Assembly (NCBI RefSeq): GCF_034555935.1 | Contig: NZ_JAYDCJ010000003.1 | Coordinates: 3,035,008 to 3,099,007, forward strand | DNA length: 64,000 bases | DNA from: Marinobacter qingdaonensis | GTDB taxonomy: Bacteria; Pseudomonadota; Gammaproteobacteria; Pseudomonadales; Oleiphilaceae | Reading direction: 5' to 3' | Shown: piece after piece, positions 1 through 64,000 of the stretch | Position numbering within the stretch: position 1 is the stretch's first letter | Layout of the letters: every line of letters starts with the position of its first letter | Translations under genes and position numbers: made by a program | Notes under the pieces: model-generated | Database searches by the model: none | The model's input: only the letters and a program-made list of their open reading frames with translations | Told to the model about the DNA's origin: nothing

Positions 1-2008
1 GCCCGACGGCTGGGGCTTGCCCGGCCGCGGTCGACTCGAGCCGGTCCGGGGCCTCGGCCTCCGCGTTGGCCTCGACACCCTGCTCGGACGGCGCACTGAC
101 AGGCTCCGGAGCCAGGTTAGGGGCCGCTGCTTCCGACTCGACCGGCACGGCTTTGGGCTCATCCATGGCCGGTTCCGCCCGCTGGGGTTGGGTCACCAGA
201 CGCTGGAACACGTCCACGTGGGCCAGCTCCAAATCCCGGATCGCGGCGTCGGTGGCGAATGGGTCCCAGGAAATTTCCTGCATGGCCCGGCGCACCCCGT
301 CGACCACCGAGGGAATGGCGCGCAACAGTTCGCTGCGGGTGGTATCAGAGACCGGCCGCGGATCCACGCTCCAGACCAGGCGCCGGGTCAGCTCGCAGGC
401 CTCGGCCCAGCGCTCGCTGGCCTCCCCTTCCCGCAGTACGATCCACTGCAGGTACCGGGTCCAGGCGTCCCGCAGCAGTTCGCCCACCGGCGCCGGCACG
501 TCCCGGTTACGCAACAGGTCCTGCACCAGCCCTTCTGCCGCCTGGGCGGCGGTTTCCTGCCGCGCCCGACCTTCCTCGGCATCGCGCAGGCGTTGCTCCA
601 CCAGCTCACGGCGCCGCCGATCCAGATCCATGAAGTGACGGAATTCCGCCAGCAAGTCCTCAAACAACTCCAGGTTGTCGGTGAAGTCCGTCAGGACCCG
701 TTCGACCACCGACTCGATCTTGTCGCGCAGCGGATCACGCTGACCGGCCCGCTTTTCGCTCCAGCCCATGGCGGACAGGGCCAGCTCATTCAGCAGCTTG
801 CGAACCGGGTGCCCGCCCCGGTTGAAAAAGTTCTTGTCGCTGAGGGCGACCTTGAGCACGGGAATCTGCAGGCGCCCGATCAGAGACTTCATTATCGGGT
901 GCAGCTGTCGGTCCTCGAGGATGAAATCAAACAGCATCGCCACCAGGTTGATGACGTCGTTGTCGACCTGCCCCAGGTTGTAGGAAGCGCCGTTCTCGGC
1001 GGTGAGCACCGGACCCAATTGTTCGTTGAGAGTCACCACCTGATCCGGTTGCCAGTGGCCGCTGGCCGCCTGCAAGCCGTGCAACCGGGCCATCAGCGTT
1101 ACCGTATCCAGATAGCCCGCGCCGCTGGCCGCCGGCGCACTGGCCGGCTGACCGGGCGGATGCAGCAAGGCGCTGAGTTCGGAAAACGTCGGCTGGAGCC
1201 CGCCATGGTCACCCGGGAGTACGTCACCTTCCGGCCCAGCCGGCGATGAGTCTGCCCGGCCGGCGTTGGGCGCCGGGCCCGGCGTCGGGGAACCCCGCCC
1301 GGCCCTGGTCGGCCCCACCGGTGGCCGCTTCATGTCCGGCAGCACACCCTCGGCCACCAGGGTCCGGTTGGCCTCCTGGTAGAAGTCCCCCAGGCTGTCC
1401 GCCAGCAGGCGATCGAACAGTTTGAGCACCACCAGCTTGGCGCGGATATCGATGTCCAGATCGCCGCAGGCCTCGGCCACGCCGCCACAGATTACCTCGG
1501 GGCTCAGAGGCATCTGGCTGTCCGCCAGGGTGATCGACGGCACCACGTGATTGACCCGCACCGCCAGCAGGCGGATCTGCTCGATGTAGCGGTTGCGCAG
1601 TTTGTTGATCAGGTTGTCGACGGCCACCTGCTGTTCAAGCTGGGCGTGATCGAGCAGGGACAGGGAATCCTGATCCACGTCACCCAGGGCGCCCTCGGTC
1701 TGGCGCGGCTTGAACTTGCCAATGTCGTTGAACGCCTGACTGACGTACTGCAACACCGACAGGCTCATGGCCTTGCGCCGGAGCCGGAGCTCACGCATGG
1801 CATCAAAGTAGGCGGTCTGGTCCAGGTTGGTGCTGGCGCGGTCGGCCAGCTCGAACAGGGCGTCGTCGGCGCGGTCAAAGAAAGTCGCCAGCACTCTCTG
1901 CAGCGACTGACCCGACGCGTCACGCAGGCGGACCAGAGCCTGAGGCAGGGAAAACCGCTGCATGGGCCGCTGGCCTGCGAGACTGACAATCTTGGTATCG
2001 TGCGCCAT
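1..2008 (-). CDS. DUF1631 family protein (3' end outside window)
   Basis: The frame is open from an ATG at 2008 to the left edge, so about 669 codons are visible and the C terminus is missing. The N terminus reads MAHDTKIVSLAGQRPM, followed by a long helical, charged region and then a Pro/Ala/Glu-rich stretch (roughly residues 600-665) that looks like a disordered linker. The match to DUF1631, a large family of unknown function often placed next to nadC in Pseudomonas-like genomes, rests on overall resemblance and on this position. No catalytic motif was recognised and no function is assigned. It diverges from nadC across a 221-base gap. Confidence 0.7.
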   Translation of the reverse strand, partial: MAHDTKIVSLAGQRPMQRFSLPQALVRLRDASGQSLQRVLATFFDRADDALFELADRASTNLDQTAYFDAMRELRLRRKAMSLSVLQYVSQAFNDIGKFKPRQTEGALGDVDQDSLSLLDHAQLEQQVAVDNLINKLRNRYIEQIRLLAVRVNHVVPSITLADSQMPLSPEVICGGVAEACGDLDIDIRAKLVVLKLFDRLLADSLGDFYQEANRTLVAEGVLPDMKRPPVGPTRAGRGSPTPGPAPNAGRADSSPAGPEGDVLPGDHGGLQPTFSELSALLHPPGQPASAPAASGAGYLDTVTLMARLHGLQAASGHWQPDQVVTLNEQLGPVLTAENGASYNLGQVDNDVINLVAMLFDFILEDRQLHPIMKSLIGRLQIPVLKVALSDKNFFNRGGHPVRKLLNELALSAMGWSEKRAGQRDPLRDKIESVVERVLTDFTDNLELFEDLLAEFRHFMDLDRRRRELVEQRLRDAEEGRARQETAAQAAEGLVQDLLRNRDVPAPVGELLRDAWTRYLQWIVLREGEASERWAEACELTRRLVWSVDPRPVSDTTRSELLRAIPSVVDGVRRAMQEISWDPFATDAAIRDLELAHVDVFQRLVTQPQRAEPAMDEPKAVPVESEAAAPNLAPEPVSAPSEQGVEANAEAEAPDRLESTAAGQAPAVG

Positions 2009-2155
2009 GGAGCTGCTCCGGGTCTGATCACGCGAGGACAGGAAACCTTTCGTTATTAGCATGATACGAGCTGCCAACGTCAGCTTGTGTCAGAATTTGT
2101 CACCTTTTGTGTAGATCAGACCCTGTTCACAGTTTAGCAGTCCGGACGCGACGGT

Positions 2156-2184
2156 TTGTTGAATCCGGGCGGGGCCATTAGAAT
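2156..2184 (+). promoter_or_regulatory. Predicted sigma70 promoter of nadC
   Basis: A -35 box TTGTTG (2156-2161) and a -10 box TAGAAT (2179-2184) are separated by exactly 17 bases. They lie 45 bases upstream of the nadC ATG in the divergent intergenic region. Predicted from sequence only. Confidence 0.55.
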
Positions 2185-2229
2185 CCTCCCCTCACTGAGA
2201 CTTACCCTGACCCAACCGGACCCGATGCC

Positions 2230-3069
2230 ATGATTCCTGCAGAACTACTTCGCCAATCCCGAGTTGAAACCGTTGCGCACAGCCTGCGTGAGGACATTGG
2301 CGACGGCGACATCACCGCGCAACTGATTCCGGCGGACAAACAGGCAACCGGCCGGGTCATCACCCGCGAGCGGGCCACCATTGCCGGCTGTGACTGGGTG
2401 AACGAGGTGTTCCGCCAGGTCGACCCAGAGGTCGTGCTGGAGTGGCGGGTCAAGGACGGCGACCGGGTCGGCCCCGATCAGGTGCTGTTCGAGATGCGTG
2501 GTCCGGCCCGCAGTCTGCTCACGGCGGAACGGGCGGCACTGAACTGGCTGCAGACCCTGTCCGGTGTTGCCACCGTGTGCGCCGGCTACGCCGACAAGGT
2601 CGCCCACACCGGGGTGCGACTGCTGGACACTCGCAAGACCTTACCGGGACTGCGGCTGGCCCTGAAGTACGCGGTCACGTGCGGCGGCTGTTTCAACCAC
2701 CGCATCGGACTCTGGGACGCGTTCCTGATCAAGGAAAATCACATTGCCGCCTGCGGCTCTATCGCCAAGGCGGTGAGCGAAGCCCACCGCATTGCACCGG
2801 GCCGGCCGGTGGAAGTGGAGACCGAATCCCTGGACGAGCTGGAACAGGCGCTCAGCGCCGGGGCCGACATCATCATGCTCGATGAGTTTTCGCTGGAGGA
2901 TATGCGCAAGGCGGTAGCCCTGACCCAGGGCCGGGCGCGCCTGGAGGCGTCTGGCGGCATCACCGACCAGACCCTGGCGCCGGTTGCGGAAACCGGCGTC
3001 GACTACATTTCGATCGGGGCGTTGACCAAGGACATCAAGGCGATTGACCTGTCCATGCGCCTGGACTGA
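2230..3069 (+). CDS. nadC: Nicotinate-nucleotide pyrophosphorylase (carboxylating)
   Basis: Quinolinate phosphoribosyltransferase converts quinolinate and PRPP to nicotinate mononucleotide, CO2 and pyrophosphate in de novo NAD synthesis. The 279-residue protein is of normal family length. Visible signatures are the N-terminal [12 protein letters not shown] segment, the substrate-pocket region [19 protein letters not shown], the [16 protein letters not shown] stretch, and the C-terminal EASGGIT phosphate-binding loop. It has its own promoter and is convergent with yqcC; the two stop codons are one base apart, leaving no room for a terminator between them. Confidence 0.97.
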
Positions 3070-3070
3070 C

Positions 3071-3406
3071 TCACTGACCGGACAGTAGCCGGTCGACCTC
3101 TTCCAGCGCCCGGATCAGGCCAGAGCCCGATTCCGGGCGGGTGCGGAAATGTTCCTCCGCCATGGGCGCGATGCCCGACACCGCGGGCAAGGGGCGATCG
3201 TTTTCGATGATCACCTTCATCCGCGCCACAAACACGAACTGCAGCCACTGGGTGAACTCCAGGGTATCGATGCAGAACGGCTGGGTGCTTTTCAGGGCCT
3301 CGGGTGAAGGCGGCTCGGCCTCCCACAGTCCCAGTTGACGAAGTTCAATCTCGATCTGAAGCAGGCTGTCGGCCACCTGCCCCAGATCGGTCTCGGATTT
3401 GCTCAT
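3071..3406 (-). CDS. YqcC family protein (DUF446)
   Basis: A 111-residue acidic helical protein of the YqcC/DUF446 family. The signature is the central block around QPFCIDTLEFTQWLQFVF followed by 'LP' and 'IAPMAEEHF'. In enterobacteria the gene neighbours the tRNA pseudouridine synthase truC, but here it ends a leftward run behind parA, 12 bases downstream of the parA stop. Its biochemical role is unknown. The ATG start is unambiguous. Confidence 0.85.
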   Translation of the reverse strand: MSKSETDLGQVADSLLQIEIELRQLGLWEAEPPSPEALKSTQPFCIDTLEFTQWLQFVFVARMKVIIENDRPLPAVSGIAPMAEEHFRTRPESGSGLIRALEEVDRLLSGQ

Positions 3407-3418
3407 AACTGTGCGTCT

Positions 3419-4216
3419 CTAGTCGGCCAATGGCTCCAGCTCGACGGCTTCCCCGTGCAGGACACCAAACAGGTCCTCGTACTGGCGAGTCAGCGCGTGC
3501 TTGGGCGCCATGTGGATGAGTGGCTGCCGGGCCTGGTGCGACTCCTTCATCTTCACCGAACTGGACAACCGGACCGGCAGCACCGGCAGGCCTTCCTCGG
3601 TCAGCTCCCGAACCAACTGCTTGGGCAGGCTGGCACGCGGCTGGAACTGATTGGCGACGATGCCCTCGACCACCAGGTCCTCGTTGTGGTCTTCCTGAAG
3701 GTCGCGGATCTCATTCAGGATGTTGTACAGGGCCTGACGGGAGAAGTCGTCGCAATCGAAGGGAATCAGGCAACGCTGGGCGGCAATCAGGGCAGAACGG
3801 GTGTAGAAGTTCAGGGCCGGCGCGGTGTCGATGTAAATCGCGTCGAAGGTTTCGCCAAGCTTCTTGAGCGCTTCGCGCAACTTGTAGATCTTGTGCTTGG
3901 CTTCGAGCTTGCGCTCGAGGAAATCCAGCTCCGGGCTGGACGGCATGACGAACAGGTTGTCAAAAGGCGTGGCATGGACAAATTCGTCCGGGCGCCGGTT
4001 GAACACGGTGAAGGCAACCGTCTGCTCCAGCATGTCGGCCACCGTGTCGCGCAGTTCGGCAGCGGGCTTGCCCAGCAGGTAGTGGGTGGAATTGCCCTGG
4101 GGATCCAGGTCCACCACCAGGGTGCGCTTGCCACGCGCGGCACTGATGGCCGCCAGGTTACAGGTGATACTGGACTTACCAACGCCGCCTTTCTGATTGA
4201 ATACAACCCGTCTCAT
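3419..4216 (-). CDS. ParA family ATPase (orphan)
   Basis: A 265-residue deviant-Walker ATPase of the ParA/MinD superfamily. The N-terminal signature loop is KGGVGKSS, followed by LVVDLDPQGNSTHYLLG (Walker A') and IYIDTAPALNFYTRSAL (Walker B/switch II). No ParB-like gene or parS-like repeat lies beside it, so it is unlikely to be the chromosome-partition pair. A good Shine-Dalgarno sequence (GGGAGAG) precedes the ATG. It sits between hda and yqcC in the same direction. A role in positioning some cargo, or in replication or division, is inference only. Confidence 0.85.
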   Translation of the reverse strand: MRRVVFNQKGGVGKSSITCNLAAISAARGKRTLVVDLDPQGNSTHYLLGKPAAELRDTVADMLEQTVAFTVFNRRPDEFVHATPFDNLFVMPSSPELDFLERKLEAKHKIYKLREALKKLGETFDAIYIDTAPALNFYTRSALIAAQRCLIPFDCDDFSRQALYNILNEIRDLQEDHNEDLVVEGIVANQFQPRASLPKQLVRELTEEGLPVLPVRLSSSVKMKESHQARQPLIHMAPKHALTRQYEDLFGVLHGEAVELEPLAD

Positions 4217-4263
4217 GTCGTCTCTCCCTTGCGGATTTTATCATTGTGGGGTTGATGCTCCGT

Positions 4264-4962
4264 TTACCAACCCATCACGGTTTTTACAAACGGAATGGTT
4301 AACCGACGCTGGGCCTGAAGCGAATTTTCGTCCAGCGTGTTCAGAATTGCCAACAGATCGCCCAGTCGACGAGGCGCCCGGCGCATGATGAAGCTGGCCA
4401 CATCGTCAGCGATCACCAGCCCACGCTGCTCGGCCCGGGCCATCAGGATGTGCAGGCGGTCGTCGTCACGATAGATGCCCAGCTGCAGCAGCAGGCCGTG
4501 GGACAGCCGGGACACCAGGTCCGGCAGCTGGAAGGCCGCCGCCGACGGCACGTCGCTCAGGCTGACCATGAGCAGGCCGCCCCGGTCCTGAACCCGGTTG
4601 TAGAGGTGGAACACCGCCTCTTCCCAGGCCGGCTGGCCGCTGATCCGATCCAGATCGTCGAGGCAGATCACATCGGCATCTTCCAGGCCGGACAGGGTAT
4701 CCGGACCGAATCGCTCGAGCTCGGCGATGCTGATGCAGACCGAAATCCGCCCCCGGTTCTCGGCGTCGTGACAGACGGCCTGAAGCAGATGGCTCTTGCC
4801 GGTGTCCGAGTCGCCGCAAATCACCACCACCGGCACCGTCTCCGGACGGTCACAGATGACCTTGAGCCGGGATGCGGCCCCGGCGTTGCGGTCGCCGTGG
4901 AAGTTATCGAAACGGGCATCGTCCCGGAGCTTGATACCCAGAGACAGCTGCGGGGTGCTCAT
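4264..4962 (-). CDS. hda: DnaA regulatory inactivator Hda
   Basis: Hda is an AAA+ protein that, with the DNA-loaded sliding clamp, stimulates hydrolysis of DnaA-ATP and so prevents re-initiation of replication. The N terminus MSTPQLSLGIKLRDDARFDNF carries the clamp-binding type motif QLSLGI. A Walker A-like loop (GDSDTGKSHLLQAV) and a Walker B (VICLDDLDRI) follow. The start at 4962 gives 232 residues, the usual size; it overlaps the stop of the upstream phosphatidyltransferase by four bases (ATGA). The frame stays open further upstream, but that extension has no family resemblance. Confidence 0.93.
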   Translation of the reverse strand: MSTPQLSLGIKLRDDARFDNFHGDRNAGAASRLKVICDRPETVPVVVICGDSDTGKSHLLQAVCHDAENRGRISVCISIAELERFGPDTLSGLEDADVICLDDLDRISGQPAWEEAVFHLYNRVQDRGGLLMVSLSDVPSAAAFQLPDLVSRLSHGLLLQLGIYRDDDRLHILMARAEQRGLVIADDVASFIMRRAPRRLGDLLAILNTLDENSLQAQRRLTIPFVKTVMGW

Positions 4963-5519
4963 GGCCGGCCTGCCCTCCAGGCCCGAAGCCCCCAGATCAG
5001 CAGGTAATGACCACCGCTGACCACGGCGGACACGGTGACCAGCCAGATCCCCACGTCCCGGACCCACGGCTGCATCGGCAGACCCGCCAGCAGGACGATG
5101 GTCGCCAAGACCACCAGAATCTGGATGAAGGTGTTGAGTTTGCCCGGAAGACTGGGCTGCATGTCGAAACGTCCGATCCCGTAATGATAAGCCAGTGCGC
5201 CGCCGACGATCAGCAGATCCCGGCCGAGAACCACCGCAAACAGCCAGACCGGAAACACGCTGGTGACCGTGAGCACCAGGTAGGCGGTCAGCAACAACGC
5301 CTTGTCGGCCAGGGGATCGGCGACCGCACCAAACCGGGAACGCCAGTTGAAGTGCCGCGCCAGGTAGCCGTCAAAGGCATCGGTGGCCGCCGCCACCACG
5401 AAAATGAGCAGCGCCAGGCGATAGTTCTCGGTGAGCAGGCCGCCGGCGAAGGGAGCGATCAGCAGAATGCGCAAAAACGTCAGGGCATTGGGAATCCAAC
5501 GCCAGCGTTCCAAACTCAC
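4959..5519 (-). CDS. CDP-alcohol phosphatidyltransferase family membrane protein
   Basis: A 186-residue integral membrane enzyme. It contains the diagnostic CDP-alcohol phosphotransferase motif, here DAFDGYLAR followed by GAVADPLADK, which supplies the metal-binding aspartates. Several hydrophobic segments surround it. The family transfers a phosphoalcohol onto glycerol phosphate or related acceptors; the exact product here (phosphatidylglycerol phosphate or other) cannot be read from sequence. The start is a GTG preceded by a strong GGAGGG site six bases away. It is co-directional with the upstream DUF2066 gene and overlaps hda by four bases, suggesting translational coupling. Confidence 0.85.
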   Translation of the reverse strand: MSLERWRWIPNALTFLRILLIAPFAGGLLTENYRLALLIFVVAAATDAFDGYLARHFNWRSRFGAVADPLADKALLLTAYLVLTVTSVFPVWLFAVVLGRDLLIVGGALAYHYGIGRFDMQPSLPGKLNTFIQILVVLATIVLLAGLPMQPWVRDVGIWLVTVSAVVSGGHYLLIWGLRAWRAGRP

Positions 5520-5586
5520 AAGGCTCCCTCCGATAGCGCCCTAATCACCGTCTCTCGCTCCGCGACCTGTTCGGCTGATTTCGCGG

Positions 5587-6972
5587 TCACGCGCCCTCAT
5601 CGTCTCCAATGGCGGGCGCCGTTTGCCAACGATAATACAGGACCTGATAGAGGGATTCGAACGCCTGTTCGGCCTCCTGCTCGTCCACCTGGACCGGCTG
5701 GTAGCTGAACATGGACGATTCCTCGTCCGCCGGCGCTGACTCACCGGCATCGGCTGCGCTTTCAGCCGCGCTTTCAGGCGCATTTTCGACTGGTGTTGCG
5801 GCGGCTGTAGCTACGGCCCCGTCGGTACCGGCCTCCGGCGCCGGCTCGGAAGCGGACTCGAGCGAGCTGCCCGACTCCGGGCGGGTCCGTGCCTGTTCCA
5901 CCGGCTTGGACTCCAGCTCCACAAACCGCGGATCCAGTGCGATGTATTCCTTGAGCTGGTCCAGTTCCCCGGAAAACGCCACGCGCATGGTGAGCTGTTC
6001 ACCCTTGACCCGGGAGGCGCCAACACTGACCACCGGGGTCAGGCCTTCCAGCACCCGGCTGATGGTGCCATAGTCCTCCAGCGAGGACACGCCGCGCAGG
6101 ACGATGTCCACCTGAGGCGATTCACCGACCTCGCCCGCGGCCACGGCGTACCGATTGGCGTAGCGCTCCGCCCATCGGTTGACCACCATCTGGGCCAGGG
6201 CCTCGGGCGTTTGTGCGGTCACCGACTCTTCGCCGCCATCCATCGCCATCCCCTCGAAGACCCAGCCGGCGCGCCACTGACCGCCGCTGCGATTGACGCG
6301 CACCAGCGCCATGACATCGTGCTCGATACGATCCGAGGCACCTCGAAGACGGTTCACAAACTGCCCCCAGAGGTCCGACAACAGCTCCCGGTCTCCGGCA
6401 TATCGAGCCGGCGGCAACGCCATCGGCAGGCCACGATCCCGGGCCGCCTGGTCGAACGCCCGCTGCCAGACTGCGCTGACCTGCTGGCCAACACCACCGG
6501 CGTCATCGGAGCGCTCCGTGATCAGGGTGCGGGTGCCGCGATCCTCCACGGCCACCCAGGCCAGGGTCAGCGGCCGGTTGGCGCCCCACACCGGCGCGTT
6601 GATGGAGGCCAGGGCGCGGTTGACGCCGACCGCGCCGAACGCCATGCGCAAGCGGTTATCACCGGATTCGCCCCGCAGGTACTGGTAGGACAGCAGCAGG
6701 GATTCCGCGTCCGCCAGCAGAGGCTCAACGCCCTCCCGCTCCAGCACATCCCGGGAACCGGACACACGCACGAAGACCCGCGCCAGGCCATCGGCGTAGC
6801 CAACCGCCAATTCATTGGGCGACGACCCGGCGACGGGCACTTCCACCGAATAGAGGCCGGAAACGGTCACGGCCGAAGCGGGCATCCAGAGGGACGCGAT
6901 CAACAGCCCCAACAAGGCCATCCATTTCACCGGTCCGGACCGGAACGCCGACTTTGCTCCTGTTACTGACAT
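5587..6972 (-). CDS. DUF2066 domain-containing exported protein
   Basis: A 461-residue protein starting MSVTGAKSAFRSGPVKWMALLGLL, with an N-terminal signal peptide ending near PASA. The mature N terminus (VTVSGLYSVEVPVAGSSPNELAVGYADGL) is the DUF2066 signature. A low-complexity Glu/Ala/Pro segment occupies roughly residues 365-430. The function of DUF2066 is unknown. The gene conventionally diverges from purM in pseudomonads, as it does here. The frame is open 120 bases further upstream, but those residues precede the signal peptide and lack family resemblance, so the 6972 ATG is preferred. Confidence 0.8.
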   Translation of the reverse strand: MSVTGAKSAFRSGPVKWMALLGLLIASLWMPASAVTVSGLYSVEVPVAGSSPNELAVGYADGLARVFVRVSGSRDVLEREGVEPLLADAESLLLSYQYLRGESGDNRLRMAFGAVGVNRALASINAPVWGANRPLTLAWVAVEDRGTRTLITERSDDAGGVGQQVSAVWQRAFDQAARDRGLPMALPPARYAGDRELLSDLWGQFVNRLRGASDRIEHDVMALVRVNRSGGQWRAGWVFEGMAMDGGEESVTAQTPEALAQMVVNRWAERYANRYAVAAGEVGESPQVDIVLRGVSSLEDYGTISRVLEGLTPVVSVGASRVKGEQLTMRVAFSGELDQLKEYIALDPRFVELESKPVEQARTRPESGSSLESASEPAPEAGTDGAVATAAATPVENAPESAAESAADAGESAPADEESSMFSYQPVQVDEQEAEQAFESLYQVLYYRWQTAPAIGDDEGA

Positions 6973-7116
6973 GAAACACCCTGCAGTTCGCATGAATGGC
7001 GCATAGGATACACCATGGCCCAGAGTGTGAGTAGCAGCGCCAGGTTTCAGAAACGCAATCTTGCCAAGCGCTTGCCGGGCTTCGCCTGACACCCGCTGGC
7101 GTAGGGGGAATTACAT

Positions 7117-7145
7117 TTGGAGCACCACAGCGCACCTGTTAAAAT
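7117..7145 (+). promoter_or_regulatory. Possible purM promoter
   Basis: TTGGAG (7117-7122) and TAAAAT (7140-7145) are spaced by 17 bases, ending 39 bases before the purM ATG. The -35 element is weak. No convincing PurR operator was seen nearby. Confidence 0.4.
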
Positions 7146-7184
7146 CCGCCGCCTGACCCACTGGCCAACGGTTTAAACTACCCC

Positions 7185-8245
<1,061 letters not shown>

Positions 8246-8249
<4 letters not shown>

Positions 8250-8908
8250 AGGCAGATCAAGCTCCCCTGCCCCGCATCCTGGTCCTGGCCTCCGGCAGCG
8301 GCACCAATCTGCAAGCGCTGATCGAAGCCAGCCGGGATCGGGATTTCCCGGGCCAGATCTGCGCCGTTGGCTGCAATCGCCCCAATGCCTTTGCCCTGGA
8401 GCGGGCCGCCCAGGCGCACCTCGAGACCTTCGTGGTGGACCACACCAAATACGAGTCCCGCGAGGAATTCGACGGCGCGTTGATGGCCGAGATCCGCCGG
8501 CACAACCCGGACCTGGTGGTGCTGGCCGGCTTTATGCGCATCCTGACCACGGACTTTGTCCGGGCCCTGCGCGGCCAGCTGCTCAATATCCATCCGTCGC
8601 TGCTGCCCAAGTACACCGGGCTGAACACCCATCAGCGCGCCCTGGACGCTGGCGACCATCTGCACGGGGTGTCGGTGCACTTTGTCACCGAGGAGCTGGA
8701 CGGCGGCCCGGTCATCGCCCAGGCCGAAGTGGCAGTGGCTCCGGACGATACCGCCGAGTCGCTGGCGGAAAAGGTCCAGGAAAAGGAGCACATCCTGTAT
8801 CCCATCGTCGTGCGCTGGTTCTGCGAAGGCCGCATCAAGCTGGGCAGCGACTATGTGCTGTTTGACGGCGAGCTGCTCAAGCAACCCATGCGCCTGCCCG
8901 ATAACTGA
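8246..8908 (+). CDS. purN: Phosphoribosylglycinamide formyltransferase
   Basis: PurN transfers a formyl group from 10-formyltetrahydrofolate to GAR in purine synthesis. The 220-residue protein shows [15 protein letters not shown] at the N terminus (phosphoribosyl-binding loop), the folate/active-site segment [13 protein letters not shown], and [26 protein letters not shown] with the catalytic histidine, followed by [19 protein letters not shown]. It is coupled to purM by a four-base overlap. Confidence 0.97.
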
Positions 8909-8942
8909 GTCGCACCCTGAACGGATTGTCATCTCCCCTTCC

Positions 8943-8993
8943 CGGGTAACCCGCTAGACTGTCGCCATACAGGACGGCTTTTTAGGTTACCCG
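8943..8993 (+). promoter_or_regulatory. Inverted repeat in the leader of the DUF3108 gene, reaching the ribosome-binding region
   Basis: The nine-base arms CGGGTAACC (8943-8951) and GGTTACCCG (8985-8993) are perfectly complementary with a 33-base loop. The right arm covers the weak Shine-Dalgarno AGG and ends two bases before the ATG at 8996. It could be an operator or a translation-blocking hairpin; neither is shown. Confidence 0.3.
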
Positions 8994-8995
8994 AT

Positions 8996-9754
8996 ATGCA
9001 TTTCAATCGAACGACCACCAAGGAACTTGTCCGGCCAGCGCTTGCCGGGCTGCTGCTGGGCGCCCTCGCCCACCCGGTGCTGGCCCAGGAGCCGGTGCCG
9101 GCGCCCATCTCCGAGCTGACTCCCTACGAAGTCACCTACACGGCCTCAATGGACAAGGGCATCTCCCTGAATGGCACCGCCACCCGCACCCTCAGCGAAA
9201 AAAGCGGAGGCGTCTGGCTGTACCGCACCGATGTGGATTCGTTCATCGCCGACATCGACGAATCCCTGATCCTGAAATGGGAGAACAACCGAGTGGTTCC
9301 GCTCCGCTACCGATACCGCTTGTCCGGCTTCCTGATCAAGGACCGGGAACAGAGTATCGATTTTGACTGGGACGCCGGGGTGGCGACCGGCAAATACCGG
9401 GGCAAGTCGTTCAAGCTGGACCTGGAGGAAGGGGCACTGGATCCGCTGGGCTTCCAGCTGCAATTAAGCCAGGACATCAAAGCCGGCAAACGGGAGATGG
9501 CGTACCAGGTCATCGACGGCGGCGACTACGACAACGACCGCTTCGCCGTGATCGCCGAGGAGGCCTTGACCACGGACCGGGGCGACGTGGACACCCTGAA
9601 GGCGGAGAAAGTGCGGGACCAATCCTCCAAGCGCGAAACTCTAATGTGGTTTGCTCCCGGCCAGGACTACCTGCTGGTTCGCCTGCGCCAGGTGGAGCCC
9701 GATGGCAGCAGCTACGAGCTGCGGCTGAACCGGGCCAAGGTCAGCAGCCGCTAG
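8996..9754 (+). CDS. DUF3108 domain-containing exported protein
   Basis: A 252-residue protein with a signal peptide (cleavage probably after LAQ near residue 31). The mature part fits DUF3108: a beta-rich sequence with PYEVTYTASMDKGISLNGTATRTL near the start and a C-terminal VRLRQVEPDGSSYELRL strand. The family is periplasmic or outer-membrane associated and of unknown function. The gene follows purN by 87 bases and ends in a shared CTAG with the convergent avtA gene. Confidence 0.8.
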   Translation: MHFNRTTTKELVRPALAGLLLGALAHPVLAQEPVPAPISELTPYEVTYTASMDKGISLNGTATRTLSEKSGGVWLYRTDVDSFIADIDESLILKWENNRVVPLRYRYRLSGFLIKDREQSIDFDWDAGVATGKYRGKSFKLDLEEGALDPLGFQLQLSQDIKAGKREMAYQVIDGGDYDNDRFAVIAEEALTTDRGDVDTLKAEKVRDQSSKRETLMWFAPGQDYLLVRLRQVEPDGSSYELRLNRAKVSSR

Positions 9755-11028
9755 CGGTCGAGGCCGGCCTCGGCCCAGACCCCCTTCACTTCGTCCGCGA
9801 TGATGCGCAACCCTTCAGCCACCCGGTCGTCGTCCTGGGAATAGGTCACCCGGAGGCACTCGTGGCGATGACGCCAGTCGTCGTCCGGCAGTCCCGGGAA
9901 GAAATAGTGACCGGACACCACCAGCACGCCCCGGGCTTTCAGACGCTGGTACAGCTCCAGGCTGGTGATGGGCAGGTCTGGGAACCACAGCCACAGGAAC
10001 ATGGCGCCCTCGGGCTTGTGGATGTACCAGCGACAGCTGTCCTCGCCCATGGCCGCCCGGAAGGCCGCCACCGCTTTTTCCATCTTGGCCTTGTAGAACG
10101 GGCACACCACCTCCCGGCTCAGGGACAGGATTTCGCCGGAGCGCACCAGCGGGTCGGCCACCATGGCACCGAAGCTGCCGGTGGCCAGGTTCATGATGGC
10201 ATTGATGCCCGACAAGGCCTTGATCACCGGCTTGGCCGCAATCACGATACCGGTTCGGGCCGCCGGCAGACCCAGTTTGGACAGGCTCAGGCACAGGATG
10301 ACCTGCTCGTTCCAGGTCGGCTCGGCGTCCACGAACAGCAGGCTCGGGAACGGAGTTCCGTAGGCGCCATCGACGATCAGGGGCACATCGTGCTCCCGCG
10401 CCAGCCCCTCCAGGCGTGCCAGTTCCTCGTCGGTGATCACGTTACCGGTGGGATTGGTCGGGCGGGACACGCAGATGGCGCCGGTTTCGCCGGTGACCTC
10501 GACGGCGTCGAAATCGACCCGGTACTTGAACTCGTGGGCGTCGGTGAAGGAGATGTCCGGCTGCACCGCGTGGAACAGATCCGGCTCGATGCCGGCGTCG
10601 GCGTAGCCGATGTACTCGGGCGCCAGGGGCAGCAGGATGTGCTTGCGCTGGCCGTTGCCGAAATCGCCGCCGAACATGTTGAAGAGCATGAAAAACGCCG
10701 CCTGGCTGCCGTTGGTCAGCGCGATGTTTTCCGGCTCCAGGCCCCAGCCGTACTCCCGGTTCAGCAATTCCGCGAGCGCCGCGATGAACTGTTTCTCGCC
10801 CTGGGGCGGATCGTAGATACCCACCAACCGCCGCACGTCGCCTTCGCTGCGACTCATGTCCGCCAGAATCTCCTGCACCCGGGCCTGGACCTCGGGCACA
10901 TGGCCGGGGTTGCCCCCGCCCATCATGATCATGTCGTCGCCGGACGCCATGGCGTTACCCAGGTCGTCCATCAATGAGGTGATGCCGGCGTCGGCGGTGA
11001 ACTTGCGACCAAATGCGGAGAGTTTCAT
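9751..11028 (-). CDS. avtA: Valine--pyruvate aminotransferase
   Basis: A fold-type I PLP enzyme that moves the amino group between valine or alanine and keto acids (the AvtA transaminase C family). Beginning at the ATG at 11028 the protein is 425 residues and starts MKLSAFGRKFTADAGITSLMDDLG, as in AvtA. LTNGSQAAFFMLFNMFGG, SRPTNPTGNVITDEEL and the PLP-lysine segment CLSLSKLGLPAARTGIVIA are visible. An upstream start is possible but adds residues without family resemblance. Its TAG stop overlaps the opposite-strand stop of the DUF3108 gene in a palindromic CTAG. Confidence 0.9.
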   Translation of the reverse strand: MKLSAFGRKFTADAGITSLMDDLGNAMASGDDMIMMGGGNPGHVPEVQARVQEILADMSRSEGDVRRLVGIYDPPQGEKQFIAALAELLNREYGWGLEPENIALTNGSQAAFFMLFNMFGGDFGNGQRKHILLPLAPEYIGYADAGIEPDLFHAVQPDISFTDAHEFKYRVDFDAVEVTGETGAICVSRPTNPTGNVITDEELARLEGLAREHDVPLIVDGAYGTPFPSLLFVDAEPTWNEQVILCLSLSKLGLPAARTGIVIAAKPVIKALSGINAIMNLATGSFGAMVADPLVRSGEILSLSREVVCPFYKAKMEKAVAAFRAAMGEDSCRWYIHKPEGAMFLWLWFPDLPITSLELYQRLKARGVLVVSGHYFFPGLPDDDWRHRHECLRVTYSQDDDRVAEGLRIIADEVKGVWAEAGLDR

Positions 11029-11106
11029 GGCGATAAATCCGTCTTTGCACCAAGTGGGTTGAACCGTCAGCACTGGGGACAGTTTAGCCTGCCCGGGCCG
11101 AGCGGT

Positions 11107-11706
11107 TTATTCGGACAGGGAGATGCCCAGGTTGCTGACGCCCTCGTTGGCGGCGTCGGCCTGGAGCCGCTCGACAAACTGCTCGGTTGGAGTGCGCTGG
11201 CGTTTGAGCGCCAGCACCAGGTCGCGCTGAAAGGCCTTGTCTTCCTTCATCAGCGGATGCTGGTCAAGCAGCCGCACCAGTTCGTCTTCGTCCAGTCCCT
11301 CACCCTCGGACACTTCGACGAAGCTCATGACGGTGCCGGTGGCCATCTGCGAGGCCTCGGTGGCCCGGTGCTTGGCCGGATTCAGCCGGTTCAGCAGCGC
11401 CTGCTCCAGCAGCTGACAGAAATCAAAGGCCGGGTACACGCCGTAGGCGTCGTAGGCCTCGACATCCGGTGACAGGGTTTCCAGCTTGGCCAGCAGTTGC
11501 GGGATGGCCGATTCGGCCACATCCTTCTGCAGCATGTCCCAGCCCAGATCCAGCATCTGCCGCATCTTGCCGCCGGTTTTCAGGCCCACGGCGTCGGCAA
11601 ACAGCGCGTAGTTCGGGAAGGAACGCTCGGCCAGCGCCAGCAGGAAGGCGCATTCGCGCCACCCCTGGAGTTGGGCAATGGCTTTCAGGAACTGGTTGGC
11701 GTTCAT
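11107..11706 (-). CDS. DUF416 (YjaG) family protein
   Basis: A 199-residue protein starting [42 protein letters not shown], which matches the YjaG/DUF416 family in start and size. The family is helical and of unknown function. The ATG at 11706 overlaps the dcd stop by four bases (ATGA); the frame is open further upstream inside dcd, but that is the shadow of dcd. It is co-directional with dcd and probably in one transcript. Confidence 0.85.
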
Positions 11707-12269
11707 GTCCGGGGCAGGGTCACGCCGGTCTGGCCCAGGTACTTGCCGCCGCGGTCCTTGTAGCTGGTCTCGCAGACTTCGTCCGATTCGAAGAACAGCA
11801 TCTGCGCCACGCCTTCGTTGGCGTAGATTTTCGCCGGCAGGTTGGTGGTGTTGGAGAACTCCAGGGTCACCTGGCCTTCCCACTCCGGCTCGAGCGGGGT
11901 GACGTTGACGATGATGCCGCACCGGGCGTAGGTGGACTTGCCGAGGCAGATGGTCAGCACGCTGCGCGGAATGCGGAAGTACTCGACGGTGCGCGCCAGG
12001 GCAAAGCTGTTCGGCGGGATGATGCAGACGTCACCGGTGTAGTTGACGAAGCTGTTCTCATCGAAGTTCTTCGGATCCACGGTGGCGGAGTGGACGTTGG
12101 TGAAGATTTTGAACTCGTTGCTGCAGCGTACGTCGTAGCCGTAGCTGGAGGTGCCGTAGGAGATCACACGGCCCTTTTCGGATTCACGGACCTGACCGCT
12201 TTCGAACGGTTCGATCATGCCCTGTTCTTCGGACATCCGGCGAATCCACTTGTCGGATTTGATGCTCAT
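11703..12269 (-). CDS. dcd: dCTP deaminase
   Basis: Dcd deaminates dCTP to dUTP, the first step of the main route to dTMP in gammaproteobacteria. The 188-residue protein starts [23 protein letters not shown] and shows [15 protein letters not shown], the active-site segment [35 protein letters not shown], and [20 protein letters not shown]. Both length and start are typical. DUF416 follows in overlap. Confidence 0.96.
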
Positions 12270-12365
12270 GGGTGAAGTCTCGTATCCACTGGGAAAAATT
12301 GGGGCGTAGTTTACCCTGTCGCTTGGGTTGTGTCGAAGCCCGGCAAGTGGCAGTCAGTGGGGGCT

Positions 12366-12473
12366 GCGGTTGCAGGCACCACCGGCCAAAAACCGCTACA
12401 AGCACATCCATGTGCGCTTGTCTCCGGCCATCCCTGGCCTCCAAAATTTTTGGCCGGTGGTGCCTGCAACCGC
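12366..12473 (+). repeat. Structured intergenic element, copy 1
   Basis: Perfect 27-base inverted arms (12366-12392 and 12447-12473) enclose a 54-base core. The core has a GCACA/TGTGC hairpin (12402-12415) with a flanking ACAA/TTGT helix and two bulged bases, and a GGCCA/TGGCC hairpin (12426-12439) with a TCCC loop. It lies between the mrp stop (31 bases away) and the dcd start (96 bases away). The core matches the reverse complement of the copy at 29868-29977 at 42 of 54 positions by eye, while the arms of the two copies are unrelated in sequence. Confidence 0.85.
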
Positions 12474-12504
12474 GATCAAGCCTTCGGCAGCCTGCCCCCT
12501 TCGA

Positions 12505-13605
12505 TCAGTGCTCTGTCACCGAGACGCTGGAGATGGAACCAGTCAGGTTGCGCTCCCGGGTGGACAGCTCGGCCCCAACCCGACGGGCGATATCCCGGTA
12601 TCGGCGGGCCACTTCGGAGTCTGGCTCGGCCACCACCGAAGGCTGGCCGCCGTCGGTTTGCTCGCGGATGGTCATGTGCAGCGGCAGCTGGCCCAGCAGG
12701 GTGGTGTCGTATTCGTCGGCGATGCGTTCGCCGCCGCCCTGGCCGAACAGCGGTTCTTCATGGCCGCAGTTGCTGCAGATGTGCACGCTCATGTTCTCGA
12801 CCACGCCCAGCACCGGGATGTCGACTTTACGGAACATTTCGATGCCTTTCTTGCCGTCCAGCAACGCGATGTCCTGGGGCGTGGTGACGATGACGGCGCC
12901 GGTCACCGGGACTTTCTGGGCCAGGGTGAGCTGGATGTCGCCGGTGCCCGGGGGCATGTCGACCACCAAGTAGTCGAGTTCGTTCCACAGGGTCTGCTGC
13001 AGCAACTGCATGACGGCGCCGCTGACCATCGGGCCGCGCCAGACCATGGGGGTTTTGTCGGTGACCACGAAGGCCATGGAGTTGGCCTGCAGGCCGTGGG
13101 CTTCCATGGGTACGAAGTATTTGTTTTCGCGGGTGTCCGGGCGCTTGCCTTCGGGCACGCCCAGCATCATGCCAATGCTCGGGCCGTAGATGTCGGCGTC
13201 GAGGATGCCGACCCGGGCGCCTTCGGCGTGCAGGGCCAGAGCCAGGTTGACGGCGGTGGTGGATTTGCCGACGCCGCCCTTGCCGGAAGCCACAGCGATG
13301 ATGTTTTTCACGCCCGCTACCGATGGCAGGTCTTTCTGGACCTTGTAGGAGTGGATCTTCTGACCAACGTGGACCTCGGCGCTCTCGACGCCATCGACGT
13401 TCTCCAGGGCCACGGTCACCAGCTGTTTCAGGGCTCCGGCAATGCCCTTGGACGGGTACGGCAGCTCGACCATCAGGGTCACTTTGCCGTCATCGTCGGT
13501 GTTGAGGGCCTTCACGGCGTCCAGTTCGTAAAGGTCTTTCTGGAGGTACGGATCGCGGTACTCGCGAATCGCCGTTTGCAGGGCCTGCTCAGAAATCTGT
13601 GTCAT
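12505..13605 (-). CDS. apbC: Iron-sulfur cluster carrier protein Mrp/ApbC
   Basis: A P-loop NTPase of the Mrp/NBP35 family that binds and delivers Fe-S clusters. The 366-residue protein starts MTQISEQALQTAIREYRDPY with an N-terminal DUF59/MIP18-like domain (about residues 1-90). The ATPase domain carries GKGGVGKSTTAVNLALAL, ILDADIYGPSIG and VDMPPGTGDIQLTL, and the C-terminal CSNCG pair is typical of cluster binding. The start at 13605 is preceded by GGAGAA; an upstream extension to 13644 is unlikely. It diverges from metG. Confidence 0.92.
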   Translation of the reverse strand: MTQISEQALQTAIREYRDPYLQKDLYELDAVKALNTDDDGKVTLMVELPYPSKGIAGALKQLVTVALENVDGVESAEVHVGQKIHSYKVQKDLPSVAGVKNIIAVASGKGGVGKSTTAVNLALALHAEGARVGILDADIYGPSIGMMLGVPEGKRPDTRENKYFVPMEAHGLQANSMAFVVTDKTPMVWRGPMVSGAVMQLLQQTLWNELDYLVVDMPPGTGDIQLTLAQKVPVTGAVIVTTPQDIALLDGKKGIEMFRKVDIPVLGVVENMSVHICSNCGHEEPLFGQGGGERIADEYDTTLLGQLPLHMTIREQTDGGQPSVVAEPDSEVARRYRDIARRVGAELSTRERNLTGSISSVSVTEH

Positions 13606-13661
13606 CGGGTTCTCCGGAATAAGCTCATGCTTGATTTTAAGCACGGAAACAGGGGATTCGG

Positions 13662-13690
13662 GTGAAAAATTTCTGCCCGGAAGGTATCAT
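13662..13690 (+). promoter_or_regulatory. Predicted sigma70 promoter of metG
   Basis: GTGAAA (13662-13667) and TATCAT (13685-13690) have 17-base spacing, 55 bases upstream of the metG ATG. The -10 matches consensus at five of six positions and the -35 at four of six. Confidence 0.45.
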
Positions 13691-13745
13691 CTGTGCCCGT
13701 TTCTGACCACACAACCCCTACTTTGAAGAAAGGTTCGGACACACC

Positions 13746-15800
13746 ATGACGCAAGCGAGTCCCAAGCAACAGCGCGACATTCTGGTCACCAGCGCCCTGC
13801 CCTATGCCAATGGCCCCATTCACCTGGGCCATCTGCTGGAATACATTCAGACCGACATCTGGGTGCGCTACCAGAACATGCGGGGCCAGAACTGCTATTA
13901 CGTTTGCGCCGACGATGCCCACGGTACCGCCATTATGCTGCGTGCCGAGCGCGAAGGCATCTCTTCCGAGCAGCTGATTGACCGGATCCGCGACGAGCAT
14001 CAGCAGGACTTTGCCGGTTTCCACATCCGTTTCGACAACTACTACACCACCCACTCGGAGGAGAACCGCCAGTTCTCCGAGTACATCTACCGTCAGTTGC
14101 AGGAAAACGGGCACATTGCCACCCGCAAGATCACCCAGTCCTACGACCCGGAAAAGAACATGTTCCTGGCGGACCGGTTCATCAAGGGCACCTGCCCCAA
14201 GTGCAAGACCGAGGACCAGTACGGGGACAACTGTGAAGCCTGTGGCGCCACCTACACCCCGGCCGAGCTGATCAACCCGCGCTCCGCGGTCTCCGGCGCC
14301 ACGCCGATCGAAAAAGAGTCCGAGCACTATTTCTTCAAGCTGCCGGATTTCGCCGACTTCCTGGCCAACTGGACCCGCAGTGGCACCCTGCAGCCGCAGG
14401 TCGCCAACAAGCTCTCCGAGTGGCTGGACGCCGGCCTGCAGGAGTGGGACATCAGTCGGGATGCGCCTTACTTCGGGTTTGAGATTCCGGACGCGCCGGG
14501 CAAGTACTTCTACGTCTGGCTGGACGCCCCCATCGGCTACCTGGCCAGCTTCAAGAACCTGTGCAACCGCGAAGGCATCGACTTCGAGCACTTCTGGAAG
14601 GCCGATTCCACCGCTGAGGTCTATCACTTCATCGGCAAGGACATCATCAACTTCCACGCCCTGTTCTGGCCGTCCATGCTGCACGACGCCGGCTTCCGGA
14701 CACCGAGCGCGGTCTGGGCCCACGGTTTTGTGACCGTCAACGGCAAGAAGATGTCGAAGTCCCGCGGTACCTTCATCATGGCCCGCACTTACCTGGATCA
14801 CCTGAATCCGGAGTACCTGCGCTACTACTTCGCCGCCAAGCTGACCGGCGGTGTCGACGACATGGACCTGAACCTTGAGGACTTCGCGGCCCGGGTGAAC
14901 TCGGACCTGGTGGGCAAGGTGGTGAACATCGCCAGCCGCAGCGCCGGCTTCATCACCAAGCGCTTCGACGGCCAGCTGGGTCAGGTGACCGAGCACGGCA
15001 AGATCCGCGAATTCATCGAGGCCGGCCAGGAAATCGAAGAGTTCTACGAGGCCCGGGAATTCGGCCGGGCCATGCGCCGGATCATGGAACTGGCGGACAT
15101 CGCCAACCAGTACGTGAACGACGAGCAGCCCTGGGTGATCGCCAAGCAGGAGGGCCAGGAGGAGAACCTGCAGGCCATCTGCACCAACGCCATCAACATG
15201 TTCCACCTGCTGATGACCTACCTGGCACCGGTGCTGCCGGAAACCGCCAAGGCCTCCGAAGCCTTCCTGAACGCCACTCTGGACTGGAATGACCGCGAGC
15301 AGCGCCTGGAGAACCACGGCATCAACAAGTTCAAACCGCTGATGAGCCGGGTCGACATGGCGCAAATCGAAAAGATGCTGGACGCCTCCAAGGAAGAGCT
15401 GCCGGCGGCCACCGGCCAGCCCGCGGCCCAGCAGCAAGAGGCCAAGCCAGCCCAGGACCTGGAGCCGGTGGCTGACGAAATCGAGTTTGGCGATTTCGCC
15501 AAGGTGGATCTTCGGGTCGCCAAGATTGTCAAAGCAGAACACGTTGAAGGTGCCGACAAGCTGCTGCGCCTGACCCTGGACATCGGCCACGGCGAGCGCA
15601 ATGTCTTTGCCGGCATCAAGTCCGCCTACAAGCCGGAAGAGCTGGAAGGCCGGCTGACGGCCATGGTCGCCAACCTGAAGCCACGGAAGATGAAGTTCGG
15701 CCTGTCTGAGGGCATGGTGCTGGCCGCCGGCCCCGGTGGTAAGGACATCTTCATTCTGTCCCCCGATTCCGGTGCCACACCGGGCATGCGGATCATGTAA
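13746..15800 (+). CDS. metG: Methionyl-tRNA synthetase
   Basis: A class I aminoacyl-tRNA synthetase, 684 residues. The HIGH-like motif appears as [15 protein letters not shown] near residue 20 and the KMSKS loop as [14 protein letters not shown] near residue 333. A zinc knuckle ([18 protein letters not shown]) lies near residue 160. The C-terminal 110 residues ([20 protein letters not shown] onward) form the EMAPII-like tRNA-binding/dimerisation domain, separated by a Gln/Ala/Pro linker. Single gene with its own promoter, divergent from mrp as in many gammaproteobacteria. Confidence 0.98.
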
Positions 15801-15826
15801 GCGACGAGCAAGGCGGTAGAGCTCCG

Positions 15827-16408
15827 ATGACCGAGTATTTGCTGATCCTGGTCAGCACCATTCTGGTGAACAACTTCGTGCTGGTGCAGTTCCTCGGGCT
15901 GTGCCCGTTCATGGGTGTGTCCGGCAAGCTGGAAACGGCCATGGGCATGTCCCTGGCCACCACGTTTGTACTGACCCTGTCGTCGGTGTGCAGTTACCTG
16001 GCCTACACCTACCTGCTGGCGCCACTGGACCTGGCGTTCCTGAAGACCATCACCTTCATCCTGGTGATCGCGGTGGTGGTCCAGTTCACCGAGATGGTGG
16101 TGCGCAAGACCAGCCCCCTGCTGTACCGGGTGCTCGGCATTTTCCTGCCGCTGATCACCACCAACTGCGCCGTGCTCGGCGTGGCCCTGCTGAACCTCAA
16201 CCGCAACAACAATTTCGTGGAGTCGGTGCTCTACGGCTTTGGTGCGGCGGCCGGGTTCTCCCTGGTGCTGGTGCTGTTCGCCGCCATGCGAGAGCGCATC
16301 GCGGTGGCGGACGTGCCTGTGGCCTTTCGCGGCGCGGCCATTGGCATGGTCACCGCGGGTCTGATGTCATTGGCGTTCCTGGGCTTCACCGGCCTGGTGA
16401 GTGTGTAG
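15827..16408 (+). CDS. rsxA: Rsx/Rnf electron transport complex subunit A
   Basis: A 193-residue integral membrane subunit of the ion-pumping Rnf/Rsx complex. It starts [38 protein letters not shown], nearly the family consensus, and has about six membrane helices. The [14 protein letters not shown] and [14 protein letters not shown] segments hold conserved cysteines. It opens a six-gene cluster in the order A-B-C-D-G-E, followed by nth as in E. coli. Confidence 0.97.
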
Positions 16409-16422
16409 GGGAGGCTCGCTGT

Positions 16423-17001
16423 ATGTGGACAGGCATTGTCATCGCTGTTCTGGTTTTGCTGGCCCTGGCCGTGGTCTTTGGCGGCCTGCTCGGTTTTGCC
16501 GCGGAGCGCTTCCGGGTTGAGGGCAACCCCCTCGTGGAGCAGATTGATTCCCTGCTGCCCCAGACCCAGTGCGGTCAGTGTGGTTTTCCCGGCTGCCGGC
16601 CCTACGCCGAGTCCATCGCCGAGGGCGATGCCATCAACAAGTGCCCGCCCGGCGGCGAATCCACCATCAAGGCCCTGGCCGACCTGCTGGATGTCGAGCC
16701 CCAACCGCTGGATGCCGAGCACGGGGTCGAGCAGGCCAAACGCGTCGCCGTGATCCGCGAGGACGAGTGCATCGGCTGCACCAAGTGCATCCAGGCCTGC
16801 CCGGTGGACGCGATTCTTGGCGCCGCCAAGCACATGCACACCGTCATCGAGAGCGAGTGCACCGGCTGCGACCTGTGCGTTGAGCCCTGCCCGGTCGACT
16901 GCATCGACATGGTCACAGTCGAGCCGGACATCCGCACCTGGACCTGGACGCCGCCCAAATCCGGCCTGATCGCCACCGACCGACAGGGAGCCAGCGCCTG
17001 A
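16423..17001 (+). CDS. rsxB: Rsx/Rnf electron transport complex subunit B (ferredoxin)
   Basis: A 192-residue iron-sulfur subunit. An N-terminal membrane anchor ([21 protein letters not shown]) precedes the four-Cys motif CGQCGFPGC near residue 50 and two ferredoxin-type 4Fe-4S motifs ([14 protein letters not shown] and [14 protein letters not shown]). The ATG at 16423 puts the anchor at the N terminus; the frame is open upstream through rsxA, but that is shadow. Its stop overlaps the rsxC start by one base. Confidence 0.96.
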
Positions 17002-18827
17002 TGACGCAACTGTGGGATTTCGCCGGCGGCATTCACCCCCCGGAAAACAAGCATCAGTCCACCGCCCGGCCGATTCGTACCGCCGAGGTGCCCGAACGGC
17101 TGGTGTTGCCACTGCAACAGCACATCGGCGAGCCCGCGGCCGCCGTGGTCGAGGCTGGTGACCGGGTGCTCAAGGGTCAGGTCATCGCCGATGTCGCCGA
17201 CGGCCTCGGGGTGCCGGTACATGCCCCCACGTCCGGCGTGATCGACAGCATCAGCGAGTTGCCGGTGCCGCACCCCTCCGGCATGACCGACCGCTGCATT
17301 GTCCTGCGCCCGGACGGCGAGGACGAATGGATCCAGCTACACCCGGCCACCGACTACCGCGAACGCGAGCGCACCGAGGTATTGGAGCTGATCCGCAACG
17401 CCGGCATCTCCGGCATGGGCGGGGCCGGCTTTCCCAGCAACATCAAGCTGCGGCCGCCGAAAGAGCGCAAGGTCGATACCCTCATTCTCAACGGCGCGGA
17501 ATGCGAGCCCTACATCACCGCCGACGACATGACCATGCGCGAGCGCGCCGACGACATTGTCGCCGGGCTCAAGATCATGGCCTGGATCCTGCGCCCGGGC
17601 CGTTGCATCATCGGCATCGAAGACAACAAGCCGGAAGCCGTCGAGGCCCTGCGGACTGCCATCGAGGGCACCCAGATCGAACTGGCGGTGATTCCTACCA
17701 AGTACCCATCCGGCGGCGAGAAACAGCTAATCCAGATCCTCACCGGCATGGAGGTGCCCAGCGGTGGCATCCCCGCCGATATCGGCGTGATGTGCCAGAA
17801 CGTCGGCACTGCGGTCGCCGTGGGCCATGCGGTCCTTGAAGGCAAGCCCCTGATTTCCCGCGTGGTCACCATCACTGGCGAGGCGGTCCGTGAGCCCGGC
17901 AACTTCGACGCCCTGCTCGGCACCCCCATCGACCATCTGCTGGCGCAGGCAGGCCTGATGCCGGAGCAGGTCAACCGCCTGGTCCTCGGCGGCCCGATGA
18001 TGGGCTACACCCTGACCACCACCGCGGTGCCGGTGATCAAGACCAGCAACTGCGTGATTGCCGCCACCGCCACCGAACTGCCGGCACCGCCACCGGAGCA
18101 GCCCTGCATCCGCTGTGGCCAGTGTGCCGAGGCCTGTCCCATGGAGCTGTTGCCGCAGCAACTGTTCTGGCACGCCAAGGCCACCGAGTTCGAGAAAGCC
18201 GAGCACCTGAACCTGTTCGATTGCATTGAATGCGGGGCCTGCTCCTACGTGTGCCCGAGCTCCATTCCCCTGGTCCAATACTACCGCTACGCCAAGGGCG
18301 AAATCCGGGTGCAGCGCGCGGAGCAGCTCAAGGCCGACCGTGCCCGAGAGCGCTTTGAGGCCCGCCAGCAGCGCCTGGAACGGGAGCAGCAGGAAAAGGA
18401 ACAGCGCCGCAAGGAGCGGGCTCAGGCCGCCGCCGAAGCCCAGGCCAAGAAGAAGGCGGAAGCGGAGAGAGCCGCCGCCGAAGGATCCGCGGTGGACGAA
18501 CGCGCCGCCAAGGCCGCACTGGTTGAGCAGGCCCTGGCCCGGAAAAAGGCCAAGGCCGACGCCGGTAAGCCGGCCGCCTCGGCCGAAGTCCCGGCGCCGA
18601 CACCGGAGAAACCGGACCTGGAGGCGCTGGAAAAACAGCTGACCCAGGCCCAGTCCAAACTCGAAACCATGCAGGGCATGCTGGAAGACGCCAAAGCCCA
18701 GCAAGCCGACAACGTGGACAAGCTCGAGCGCGCGGTTGCCAAGAACCATGATCGGGTGCAGCGCGCCGAGACGGCCCTGACCGAGGCTCGCCAGCAGCTG
18801 GCCGCCGAATCCCCGACCACCGACTAA
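17001..18827 (+). CDS. rsxC: Rsx/Rnf electron transport complex subunit C
   Basis: The 608-residue NADH- and FMN-binding peripheral subunit. The N-terminal WDFAGGIHPPENK and the GMGGAGFPSNIKL nucleotide-binding segment are diagnostic. Two 4Fe-4S motifs follow (CIRCGQCAEACPM and CIECGACSYVCPS, roughly residues 370-420). From about residue 440 the protein is a highly charged Ala/Lys/Glu/Arg coiled-coil-like tail, shorter than the repeat-rich tail of E. coli RsxC (740 residues), which is a variable part of the family. Overlaps rsxB by one base. Confidence 0.96.
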   Translation: MTQLWDFAGGIHPPENKHQSTARPIRTAEVPERLVLPLQQHIGEPAAAVVEAGDRVLKGQVIADVADGLGVPVHAPTSGVIDSISELPVPHPSGMTDRCIVLRPDGEDEWIQLHPATDYRERERTEVLELIRNAGISGMGGAGFPSNIKLRPPKERKVDTLILNGAECEPYITADDMTMRERADDIVAGLKIMAWILRPGRCIIGIEDNKPEAVEALRTAIEGTQIELAVIPTKYPSGGEKQLIQILTGMEVPSGGIPADIGVMCQNVGTAVAVGHAVLEGKPLISRVVTITGEAVREPGNFDALLGTPIDHLLAQAGLMPEQVNRLVLGGPMMGYTLTTTAVPVIKTSNCVIAATATELPAPPPEQPCIRCGQCAEACPMELLPQQLFWHAKATEFEKAEHLNLFDCIECGACSYVCPSSIPLVQYYRYAKGEIRVQRAEQLKADRARERFEARQQRLEREQQEKEQRRKERAQAAAEAQAKKKAEAERAAAEGSAVDERAAKAALVEQALARKKAKADAGKPAASAEVPAPTPEKPDLEALEKQLTQAQSKLETMQGMLEDAKAQQADNVDKLERAVAKNHDRVQRAETALTEARQQLAAESPTTD

Positions 18828-18848
18828 CCGACTTCAGGCCTCAATTTC

Positions 18849-19901
18849 ATGGCATTCGTTCAACAGTCCTCACCCCATGCCCGCCGGGCCCGGCCCACGT
18901 CGCGGCTGATGCTGTGGGTGATCGTCGCCACCCTGCCGGGCCTGCTGGCACAGACCCTGTTCTTTGGCTGGGGCAATTTGATCAACGTGGTCTGGTGTGT
19001 GACCGTGGCCCTGGCCAGTGAAGCGGCGATTCTGAAACTGCGGCAGAAGCCCGTGGCGTTCTTCCTCAAGGACAACACTGCGGCCCTGACCGGCCTTTTG
19101 CTGGGCCTGTCCCTGCCCCAGTTCGCACCCTGGTGGGTGTCGGCCATTGCCGTTGTCTCCGCCATCGTCGTCGCCAAGCAGCTCTATGGCGGCCTGGGTT
19201 CCAACCCGTTCAATCCCGCCATGGTGGGCTACGCCCTGGTGCTGATCTCGTTTCCGGTGGCCATGACCACCAACTGGGCCGAGCCGGCCTTGCTCTGGGA
19301 CGGAGCGCCCGGCTTCGGCGACACCTTGGCCGCCATTGCCTCGGTGCAGCAGACCACGGTGGATGGCTGGACCATGGCCACCCCCCTGGATGAGTACAAG
19401 CACAAGATTGTCAGCCTCACCGCCGAGGAAGTCGTTCAGCACCCGACCTTCGGTGACGGCGTGGCCCGCGGCTGGGAGTGGGTAAACGGCGCGTTCCTGG
19501 CCGGCGGCCTGGTGCTGATCGGCCTGCGCATCATCACCTGGCACATTCCGGCCGGGGTGCTGGGTGGACTCGTCATCATGAGCCTGGCGTTTGGTAGCAA
19601 CGCCGACCTGTACGCGCCCCTGACCCTGCACCTGCTCGCCGGCGGCACCATGCTCGGCGCCTTCTTCATTGCCACCGACCCGGTATCCGCGGCCACCAGC
19701 CACCAGGGCAAACTGATCTACGGCGCCGGCATCGGCGTGCTGATCTACGTCATCCGCACCTGGGGCGGTTACCCCGATGCGGTGGCGTTCAGCGTCCTGC
19801 TGCTGAATTTCGCCGTGCCCTTCATCGATCACTACACGCCACCGCGCACCTACGGCCACCACAAGGCCCGCCGCGGTGTGCCCGGCAGGACCCAGGGGTA
19901 A
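18849..19901 (+). CDS. rsxD: Rsx/Rnf electron transport complex subunit D
   Basis: A 350-residue integral membrane flavoprotein. It starts [31 protein letters not shown] as in RnfD, carries [23 protein letters not shown], and has the periplasmic TMATPL motif in which T178 should carry covalent FMN (inferred from the family). Multiple membrane helices are evident. The rsxG ATG follows three bases after the stop. Confidence 0.96.
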
Positions 19902-19904
19902 GTC

Positions 19905-20606
19905 ATGGCGGCACTTGCACACTCCATTCGTCGCAGCGCCATTGGTTTGGGGCTGTTTGCGGTCATTACCGGCGGCACCATCGCCATGACCCAGGCGCTT
20001 ACCAAGGATCGGATTCAGACCCAGGCAGCGCGGGCCGAGGCCAAGGCCCTGTTCGAGATCATTCCGGAGTCGGCCCACGACAACAACCTGCTGCGCGACA
20101 CGGTCCAGTTGCCGGCCAGCGACCGCTTGAGCACCGAGGGGCCGTTGACGGTCTGGGTGGCCCGCCGCGATGACCGGCCGATCGGTCTGATCATGCCGAT
20201 CACGGCGCCGGACGGCTACTCCGGCGACATCCACCTGCTGGTGGGCGTGGATCTGCAAGGCACGGTCATTGGGGTTCGGGTGACCAGCCACAAGGAAACC
20301 CCCGGCCTGGGCGACCGGATTGAGCGACGGAAATCGGACTGGATCACCAGCTTTGACGGCCGCTCCCTGGAGCAGCCCTCGGCCAGCGGTTGGGACGTGA
20401 AGAAAAACGGCGGCGAGTTCGACCAGTTTACCGGTGCCACCATCACACCACGGGCCGTCGTCAACGCGGTGGAGAAAGCCCTGGTCTATTTTGAGCAACA
20501 CCGCCCGGCCATTCGGGAACTGCTGAACGCGCCCCCCGTCCCTGGCCAGAAAGCCATCACCCCGGACGCCCTTGCCGGCCACTCATCCAGCCCGGAGCAT
20601 TCGTAA
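19905..20606 (+). CDS. rsxG: Rsx/Rnf electron transport complex subunit G
   Basis: A 233-residue subunit with one N-terminal membrane helix and a periplasmic FMN-binding domain. The covalent flavin motif is [12 protein letters not shown] near residues 176-187 with T179 as the expected attachment site. [15 protein letters not shown] is also typical. The C-terminal 45 residues are Pro/Ala/Ser-rich and probably disordered. Lies between rsxD and rsxE with gaps of three and two bases. Confidence 0.96.
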
Positions 20607-20608
20607 TC

Positions 20609-21325
20609 ATGGCCACCAAAACCTCTCGGGAAATCATCCGCGACGGTCTCTGGACCAACAACCCGGCCCTGGTGCAGGTGCTTGGCCTGTGTCCGCTGCT
20701 GGCGGTGACCAGCACCGTGGTCAACGCCATCGGTCTTGGCCTGGCCACCCTGCTGGTGCTGATGGGTTCCAACCTGGCGGTGTCGCTGATCCGCAACTTC
20801 GTCGGTGAATCGGTGCGGCTGCCCGCGTTCGTGATGATCATCGCATCCTTTGTCACCTGCGCCGAGCTGCTGATGCAGGCCTTCACCTACGAGCTGTACC
20901 AGATTCTGGGCATCTTTATCCCCCTGATCGTGACCAACTGCGCCATTCTGGGCCGGGCGGACGCCTTCGCCTCCAAGAACGGCCCCATGCCGGCCCTGCT
21001 GGATGGCGCAATGATGGGCCTGGGCTTCCTCGCCGTCCTGGTGGTGCTGGGCGGCCTGCGGGAACTGCTGGGCCAGGGTACCCTGTTCGTGGACATGAAC
21101 CTGCTGCTGGGCCCGGGCGCCGCCGACTGGGTGATCCGGCCGTTCGACACCTACCCGGATGTGCTGTTCATGGTGCTGCCGCCGGGCGCCTTTGTCGGCC
21201 TCGGCCTGCTCATCGCCCTGAAAAACGGCATCGACAACCATCTGGAACAACGCCGCAAGGCCGCCGAGCCGGCGCCCACCACGTCGGGCAGCAAGCGCGT
21301 GCGGGTTACCGGCAACGTGTCCTGA
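20609..21325 (+). CDS. rsxE: Rsx/Rnf electron transport complex subunit E
   Basis: A 238-residue integral membrane subunit homologous to RsxA. The N terminus [34 protein letters not shown] and the segment [21 protein letters not shown] are diagnostic. The short C-terminal tail is charged and cytoplasmic by prediction. It closes the rsx operon; nth follows after 25 bases. Confidence 0.97.
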
Positions 21326-21350
21326 CGGCAGCGAACAGGTTATCGACCCT

Positions 21351-21989
21351 ATGAACAAACAGAAGCGCACTGAGATCTTCACCCGGCTTCGGGATGCCAA
21401 TCCCAACCCGACGACTGAGCTGAATTACTCGACCCCGTTCGAGCTGCTGATTGCCGTGATCCTGTCGGCCCAGGCCACCGACGTGGGAGTGAACAAGGCC
21501 ACCGACAAGCTGTTCCCGGTTGCCAACACCCCCGAGGCCATCCTGGCCCTGGGCGTCGACGGGTTGAAGGAGTACATCAAGACCATCGGCCTGTTCAACA
21601 GCAAGGCCGAAAATGTGATCAAGACCTGCCGCATTCTGATCGAACAACACGGCAGCCAGGTGCCGGACAAGCGGGAGGCTCTGGAAGCGCTGCCCGGAGT
21701 CGGCCGTAAGACCGCCAACGTGGTGCTGAACACCGCTTTCGGGCACATGGCCATGGCCGTGGACACCCACATCTTCCGGGTCTCGAACCGGACCGGCATT
21801 GCCCCTGGCAAAACCGTGCTGGACGTGGAAAAACGGCTGATGCGCCTGGTGCCCAGGGAGTTTCTGCTGGACGCGCACCACTGGCTGATCCTGCACGGGC
21901 GCTACACTTGCACCGCGCGCAAGCCCAAGTGCGGCGCCTGCATGATTGAAGACCTGTGCGAGTTCAAGGACAAGCGGGACTATCAGTAA
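21351..21989 (+). CDS. nth: Endonuclease III
   Basis: A bifunctional DNA glycosylase/AP lyase that removes oxidised pyrimidines. The 212-residue protein contains the helix-hairpin-helix LPGVGRKTANVVLNTAFG with the catalytic lysine, the catalytic aspartate in VDTHIFRVSNRTG, and a C-terminal four-cysteine 4Fe-4S loop (C-x6-C-x2-C-x5-C in CTARKPKCGACMIEDLC). Last gene of the rsx transcript; a terminator follows. Confidence 0.97.
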   Translation: MNKQKRTEIFTRLRDANPNPTTELNYSTPFELLIAVILSAQATDVGVNKATDKLFPVANTPEAILALGVDGLKEYIKTIGLFNSKAENVIKTCRILIEQHGSQVPDKREALEALPGVGRKTANVVLNTAFGHMAMAVDTHIFRVSNRTGIAPGKTVLDVEKRLMRLVPREFLLDAHHWLILHGRYTCTARKPKCGACMIEDLCEFKDKRDYQ

Positions 21990-22022
21990 CCGGTCGGCCC
22001 ATCGCCGGGCGACAGTGGCCAT

Positions 22023-22053
22023 AAAAAAGCCGGCACTGGGTGCCGGCTTTTTT
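22023..22053. terminator. Bidirectional rho-independent terminator
   Basis: GCCGGCA (22029-22035) pairs with TGCCGGC (22041-22047) around a five-base loop, flanked by A6 on the left and T6 on the right. It lies between convergent nth and the chalcone-isomerase-like gene and can serve both. Confidence 0.9.
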
Positions 22054-22069
22054 GCTGCGAGGCAACGGC

Positions 22070-22645
22070 TCAGCGCTGGCCCAGCATCTTCTCCTTCAGG
22101 TCTTCCTGGGCGGGCTTGTCCGACAGCCAGATACCAAACAGAGCCTTCTTGAAGGCCAGGCTACCGACCGTGTCCCTGTGTTTGCCATTCTTCAGGACCT
22201 TTACGCCCTCCCCGGGCAGATACACCAGGTCAAACACGTCGCCTTCCTTGATCTCTTCCGCGAAGACCGCCATGAACTGGTCCACGTCGGCCTGGATGGT
22301 GGCCATGTCACCACCGGTGGAGGCCTGGAACCCCTCCAGCGTGGCTTCGGTCATGCGCTCGCTGGTGATCATGCCGGAGATGATGTGCAGGGTGATGGCC
22401 TGGGGTTCATCGGCGTTGATCACCGCCTGGCCGTCGTTGATGGTTTCCGGCACGTACAGGCCACCGACGTACAGGTCCATGAACCATTTGGACCGGGTAC
22501 CGGCGCCATTGAGCTTGAGCTCGGTGTTCATGGCGGAATAGGTTTCCGGAACATCCACACCTTCCACCGTCAGGGCCGACGCCGGCGCGCACAGGGCAGC
22601 GCCAAGCACCAGAGACAATACACCGGTTGAGAGAGCCTTTTTCAT
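22070..22645 (-). CDS. Chalcone isomerase-like exported protein
   Basis: A 191-residue protein with a signal peptide ending at ASA (near residue 24). The mature part fits the bacterial chalcone-isomerase-like family: LTVEGVDVPETYSA, LNGAGTRSKWFMDLYVGGLYVPE and a C-terminal FKKALFGIWLSDKPAQEDLKEKML. In bacteria this fold is not linked to flavonoids; its role is unknown. An AAGGAAAGGA Shine-Dalgarno region precedes the ATG. It stands alone between the nth and rpoS terminators. Confidence 0.8.
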   Translation of the reverse strand: MKKALSTGVLSLVLGAALCAPASALTVEGVDVPETYSAMNTELKLNGAGTRSKWFMDLYVGGLYVPETINDGQAVINADEPQAITLHIISGMITSERMTEATLEGFQASTGGDMATIQADVDQFMAVFAEEIKEGDVFDLVYLPGEGVKVLKNGKHRDTVGSLAFKKALFGIWLSDKPAQEDLKEKMLGQR

Positions 22646-22790
22646 AGTCCTTTCCTTTTGGTCGTTATTATTGAGTGTTCATTCGTCACCGGGCGTCGAC
22701 ACCCTTATCCCAGCCCGGTCCGCGCATTCTATCAACGACGGGGAACCACCAGTCGGAACCTGGTTCTCATTTGCGGTGACACTGAAACAG

Positions 22791-22822
22791 AAAAACCGGC
22801 GGGGTTTCCCCAGCCGGTTTTT
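22791..22822. terminator. Rho-independent terminator downstream of rpoS
   Basis: AAAAACCGGC (22791-22800) pairs with GCCGGTTTTT (22813-22822), with an inner GGGG/CCCC helix and a TTT loop. It sits 22 bases past the rpoS stop and could also work in the other direction. Confidence 0.88.
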
Positions 22823-22843
22823 ATTGGAAGGATCTTGGATCGG

Positions 22844-23839
22844 TTACTTGAACAGCAGGTTTCCGGACAGGCCTTCTTTTTCCAGGATCTCGCGCAGACG
22901 GCGCAGCGCCTCCACCTGAATCTGGCGCACCCGCTCCCGGGTCAGGCCAATCTCCTGGCCCACTTCTTCCAGGGTACTGACCGGGTAACCCCGGAGACCG
23001 AATCGGCGGGACAGCACTTCCTGCTGTTTGTCGCTGAGCTGGTCGATCCACTTCTCCAGGCAGGAACACATGTTGTTGTCCTGCAGCAGGTCTGCCGGGT
23101 CCGTCGCACCTTCATCGGCGACCGTATCCAGCAGGGATTTCTCGCCGCCGGAACCGATCGGGGTGTCCATGGACGCGACCCGCTCGTTCAGCCCGAGCAT
23201 GCGCTTGACGTCGGCCACCGGCTTGTCGACCATACGGGCGATTTCTTCCGCGGAGGGCTCGTGATCCAGCTTCTGGGTAAGCTCCCGGGCCGCGCGCAGG
23301 TACAGGTTGAGTTCCTTGACCACATGAATCGGCAGCCGGATGGTCCGGGTCTGGTTCATGATGGCGCGCTCAATGGTCTGGCGAATCCACCAGGTGGCGT
23401 AGGTTGAGAAACGGAAACCGCGCTCCGGGTCGAATTTCTCCACCGCGCGAATCAGCCCCAGGTTGCCCTCTTCGATCAGGTCCAGCAACGTCAGGCCGCG
23501 GTTCACGTACCGGCGGGCGATCTTCACCACCAGTCGCAGGTTACTCTCAATCATGCGTTTGCGGCCGGATTCCTCGCCTTTACGCGCGAGTCGGGCGAAA
23601 TAGACCTCTTCTTCCGGCGTAAGCAACGGGGAGAACCCGATTTCGTTAAGATATAGCTGGGTGGCGTCTAGCTGCTTCTGGCTCGTGAAGTAGCGACCCT
23701 GGGTGGGAATTTCTTCGTCGGCATCGGAGCTGTCGTTGGCGGACGCCTTGTCGACTTTCTCCTCTGCGAGCAATTGATCCTCGGACTCGTCCTCGTCCGC
23801 AACACGGTCAATGATGATTTCTTCCTGGTCTGCTGACAT
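22844..23839 (-). CDS. rpoS: RNA polymerase sigma factor RpoS
   Basis: The stationary-phase/general stress sigma factor. From the ATG at 23839 it has 331 residues. Region 1.2 ([31 protein letters not shown]), regions 2.1-2.4 ([55 protein letters not shown]), region 3 and region 4.2 ([26 protein letters not shown]) are all intact. The acidic N-terminal 50 residues are variable. It lies immediately downstream of nlpD, whose coding sequence normally carries an rpoS promoter. A TTG seven codons upstream is in frame but less likely. Confidence 0.96.
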
Positions 23840-23948
23840 GATTCTTGCCCCGCCTCTCAATAATCCTGGATGTTCGTCCCCTACTTCTTGTTCTTGCGGA
23901 CGTTATTCGTAATCCTACTTTTCTTCTTCAGGACATCTTCTGGTTGGC

Positions 23949-23966
23949 CGGTTACCTGGGTAACCG
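23949..23966 (-). promoter_or_regulatory. Palindrome in the rpoS leader
   Basis: Arms CGGTTACC and GGTAACCG flank two bases, about 110 bases upstream of the rpoS start in the nlpD-rpoS gap. The rest of this leader is A- and purine-rich on the rpoS sense strand. It could be an operator or a small hairpin in the transcript; no known factor is assigned. Confidence 0.35.
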
Positions 23967-24045
23967 TTTTCTTGTTCTTTTTTGACTGCGGTTTTTTCTG
24001 TCAGTGCCGGGGGTGAGAGATCACAGCGTCCTGTCTGTATCGTCG

Positions 24046-24930
24046 CTAGCGTCTTGGCAGGTAGTGCGCGGGATCAACCGGATTGCCGTTCTTTCGGATT
24101 TCGAAATGCAACATGGGTCGTTCAGCGCCACTGCTACCGAGCTCTGCGATCACCTGACCGGCTTTCACATCCTCCCCTTCCTGCACCAGAATCTTCCGGT
24201 TGTGGGCGTAAGCACTGAGATAGTGCTCGTTATGATTCACGATAATCAGGTTGCCATACCCAAGCAACCCGTTGCCGGCGTACACCACGTTTCCACTGGC
24301 GGCCGCTCTCACAGCATCACCGGCTTTTCCGGCAATATCAATACCTTTGTTGACTTTTCCGGATGATGAATATCCAGCAATTACGGTGCCAACGTGTGGC
24401 CAGCGCCAGTTGACCCTGGCGACGGTCTGGTTCTGGGACGCCAGCGGGGCCGCCTTGTCCGGCGCCCGGGTGACCGTGGGTTTGGGCGCGGACTTGGCGG
24501 TCGGCGCGGGTGCCCGTGCCGTGCGTGTCGGCGGCGCCTTGCTGGCCACTGCTTTAGTCTGCCTGCCGGATGTGACAGTTCCGCGAAGGTCGAGCCGCAG
24601 TACCTGGCCCGCTTTCAGATGCCAGGGTGGCTTGATGCCATTGGCACTGCCCAGTTCGCGGTAGTCACGGCCATAACGCCAGGCAATGCTGTACAGGGTT
24701 TCGCCCGGCTTCACCACGTGCCGTCCCCAGTAGACTGGCGGGTTGTAGATGTCGTCCTGATAGAGCGCGGGGGTGTTACAGCCCGAGACCAGGGCGGTCA
24801 GGGCCAGAAGAACCACCAGCAGCAAGCGGCGGCCAGATTGTTTTGAGGCACGGCCCAGAGCCTGGGCACCGGGAGGGAACCGCGGGGACGCCGTCTGGGC
24901 GGCATTGATGAACCCACGCAAAAATCTCAC
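24046..24930 (-). CDS. nlpD: NlpD-type LysM/M23 lipoprotein (amidase activator)
   Basis: A 294-residue lipoprotein. The N-terminal hydrophobic segment ends in the lipobox LVSGC near residue 51. A LysM domain (YWGRHVVKPGETLYSIAWRYG onward) is followed by an Ala/Pro/Lys/Thr linker and a C-terminal M23 domain. The first zinc-ligand histidine of the M23 HxxxD motif is replaced (NKGID), so it should be catalytically inactive, as in NlpD/EnvC activators of the AmiC cell-division amidase. The GTG start at 24930 has no clear Shine-Dalgarno site, so the start is uncertain. Confidence 0.88.
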   Translation of the reverse strand: MRFLRGFINAAQTASPRFPPGAQALGRASKQSGRRLLLVVLLALTALVSGCNTPALYQDDIYNPPVYWGRHVVKPGETLYSIAWRYGRDYRELGSANGIKPPWHLKAGQVLRLDLRGTVTSGRQTKAVASKAPPTRTARAPAPTAKSAPKPTVTRAPDKAAPLASQNQTVARVNWRWPHVGTVIAGYSSSGKVNKGIDIAGKAGDAVRAAASGNVVYAGNGLLGYGNLIIVNHNEHYLSAYAHNRKILVQEGEDVKAGQVIAELGSSGAERPMLHFEIRKNGNPVDPAHYLPRR

Positions 24931-25135
24931 AAGAATAAAAACTGTCCAGTTATGAAAAATCCGTATAAAGCGTTTGGCCTACTGATTTGAAATCTAAGCT
25001 TTCAAAACTAACTTGCTAATATATTGCACAATTTATTACACAATCCAAGTTACTCACCTGCCATGGTTGTTACCGGCGGAAACACCCGTTTTGTGCGTTA
25101 GGTAACACTTTTTGAACAGGTAACCTGGCGGCTCA

Positions 25136-26110
25136 TCACGACACCTGATGACGGGCGTGACGAGCGCCAAACCACTCGACCACCAGCACCAGGCCAAAAC
25201 CAGCCACGGCAATCAGGGCCGCCATCAGCACCTGCGGGTCCTGCCCGGTCAGGTCGGAAAACGCAAACGGACTGATGCTGCTCTCGTTCAAAGGCACTTG
25301 CTCACCGGCGCTGTTGGTGCGCCAGCTCACAGTCTGTTTCCAGGGCCAGACCTTGTTCAGCGCACCGATCATGAAGCCGGTCAACAACGCCAGCACCAGG
25401 TCGTGGAAGTGATTAAAGGCCCAGGTGATGACTCGGGCAATGGATAACAGGCCCAGCACGCAACCGGCCATGAACAGCAGCAACACAGCAACGTCCGCGG
25501 ACTTGATGGCGTCGAGTACCGGCGCGTACATGCCGATGATCACCAGGATAAAACTTCCCGAGATACCCGGCAGGATCATGGCGCAGATGGCCAGCGCCCC
25601 GGCGCCGAAGAACGCAGGGGCCGACACCCCCAATTGCCCGGCCGGCAGGGTGGTGATCCACCAGGCCAACACAATGCCGAGCACCAGCGGCACTGCCAGG
25701 GGCCAGCGATAGTGCCGGACCTGCCGCCCGACATGCCAGACCGAGGCAACAATCAGCCCAAAGAAGAAGCTCCAGATCAGGATTGGATAGGTCTCCAGTG
25801 CATAGCTGATGGCAGAGGCGAGCGTTGCAATGCTGGTCAGGACCCCAGCCAGCAGGCACACCAGGAAGGTGCCGTCACAGCGCTGCCAGAAGCCGACCAC
25901 CTGCCCTCTCAGCAACTGCTGTACGAAGGCACCAGGCACCTGGTTGATGGCCTCCAGAAGGCGGAAGTAGATGCCCGTGATGAAGGCGATGGTGCCACCG
26001 GACACGCCGGGAACGATATCCGCCGCGCCCATGGCCATGCCGCGCAGGAACACCGCGGCCGGGTGGTGCCGGCGACTGGTCTCGTCACCGGGCTGCTGAT
26101 GCTCGCTCAA
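25136..26110 (-). CDS. DUF368 domain-containing membrane protein
   Basis: A 324-residue polytopic membrane protein. The N-terminal GMAMGAADIVPGVSGGTIAFITGIYFRLLEAIN and the repeated LPGISGSFILVIIGMYAPVLDAI are the two internal-repeat signatures of DUF368. Members have been linked to undecaprenyl-phosphate flipping in other bacteria; that role is an inference here. The start appears to be a TTG overlapping the pcm TGA (TTGA), preceded by a GGGGTG site seven bases away. It is inserted between pcm and nlpD, which are adjacent in Pseudomonas. Confidence 0.82.
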   Translation of the reverse strand: MSEHQQPGDETSRRHHPAAVFLRGMAMGAADIVPGVSGGTIAFITGIYFRLLEAINQVPGAFVQQLLRGQVVGFWQRCDGTFLVCLLAGVLTSIATLASAISYALETYPILIWSFFFGLIVASVWHVGRQVRHYRWPLAVPLVLGIVLAWWITTLPAGQLGVSAPAFFGAGALAICAMILPGISGSFILVIIGMYAPVLDAIKSADVAVLLLFMAGCVLGLLSIARVITWAFNHFHDLVLALLTGFMIGALNKVWPWKQTVSWRTNSAGEQVPLNESSISPFAFSDLTGQDPQVLMAALIAVAGFGLVLVVEWFGARHARHQVS

Positions 26111-26763
26111 CGGATCACCCCACCCAGCAGGGGCACGAAGTGCACCGGCTCCAGCTCCTTGAAATCGAAACGCTCGCCCCGGCGCACGACCTGGACCAGG
26201 GTCTGCTGTTCTTCACCCACCGGCGCGATCAGCACGCCGCCGTCACTGAGCTGGGCCAGCAGTTCCTTGGGCACTTCCACCGGCGCGGCGGTCACGATGA
26301 TGCCATCAAACGGCCCCCGGTCGGGCCAGCCCATGCCGCCATCGGCGTGCTTGAGCAACACATTGCGGGCGTTCAGCTGGCGCAACCGGTCCCGGGCCCG
26401 ATCCTGCAGTGGGCGGATTCGCTCGACACTGTAGATCTCCTCGAACAGCTGGGACAGCACCGCGGTCTGGTAACCCGAGCCGGTACCCAGCTCCAGGACC
26501 CGTTTGGGCGAATGGGCCAGCAGCAATTCGGTCATGCGCGCCACGATGTAAGGCTGGGACAGGGTCTGGCCATGACCGATGGGCAGGGAGGTATCCTCAT
26601 ACGCTCGGTGCGACAGGGCCTCATCGAGAAAGATGTGGCGGGGCACATCGGCAATCACCTCCAGCACCCGGTCCGATTCGATCCCGGCCTCGCGCAGCCG
26701 CTGCACCAGACGCAGGCGGGTGCGCCGGGAGGTCATGCCAATGCCTTGAAGCTGAGCGGTCAT
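26107..26763 (-). CDS. pcm: Protein-L-isoaspartate O-methyltransferase
   Basis: Uses SAM to methylate isoaspartyl residues in damaged proteins and start their repair. From the ATG at 26763 the protein is 218 residues, starting MTAQLQGIGMTSRRTRLRLVQRLREAGI. The SAM-binding motif I is VLELGTGSGYQTAVLSQL, and AYEDTSLPIGHGQTLSQPYIVARM is the family signature. The start overlaps the surE stop by four bases (ATGA); the longer open frame upstream is the shadow of surE. Confidence 0.94.
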   Translation of the reverse strand: MTAQLQGIGMTSRRTRLRLVQRLREAGIESDRVLEVIADVPRHIFLDEALSHRAYEDTSLPIGHGQTLSQPYIVARMTELLLAHSPKRVLELGTGSGYQTAVLSQLFEEIYSVERIRPLQDRARDRLRQLNARNVLLKHADGGMGWPDRGPFDGIIVTAAPVEVPKELLAQLSDGGVLIAPVGEEQQTLVQVVRRGERFDFKELEPVHFVPLLGGVIR

Positions 26764-27530
26764 GCCGGCCCCTCCCCGTTGGCACCCAGACCCTCCACCC
26801 ACTCCCGGAGCGAAACCAGGGCGTCGTGGCGAGTCATATCGATGTGCACCGGGGTGATGGAGACAAACCCTTCCCGAACGGCGTGAAAATCGGTGCCGGG
26901 ACCGGCATCGCCACCGGCACCGGCGGCGCCAATCCAATAGCGCTCCTTGCCTCGGGGACAGGTCATGGGCACGGCACCCTCAGCGCGCTCACGATGGCCC
27001 AGGCGGGTGACCCGGAATCCGTTCAACTGATTCCAGGGCAGATCCGGAACATTGACGTTAAGGATGGATCGCGGCCCCAGCGCCAGCGGCCGCGGACTCT
27101 CCAGCAACTGGCGCACCACTCGGGCCGCGGTTTCATAGTGGAAATGGCCATCGTTGACCAGGGACACGGCGATGGCGGGCAGGCCCAGGTGCCGGCCCTC
27201 CATGGCCGCGGCCACGGTGCCGGAATAAATAATGTCATCGCCCAGATTGGCGTGGGTGTTGATGCCGGACACAACCCGGTCGAAAGCCTCCGGGAACAGG
27301 CCATTGACGGCAAGATGCACACAGTCGGTAGGGGTACCGTCGACGGAGCGGAAGCCGTTCGGGTGCTGCTCCACGGTGAGCGGCCGGTTCAACGTCAGCG
27401 AGTTGCTGGCCCCGCTATGGTCCCGGTCCGGGGCCACCACGGCCAGCTCGCCCAGCCCTTCCAGCCCCTCTTTCAGGGCCACCAGCCCCGGCGAATGGAC
27501 GCCGTCATCGTTGGACAACAGAATACGCAC
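26760..27530 (-). CDS. surE: 5'/3'-nucleotidase SurE
   Basis: A metal-dependent survival-protein phosphatase acting on nucleoside monophosphates. The 256-residue protein starts MRILLSNDDGVHSPGL with the catalytic NDDG, and shows APDRDHSGASNSLTLNRPL and SGINTHANLGDDIIYSGTVAAAMEG. The start codon is GTG with a GGAGAA site. It lies between truD (11 bases upstream) and pcm (overlapping), the usual stress/repair grouping before nlpD-rpoS. Confidence 0.95.
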   Translation of the reverse strand: MRILLSNDDGVHSPGLVALKEGLEGLGELAVVAPDRDHSGASNSLTLNRPLTVEQHPNGFRSVDGTPTDCVHLAVNGLFPEAFDRVVSGINTHANLGDDIIYSGTVAAAMEGRHLGLPAIAVSLVNDGHFHYETAARVVRQLLESPRPLALGPRSILNVNVPDLPWNQLNGFRVTRLGHRERAEGAVPMTCPRGKERYWIGAAGAGGDAGPGTDFHAVREGFVSITPVHIDMTRHDALVSLREWVEGLGANGEGPA

Positions 27531-27541
27531 AGTGTTCTCCG

Positions 27542-28642
27542 CTAGCTTCGTTCTTTGTTATCACGGCCGAGGCTCAGGTCCTCCAGCTCAAAAATATCAC
27601 TCAACACGGTGGTCGCGTACTGGCCCGGGGCCAGACTGAACCCCAGCTGCAGGCTACCGTCGCCCAGCCAATCCCAAGTCAGTGCCCGGGGTTGCACCAC
27701 CAGCGGGCGACGCTCCGGTTTCATCCGGGTAGTGGCGAACAGGGCCAGCACCTCTGGCCACTGGTCGACCACCTCGCGCTCGACGTCCCCCAGGGGGGGC
27801 TCAGCGCCGGTGCCACCGTCTCCCCACAGCGGGCCTGTTGGAACCGGCTCGTCCAGGGTCAGCCCCGGGTCACCGGCCATGGGGGTCAGCCAACTGCCAT
27901 CCTCGACCCGGCTGGCCAGCACCTCGTTGAACAACCAGGAACGTGCCGCCGAAAAGTACAATACGTTTTTAGACGCGTCTCTGCCAGCGCGGTGTTTGCC
28001 TTTGCGACCCCGTCCTCCCTGACGGCGCCGGGAGTCCATGGCCGAGGGATCCATGGCCACCGCCCGATCCAGATTGGCGCCGTGGTGGCCAAAGCGCTGA
28101 GGCCCGAAATAATTGGGCGCTCCCTGCTGCTGCAGGCGCACCAGCGCCGCCTCCAGTTCAGGACGGTCGCCACGAACCTGGCGCAGGGTAATGAGGAAAC
28201 GGTTGCGCTGGTGCTCGCCCCGGCGCAGCTTACGCGGATGGCGGCAGACGGCGTGCACGGACCAGCGCTCCGACACCGCCCGAATAAAGGCGGGATCGTC
28301 CTGCTCCAGGCCAGGACGATAAATACTGAACCACTGGCGGGTCACCGCATGACGGTCCTTCAGGCCACAAAAACCAACATCGAAGGACCGGCAGCCGGAC
28401 AAAGTCGCCAGTTCCCGGGCGACATAGTCGGTATTGTCACCGGTTTTCTCCAGCCGCAGGCACAGGTGTTCGCCCGCGCCGGTTACCGCCAGGGCTTCCG
28501 ACCGATCCGGGAAACCGTCGAGTTGCTCGTCCACCTGAAAATCCTCGGGACAGGACTTGAGCTGGGCCTGGGCCAGCCGGCCGCCGCCGGAGGTTGGCCA
28601 GTCCAGCCGCCAGTGTCGCCGAGACTGACCGGACTCACTCAT
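27542..28642 (-). CDS. truD: tRNA pseudouridine(13) synthase TruD
   Basis: Makes pseudouridine at position 13 of tRNAs. The 366-residue protein starts [21 protein letters not shown]. The catalytic segment is [18 protein letters not shown] with its aspartate, and [18 protein letters not shown] and the [17 protein letters not shown] segment are typical. A Lys/Arg/Gly-rich insertion near residues 205-225 is basic and may touch tRNA. The start overlaps the ispF stop (ATGA), which fixes it better than the upstream in-frame alternative. Confidence 0.93.
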
Positions 28643-29118
28643 GCCGTCACCGGCTCCAGCAGACACACGGCCTGACAGGCAATGCCTTCGCCACGGCCGG
28701 TAAAACCCAGTTTTTCCGTGGTGGTGGCTTTAACGCTCACCCGACTGGCAGGGATACCGAGGTCCTCGGCAATGTTCAGACGCATGGCCTCGACGTGGGG
28801 CGCCATCTTCGGGGCCTGGGCAATGATCGTGCTGTCGATGTTGACCACACCATAACCCTCGTCTCGCACCCGCTGCACCACCCGACGCAGCAGATCGCGA
28901 CTGTCGGCTCCGGCCCACTCATCGCTGGTATCCGGGAACAGGTGTCCGATATCGCCGAGTGCCACCGCCCCCAACAGCGCGTCCGCCAGCGCATGCAACA
29001 GGACATCGCCATCGGAGTGGGCTTTCAGACCCTGGGAATGAGGAATCGAGACCCCACCGAGCACCACCGAATCGCCCTCACCAAAGGCGTGGACGTCAAA
29101 GCCCTGACCAATTCGCAT
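28639..29118 (-). CDS. ispF: 2-C-methyl-D-erythritol 2,4-cyclodiphosphate synthase
   Basis: IspF cyclises CDP-methylerythritol 2-phosphate in the MEP isoprenoid pathway. The 159-residue protein starts [16 protein letters not shown], which carries the DxH zinc ligands, and has [31 protein letters not shown] and the C-terminal [20 protein letters not shown]. Lies between ispD (25 bases upstream) and truD (overlapping). Confidence 0.97.
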
Positions 29119-29143
29119 ATTCGACTCCGGGAAACGTGGAAAA

Positions 29144-29845
29144 TCAGAAACGGCCGAGGATAAAACTCGCCAATTCGAGATCGGCGGGCACCGTCACCTT
29201 GATGTTGTCCGGCCGGCCCTCCACCAGGACTGGCATGTTACCGGAAAACTCCATGGCTGAGGATTCATCCGTGACCGGCTGCCCGGCGGCAACAGCCTTC
29301 TGCAGGGCGTCAGCCAGGGCACCGTACCGGAACATCTGCGGGGTAAACGCCCGCCAGAGCCCGCCCCGGTCCACCGTCTCCCGGACCTCAGGCTCACTCG
29401 CCCCGTCAGCCCGCTTCAAGGTATCCGCCACCGGCGACGCCAGCAGTCCTCCGATCGGATGCTCGATGAGGGTATCGACCAGACGCGCCAGGTCATCCGG
29501 GTGGACACAAGGCCGGGCCGCATCGTGCACCAGAACCCAGTCGTGGGCACTCGCCTGCCCTGCCAAGGCGGCCAACGCCGCCAGCACCGAATCGGCCCGT
29601 TCGTCGCCGCCGGTGCAGGTCTGCACCCGCCCTTCCCGACTGGCCTCGGAATCCGGCCACCAGCGGTCGTCCGGGCTCAGTGGCACCATACATCCGGCCA
29701 ACGGAAGCGATTCCAGAAGGCGTGACAGGGTGATGTCCAGAATGAACCGGGAGTGAATACGGAGGTATTGCTTGGGAAGCTCGGCTTGCATCCGGCGGCC
29801 GATGCCGGCGGCAGGCACAATAAGCCAGAGTCTGGGTGCAGTCAT
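29144..29845 (-). CDS. ispD: 2-C-methyl-D-erythritol 4-phosphate cytidylyltransferase
   Basis: IspD adds CMP to methylerythritol 4-phosphate in the MEP pathway. From the ATG at 29845 it has 233 residues; the nucleotide-binding N terminus is [21 protein letters not shown], followed by [16 protein letters not shown] and a C-terminal [18 protein letters not shown]. The open frame extends a further 21 codons into the structured repeat, but no family residues lie there. It starts 22 bases after that element. Confidence 0.95.
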
Positions 29846-29867
29846 GGGTGGCCTGTCATAGGTCTGG

Positions 29868-29977
29868 AGAGCGGCGAGGGTGCCCTGCCCGGGAATGTCT
29901 GTGGCCACGGATGGCCACAGTCAAGCGCACAGGGACGTGCCCGTAGCGGTTCCCGGGCAGGGCGCCCTTGCCGCTCT
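29868..29977 (-). repeat. Structured intergenic element, copy 2
   Basis: Inverted arms of 28 bases (29868-29895 and 29950-29977) pair at 26 positions; the two exceptions are G-T opposites when read on the + strand. They enclose a 54-base core, exactly as long as in the copy at 12366-12473 and homologous to it on the opposite strand. The element fills most of the ftsB-ispD gap, 18 bases after the ftsB stop and 22 before the ispD start. Confidence 0.85.
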
Positions 29978-29995
29978 GTGCTCCGGATCCGAAGC

Positions 29996-30268
29996 TCAGT
30001 TCTCTACCACAAGGAAGAAGGTCTCGTCCTCACGAATCAACCCAAGGTTCATCCGGGCCCGCTCCTCCACGGCGCTCTGCTCATTGCGCAGATTGCGCAC
30101 CTCGGCATAGAGCCGCTCATTGCGGGTCGCCAGCTCGGCGTTTTCCTCACGCTGTTCGGCAATGGACTGTTCCAGGGCCCAGACCTGCGCGAAGCTGCCC
30201 TCCCCGACCCACAGGCGCACCTGCAGCAGGAGTATCAGCACGATCATCGTGGTCCAAAGCAACTTCAT
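29996..30268 (-). CDS. ftsB: Cell division protein FtsB
   Basis: A 90-residue bitopic divisome protein. A short cytoplasmic start and one membrane helix (LLWTTMIVLILLLQVRLWVG) are followed by a coiled coil (LEQSIAEQREENAELATRNERL) and the conserved RNEQSAVEERARMNLGLIREDETFFLVVE segment. FtsB forms a complex with FtsL and FtsQ in septal peptidoglycan synthesis. Location between eno and ispD matches the gammaproteobacterial norm. It has its own predicted promoter after the eno terminator. Confidence 0.94.
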   Translation of the reverse strand: MKLLWTTMIVLILLLQVRLWVGEGSFAQVWALEQSIAEQREENAELATRNERLYAEVRNLRNEQSAVEERARMNLGLIREDETFFLVVEN

Positions 30269-30318
30269 TGCCGATTCCGTAACGAATTAACCGATCAAAA
30301 ATTCAACGACGTTTGTCG

Positions 30319-30348
30319 AGTATAGACCTTTGAGTAGATTACCAACAA
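30319..30348 (-). promoter_or_regulatory. Predicted sigma70 promoter of ftsB
   Basis: On the minus strand TTGTTG (30343-30348) and TATACT (30319-30324) are separated by 18 bases. The box ends about 50 bases upstream of the ftsB start and lies downstream of the eno terminator. Confidence 0.55.
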
Positions 30349-30368
30349 GTTCTTCTAAGCACTTGTGT

Positions 30369-30416
30369 AAAAAGGCCATCGTGACTGAATTCTCATTCAG
30401 CGCACGATGGCCTTTT
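30369..30416 (-). terminator. Rho-independent terminator of eno
   Basis: A 14-bp stem (AAAAGGCCATCGTG, 30370-30383, with its complement at 30103+300 offset, i.e. 30403-30416), a small internal loop, a further six-bp CTGAAT/ATTCAG helix and a TCTC loop. The minus strand continues into a T run. It lies 53 bases past the eno stop. Confidence 0.9.
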
Positions 30417-30468
30417 GCATTCTTGGGCCACAATCATAAGGATCGTGGCTCAAAATGAAAGGTCGGGA

Positions 30469-31785
<1,317 letters not shown>

Positions 31786-31825
31786 TCAGGTAATCAAAGG
31801 ATGACGAAACGAAGAACACCGCCGG

Positions 31826-34344
<2,519 letters not shown>

Positions 34345-34389
34345 TCATCTCAAGATGGGACGCCAGACTACCAGAATCCCCCCCCTGAC

Positions 34390-35728
34390 TCAATCACATT
34401 CCCGCGTCACGATCAGCCGCCAGCCGGCGGCAGGAGCGCTTCCCGAGTACCGATCCGAGCACCACAGATCGGCCACGGCAATCAGTTCGCCATCGGCTTC
34501 GGAACCCGCAAAAACCAACGGCAGACGGGCCCTTTCCCAGGGCGGTATCGACTGCTCCTGCAGCCAGTTCTTCAGGGTTTTTGACGACCGATCCGGGTGG
34601 GTGCGCAGGCGCTCCCCCCCTCGCCTCGTAGATACCCGTATTGGCGGGCGGGCCGATTCTGGGTTAGCGACCGGCTCCAGCTGCAACTGCCATGGCCCCC
34701 AGCTCACCGGGCGGCCGGGCAACAGCTCGACCGACTCATCCGGAAGCGCGGACGGGGTCGGCACCAGATACACATGCCCCTGAAACCGGCGCAGACTGAA
34801 CCCGTCTGCGCGCAGCTCCGGCTCCCGATCGACTCCCGCCGCCAGCAGATCGGTCATGACCTGCTGCCAGTCGGCCACCACCGGCGCCGGGTAGCCGTGC
34901 TCCCGGGCCCACCAGCGCACCAGATTTTTCTGTTCCGGCAGCGACAGCGCCCGCAGCCCGGTCACCGAAACCCGCCCCTGGCCGTCAGCCACGGATTGCC
35001 ACTGCAACGCCGCTAGGCGGTCGTTGAGCTGCTGACTTTCGCCGCAGGCACCGGCACTGTGGCGCAGACGCTGGATCAGTCCGGGCCAGCGCGCACGCAA
35101 GCCGGGCAAGATGGCGTGGCGCAGGTAATTGCGGTCGTAGCCCTGATCGTCGTTGCTGGGATCATCGACCCAGGTCAGGGACGCCTTTCGGGCCCAGTAC
35201 TCAAGCTCCGACCGCTCCAACGCCAGCAGGGGGCGGACCAGATGGCCCCGCCCCAGGGACCGGAAGCGGGGCATGCCGGCGAGCCCGGCCACACCACTGC
35301 CGCGAATCAGCCGAAACAGCACGGTTTCCGCCTGATCGTCGGCGTGGTGGGCCATCAGCAGCAGATCGTCGGCCTGGACCAGGGCCTCAAAAGCCCGGTA
35401 GCGGGCCTTGCGCGCGGCCTCTTCGATTCCCCCGACGCCGGCACCGGACCGGCCCCGGTCGACCGTGACGGTCTCAACCCGAAGCGGGATGCCCAGGGCC
35501 TGGCACTGCTGGCGACAGAAACCTTCGGTGGTGCCGGCGTTGGGCTGAAGCTGATGATTGACGTGTATGGCACCGACCGGAACCCGGTTTTTATGGCAGG
35601 CGGTGACGAGATGCAGGAGTAGAACGGAGTCCAGGCCGCCACTCAGGGCGACCCAGAGGCGGGCATGTTCGGGGAGCGACCTGACCGGATCGCACAGCAG
35701 ATCCGGCCAGGCAAATCCGGAGCCGGGC

Positions 35729-35745
<17 letters not shown>
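34390..35745 (-). CDS. tilS: tRNA(Ile)-lysidine synthase
   Basis: TilS attaches lysine to C34 of the CAU-anticodon tRNA-Ile so that it reads AUA and accepts isoleucine. The 451-residue protein contains the PP-loop [18 protein letters not shown] near residue 35, followed by [30 protein letters not shown], and C-terminal TilS substrate-binding domains. It begins 17 bases inside the end of accA, so the two are probably co-translated. Confidence 0.95.
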
Positions 35746-36682
<937 letters not shown>

Positions 36683-36769
36683 GATGTTCCATCATTTGAT
36701 TGCCAGGTGGAGAAAGACTCCGCCAAACCAGAATTTGGGACAAAGATAGCAGCGCGGGCAGCTGGGCTA

Positions 36770-36797
36770 AAGCGGACCTTGGTATGAGTCCGCTTTT
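36770..36797. terminator. Possible weak terminator between dnaE and accA
   Basis: AAGCGGAC (36770-36777) pairs with GTCCGCTT (36788-36795) around a ten-base loop. On the dnaE-sense strand only three T follow the stem, so termination may be partial. Confidence 0.35.
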
Positions 36798-36860
36798 CAA
36801 GAAAACCGTCATTTCCCAACATTTCGACTGCATTTGCGCTCAGAACCTTGCCGGACACCT

Positions 36861-40343
<3,483 letters not shown>

Positions 40344-40387
40344 AACGTCGGGCAATTCCTGCTAGTAAAGTCTGTTGGGCCTGGCGT

Positions 40388-40855
40388 TCAGCCGCCGATC
40401 AGGGCCCGGATGTCTGCTTCGGTCTGGGGCCCGAACCGGGCCTCCAGTAACTCGCCGTCGGGATCGACGACGAAGGTGGCCGGCAGGGCCACTGGGGTCT
40501 GCCAGCCGAATTCCGGCCCCGGGTCCTTGGCCAGCATGGTGAACTCGATGCCCATGCGCTCACCCAGCTCGATCAGTTGCTCGCCCTGGATGCCGTCAAA
40601 ATTCACCCCGAGAACGGCGATGTCCGGGGCCTTGTCCAGCTCGTTGAGTTCGGGGATTTCCTCCAGGCAGGGTTTGCACCACTCGGCCCAGTAATTGACC
40701 AGCACCCACTGCCCCCGCAGCTGGTCCCAGCCCAGCTTCGGACCGTCGGCCCGCTCCAGCTCGATCTGTTCACAGCCGGCCAGCACCAGGGCCAATGCCG
40801 CCGCCAACCATGGCGCCAAGCGCCGGGCCAACCTCCGGTTTTCAGGGTACTGCAC
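40388..40855 (-). CDS. TlpA-like thioredoxin-fold lipoprotein
   Basis: A 155-residue lipoprotein with a basic N terminus, a hydrophobic helix and the lipobox LVLAGC near residue 28. The thioredoxin fold carries the redox pair WCKPC in VNYWAEWCKPCLEEIPELNEL, and a cis-proline segment VALPATFVVDPDGE, so a periplasmic thiol-disulfide reductase or cytochrome-c maturation-type role is likely. The start is a GTG (40855) with a perfect AGGAGG seven bases away; a longer in-frame start exists but is not needed. Divergent from the arsC-like gene. Confidence 0.85.
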   Translation of the reverse strand: MQYPENRRLARRLAPWLAAALALVLAGCEQIELERADGPKLGWDQLRGQWVLVNYWAEWCKPCLEEIPELNELDKAPDIAVLGVNFDGIQGEQLIELGERMGIEFTMLAKDPGPEFGWQTPVALPATFVVDPDGELLEARFGPQTEADIRALIGG

Positions 40856-40928
40856 GGAATAACCTCCTGTTAGACTACGGACCACGAAAATTTCCCGTAT
40901 CCACTCAGACTGAGAATCAGGCTCGAAG

Positions 40929-41934
<1,006 letters not shown>

Positions 41935-41992
41935 TACGCCCCGGGCTCCGGCCCGTATGCCTTTGAACCTTCATTTTTCCCGGACACACTCT

Positions 41993-42352
41993 ATGCTGCA
42001 CAATCCCAAAGCCCGAACCACCGCCCGTTTGACCATCGCGCTTTACCTGGCGGTTCTGGCAACCCTACTGGCCACCACGTTTTTTCCAGCGCCGGTCGAA
42101 GGCGTTTCGGTGCCGTTGATGCTCGCGGTCAAGCTGTTGCCGCTTCTGGCCTTTGCGGTCCCGGTGTTTCGTGGCCACAATCGCGGTTACATCTGGATGG
42201 CGTTCGTGGTCATCTTCTACTTTACTCAAGCCGTGGTGTCGGCCTGGCTGAGCGAGGGCGCCGCCGGCCCTGTGGTACTGACCGTTCTGACCTTCCTGCT
42301 TTTTACCGTTGCCATGGTCCACCTCAAGGTGAACCGGCCGGTGGCAGGCTAA
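41993..42352 (+). CDS. DUF2069 membrane protein
   Basis: A 119-residue protein with four predicted membrane helices (about residues 12-28, 38-54, 62-82 and 90-108). RGHNRGYIWMAFVVIFYFTQAVV fits DUF2069, a family of unknown function that often follows wrbA/arsC in Pseudomonas-like genomes. The ATG at 41993 begins the family-like sequence MLHNPKARTTARLTIALYLAVLA; an earlier in-frame ATG at 41957 has no better ribosome-binding site. Confidence 0.75.
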   Translation: MLHNPKARTTARLTIALYLAVLATLLATTFFPAPVEGVSVPLMLAVKLLPLLAFAVPVFRGHNRGYIWMAFVVIFYFTQAVVSAWLSEGAAGPVVLTVLTFLLFTVAMVHLKVNRPVAG

Positions 42353-42380
42353 CCCCCGTCGCCACTGACAGCGAGTGCAA

Positions 42381-44198
42381 ATGTCCGATACCGATGCCGC
42401 CAACCGTCCGATTCGCCCGGCCCCGCCGGCCCACAGCGTGCTGACCCTGAGGGACGTGTGCGCCGCGCTGGTGGCGACCGGCGAAGTCAGCCAGGACGAC
42501 GCGGAGCGGGTGCTGACCGCCAACCTGGGCGCCGCCACCGAACAGGGCCAAAGCGCACGGCGCCACCCGCTGGAACTGGTCGCCATTGCCGGCCTGACCA
42601 GCCGGAATTCGGGCCGGGTCCTGGATCTGGACCGGCTGACCCAGTGGCTGGCGGACTGGGCCGGACAACCCTATTTCCACATCGACCCGCTGAAAATCGA
42701 CACCCCGGCGATCGCCCGGGTGATGTCCTACGCCTTTGCCCAGCGCCACCGCATTCTGGCCGTAGCGATCGGTCCGGACGAGGTCGTGATCGCCAGCCCC
42801 GAACCGTTCAAGAGCGACTGGGAAAGCAACCTGCGCCAGGCCACGCGCAAGGACATCCGGCGCGTGGTGGCCAATCCCGAAGACATCCGCCGCTACACCG
42901 TGGAGTTCTACCAGCTCGCCAACTCGGTCAGTAAAGCGGGTGGCGGCAAGGCCGCCGGTGCCGCCAGCAACCAGAACTTCGAGCAGTTGCTGGATCTGGG
43001 CACCACGGAAAACCCGGACGCCAACGACCAGCACGTGGTCAAGATCGTCGACTGGTTGCTGCAATACGCCTTCGACCAGCGCGCCTCCGACATCCACATA
43101 GAACCCCGACGGGCGGTGACCCAGGTTCGGTTCCGGATCGATGGCGTGCTGCACAACGTCTACGAATTTCCCGAGCACGTCGGGGTGGCGGTCACCAGCC
43201 GCCTGAAAATACTCGGTCGGCTCAACGTGGCGGAAAAGCGACGGCCCCAGGATGGCCGCATCAAGACCCGCAAGCCGGACAACCGGGAGGTGGAGCTGCG
43301 ACTGGCCACCATGCCGACAGCGTTCGGCGAGAAAATGGTGATGCGGATCTTCGATCCGGACGTGCTGCTGAAATCCTACGAGCAACTGGGCTTTGGCAAG
43401 GAAGACCGGGACCGCTGGCAGACCATCACCAGCCAGGCCCACGGCATTGTGCTGGTGACCGGACCGACCGGGTCCGGCAAGACCACCACGCTCTACTCCA
43501 CCCTCAAGCAGATCGCCTCGTCGGAACTGAACGTGTGCACCATCGAGGATCCGATCGAGATGGTGGAGCCGGCGTTCAACCAGATGCAGGTCCAGAGCAA
43601 CATCGACCTGACCTTCGCCGCCGGAGTGCGCGCGCTGCTGCGCCAGGACCCGGACATCATCATGATCGGGGAAATCCGGGACCTGGAGACCGCAGAGATG
43701 GCGGTCCAGGCGGCGCTGACCGGGCATCTGGTGCTGTCCACCCTGCACACCAACGACGCCCCCAGCGCCATTACCCGACTGATGGAGCTGGGCATCCCGC
43801 CCTACCTGATCCGGGCCACGGTGCTGGGGGTCATGGCCCAGCGCCTGACCCGGACCCTGTGCCCGCACTGCAAGACTCCGGGACCGGCCGACGAACAGGC
43901 CTGGCAAACCCTGACCCGGCCCTGGAAGGCGCCGGTGCCCAAGCAGTTCTACCAGCCGGTCGGCTGCCTGGAATGCCGCAACACCGGGTACATGGGCCGG
44001 GCCGGTGTGTACGAGATCATGAGCCTGTCCGGGGCACTGACCCGGCAGATCAACGATCGCTGCGAACTGGAGCAGTTGCGCCTGGACGCCTACAAGGAAG
44101 GCATGAAATCCCTTAGGCTGAGCGGCGCCCAGAAAGTTGCCAGCGGCCAGACCACGGTCGAGGAAATTCTGCGGGTGACCCCGGAAAGCCAGCGCTGA
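42381..44198 (+). CDS. GspE/PilB family secretion ATPase (orphan)
   Basis: A 605-residue type II/IV secretion ATPase. An N-terminal GspE-II-like domain (residues about 30-160) is followed by the N2 domain (DWLLQYAFDQRASDIHIEPR), Walker A GPTGSGKTTTLYS near residue 360, Asp box VCTIEDPIEM, Walker B DPDIIMIGEIRD, His box LSTLHTNDAPSAITRL and a four-cysteine zinc motif (CPHCK ... CLECRN). No other secretion or pilus gene is in the window, so its machine is unknown. It converges on the DUF3080 gene with 12 bases between. Confidence 0.9.
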   Translation: MSDTDAANRPIRPAPPAHSVLTLRDVCAALVATGEVSQDDAERVLTANLGAATEQGQSARRHPLELVAIAGLTSRNSGRVLDLDRLTQWLADWAGQPYFHIDPLKIDTPAIARVMSYAFAQRHRILAVAIGPDEVVIASPEPFKSDWESNLRQATRKDIRRVVANPEDIRRYTVEFYQLANSVSKAGGGKAAGAASNQNFEQLLDLGTTENPDANDQHVVKIVDWLLQYAFDQRASDIHIEPRRAVTQVRFRIDGVLHNVYEFPEHVGVAVTSRLKILGRLNVAEKRRPQDGRIKTRKPDNREVELRLATMPTAFGEKMVMRIFDPDVLLKSYEQLGFGKEDRDRWQTITSQAHGIVLVTGPTGSGKTTTLYSTLKQIASSELNVCTIEDPIEMVEPAFNQMQVQSNIDLTFAAGVRALLRQDPDIIMIGEIRDLETAEMAVQAALTGHLVLSTLHTNDAPSAITRLMELGIPPYLIRATVLGVMAQRLTRTLCPHCKTPGPADEQAWQTLTRPWKAPVPKQFYQPVGCLECRNTGYMGRAGVYEIMSLSGALTRQINDRCELEQLRLDAYKEGMKSLRLSGAQKVASGQTTVEEILRVTPESQR

Positions 44199-44210
44199 CG
44201 GCGCCCCGGC

Positions 44211-45269
44211 TCAGGCACCCGGGCGCATGCCACACTGCTCCAGCAGTGCCTGCCAGCTCTGGGTGTGGCGCGCCATGGCGCGATCCAGCTGCTGCCAGAC
44301 GCCGCCCTCCGCGTCTTGGGCCAGAACCTCCTCGTACCAGGCGGCAAACGCCGGCGGCATGACGCCGCGCTGTTGGCTGGCCAGGGTTTCGAGCGGGTCC
44401 ATCAGCGCGACCCTGGCGCGGCGCACAGCGCTCATGTAGGGCTGGATTTTCTCGATGTAAACGCTGAAGAACATGCTCTGGACGATGTCAGACTGGTTGT
44501 TGGGCTTGCCATCCAGGCACAGGGGCCGACCCTCAATCCGCTGCTGCAGCAGCGCGGTGGCGTCGTCCAATCGGGTGGTCAGCAAGCCGGCGCTGTTAAT
44601 CAGCTGCCCGGCCCGGTACTCGGCCTGCCACCGCTGGTGCACGCCGCCGGCAAAGTCCAGGGACACCTCCAGCTGGCCCGCCAGCAACGACGACATGGCC
44701 TCGTTCATGCGCTCGGCATCGCGGGCCAGATCCGCCACCGGATTGCCCTCCGGCGCCACGGGATAGTAACCCTTGGCCAGGGTAAACAGGGTCTCCACCT
44801 CTTCCACGCCCCAGGTGGCGTTCCAGACCGCAATGGGCAGCGACTCCCGCTTGCTGTCGATGGCCTCCTCAAGCACCTTCACCAGTTCCTCGTCCTCGGT
44901 TTCCGGCACACAGTCCCGGGCGGCCTCGACGAAACGCACTTCGTACCGCAACCGGTTCAACGGCTGCATGACCTTGCCCATCACCGAGTTTTTCTCGCCG
45001 ACGACAAATTGCAGTTCACAGCCATACAGGGACAGAAAGTCGAGCATGCCCATGTCCAGCTCGGGCATGGGTAGGACCCGGTCACGCCGGCGGGGCAATT
45101 GCGGTGGGGAGCGCAAATCGGAATACTGCGGGTCGGTTTCCAGCACCCGCGCCACCCGCTCGACGTATTCGTCCATCATCGGGCGGGCTTCAGAGAAGGG
45201 ATTGCAACCGCTCAGGATGGCCAGCGCCAGGCACGGCCACAACATCCTGATCCATCCGGACTCGGCCAT
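44211..45269 (-). CDS. DUF3080 family lipoprotein
   Basis: A 352-residue protein starting MAESGWIRMLWPCLALAILSGC, where the Cys ends a clear lipobox (ILSGC, residue 22). The mature sequence (MMDEYVERVARVLE, then LDMGMLDFLSLYGCELQFVVGEKNSVMGKVM) fits DUF3080, a family of unknown function. A good AGGAGG site precedes the ATG at 45269; the in-frame codons upstream run through that site and are not used. It lies 32 bases downstream of mtnC in the same direction. Confidence 0.85.
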   Translation of the reverse strand: MAESGWIRMLWPCLALAILSGCNPFSEARPMMDEYVERVARVLETDPQYSDLRSPPQLPRRRDRVLPMPELDMGMLDFLSLYGCELQFVVGEKNSVMGKVMQPLNRLRYEVRFVEAARDCVPETEDEELVKVLEEAIDSKRESLPIAVWNATWGVEEVETLFTLAKGYYPVAPEGNPVADLARDAERMNEAMSSLLAGQLEVSLDFAGGVHQRWQAEYRAGQLINSAGLLTTRLDDATALLQQRIEGRPLCLDGKPNNQSDIVQSMFFSVYIEKIQPYMSAVRRARVALMDPLETLASQQRGVMPPAFAAWYEEVLAQDAEGGVWQQLDRAMARHTQSWQALLEQCGMRPGA

Positions 45270-45301
45270 CGACACCTCCTGAGGGTTGCAGCAGGGGTGG
45301 G

Positions 45302-45994
45302 TCACCGCTTGCGCAGCAGGCTGTCCACCTCTGAAAAATCCCGGGCGACCATGCGGCCGGTGTCCGGCAGCTCGCCCTCGCGCACCAGCCAGGCGGTCTT
45401 GATACCGGCCGCCTCGGCGGCCTCCAACTCGGCCTCAACGTCTGACAGGAACAGCACGGTCGCTGGCTCGACACCAAGCTCCGCCAGGATGTTGCGGTAG
45501 GACTCCACCTCTTTCTTGCCACCGATCCGGGTATCGAAGTAACCGGAAAAGTACGGGGTGAAGTCCCCGGCGGTGGTGTAGCCGAAGATCAGCTGCTGTG
45601 CCTTGACCGAGCCTGAAGAATATACGAACAACCGCAGGCCGCGATCATGCCAGCGCTGCAGGTAGTCCGCGGCGTCGTCGTAGATGTGGCCCTTGAGTTC
45701 GCCCGTTTCATAGCCCCGGGCCCAGATCATGCCCTGCAGGGCCTTGAGCGGGGTCTCCTTGCGGTCCTCGCGAATCCAGCCCTGCAAGGCATCGATCAGG
45801 CCGTCGAGATCGTCGCCGGCAACCCCGGTTTTCTCCGCCACCGCTTGCAACTGTTCGCTGACCAGCGGGTCGCTGTCATGATGCGCCCGCACGAAGGCGT
45901 CCAGGTGTTCGCTGGCGTAGGGAAACAGCACATCGTGGACAAAGCTGATGGAGCTGGTGGTGCCCTCGATGTCGGTCAGGACTACCCGGATCAT
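45302..45994 (-). CDS. mtnC: Acireductone synthase (enolase-phosphatase E1)
   Basis: A HAD-superfamily enzyme of methionine salvage that enolises and dephosphorylates diketo-methylthiopentyl phosphate to acireductone. The 230-residue protein starts VLTDIEGTTSSISFVHDVLFPYASEHL with the HAD motif I aspartate and glutamate, followed by YSSGSVKAQQLIFGYTTAGDFTPYFSGYFDT and the motif IV region VLFLSDVEAELEAAEAAGIKTAWLVREG. Its start overlaps the mtnD stop by four bases. Confidence 0.95.
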   Translation of the reverse strand: MIRVVLTDIEGTTSSISFVHDVLFPYASEHLDAFVRAHHDSDPLVSEQLQAVAEKTGVAGDDLDGLIDALQGWIREDRKETPLKALQGMIWARGYETGELKGHIYDDAADYLQRWHDRGLRLFVYSSGSVKAQQLIFGYTTAGDFTPYFSGYFDTRIGGKKEVESYRNILAELGVEPATVLFLSDVEAELEAAEAAGIKTAWLVREGELPDTGRMVARDFSEVDSLLRKR

Positions 45995-46551
45995 CCGGCC
46001 GCTCCTGCCAGCGCCTCATAGCGCGGCAACTGGCCGGCAATGTCGGCACCGGTGAAGTTGGCGACCCAGCCTTCCGGGTTGCTGAACAGGCGGATGCAGG
46101 TGAACCGGGGTTCTGGCCCCATGTCGAACCAGTGCCGGGTACCGTCCGGCACACTGATCAGGTCGTTCTTCTGGCACAGCACGGCCAGCACCTGGTCGCC
46201 GAAGTGCAGGTAGAACAGCCCCTGCCCGCGCACGAAAAAACGCACCTCGTCTTCACTGTGGGTGTGCTCGTCCAGGAACTTCTTGCGCAAGGCGTCCTTG
46301 TCGGGATGATCCGGATTCAGGCTGATCACATCCGCAGTCTGGAAACCGCATTCGGATTTCAGCGCGGACACTTCGCCCTGGTAGGCCTCGAGGATGTCGT
46401 CCTGGGTGGCTTCGTCCGGCAGATCCCGGGTTGGCCACTGTTCGAAACGGACGCCGTGCCGGGCCAGCAGGTCGCGAATCTCAGCGGCATTGTCGGTGAC
46501 CGTGTGGGCCGTCTCCGGCTGGTCCTGGTGGAAAATGCTCAAGGTAGTCAT
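45991..46551 (-). CDS. mtnD: Acireductone dioxygenase
   Basis: A cupin metalloenzyme that oxidises acireductone to the keto acid precursor of methionine (Fe form) or to an off-pathway product (Ni form). The 186-residue protein carries the metal ligands in FLDEHTHSEDEVRFFVRGQG and LISVPDGTRHWFDMGPEPRFTCIRLF. Overlaps both mtnB and mtnC by four bases, giving a tightly coupled trio. Confidence 0.95.
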   Translation of the reverse strand: MTTLSIFHQDQPETAHTVTDNAAEIRDLLARHGVRFEQWPTRDLPDEATQDDILEAYQGEVSALKSECGFQTADVISLNPDHPDKDALRKKFLDEHTHSEDEVRFFVRGQGLFYLHFGDQVLAVLCQKNDLISVPDGTRHWFDMGPEPRFTCIRLFSNPEGWVANFTGADIAGQLPRYEALAGAAG

Positions 46552-47174
46552 GGGCGAACCCTCATGGTTTCAAGTTCACATTCGAACAAAAATTCAAAGG
46601 CCTCGACGTGGCGCAAGCAGTCCGCCATGGTCCGACCCCAGGTGTAGAGTCCGTGGCCGCGAATCAGGTAGCCGGGCTGGTCCGGATGGGCACTGAACCA
46701 GGCCCTCGTGTCGTCGGCCAGGGTCTCGATGTCCTGGGTGTTGTCGAACACCGGCACCGACAGCACCGATTCGTGGGTGGTCACGCCGCTGAATGCCTTC
46801 TGCAGCTCGTAGCCTTCCAGCACCAGGGGTTCACCGGGGCCGAGCAATCGGCTCAGCACGGTGGCCTTGACCGAGTGGGTGTGCAACACCGCGCCAACCT
46901 CCGGAAACACCTCGTACAGCACCGTGTGCAACCGGGTTTCTGCGGATGAGCGACAGTTGCTCTGCACCGGCCGGCCGGCGAGATCCACCACCATGACATC
47001 GCCGGCGCCCAGCTTGCCCTTGTGGCGACCGGACACGGTGATGGCAATGTGGTTGTCGTCAATGCGAGCCGAATAATTGCTGCTGGTGGCCGGGGACCAG
47101 CCCTGCTGGTACAGGAACTGGCCGGCCTCGACGATGGCATCGGCGGCGACGGCGTAGCGGGTTACGTCAAACAC
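46548..47174 (-). CDS. mtnB: Methylthioribulose-1-phosphate dehydratase
   Basis: A class II aldolase-like zinc enzyme of methionine salvage. From a GTG at 47174, preceded by GGGGGAG, the protein is 208 residues. It shows GWSPATSSNYSARIDDNHIAITVSGRHKG, the zinc ligands in GAVLHTHSVKATVLSRLL, and LIRGHGLYTWGRTMADCLRHVEAFEFLFE. An ATG at 47225 is in frame but has no ribosome-binding site and adds 17 residues without family resemblance. mtnA and the upstream pathway genes are not in the window. Confidence 0.92.
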   Translation of the reverse strand: MFDVTRYAVAADAIVEAGQFLYQQGWSPATSSNYSARIDDNHIAITVSGRHKGKLGAGDVMVVDLAGRPVQSNCRSSAETRLHTVLYEVFPEVGAVLHTHSVKATVLSRLLGPGEPLVLEGYELQKAFSGVTTHESVLSVPVFDNTQDIETLADDTRAWFSAHPDQPGYLIRGHGLYTWGRTMADCLRHVEAFEFLFECELETMRVRP

Positions 47175-47224
47175 GGATTCTCCCCCAGAATTCGAGACGC
47201 CATTCGGGCGGTCAATTGCCGCCA

Positions 47225-48211
47225 TTATAGGGATGGAGGGGCCGCCCGCAAATGGTGTCGCGCCGCGATCAGATCCGCCACCACGGAAATGGCGATCTCG
47301 GCCGGTGTCTTGCTTGGTATGTCCACCCCGATGGGGGCTCGCAGCCGGCCCAGGGCGTCCTCCGGCAACCCCAGGGACGCCAACCGGTCCCGGCGGGCCG
47401 CGGAGGTTCGCACCGAGCCCATGGCGCCGATGTAGAAACCGGGGCCGGTGAGCGCCGCTAACAGCCCCATGTCATCGATACGCGGATCGTGGGCCAGGGC
47501 CAGGACGCCGGACCAGGCGTCGCTGAAGGACTCGGCGATCAGGTCATCAGGCAGCCGCCGGTCGAGTGGCAGATGGGCGTGGCCCCATCCGCGGGCAAAG
47601 GCATCGCGGGGCTCACACAGGGTCACCTCAAAATCCGCCGCGCTGGCGAACTCCGCTACGTACCGGGCCACCTCCCCGGCGCCGATCAACAGCAGCCGGC
47701 ACTCCGGCTGCAGAGTGTGTTCGATCAGGTCGCCCTGGACCCGAACGGCCGCGGCCATCCGGTCGTTGCCGTGGGTCAGTTCGGGCTGGCCCTGCAGGGA
47801 AACCCGGCGGGTGACCGGTTCCCGGCGCCCCACCGACTCGCTCAAGGCGTTGATGTGGGCCCGGGCCGCGGCACTTTGCAGCGGCTCCACCAGCAGCCGG
47901 ATGCGGCCACCGCAGGGCAACTGGAACTGGTCCCGATCGTCGTCGGTAATGCCGTAATCGATCAGCACCGGTTGAGCAGGGCCATCACTGGCGGTTCGGC
48001 GCAGCAGGTCCTCCTCCAGGCATCCGCCCGACACCGAACCGCTCCAGCGGCCCGACTCGCTCACCGCCAGCCAGGACCCGATGGGACGGGGCGAGGAGCC
48101 CCAGGTTTCGACGATGGTGCAGAGCCAGACCGACTCGCCAGCCGCCAGCCAGGCGGCCACATTCGCCAGCACCGAGCGGTGAGCGGCATTCAGTACTCTG
48201 TCGTCTGCCAT
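47225..48211 (-). CDS. XdhC family protein (molybdenum hydroxylase maturation)
   Basis: A 328-residue XdhC/CoxI-type protein. The N-terminal half (VWLCTIVETWGSSPRPIGSWLAVSESGRWSGSVSGGCLEEDLL) and the C-terminal Rossmann part (LLLIGAGEVARYVAEFASAADFEVTLCEPRD, then DMGLLAALTGPGFYIGAMGSVRTSAARRDRL) are both typical. The family binds and sulfurates the molybdenum cofactor for xanthine-oxidase-type enzymes. It begins one base after the large-subunit stop, so it most likely matures the adjacent enzyme. Confidence 0.9.
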   Translation of the reverse strand: MADDRVLNAAHRSVLANVAAWLAAGESVWLCTIVETWGSSPRPIGSWLAVSESGRWSGSVSGGCLEEDLLRRTASDGPAQPVLIDYGITDDDRDQFQLPCGGRIRLLVEPLQSAAARAHINALSESVGRREPVTRRVSLQGQPELTHGNDRMAAAVRVQGDLIEHTLQPECRLLLIGAGEVARYVAEFASAADFEVTLCEPRDAFARGWGHAHLPLDRRLPDDLIAESFSDAWSGVLALAHDPRIDDMGLLAALTGPGFYIGAMGSVRTSAARRDRLASLGLPEDALGRLRAPIGVDIPSKTPAEIAISVVADLIAARHHLRAAPPSL

Positions 48212-48212
48212 A

Positions 48213-50417
48213 TCAGGCCCTGGCCTTGAGCGGGAGGGAGCGTTGCCGTTCGCCGGTCAGGGCAAACAGGGCATTGCCCAGCGCCGGAATGACCGGCGGC
48301 ACGCCCGGTTCGCCAACGCCGGTGGGTGCGGCGTTGCTGTCGATGATCGCGACCGTCACCTCCGGGCGCTCGTACTGGCGCAGCAGCCGGTAATCGTGGA
48401 AGTTGCTTTGCTGGACTTCGCCTTGTTCCAGGGTGATTTCCCCGAACAGTGCCGCCGTCAGGCCGAACAGGATGCCGCCTTCAATCTGGTCCTCGACGAT
48501 GCGGGGGTTCACCACCTGGCCGCAATCGACGGCACAGGACACCCGGTAGACCCGGACTTCACCGTGCTCGATGCCGGCTTCCACCACCTGGGCAACAAAG
48601 GTACCGAAACTCCGGAACAGGGCAATACCGCGGCCCCGACCCTGGGGCAGAGGCTCGCCCCACCCCGCCAGCTCGGCGGCCCGGTCCAGCACCGCGCGAT
48701 GCCGCGGCTCATTGGCGAGCAGCCGGCGCCGGAACTGGTACGGATCTTCACCGGCCTGGTGGGCCAGTTCGTCCATGAAGGTTTCCACGGCAAAGCCGTT
48801 GTGGGAGAAGCCGACCGAGCGCCACCAGGTCACCGGCACCCCGGGATCGGTATGGGTGTGACGGATGTCGATGTTGCCGACCCCGTACGGGTACTCCACT
48901 GCGCCCTCGATGGCGGACATGTCCTTGGGCGTGGCCACGCCTTCCAGCAGCAGGCCCATGGACCCGAGGGTGCTGTACATGAACTTCGGCGCCCAGGGAT
49001 ACTGGGCGGGTGCCGCGTTGCGCACGTACCAGTCCAGAATCTGGGGGCCGACGACCTGATGGTGCCAGCCGGTCAGCTCGCCGCCGGACAGGGAGGCCTT
49101 CATCCGGTGTAGCATGGCGGGGCGATAGAGGTCGTGTTTGGTGTCTTCCTCACGGGACCAGATGACCTTCACCGGCTTGCCGATCTTGAACGAGACGGCC
49201 GCGGCCTCCTCGATGTAATCCTGGGTCAGGCGCCGGCCAAAGCCGCCGCCCAGGAAGGTGGTGTGGATGGTCACATCCCCGGGCGACAAATCCGTCACCC
49301 GGGCCACGGCAATCTGTCCCAGGTCCGGGGCCTGGGTTGGCGCCCAGACCTCGGCGCGACCGTCCCGAACCCAGGCCGTCGCGTTCATCGGCTCCAGCGT
49401 GGCGTGGGCCAGGTAGGGCTGGGCGTACTCGGCCTCGACCACGTCGGTGGCGGCCTCGACCGCATCGTTGAAATCTCCCTCGCTGCGCTCGGACTCGCCC
49501 GGGTCGGTATCGGCGGCCTCGCGGTAGGAGGCAAACACCTCATCGGTGGACAGAGACAGGGCCTCGGAATAGTCCCAATCCACCACCAGGGCGGCCTGGG
49601 CCTTGCGCGCCCGCCAGTATTTGTCGGCGACGACCGCGACCCCGCGGTCGATCTCGACCACCTCGATCACCCCCGCCATGGTGCTTACCACATCGGCATT
49701 GAAGCTGCGGACCCGGCCACCGTAACGGGGCGATCGGGTCACCACGGCGTAGACCATGCCGGGCACTTCGACATCGATGCCGTACTCGGCCGTGCCCGTG
49801 GCTTTGGCCTCGGCGTCCAGGCGCTGGTTCTGCTTGCCGATGTATTTCCACTCGCTGCGCGGCTTGAGCTCGACCTCGCCCCGGATGATTTCCTTGGAGG
49901 CCAGCTCCACCAGCTTGCCGTAACGCATGGAATCAATGCCGTTGGGATGAATCACATGCCCCTGGCGGGTGGTGCACGCCTGCGCGTCCACTTTCCAGAC
50001 CCGGGCTGCGGCCATCATCAGCATCAGGCGGGCCGAAGCGCCCGCGGTCCGCAGCGGCTCCCAGCTGGTCGCCAGGCTGGTGCTGCCGCCGGTCAGCTGC
50101 AACTTGTACAGGGGGTTGCGATACTCCGAGGCCGCCGGGGCGAAGCGCGGCGTGATGGCCTCGGGCGGCACGTCGAGGTCTTCCGCAATCAACGTGGTCA
50201 GGCCGGTATAGGTGCCCTGCCCCATTTCCACCCGGGCCAGGGTGAAGTAGATCTCGTCGCTGGTGGTAATTTCCAGCCAGGCGTCGGGGGTCCAGGTTCC
50301 CGTGTCCGACTCGTAGCCGGTTGGAACGCCGGCGCAGCCGGGCAATGACAACGACAGCATCAGACTGCCGGAGGCGCCGGCGCCCACTTTCAGGAACGAG
50401 CGTCGATTCATGGTCAT
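48213..50417 (-). CDS. Xanthine-oxidase family molybdopterin-binding large subunit (IorB-like), Tat-exported
   Basis: A 734-residue catalytic subunit of a two-subunit molybdenum hydroxylase, resembling isoquinoline 1-oxidoreductase or aldehyde dehydrogenase large subunits. The N terminus MTMNRRSFLKVGAGASGSLML is a twin-arginine signal, ending in LSLPGC. Typical segments are VEMGQGTYTGLTTLIAEDLDV, TFLGGGFGRRLTQDYIEEA and the C-terminal GVGEPGVPPVIPALGNA with the catalytic glutamate. The real substrate cannot be told from sequence. The small subunit lies immediately upstream (one base apart) and XdhC downstream. No FAD subunit or cytochrome c gene is adjacent. Confidence 0.88.
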   Translation of the reverse strand: MTMNRRSFLKVGAGASGSLMLSLSLPGCAGVPTGYESDTGTWTPDAWLEITTSDEIYFTLARVEMGQGTYTGLTTLIAEDLDVPPEAITPRFAPAASEYRNPLYKLQLTGGSTSLATSWEPLRTAGASARLMLMMAAARVWKVDAQACTTRQGHVIHPNGIDSMRYGKLVELASKEIIRGEVELKPRSEWKYIGKQNQRLDAEAKATGTAEYGIDVEVPGMVYAVVTRSPRYGGRVRSFNADVVSTMAGVIEVVEIDRGVAVVADKYWRARKAQAALVVDWDYSEALSLSTDEVFASYREAADTDPGESERSEGDFNDAVEAATDVVEAEYAQPYLAHATLEPMNATAWVRDGRAEVWAPTQAPDLGQIAVARVTDLSPGDVTIHTTFLGGGFGRRLTQDYIEEAAAVSFKIGKPVKVIWSREEDTKHDLYRPAMLHRMKASLSGGELTGWHHQVVGPQILDWYVRNAAPAQYPWAPKFMYSTLGSMGLLLEGVATPKDMSAIEGAVEYPYGVGNIDIRHTHTDPGVPVTWWRSVGFSHNGFAVETFMDELAHQAGEDPYQFRRRLLANEPRHRAVLDRAAELAGWGEPLPQGRGRGIALFRSFGTFVAQVVEAGIEHGEVRVYRVSCAVDCGQVVNPRIVEDQIEGGILFGLTAALFGEITLEQGEVQQSNFHDYRLLRQYERPEVTVAIIDSNAAPTGVGEPGVPPVIPALGNALFALTGERQRSLPLKARA

Positions 50418-50418
50418 G

Positions 50419-50901
50419 TTACGCGCCCTCCGACTGGCCCGAAGACTGGCTGCCGGCGACGGATTCGACCGCGGCAATGATCCGGGAGTAGGTGCCACAC
50501 CGGCAGATGTTGCCGGTCATGGCGGCCACAATGTCGTCCCGGGACGGCGACGGGTTGGTGTCCAACAGGTGCGCGGCGCTCATGATCTGGCCGGACTGGC
50601 AATAGCCACACTGGGGCACACCCTGTTCGATCCAGGCCTGCTGCAGTGCGTGCAACCGATCCGGGTTGCCAAGGCCCTCAATGGTGGTGACCTCGCCGCC
50701 GGCCGCCAGCTCCACCGGTGTGGAACAGGAGCGGACCGGCTGACCGTTCAGATGGACGGTGCATGCCCCACACAGGCCGGCACCGCAGCCAAACTTGGTG
50801 CCCTTGAGCCCCAACTCATCACGAATTACCCACAACAGAGGGGTATCCCCCTCGACGTCCAGCGAACGTACGTCGCCATTGACCGTCAAACGCACCGCCA
50901 T
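50419..50901 (-). CDS. 2Fe-2S small subunit of molybdenum hydroxylase (IorA-like)
   Basis: A 160-residue protein with two 2Fe-2S domains. The N-terminal plant-type ferredoxin cluster is in [24 protein letters not shown], the C-terminal one in [10 protein letters not shown] and [12 protein letters not shown]. It has no signal peptide, so it should travel to the periplasm bound to the Tat-exported large subunit. The ATG at 50901 begins [15 protein letters not shown] as in the family; a TTG two codons upstream is disfavoured. Confidence 0.93.
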
Positions 50902-50988
50902 AACCAAGCTCTCCCACTCGCGGTCCCGACCTATCCGGGCCTTATTATTCTGCTATGCAATACCCGGGGCGTCTCCGGGCCAGTGCGT

Positions 50989-51180
50989 TTACTTGACGAC
51001 TTTTTCGCCGTCTTTGTTTTCCCAGATCTTGCGTTCGCCGGACTGCATCTGGCCGTTGGAGTCCCAGACTTCCCGGCCCTCGGTCGCGCCATTCAACTTG
51101 CCGTTGTCGTTCCAGATCACCCGGTCCTGGCAGCCTGCCAGTGCCATGGCGGCAACAATCATCACACTCAACTTCTTCAC
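50989..51180 (-). CDS. Small lipoprotein with W..NG repeats
   Basis: A 63-residue protein starting (GTG) KKLSVMIVAAMALAGC with a good lipobox (LAGC). The mature 46 residues contain three related units: VIWNDNGKLNG, EVWDSNGQMQSGE and KIWENKDGEK. This resembles the short W-x-x-N-G repeats of YwqK/MORN-like proteins, but the family is not certain. The GTG at 51180 has AGAGAGG seven bases upstream; an ATG two codons earlier sits too close to that site. It has no obvious partner. Confidence 0.7.
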   Translation of the reverse strand: MKKLSVMIVAAMALAGCQDRVIWNDNGKLNGATEGREVWDSNGQMQSGERKIWENKDGEKVVK

Positions 51181-51274
51181 ACCCATACCTCTCTGGTCGT
51201 TGTCTGAAAGTTCGAAAACAGTGGTGTCGTACCGCAGCCGCGGTTAAATCAGGGAGCCTCGGGCACTCAGGCCG

Positions 51275-51856
51275 TCAACGACGGCCGTGCAGTTCGCGAT
51301 TGTGCTGCTTGTCCCGATCGCTTTTGCGCACCATGACATAAACGGCACCAGTGCCGCCATGGTGTTTCTGGGCCGAATGAAAAGCCATGACGTCGTCGAG
51401 CTCCGGCAGCCATTTGGCGAGGTAGCTTTTCAACTGGGCAATGCCGTCCGGGTTGCGTTCGCCCTTGCCGTGCAGAATGATCACCGAGCGCAGACCGTAC
51501 CGGACGCAGTCCCCGACAAAGGAGAACACCTCGCGCCGGGCTTCCTCGACCGTCATCCGGTGCAGGTCCAGCCGGGCCTCAATCGGGTACTGGCCCAGGC
51601 GCAGCTTACGGAACACCCCATGCTGGATGCCCGGCCGCTGCCAGGTCAGCACATCGTGGGCCGTGAGGGGCTCAACCATGTCAGAGGTCAGCGGGTTGTT
51701 GTCCTTGACCGCTTTGGCCACCGCCGAGCGCTGCCGCTCGAGATGGCCCGGGGTCAGATCCTTGGGGGTCTTGACCTCGGCCCGGTTGGGCTGCTTGATG
51801 CGCCGGACGTCTTTCATTTCTTCCAGAAAGCTCAGGCGTTCGTCTTTGGTCGTCAT
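51275..51856 (-). CDS. Smr domain protein
   Basis: A 193-residue protein with a C-terminal Smr (MutS2-like) domain: LDLHRMTVEEARREVFSFVGDCVRYGLRSVIILHGKGERNPDG, where DLHR and the HGKG loop are the family signatures. The N-terminal half is charged and less conserved. Such stand-alone Smr proteins act as DNA or RNA endonucleases; activity is inferred only. The start at MTTKDERLSFLEEMKD fits relatives; in-frame codons extend 14 residues upstream to a GTG. Confidence 0.85.
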   Translation of the reverse strand: MTTKDERLSFLEEMKDVRRIKQPNRAEVKTPKDLTPGHLERQRSAVAKAVKDNNPLTSDMVEPLTAHDVLTWQRPGIQHGVFRKLRLGQYPIEARLDLHRMTVEEARREVFSFVGDCVRYGLRSVIILHGKGERNPDGIAQLKSYLAKWLPELDDVMAFHSAQKHHGGTGAVYVMVRKSDRDKQHNRELHGRR

Positions 51857-52023
51857 GGCAGTGCTATCAATCACGTGAGAATTCGGAAACTTTACCACCC
51901 GCCCTGCCTGTCATAAAGATTGCGGCGACCGCTTCCCTCGGTTCGACCAAAATCTTAGGATTCCCGCCCCGGCCGGTGAACTACACTGGAATCGGAGCAT
52001 TTTCAGGAATGACAGGACTTTTT

Positions 52024-53940
52024 ATGGCAGCAGCCAACCCGGACAGCGCCCGTCCCCACAACACCCGCGCCATCATGGCGTTCCTCCGCGAACATGCGCC
52101 GTTCTCCAGCATGGACGACACCCACCTGGCCCATTTCGCCGAGCACGCCACCCTGCGCTTCTATGCCGACGGCGACGAGGTGCTGTCGCCCGAGGATGGC
52201 ACCGTCAAGAGATTCTACGTGGTCAAACAGGGGCGGATTCGCGGTGAACGTCACAACGAGAAGGAAGGCCGCACCGACACCACCTTCGAAATCAGCCTGG
52301 GCGAGTGCTTTCCCCTGGCGGCGCTGATTGGCGAGCGGCCAACCCGGACCCTGCATCGGGCGGCCGGCGACACCTTCTGCCTGAGCATCGAGCAGGACGC
52401 CTTCGTGACCCTGTTTTCAGAAAGCGAGCCGTTCCGGGATTTCTGCCTGCGCGGGGTCAGCAGCCTGCTGGACCAGGTCAACCGGCACATACAGTCCAGT
52501 GCCATGGCCTCAATCGGCTCCAACACCACCCTGGATACGCCGCTGGAGCGCTATGCCCTGCGCAATCCGATTGTGTGCACCCCCGACCTGCCGGTTCGCA
52601 AGGCGGTCGCGCGCATGCACGAAAACAGCGTCGGCAGCATCGTCATCACCGACAATACCCGGCATCCGATCGGCATTTTCACCCTGCGCGACCTGCGCAC
52701 CATGATCGCCGAGGAGGAGGCGCCCCTGGACACGCCCATCTCCCAGGTGATGACACCGCAGCCCTGCTGTCTGCCAGCCCACGCCGACGCCTTCGAGGCG
52801 GCCATGCTGATGGCGGAGCATCATTTTGCGCACCTGTGCGTGGTGGACGACGAGCATCATCTGATCGGTGTGGTGTCCGAGCGCGACCTGTTCTCCCTGC
52901 AACGGGTCGACCTGGTCAACCTGGCCCGCACCATCGGCACCGCCACCCATCTGCGCACCCTGGTGAGCCTGCGCACCGACGTGTCCCGACTGGTCGACAC
53001 CATGCTCGCGCACGGCGCCGACTCCGGCCAGGTGGTGAAGATCATCACCACCCTGAACGACGTGACCGTGCGGCGGGTCCTGGAGCTCAACATCAAGAAA
53101 CAGGATCCGGGCATTCCGTTCACCTGGCTGACCTTCGGCAGCGAAGGCCGGCAGGAGCAGACCCTGCTCACCGACCAGGACAACGGCATCCTGTTCCAAA
53201 CGCCCGAGGGCATGACCGAAGACCAGGTGCGGGAGAAACTGCTGCCATTTGCCCAGACGGTCAATCAGGAACTGGCCGAGTGCGGCTTTACCCTGTGCAA
53301 GGGCAACATCATGGCCAGCAACCCCAAACTCTGCCTGAGCGACCGGGAGTGGGACGACTGGTTTATCCGGTTCATCGATGCGTCGACGCCACAGAACCTG
53401 GTGTACTCCTCGATCTTCCTCGACATGCGCGCGGTCTTCGGGCCAACCGAACCGCTGGAGGCCCTGCTGGACACAGTGTTGACCCGAATCCGGAAAAACG
53501 CCCTGTTCCAGAAGATGCTTGCCGGCAATGCCTTCCAGCGCAAACCGCCGCTGACCATGTTTCGCAATTTCCGCTACATGTCGGACGGCGACAAGCATGC
53601 CCTGGACCTGAAACGCCAGGGCCTGGCGCCGTTTGTGGAGTCCGTGCGGGTCTTCGCCCTGGCCAATGGGGTGCACACCGCCAACACCCTGGAGCGGATG
53701 GATGCGCTGGCGCGCAAGGGCATCTTCGACCCCAAGGACGCCAATGCCTGGAAAGAGGGCTACAGCCTGATCCAGGCCATTCGTATGCGCTCGCACCAGG
53801 AACTGCTGAATCGGGGGGAGGAGTTGACCAACTTCATCAATCCGGATGACCTGAACCCCCTGGACCGCCGGATTCTGAGGGAATCCTTCCGACAGGCCCA
53901 GCGTCTGCAACAGAAGCTGGAACTGACCTATCAACTCTGA
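52024..53940 (+). CDS. cNMP-binding/CBS/DUF294 nucleotidyltransferase-like protein
   Basis: A 638-residue cytoplasmic signalling protein. An N-terminal cyclic-nucleotide-binding fold (about residues 25-140), a CBS pair (about 180-300, with VGSIVITDNTRHPIGIFTLRDL and HLCVVDDEHHLIGVVSERDL), and a DUF294 nucleotidyltransferase-like domain with FTWLTFGSEGRQEQTLLTDQDNG near residue 370, then a DUF294 C-terminal substrate-binding domain. The ATG at 52024 has AGGA seven bases upstream. The family resembles GlnD-like uridylyltransferases but its substrate is unknown. It is followed 16 bases later by the exonuclease and then the symporter genes. Confidence 0.88.
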   Translation: MAAANPDSARPHNTRAIMAFLREHAPFSSMDDTHLAHFAEHATLRFYADGDEVLSPEDGTVKRFYVVKQGRIRGERHNEKEGRTDTTFEISLGECFPLAALIGERPTRTLHRAAGDTFCLSIEQDAFVTLFSESEPFRDFCLRGVSSLLDQVNRHIQSSAMASIGSNTTLDTPLERYALRNPIVCTPDLPVRKAVARMHENSVGSIVITDNTRHPIGIFTLRDLRTMIAEEEAPLDTPISQVMTPQPCCLPAHADAFEAAMLMAEHHFAHLCVVDDEHHLIGVVSERDLFSLQRVDLVNLARTIGTATHLRTLVSLRTDVSRLVDTMLAHGADSGQVVKIITTLNDVTVRRVLELNIKKQDPGIPFTWLTFGSEGRQEQTLLTDQDNGILFQTPEGMTEDQVREKLLPFAQTVNQELAECGFTLCKGNIMASNPKLCLSDREWDDWFIRFIDASTPQNLVYSSIFLDMRAVFGPTEPLEALLDTVLTRIRKNALFQKMLAGNAFQRKPPLTMFRNFRYMSDGDKHALDLKRQGLAPFVESVRVFALANGVHTANTLERMDALARKGIFDPKDANAWKEGYSLIQAIRMRSHQELLNRGEELTNFINPDDLNPLDRRILRESFRQAQRLQQKLELTYQL

Positions 53941-53956
53941 CCGCCGGGCCCGCACC

Positions 53957-54664
53957 ATGCTGGAGCAGATCAAACAATGGCTGGAACGGCGTCGGGGCCG
54001 ACCCGCCGGCCACCTGGATATGGACAACCTGCCCAACCCGAAAACCCCGGGCGACCAGCTGTTGTCCGCCACCCGGCTGATCGTCCTGGACCTGGAAACC
54101 ACCGGCCTCAACCCGGCCAAGGACGAGGTGATTGCCATCGGCGCCGTGGCGGTAACCGGGGGTGTTATCCACCTGGACGACCAGTTCGACCTGATCCTCA
54201 AGCGGCCAGAGCTGGACATCACCGAAACCGTACTGATCCACGGCATCGGCACCGAGGCCCTGACCCAGGGTCACGAGACCGAAGACGCGCTGCTGTACCT
54301 GCTGGAATGGATGAACGGCGACCCGGTGCTGGCCTACCACTCGGCCTTCGACCAGAAATTCCTCGAGAAAACCCTGCGTGCCCAGCTGGGCTACAACGTC
54401 AACCACACCTGGATGGACGTCGCCGACCTGCTGCCCCTGTACTTTCCCAAGGCCCGCCCCGGCGGCAAGGGGTTAGATCACTGGAGCGAGCACTTCGGTT
54501 TGGAGGCCAGCGCGCGCCACAATGCCGCCGCCGATGCCCTGGTGACCGCCGAACTGACCATGATCGCCCTCAACCGGGCTCGCAAGGACGGACTGAAAAC
54601 CCTCAAACAGCTGCACGACAAACTGCATTACCACCGCCGCCTGCAAAACATGCACCGGTTCTGA
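53957..54664 (+). CDS. 3'-5' exonuclease, DnaQ (DEDDh) family
   Basis: A 235-residue exonuclease-fold protein. ExoI is LIVLDLETTGLNPAKDEVIAIGAV with D45 and E47, ExoII is LAYHSAFDQKFLEKTL, and ExoIII is ARHNAAADALVTAEL, which supplies the His and Asp of DEDDh. It is like the DNA polymerase III epsilon-type exonuclease found beside DUF294/symporter genes in related bacteria. It is not the dnaQ of the replisome by context. The target nucleic acid is unknown. Confidence 0.88.
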   Translation: MLEQIKQWLERRRGRPAGHLDMDNLPNPKTPGDQLLSATRLIVLDLETTGLNPAKDEVIAIGAVAVTGGVIHLDDQFDLILKRPELDITETVLIHGIGTEALTQGHETEDALLYLLEWMNGDPVLAYHSAFDQKFLEKTLRAQLGYNVNHTWMDVADLLPLYFPKARPGGKGLDHWSEHFGLEASARHNAAADALVTAELTMIALNRARKDGLKTLKQLHDKLHYHRRLQNMHRF

Positions 54665-54784
54665 GCGGCCGGGCCAAAACCGATCGAAACTGCCGCAAAT
54701 AACTGAGAATTAGACTATTTGCCAATATCGCGAATTCGCTTGACCAGTAAAGTCGGATAGGACAACAAGTCGGAGAGGTACTAT

Positions 54785-54859
54785 ATGAATAATAAATTCT
54801 CTATCCGGAAAACCCCATACAAAACGCACCTAATCTCAACAACAACAACACAGGAGTGA
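54785..54859 (+). CDS. Possible 24-residue leader peptide of the symporter operon
   Basis: An ATG at 54785 with GGAGAGG six bases upstream opens a 24-codon frame ending TGA at 54857-54859. The product starts MNNKFSIRKTPYK and contains four Thr in a row, all ACA, a codon that should be rare in this GC-rich genome. The stop lies within the GGAG-ATG spacing of the DUF4212 gene (CAGGAG at 54851-54856, ATG at 54864), so translating the leader would pass over that site. It may instead be an unstructured CAA-rich translation enhancer; expression is not shown. Confidence 0.4.
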   Translation: MNNKFSIRKTPYKTHLISTTTTQE

Positions 54860-54863
54860 TCCT

Positions 54864-55127
54864 ATGTCCGGTCATAGCTACGACGCTGAAAACTACTGGA
54901 AGGCGAACCTGCGCCTGATTCTCGGGAGCCTTGTGGTCTGGGCTCTGGTTTCCTATGGCTTTGCCATTCTGCTTCGCCCCATGCTCGCCGGCATTCCGGT
55001 CGGCGGAACCGACCTGGGCTTCTGGTTTGCCCAGCAGGGCTCCATCCTCACGTTCATCGTGCTGATTTTCCACTACGCGTGGCGCATGAACAAAATCGAC
55101 GAAAAATTCGGCGTACACGAGGAGTAA
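54864..55127 (+). CDS. DUF4212 symporter small subunit
   Basis: An 87-residue protein with two membrane helices (about residues 17-38 and 55-76). YWKANLRLILGSLVVWALVSYGFAILLRP and FWFAQQGSILTFIVLIFHYAWRMNKID fit DUF4212, the putative small subunit of a sodium:solute symporter. It precedes the large transporter by six bases. The ATG is fixed by CAGGAG eight bases upstream. Confidence 0.93.
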   Translation: MSGHSYDAENYWKANLRLILGSLVVWALVSYGFAILLRPMLAGIPVGGTDLGFWFAQQGSILTFIVLIFHYAWRMNKIDEKFGVHEE

Positions 55128-55133
55128 GCAGGA

Positions 55134-56900
55134 ATGAGCCAATTTGCCATCAACATCATCTTCGTGGGGGGCTCGTTCCTCCTCTACATCCTGATTGCTA
55201 TCTGGGCCAAGGCCGGTAGCACCAAGGACTTCTACGTCGCCGGCGGCGGCGTGCATCCGGTCACCAACGGTATGGCGATCGGTGCCGACTGGATGTCCGC
55301 GGCATCCTTCATTTCCATGGCGGGTCTGATTGCCGCCGGTGGCTACGCCAACTCCACCTTCCTGATGGGCTGGACCGGCGGTTACGTGCTGCTGGCCATG
55401 CTGCTGGCGCCTTACCTGCGCAAGTTCGGTAAGTTCACCGTGCCCGAGTTCATCGGTGACCGCTACTACAGCGACAATGCCCGCCTTGTCGCGGTCATCT
55501 GTCTGATTGTGGCCTCGGTGACCTACGTCATCGGTCAGATGGCCGGTGCCGGTGTCGCCTTCTCCCGCTTCCTGGAAGTGGATGCAACAATGGGCCTGAT
55601 CATCGCTGCGGTGGTTGTTTTCATGTACGCGGTTATGGGTGGCATGAAGGGCATCACCTATACCCAGGTGGCCCAGTACTGCGTGCTGATCATCGCCTAC
55701 ACCATCCCGGCGGTGTTCATTTCACTGCAGCTGACCGGCAACCCGATTCCGGGCCTGGGCATGTTCTCTACCCACACTGAGTCCGGCCTGCCGCTTCTGG
55801 AAAAGCTGAACCAGGTCATCACCGATCTGGGTTTCAACGAGTACACGGCTGACGTCGACAACAAGCTGAACATGGTGCTGTTCACCCTGTCCCTGATGAT
55901 CGGTACCGCCGGTCTGCCCCACGTCATCATCCGGTTCTTCACCGTGCCGAAAGTGGCGGACGCTCGCTGGTCCGGCGGCTGGGCGCTGGTCTTCATCGCC
56001 CTGCTGTACCTGACTGCGCCGGCTGTTGCTTCCATGGCCCGTCTGAACCTGATGACCACCATCTACCCGGAGGGCACTGCCGCCGAGCCGATCCAGTACG
56101 ACGAGCGCCCGAACTGGGTCAAGGAATGGGAAGTCACCGGTCTGATTGAATTCACCGACAAGAACGAAGACGGCCGTATCCAGCTGTACAACGACGTACC
56201 GGCCTTCGAGGCCGAAGCACAGGCACGCGGCTGGAATGGCAATGAGCTGGTGGTCAACCGGGACATCCTGGTTCTGGCAAACCCGGAAATCGCCAACCTG
56301 CCCGGCTGGGTCATTGGTCTGATCGCCGCCGGTGGTCTGGCCGCCGCCCTGTCGACGGCAGCCGGTCTGTTGCTGGCGATCTCGTCGGCGGTGAGTCACG
56401 ACCTGATCAAAGGCCGCATCAACCCGAACATCACGGACAAAGGGGAATTGCTGGCCGCCCGGATCTCCATGGCCGTTGCCATCGTTGTTGCAACCTGGCT
56501 TGGCGCCAACCCTCCCGGCTTCGCGGCGCAGGTCGTGGCTCTGGCGTTTGGTATCGCCGCCGCCTCGCTGTTCCCAGCGCTGATGATGGGTATCTTCTCC
56601 AAGCGGGTTAACAACATTGGTGCCATCTCCGGCATGCTGGCTGGCCTGTCGTTCACCCTGGTGTACATCTTTGTCTACAAAGGCTGGCTGTTCATCCCGG
56701 GTACCAACAACCTGCCGGACACCCCGGAGAACTGGGTGCTGGGTATCTCTCCGCTGTCGATCGGTGCCATTGGTGCAATCGTCAACTTTGCGGTAGCCTT
56801 CGTGGTATCCAACGCTACTGAAGAGCCGCCCGTTGAGATTCAGGAGCTGGTTGAGAGCGTCCGTTACCCACGCGGTGCCGGACAGGCTCAAGATCACTAA
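55134..56900 (+). CDS. Sodium:solute symporter large subunit (ActP-like, DUF4212-associated)
   Basis: A 588-residue SSS-family transporter with about 13 membrane helices. GSTKDFYVAGGGVHPVTNGMAIGADWMSAASFISMAGLI and the conserved TAGLPHVIIRFFTVPKVADAR are diagnostic. A hydrophilic insertion at about residues 305-395 holds DKNEDGRIQLYN, resembling an EF-hand loop. Relatives of this subfamily are thought to carry acetate or other short organic acids; the substrate here is unproven. A terminator follows 41 bases after the stop. Confidence 0.92.
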   Translation: MSQFAINIIFVGGSFLLYILIAIWAKAGSTKDFYVAGGGVHPVTNGMAIGADWMSAASFISMAGLIAAGGYANSTFLMGWTGGYVLLAMLLAPYLRKFGKFTVPEFIGDRYYSDNARLVAVICLIVASVTYVIGQMAGAGVAFSRFLEVDATMGLIIAAVVVFMYAVMGGMKGITYTQVAQYCVLIIAYTIPAVFISLQLTGNPIPGLGMFSTHTESGLPLLEKLNQVITDLGFNEYTADVDNKLNMVLFTLSLMIGTAGLPHVIIRFFTVPKVADARWSGGWALVFIALLYLTAPAVASMARLNLMTTIYPEGTAAEPIQYDERPNWVKEWEVTGLIEFTDKNEDGRIQLYNDVPAFEAEAQARGWNGNELVVNRDILVLANPEIANLPGWVIGLIAAGGLAAALSTAAGLLLAISSAVSHDLIKGRINPNITDKGELLAARISMAVAIVVATWLGANPPGFAAQVVALAFGIAAASLFPALMMGIFSKRVNNIGAISGMLAGLSFTLVYIFVYKGWLFIPGTNNLPDTPENWVLGISPLSIGAIGAIVNFAVAFVVSNATEEPPVEIQELVESVRYPRGAGQAQDH

Positions 56901-56941
56901 ACCAGGTACTGATCTGTCTTAGTGACTGAACAGGCATGACC

Positions 56942-56978
56942 GAACGGGCTTCCTCACCGAGGGAGCCCGTTCTTTTTT
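56942..56978 (+). terminator. Rho-independent terminator after the symporter operon
   Basis: GAACGGGCT (56942-56950) pairs with AGCCCGTTC (56964-56972), followed by a T6 run. It separates the symporter genes from the small unknown gene and the kinase. Confidence 0.9.
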
Positions 56979-56991
56979 AAGGATACTCACT

Positions 56992-57498
56992 ATGTTTTGG
57001 ACCTTTGTTGCCACGGTCTTTTGTGGCCTCGGGGCTGCGGGAATTGCGCTGGGCATCCGCGCGCTCACTCGAAAACGCGCCCCCAAATGGCTCATCCCGG
57101 TGTTTGCCGGCCTGGGTATGCTCGGCTACCTGATCCACGGGGAATACACCTGGTACGATCTGAAGAAAAGCCAACTTCCCGAGGAGGCCGTCATTGTCGA
57201 CTCGGAATCGGACGGCATTTACTGGCGTCCCTGGACCTTTGCCTTTCCTTACGTCACCGCGTTTTCAACCGTGGACACCAAAAGCATCAGTCGGGATACC
57301 GCCAACGACAGCATCGTTCGCTTTACCCTGTATCGATTCGAGCAGAAGGTAACCGATGCCGTCTCCCATCGAGTCCATCTCCTTAACTGCCAGTCCCGGG
57401 AACTCGTGCCCCTGGGTTCGGATGGCACCCCGAGGGTCGACAACATGAAGGTGCTGGACACCACCGACACCCTACTAAACACGGTTTGCACCGGCTGA
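56992..57498 (+). CDS. Unrecognised membrane protein
   Basis: A 168-residue protein with AAGGA upstream of the ATG. Two N-terminal membrane helices (about residues 3-23 and 33-49) are followed by a soluble domain of about 115 residues with the segments EYTWYDLKKSQLPEEAVIVDSES, SDGIYWRPWTFAFPYVTAFSTVDTKSI and LLNCQSRELVPLG. I do not recognise the family. It lies between the symporter terminator and the hybrid kinase (45-base gap) and may be co-transcribed with the kinase. Confidence 0.7.
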   Translation: MFWTFVATVFCGLGAAGIALGIRALTRKRAPKWLIPVFAGLGMLGYLIHGEYTWYDLKKSQLPEEAVIVDSESDGIYWRPWTFAFPYVTAFSTVDTKSISRDTANDSIVRFTLYRFEQKVTDAVSHRVHLLNCQSRELVPLGSDGTPRVDNMKVLDTTDTLLNTVCTG

Positions 57499-57542
57499 CC
57501 GGCCGGTAGCTCAACGCCCGCAACCAACGGAATCGAGCCTTC

Positions 57543-60500
57543 ATGATCAGTGCCTGGCTGCTGGTTTTAATATCCATTTCCTACATTTCGGTCCTGTTTG
57601 TCATCGCCTGGGCCGGCGACCGCCACCCCGGGCTGTATCGACGCCGCCTGGCCCGGACCCACATCTACGCCCTGTCCCTGGCGGTCTACTTTACCTCCTG
57701 GACCTTCTACGGCGCCGTGGGCCGGGCGACCCAGGAGGGCCTCGGCTTCCTGCCGATCTATCTGGGGCCATTGCTGGTGTTCGTGTTCGGTGCGCCACTA
57801 CTGCGTCGGATCATCTACATCAGCAAACGCAACAACAGTACCTCCATCGCCGACTTCATTGCCTCCCGCTACGGCAAGTCCCAGCTGTTGGCGGCCATGA
57901 TCGCCACCTTCGCCCTGATCGGCAGCGTGCCGTACATCGCGCTCCAGCTGAAAGCCATTTCCATGGGCTTCAACGTGCTGTCCGAAACCGGGCCCGGCTA
58001 CCAGGAGCTGAGCGCAGCTGCCTGGAGCGATTCCGCCTGGTACATCACCCTGGCGCTGGCGCTATTTACCGTCCTGTTCGGCACCCGCCACCTGGAATCC
58101 ACCGAACACCATCGCGGCATGATCCAGGCGGTGGCGTTTGAGTCGGTCATCAAACTGGTGGCCTTCGTGGCCGTTGGCCTGTTCGTGGGCTATGGGCTGT
58201 ATGGCGGCTTTGGCGATCTGTACGAACGGGCCCAGCAGGCCGACCTGATCGGCCAGCTCACCACCGACGGCCTCGAGACGCCGGCCTTCATTACCCAGAC
58301 CCTGGTGGCCATGCTGGCCATCATCTGCCTGCCCCGCCAATTCCACGTCATGGTGGTCGAGAATACCGACCACCGGGATTTCGAGGTGGCGCGCTGGGCC
58401 ATGCCGATTTACCTGGTGGTGGCCAGCGCCTTCGTCCTGCCCATTGCCGCCGCCGGCCTGCTCGCTCCGGAAACCATGAACGGCAATCCGGACATCATGA
58501 TCCTGCAGCTGCCAATCCTGGCCGGTGAGGAATGGCTGGCGATCCTGGCCTTCCTGGGCGGCGGCTCAGCGGCCGCTGCCATGGTGATTGTCTGCTCCGT
58601 GGCCATTGCCACCATGGTGAGTAACGAGATCATCATGCCGGCGCTGCTCAAGTTTTTCCGTCCCCGCATGAACCGTCGGGCCGACCTCAGCCACCTGCTG
58701 CTCCGGATTCGCCGGGTCGCCATTTTCGTGGTGCTGCTGACCGCCTACGGTTTCTACCGAATGGCCGGGGCCGACTACAGCCTGACCGCCTTTGGCCTCT
58801 TGTCCTTTGCCGCCGCGGCCCAGTTTGGCCCGGCCCTGGTGGGTGGCATCATCTGGCGCCAGGGCAACTACATGGGCGCAGTCTGGGGGCTGGCCCTGGG
58901 CTTCCTGATGTGGTGCTACACCCTGCTGCTGCCGGCCCTGGCCAGCACCGGCTGGTTGACCGACACCCTGATTGACCAGGGTCTGTGGGGCCTGAGCTGG
59001 ACCCGCCCGACCGCGTTGTTCGGCTCCGAACTGGATCAGGTCAGCCATGGCATTCTCTGGAGCCTGGGGATCAACACCCTGACCTACATCGTGCTGTCGC
59101 TGCTGACCCGGCAACGGGTCCGCGAGAAGATCCAGATCGCCTCCTTCTTCCACGACCCCCAGCCCCGGGGCGAGACGGCCCAGCACCAAGGCTGGCAGGG
59201 CGAAATCCTGACCTCCGACCTGCAGGCCCTGACCGACCGGTTCATGGGGGAGGAGCGCTCGGAAACCATTTTCCGCAACTACGAGCGTCGCAACGCCATT
59301 CGCCTGCACCCGCAGCGACCGGCCTCGTCGCACCTGATGAAATACATCGAGCGCCAACTGGCCTCGGTCATCGGGGCGTCCACCGCCCGGGTGGTGCTGG
59401 AATCCACCCTGACCGGTCGAGACATGCAGATCGAGGACGTGGTCAGCATCGTCGACGAAGCCTCCCAGGCCATGACCTTCAGCCGGGAGCTGCTGCAGTC
59501 GGCCATTGAGAACATCAGTCTGGGGGTCTCGGTGGTCAACCACCAGCAGCAACTGGTGGTCTGGAACCACCGCTACCTGGAGCTGTTCACCTACCCCAAG
59601 GGTTTTGTACGGGTCGGCCGGCCGGTGGAAGACCTGATGCGCTACAACCTGACCAACGCCAACCTGTCCGCCCGACGCATCGACGAGATTGTTGCCGACC
59701 GCTGTGCCAGCATGCGCGATGGCAAGCCCATGTCCTACGAACGCCAGCGCCCGGACGGCACCGTGCTACGCATCGACGGCAGCCCGATTCCCGGCGGCGG
59801 CTACGTCACCACCTTCCAGGACATCACGCCGATGCGGCGCACCGAGCAGGCCCTGAAGGAGACCAACATTTACCTGGAACAGCGGGTGAAGGAGCGGACC
59901 CAGGAACTGCAGGTGATCAACGAGCAGATGCTCAAGGCGAAATCGGTGGCCGAGCAGGCCAACCAGAGCAAGACCCGGTTCCTGGCCTCGGCCAGCCACG
60001 ACCTGCTGCAACCCCTGAACGCCGCCCGCCTGTTCACCTCGGCCCTGGCTGGCAAGACCAACGACGGCGAAATGAAGGAGTTGGTGGATCACATCGACAG
60101 CTCCCTGGGCGCCGCCGAGGAGATCATCAGCACCCTGCTCGACATCTCCAAGCTCGACGCCGGCGCCCTGGAGCCGGACATTGGCGTGTTCCCGGTGAAC
60201 GACATCCTGCGCCACCTGGCGACGGATTTTTCCGCCATCGCCAAGGACCAGGGCCTGGAGTTGCACGTGGTGCCCTGCTCCGCTTGGGTGCGCTCGGACG
60301 CCAAGTTGCTGCGCCGGGTGGTCCAGAACTTCCTGTCCAATGCCATTCGCTACACCCCGCAGGGCAAGATCCTGCTGGGGTGTCGGCGCCTGAAGGGCTA
60401 TATCCGGATTGACGTCTGGGACACCGGTCCCGGCATCCCCGAAGACCAGGTCACCCAAATTTTCGAGGAATTCCGCCGGTTCCAGACCGGCCGGGACAAG

Positions 60501-61061
60501 AAAGGCCTCGGCCTGGGTCTGGCCATCGTCGACCGGATCAGTGGCATGCTCAACCATCCGGTCACGGTTCATTCCATCCAGGGCCGCGGCAGCCTATTCG
60601 GGATTACCGTGCCGATCGCGACCCCGGAACAGAACCAGGCGGCGATCCAGAAGCCGGCCGCCGGCTCACGTCGGGTCTCCAGCCTCGGTGGCCTACAGGT
60701 GCTCTGCATCGACAACGACCCGACCATCCTGCAGGGTATGGTGGCCCTGCTCGGCAACTGGAAGTGCGATGTGACCGCCGCCGAGAGCCTGGACGATGCG
60801 GTCCAGAAACTCGATGGCCGCGCGCCGGAGATCATCCTGGCCGACTACCAGTTGGACGATAACCGCAACGGCCTTGATGCCATGGACAGTCTGCGCGATA
60901 CCCTCAGCCCCGAAATTCCCGGCATCCTGATCACCGGCTACATGGCGCCAGAAGTCCGGGAAGACGCCATCGCCCGCGGCTACCATATACTGTACAAACC
61001 GGTGAAACCGGCGGCCCTCCGGGCCCTGGTCAATAAGCTACTCAAGCAGAAACGATCATGA
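57543..61061 (+). CDS. SSS-domain hybrid sensor histidine kinase/response regulator (CrbS/MxtR-like)
   Basis: A 1172-residue sensor. The N-terminal 560 residues form a sodium:solute symporter fold of about 13 helices. A PAS-like domain follows (about 650-760, VVNHQQQLVVWNHRYLELFTYPKGF), then a coiled coil and the H box SASHDLLQPLNAARLF with H819, the ATPase N box (NFLSNAIRYT) and G boxes (DTGPGIP, GLGLGLAIV), and a C-terminal receiver with D1101 in ILADYQLDD. Relatives CrbS and MxtR control the acetate switch through a LuxR-type regulator that is not present here. Overlaps the next gene by four bases. Confidence 0.93.
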   Translation: MISAWLLVLISISYISVLFVIAWAGDRHPGLYRRRLARTHIYALSLAVYFTSWTFYGAVGRATQEGLGFLPIYLGPLLVFVFGAPLLRRIIYISKRNNSTSIADFIASRYGKSQLLAAMIATFALIGSVPYIALQLKAISMGFNVLSETGPGYQELSAAAWSDSAWYITLALALFTVLFGTRHLESTEHHRGMIQAVAFESVIKLVAFVAVGLFVGYGLYGGFGDLYERAQQADLIGQLTTDGLETPAFITQTLVAMLAIICLPRQFHVMVVENTDHRDFEVARWAMPIYLVVASAFVLPIAAAGLLAPETMNGNPDIMILQLPILAGEEWLAILAFLGGGSAAAAMVIVCSVAIATMVSNEIIMPALLKFFRPRMNRRADLSHLLLRIRRVAIFVVLLTAYGFYRMAGADYSLTAFGLLSFAAAAQFGPALVGGIIWRQGNYMGAVWGLALGFLMWCYTLLLPALASTGWLTDTLIDQGLWGLSWTRPTALFGSELDQVSHGILWSLGINTLTYIVLSLLTRQRVREKIQIASFFHDPQPRGETAQHQGWQGEILTSDLQALTDRFMGEERSETIFRNYERRNAIRLHPQRPASSHLMKYIERQLASVIGASTARVVLESTLTGRDMQIEDVVSIVDEASQAMTFSRELLQSAIENISLGVSVVNHQQQLVVWNHRYLELFTYPKGFVRVGRPVEDLMRYNLTNANLSARRIDEIVADRCASMRDGKPMSYERQRPDGTVLRIDGSPIPGGGYVTTFQDITPMRRTEQALKETNIYLEQRVKERTQELQVINEQMLKAKSVAEQANQSKTRFLASASHDLLQPLNAARLFTSALAGKTNDGEMKELVDHIDSSLGAAEEIISTLLDISKLDAGALEPDIGVFPVNDILRHLATDFSAIAKDQGLELHVVPCSAWVRSDAKLLRRVVQNFLSNAIRYTPQGKILLGCRRLKGYIRIDVWDTGPGIPEDQVTQIFEEFRRFQTGRDKKGLGLGLAIVDRISGMLNHPVTVHSIQGRGSLFGITVPIATPEQNQAAIQKPAAGSRRVSSLGGLQVLCIDNDPTILQGMVALLGNWKCDVTAAESLDDAVQKLDGRAPEIILADYQLDDNRNGLDAMDSLRDTLSPEIPGILITGYMAPEVREDAIARGYHILYKPVKPAALRALVNKLLKQKRS

Positions 61062-62695
61062 GCGAATCCAGCAGAAGAGCCATGGAGTTTGGCAAGCTGA
61101 ATTACCTGATCATCGACGATTTCGAGAACTTCCGGTTGAGCATGCGCCAGATGCTGCGCAGCTGCGGCGCCGACCGAATTGAACAGGCAGGCACCGCGGC
61201 CCAGGCCATCCGGCACTGCACCTACAATCACGTGGACGTGGTGCTGTGCGACTACAACCTGGGCGAGGGCCGGAATGGTCAGCATGTACTCGAAGAGCTC
61301 CGGCACCGGAAGCTGCTGAAACGCGCGTCACTGTTCCTGATGGTGACCGCGGAGACCTCCAAACAGATGGTGATGGGGGCCCGGGAAAACCAGCCTGACG
61401 GTTACCTCACCAAACCGATCAATAGGGCCATGCTGGACCAGCGCCTGGGCGCCCTGATCGAGCAGCGCAACGCCCTCTACCCGATCAATCGGGAACTCGA
61501 CCGGGAGAACTACCCCGAGGCCATCTCGCTGTGCCTGCAGGCGCTGCCCAAGCACCCGCGCTACCGGACCTGGTTGCTGAAAACCCTGGGTGACCTGTAT
61601 TTCCAGCTTGGGGACCTGAGCCATGCCGCACGGGTCTTCGACGACGCTCTGAAGCAACGGGAGCTGTCCTGGGCCCGTTTGGGCCGCAGCAAGGTGATGC
61701 TGGCGAACCGCAATTACGAGGACGCCGTCGCCAGTCTAAGCCAGCTCATTGCCCGTCATCCCGACTACATGGAGGCCTACGACTTGCTGGCAGAGGGGCT
61801 GCAGCGCCAGGGCAAGCTGGTGGATGCCCAACACACCCTCGAGCAGGCGGCGCTGCATTCACCCAACGCCCTGCTGCGACAAAGGCAGCTGGCGCAATTG
61901 GCGGAGGCCAATCAGGACCTGGAGGCGGCCTGCGAGGCCTGGCGCAAAACAGTGACGCTCGGCACGCACTCGATCCACGACAGTGCCGATCACTATCTGG
62001 CCCTGGCCCAGTCGCTGACCGACCTCAGTGAAGGGGATGCGGAGGAGGCCGGCGCAGAGCGCGCCGACGAAGCCCTGAACCTGCTCAAACAGATGGGCAA
62101 ACGGTTCCCGGAGCAGCCCGAACTCGACTTGCGAAGCCGCCTCATTCAATGCCGGGTGCTGGCCGGCCGTGGCAAGGCCAGCGACGCCAATCGCTTGCTG
62201 GACCAGATTCGTGAGGACGGTGGTGACGGCCAGAGCCTGACCGCGGACACCGCGCTCGACTACGGCAAGACTCTATTCCGCCTGGGCCACGCCGGTGAGG
62301 CCAAAACCCTGCTGGCCGAGCTCGCCGAACGTTTCGCCAGCGACAACGAAGTGCTGAATCGGATTGAAGCGCTCCTGGACGAGCCGGTTGGCTTCCGCCA
62401 GAAACTGCAGGCCAGAACCCTGAACCGGGACGGCATCAAGGCGTTCGAGTCTGGGGACCTGTCCGCCGCCGTGGAAGCTTTCTCGCAGGCGCTGGAGATC
62501 GTACCCGACCACGCCGCCCTCAATCTGAACCTGGTTCAGGTGCTGATGAAACAGCGGCACAGCGAGGCCGATAGCTCCGCCCTACTCGATCGCTGCCAGC
62601 GCTGTCTGGATCGGCTGGCCGGGCTGCCCGAGCAGCATCGCCAACACCGCCGCTATCTGGCCCTACGCCGTAAACTGGAGGAACTGACGCCATGA
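61058..62695 (+). CDS. Response regulator with TPR output region
   Basis: A 545-residue protein. The N-terminal receiver has the acidic pair in YLIIDDFENF, phosphoacceptor D65 in VVLCDYNLGEGRNG, and LMVTAETSKQMVMGA and YLTKPI. The remaining 410 residues are helical TPR-like repeats (ALPKHPRYRTWLLKTLGDLYFQLGDLSHAARVFDDAL, and the C-terminal LNRDGIKAFESGDLSAAVEAFSQALEIVPDHAALNLNLVQVL). There is no DNA-binding domain, so output should be protein-protein. The layout resembles VieB-type regulators. Both ends overlap kinase genes. Confidence 0.88.
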   Translation: MSESSRRAMEFGKLNYLIIDDFENFRLSMRQMLRSCGADRIEQAGTAAQAIRHCTYNHVDVVLCDYNLGEGRNGQHVLEELRHRKLLKRASLFLMVTAETSKQMVMGARENQPDGYLTKPINRAMLDQRLGALIEQRNALYPINRELDRENYPEAISLCLQALPKHPRYRTWLLKTLGDLYFQLGDLSHAARVFDDALKQRELSWARLGRSKVMLANRNYEDAVASLSQLIARHPDYMEAYDLLAEGLQRQGKLVDAQHTLEQAALHSPNALLRQRQLAQLAEANQDLEAACEAWRKTVTLGTHSIHDSADHYLALAQSLTDLSEGDAEEAGAERADEALNLLKQMGKRFPEQPELDLRSRLIQCRVLAGRGKASDANRLLDQIREDGGDGQSLTADTALDYGKTLFRLGHAGEAKTLLAELAERFASDNEVLNRIEALLDEPVGFRQKLQARTLNRDGIKAFESGDLSAAVEAFSQALEIVPDHAALNLNLVQVLMKQRHSEADSSALLDRCQRCLDRLAGLPEQHRQHRRYLALRRKLEELTP

Positions 62696-63399
62696 CCAAG
62701 GCTTCCCCCGCTGCCAGTGACAATGAGGATCGCATCGACTTCTCGATGGTGCTCGCCTCCGCCGTTCATGACATGAAAAACTCACTGGGTATGCTGCTGA
62801 ATTCCCTGGATGAGTTGAGAGGCGAGATGCAGGGCTCGGCCAGCAGCGCCTCCCGGTTCAACACCCTGCAGTACGAAGCCGAACGCATGCATAACGACCT
62901 GGTCCAGCTGCTCGGAATCTACCGGCTGGGCCAGGACCACCTTTCGGCCCACATCGAAGAACACTTTGTGCCGGACTTTCTTGAGGAACACCTGGCCCGA
63001 CATTCTCCCCTGCTTGAGGGGCTGGGCATTCAGTGCCGTATCGAGGCCGAGGACATCAACGGCTTTTTCGACGCCGACCTGCTCACCGGTGTCCTGAACA
63101 ACACCATCAACAACGCCTTGCGCTACACCCGCAGCCAGATCCGGCTGACCGCCCAACAGCGGGAAGGCTATCTGGTGCTGGGTGTGGAAGACGATGGCCA
63201 AGGCTACCCGGACAGTATGCAACACAGCGGCACCATCCGTTTTGGCGCCCTGGATTTCAATAGCGGAAGCACCAGCCTGGGGCTGTATTTCGCGTCCTCG
63301 GTGGCTGCCCTGCACCGGGAGGGCGAGCGGCGCGGGTCCATTCAACTGCACAATGGCGGTGAACTGGGCGGCGGCGTGTTTGAAATCTGGCTGCCCTGA
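62692..63399 (+). CDS. Small sensorless histidine kinase
   Basis: A 235-residue cytoplasmic protein with no membrane helix. The H box is ASAVHDMKNSLGMLLNSL (H26), followed by a helical dimerisation region and a HATPase domain with the N box TGVLNNTINNALRYT, G1 VEDDGQGYP and a truncated G2 (TSLGLYFAS). It is much shorter than standard kinases. It overlaps the TPR response regulator gene by four bases, so that regulator is the probable partner. Confidence 0.85.
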   Translation: MTKASPAASDNEDRIDFSMVLASAVHDMKNSLGMLLNSLDELRGEMQGSASSASRFNTLQYEAERMHNDLVQLLGIYRLGQDHLSAHIEEHFVPDFLEEHLARHSPLLEGLGIQCRIEAEDINGFFDADLLTGVLNNTINNALRYTRSQIRLTAQQREGYLVLGVEDDGQGYPDSMQHSGTIRFGALDFNSGSTSLGLYFASSVAALHREGERRGSIQLHNGGELGGGVFEIWLP

Positions 63400-63478
63400 G
63401 AGGCAGCCCGGACCTGTCGACGGCACTTAGCCTGATGGCGAAGGCAGTAAACGTAGTACATGCTTTTTTACAGGCAAT

Positions 63479-63511
63479 AAAAAACCCCAACCGCTGGGCG
63501 ATTGGGGTTTT
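63479..63511 (-). terminator. Rho-independent terminator of the rRNA operon
   Basis: AAAAAACCCCAA (63479-63490) pairs with TTGGGGTTTT (63102+400, i.e. 63502-63511) around an 11-base loop. On the minus strand it ends in six T. It lies 11 bases past the 5S gene and may also serve the convergent kinase gene. Confidence 0.9.
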
Positions 63512-63521
63512 CGGTATTAGG

Positions 63522-63640
63522 AGTCTGACGATGACCTACTCTCACATGGGCAAGTGCCACACTACCATCGGCGCAGGCCTGTTTCACTTCTGAGTTCGGG
63601 ATGGGATCAGGTGGTTCCAAGCCGCTATGGTCGTCAGACA
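63522..63640 (-). rRNA. rrf: 5S ribosomal RNA
   Basis: The minus strand reads TGTCTGACGACCATAGCGGC at the 5' end and closes with TCGTCAGACT, forming the terminal helix. Internal landmarks include the loop with CCCATCCCGAACTCAG and GTAGTGTGGC. About 119 bases. Exact ends are by comparison with known 5S genes. Confidence 0.95.
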
Positions 63641-63717
63641 AAACGGTTGATCACTGGGGGACGAGATGGAAATGGTGATATTGATTTCGCGTTATCCGCA
63701 ATTGTCTTGGGTGTTAT

Positions 63718-64000
<283 letters not shown>

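Follow-up and report, generated by a model that had tools for sequence, protein, structure and literature searches.

A dispersed two-hairpin element of Marinobacter with freely varying but paired arms, a possible TwoAYGGAY relative and candidate CsrA decoy

Introduction

What kind of repeat keeps its middle and lets its ends vary, as long as these ends still pair with each other? The question is raised by two intergenic elements in a 64,000-nt window of the Marinobacter qingdaonensis genome (3.99 Mb, five contigs). The window, i.e., the whole stretch of DNA analysed here, comprises bases 3035008-3099007 of contig C3 (NZ_JAYDCJ010000003.1). A sequence-only reading had proposed selection on, or copying through, a folded single strand and had argued against a simple mRNA element. 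This interpretation is partly supported by our analysis: selection on a folded strand and the case against an mRNA element are both upheld, no observation of ours favours copying through such a strand, and CsrA-type loops and a TwoAYGGAY-like architecture had been overlooked.

Results

Two copies of the element in one window

Copy 1 lies between mrp (apbC) and dcd and copy 2 between ftsB and ispD, as assigned with NCBIfam models. The best named match of the dcd gene is to Marinobacter similis (99%), followed by other Marinobacter. The strand on which the loops read GGA is referred to as the GGA strand.

11703..12269, minus strand: dCTP deaminase gene dcd (TIGR02274, 166.1 bits, cut-off 92.8)
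12366..12392: variable left arm of copy 1, 27 nt, 100% complementary to 12447-12473
12393..12446, GGA strand minus: copy 1, conserved 54-nt core (alignment, pair counts, wobble asymmetry)
12406..12411, minus strand: H1 loop of copy 1, GGA-strand sequence ATGGAT (sequence, fold)
12430..12435, minus strand: H2 loop of copy 1, GGA-strand sequence AGGGAT (sequence, fold)
12447..12473: variable right arm of copy 1, 27 nt (complementarity to left arm)
12505..13644, minus strand: iron-sulfur carrier ApbC gene mrp (NF008669, 475.9 bits, cut-off 348)
29144..29845, minus strand: ispD (TIGR00453, 216.3 bits, cut-off 181.3)
29868..29895: left arm of copy 2, 28 nt (26 of 28 pairs with the right arm Watson-Crick)
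29896..29949, GGA strand plus: copy 2, conserved 54-nt core (sequence, alignment)
29907..29912, plus strand: copy 2, loop of H2, ACGGAT (sequence, fold)
29931..29936, plus strand: copy 2, H1 loop position, AGGGAC (homology to alignment columns 44-49)
29950..29977: copy 2, right arm, 28 nt (pairing with left arm)
29996..30268, minus strand: FtsB-like gene ftsB (NF002058, 97.1 bits, just below the cut-off of 101)
63523..64000: 5S rRNA plus terminal 23S rRNA sequence, at the end of the contig

The perfect 27-base inverted arms described at copy 1 are indeed fully complementary and stand 54 nt apart, and the second copy likewise has a 54-nt core between arms that pair (26/28) yet are unrelated to those of copy 1. 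Counted by eye on the alignment, 42 of 54 core positions are identical between the copies, in agreement with the earlier count. Both cores hold two hairpins and are closed by a helix of 27-28 pairs; the hairpins had been recognised before, and the CsrA-type ANGGA loops on the opposite strand had been missed. At copy 2, a single-sequence fold pairs the H1 region differently. Folded as RNA, the two strands gave z-scores of -11.3 and -11.9 for copy 1 and of -10.7 and -9.6 for copy 2, with none of 200 shuffles as good in either case; as DNA, the plus strand of copy 1 reached -9.9. Relative to the neighbouring genes, the GGA strand runs in sense direction at copy 1 (mrp, dcd) and in antisense direction at copy 2 (ftsB, ispD).

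Many copies with free arm sequence and kept pairing

A pattern search with up to three mismatches gave 18 matches in the genome and none with a reversed control, and in 17 of the 18 matches paired arms enclose a core of 52-54 nt. The exception (C3:2964568-2964594) is a half element with H1, no H2 and arms kept only in part. Fifteen of the 18 matches were aligned without gaps over 114 columns, three being left out, and a covariance model built from these 15 copies, on the strand opposite the GGA strand, matches the genome 62 times. Sixty matches have normal length; the other two, both on contig C5, carry an insert and were excluded from arm and loop counts (n = 60). Sixty of the 62 copies lie in gene gaps and two overlap a gene called by our home-made gene caller.

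In the C5 copies (C5:52539-52691 and C5:53244-53398) the insert is structured and sits in the H1 loop, as it does at L100 and L104 and probably at L257, L279 and L282. Different loci and different species have it at the same place, with a length in the tens of bases, roughly 40 for the C5 copies (judged by length) and more for L100 and L104. On the GGA strand, the flanks of the copies in this genome show a weak consensus, namely a stretch rich in C and poor in G some 24 nt ahead of the 5' arm and ACTCC.AA beyond the 3' arm.

Within a 58-genome search, every one of the 36 other genomes of the genus matches the model, with 3 to at least 64 matches each, and the congeners G035 and G067 reach 97 and 96. 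Across a class-wide sample of 369 genomes, at least 62 match at E <= 1e-4, in at least 55 of 272 genera. BLAST searches of plasmid and phage collections with the 54-nt core gave no match.

The idea of variable arms had depended on there being more than the two copies first seen and on these not sharing one arm sequence, and on both counts it stands: the covariance search finds 62 copies, and their arms differ. In the 15 aligned copies, 93.8% of arm positions are paired, with two-sided changes at 27 of the 28 arm pairs, and sliding the partner by one base lowers the paired cells from 91.7% to 38.7-44.0%. Among 91 pairs of copies whose cores are more than 0.9 identical, the arms are on average 0.46 identical, which is also the value (0.46) that column composition predicts, in line with the earlier claim that the ends vary and pairing alone is kept. 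The stem would need only to pair, so that its sequence may drift through two-sided changes.

The element is kept at orthologous gaps

The sequence-only reading had raised the prospect that orthologous mrp-dcd gaps lack the element; most do not. Among 61 distinct Marinobacter loci (58 genomes plus three named loci), 39 hold a standard element upstream of dcd, in the same orientation. The remaining gaps carry a long insert at H1 (three loci, one of them judged from its tail), a core-less hairpin (one), a remnant (three) or nothing (15, in part of which the upstream gene was confirmed as mrp). Upstream of ispD, the 30 loci covered (out of 60 genomes with ispD) comprise 16 standard elements, two with an insert (judged from the tail), one core-less hairpin, ten without anything and one too short to read. 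Left out of these counts are L177 and L271, each a second copy from one genome, as well as L181 and L263, which were wrongly fitted inside mrp. In the two core-less cases, L182 at the dcd gap and L291 at the ispD gap, a shorter, well-paired arm hairpin is left.

Comparison of G035 with G067 adds further sites: both flanks were available for 10 of 20 elements tried, and all ten gaps are occupied in the same orientation. Four have near-identical arms; in the other six, arms and spacers are unrelated while the flanking sequence is still 83-98% identical. Exchange of whole-spacer alleles between diverged relatives would explain these divergent spacers. Throughout the genus, orthologous gaps thus retain the element.

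Random orientation relative to genes

According to the home-made gene calls, 19 of the 62 copies have their GGA strand in sense to both neighbours and 18 in antisense to both; in 15 copies it is sense only to the gene upstream and in 10 only to the one downstream. The copies are oriented at random with respect to genes, which bears on the possibility that the element is an ordinary mRNA element of its neighbours, such as a terminator, a 3' end stabiliser or a UTR regulator. The location of 60 of 62 copies in gene gaps, 15 of them between convergent genes (by a crude gene call), and the sense orientation of copy 1 to mrp-dcd would fit this. Copies between tandem genes are, however, equally divided (19 sense, 18 antisense), all 16 standard orthologs of copy 2 run antisense to ftsB-ispD, and a T-run is absent, so that an mRNA element is very unlikely; the earlier argument against a simple one holds on the tandem-gene counts. 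A UTR element was rejected on orientation.

No T-run was found after the GGA strand in the copies of this genome, nor does a sigma-70-like score upstream of this strand differ from its mirror control (7.97 versus 8.06, p = 0.51, n = 60). An sRNA with its own promoter was rejected, as there is no sigma-70 signal 5' of the GGA strand.

Copies that lie within 300 bp of each other in M. qingdaonensis, G035 and G067, counted among the matches listed (78 of 97 copies in G035, 72 of 96 in G067), turn their GGA 5' ends towards each other in 21 of 22 cases, at distances of 6-134 bp (p = 4e-12 against an expectation of 1/4).

Wobble pairs point to the GGA strand as the folded strand

A transition within a helix leaves a G-U pair on one strand and an A-C mismatch on the other. 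On the GGA strand, the arms of the 60 copies (24 pairs each) show 58 G-U wobbles versus one A-C. The asymmetry is found whichever way the neighbouring genes point: counted over 26 pairs, the G-U:A-C ratio is 23:0 in copies sense to both neighbours, 15:1 in those antisense to both, and 14:0 and 10:0 in the two remaining classes. On the same strand, the 28 best matches of other congeners gave 6:0 and the 29 best matches of G035 and G067 9:0, and fetched regions gave 6:0 for G035 (19 copies) and 8:0 for G067 (26 copies), the G035 and G067 sets overlapping one another. Orthologs at the two gaps yielded 45:6 over 1485 pairs. In 17 loci of other genera the asymmetry is absent (4:3). L067, at a contig end, and the short L365 and L368 were excluded from the 24-pair counts. 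Extending the arms to 45 nt gave 91 to 23, with unpaired flank taken in; our conclusions rest on the counts of 24-27 pairs.

Because its arm wobbles are G-U and almost never A-C, the GGA strand is marked as the strand selected to fold. As the covariance model was made on the other strand, ascertainment should work against this result. The proposed selection on a folded single strand with a three-way junction can thereby be extended to a named strand. Fold z-scores of copy 1 show no preference for the GGA strand. A symmetry at the level of DNA, suggested on first reading by a single G-U among 420 arm cells on the core strand, was weakened by the finding that the mismatches are G-U on the other strand.

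An element of DNA would be a folded single strand or cruciform in which template switching turns one-sided into two-sided mutations and so keeps the arms symmetrical. Such an element would be blind to gene orientation, as observed, and core-less yet paired hairpins exist (L182, L291). Close species may also show many two-sided and no one-sided changes (for example, 10 versus 0 between L083 and L085), a comparison in which two-sided counts are inflated by paired indels because it was ungapped; species pairs of this kind differ over the whole spacer and not merely in the arms, and allele exchange would account for this as well. DNA, too, tolerates G-T better than A-C. Template switching, however, gives no reason for G-U on one strand only, whatever the orientation, and leaves the ANGGA loops unexplained. 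We regard a DNA element as quite unlikely and propose that the folded GGA strand is RNA and not single-stranded DNA.

Copies inside miniature transposons

In the distant gammaproteobacterium G329, seven fetched copies are near-identical including their arms and lie inside an element with 17-base inverted ends, flanked by 9-base target duplications that are exact in six cases and have one mismatch in the seventh (by eye). The ends of this element occur 165 and 155 times in G329; with its CAGCAATTCCCA ends it forms a large miniature-transposon family of about 160 sites, and the seven copies that were read carry the structure. Three copies in G148 share inverted ends that differ from those of G329. 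Miniature transposons of at least two kinds therefore carry the structure. No inverted ends were detected in the 66-nt flanks of the 60 copies in the M. qingdaonensis genome.

These observations also fit selfish remnants of miniature transposons, in which the fold belongs to mobile DNA, has no role for the cell and is conserved through age and chance. Besides the G329 copies, the random orientation to genes and the several species without the element at a given gap speak for such remnants. Against them stand the same gap, the same orientation and the paired arms in 39/61 and 16/30 Marinobacter loci, as well as the flanks without inverted ends, and neutral copies should lose both pairing and the one-sided wobble pattern. 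Remnants without a cellular role thus seem unlikely.

Conserved ANGGA loops and similarity to TwoAYGGAY

On the GGA strand, 56 of 60 cores contain at least two ANGGA motifs, compared with 3.3% of shuffled cores, and two are present in all standard elements at the dcd gap (39/39) and the ispD gap (16/16). Counting strictly only ANGGAY loops closed by a hairpin, 48 of 60 copies have two and 12 have one. The base N is T in 64, G in 39, A in 8 and C in 6 motifs, so that 47 of 117 have G or A there. Two papers, in the passages available, give ANGGA as the CsrA motif. The genome has one csrA gene. CsrA presence does not track the element, with 36 of 40 bearers (drawn from 61) and 35 of 40 non-bearers (the lowest-numbered of 307) having a match; G276 is a bearer without a CsrA match in a genome that is 98% complete. 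An RsmZ-like RNA in the M. qingdaonensis genome reached 21.7 bits where the cut-off is 44, and at that E-value matches also come from 8 of the 14 control genomes.

Searched with Rfam at its own thresholds, the window gave rRNA only and no TwoAYGGAY (RF01731) match for copies 1 and 2, which lack a match to this family even at E <= 1. At E <= 1, two of the eight loci compared, L036 (with two copies) and L038, match the full RF01731 model on the GGA strand. Genome-wide, there are 22 TwoAYGGAY matches at E <= 1 on the GGA strand, the best with 41.7 bits, all below the Rfam gathering score of 43 bits. This cut-off is exceeded in 5 of 19 genomes, three of the same genus (G002, G005, G009) and two of the same order (G039, G041); none of 14 control genomes matches. 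Long hairpins of this kind also give weak matches to two animal-type miRNA families. The long closing stem of low sequence conservation, a trait of TwoAYGGAY, is present in the M. qingdaonensis copies.

TwoAYGGAY has been described from human gut, gammaproteobacteria and Clostridiales, and the passages available from Weinberg et al. 2010 (PMC2864571) consider it probably an RNA and probably not cis-regulatory, without assigning a function. Rfam lists RF01731 under the type Cis-reg. Based on motif matches, CsrA binding was proposed for TwoAYGGAY, whose external stem is poorly conserved, according to the part available of PMC4333381.

Discussion

The architecture of the element, its copy number, its conserved loops, the pairing of its arms at orthologous sites and its strand-specific tolerance of G-U are all apparent at the level of sequence. 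We propose that the element is a dispersed structured RNA read from the GGA strand, a divergent relative of TwoAYGGAY and a candidate CsrA decoy, a proposal that we give about an even chance. The GGA strand would most likely be transcribed from a neighbouring gene or as antisense and then fold. Two ANGGA hairpins on a stem of about 27 bp would make a fitting site for a single CsrA/RsmA dimer, so that CsrA may bind the folded strand, and copies on readthrough or antisense transcripts could act as small CsrA decoys. The stem, fixed near 27 pairs, would hold the hairpins together and may be a substrate for a double-strand-specific RNase. The element probably spread as cargo of miniature transposons, since its orientation is random and the structure lies inside such an element in one relative; the Marinobacter copies would then be old residents.

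More speculatively, and with considerable doubt on our part, Marinobacter might possess a decentralised CsrA decoy system consisting of tens to about 100 two-site RNA modules. These would have been spread by MITEs and retained at their sites through much of the history of the genus, their stems under selection for pairing only, each module combining a private stem with a shared CsrA-binding head. Should this hold, an RNA repeat spread by transposons would have become part of a global regulatory circuit or be preying on it. With its tens of copies per genome, its orthologous sites, its natural losses and a clear strand signature, the genus allows a direct test of the TwoAYGGAY-CsrA proposal. 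The element also provides a clean natural data set for the paired evolution of a nearly sequence-free helix.

In the available parts of the literature on Marinobacter repeats, CsrA-binding repeats, TwoAYGGAY and MITE-borne RNAs, we recognised no description of the element; those of the Alcanivorax CsrR1/R2 and Alteromonas Aln1 RNAs, as far as available, do not present it. Several known systems share some of its traits. REP/BIME palindromes, which are short and tagged and go together with a RAYT (Y1) transposase, are likewise intergenic, and close copies of our element stand as inverted pairs; in contrast to REPs, which are 20-40 bp long and carry a GTAG or CGTC tag at one end in the passages available from PMC3733652, the element is a three-way junction of 108-114 nt with free arms. 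MITEs are recognised by shared inverted ends and target duplications, both of which are found in G329, whereas in Marinobacter the arms are unrelated and no inverted ends were found in the 66-nt flanks of the 60 M. qingdaonensis copies: MITE copies share kept ends, Marinobacter copies the core and not the arms. Like the element, the CsrA/RsmA-sequestering sRNAs (CsrB, RsmY and RsmZ; Aln1 and CsrR1/R2) expose ANGGA in hairpins, according to the available parts of their descriptions. These sRNAs, however, are encoded by one or few genes, contain many sites and have their own promoters or a parent UTR, whereas the element forms many dispersed two-site units without a promoter signal. The reverse complement of the Bacillaceae-1 RNA also has two CsrA-type hairpins; in the part available of PMC4333381, from whose description we draw this likeness, the strand of the original RNA is considered doubtful. 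TwoAYGGAY, finally, shares with the element two tandem GGA hairpins on a long, sequence-poor closing stem. The element differs from it in that the base before GGA extends beyond Y and that scores in the M. qingdaonensis genome stay under the cut-off, and the accounts of TwoAYGGAY, in the parts available, mention neither tens of dispersed copies per genome nor arms kept by pairing alone.
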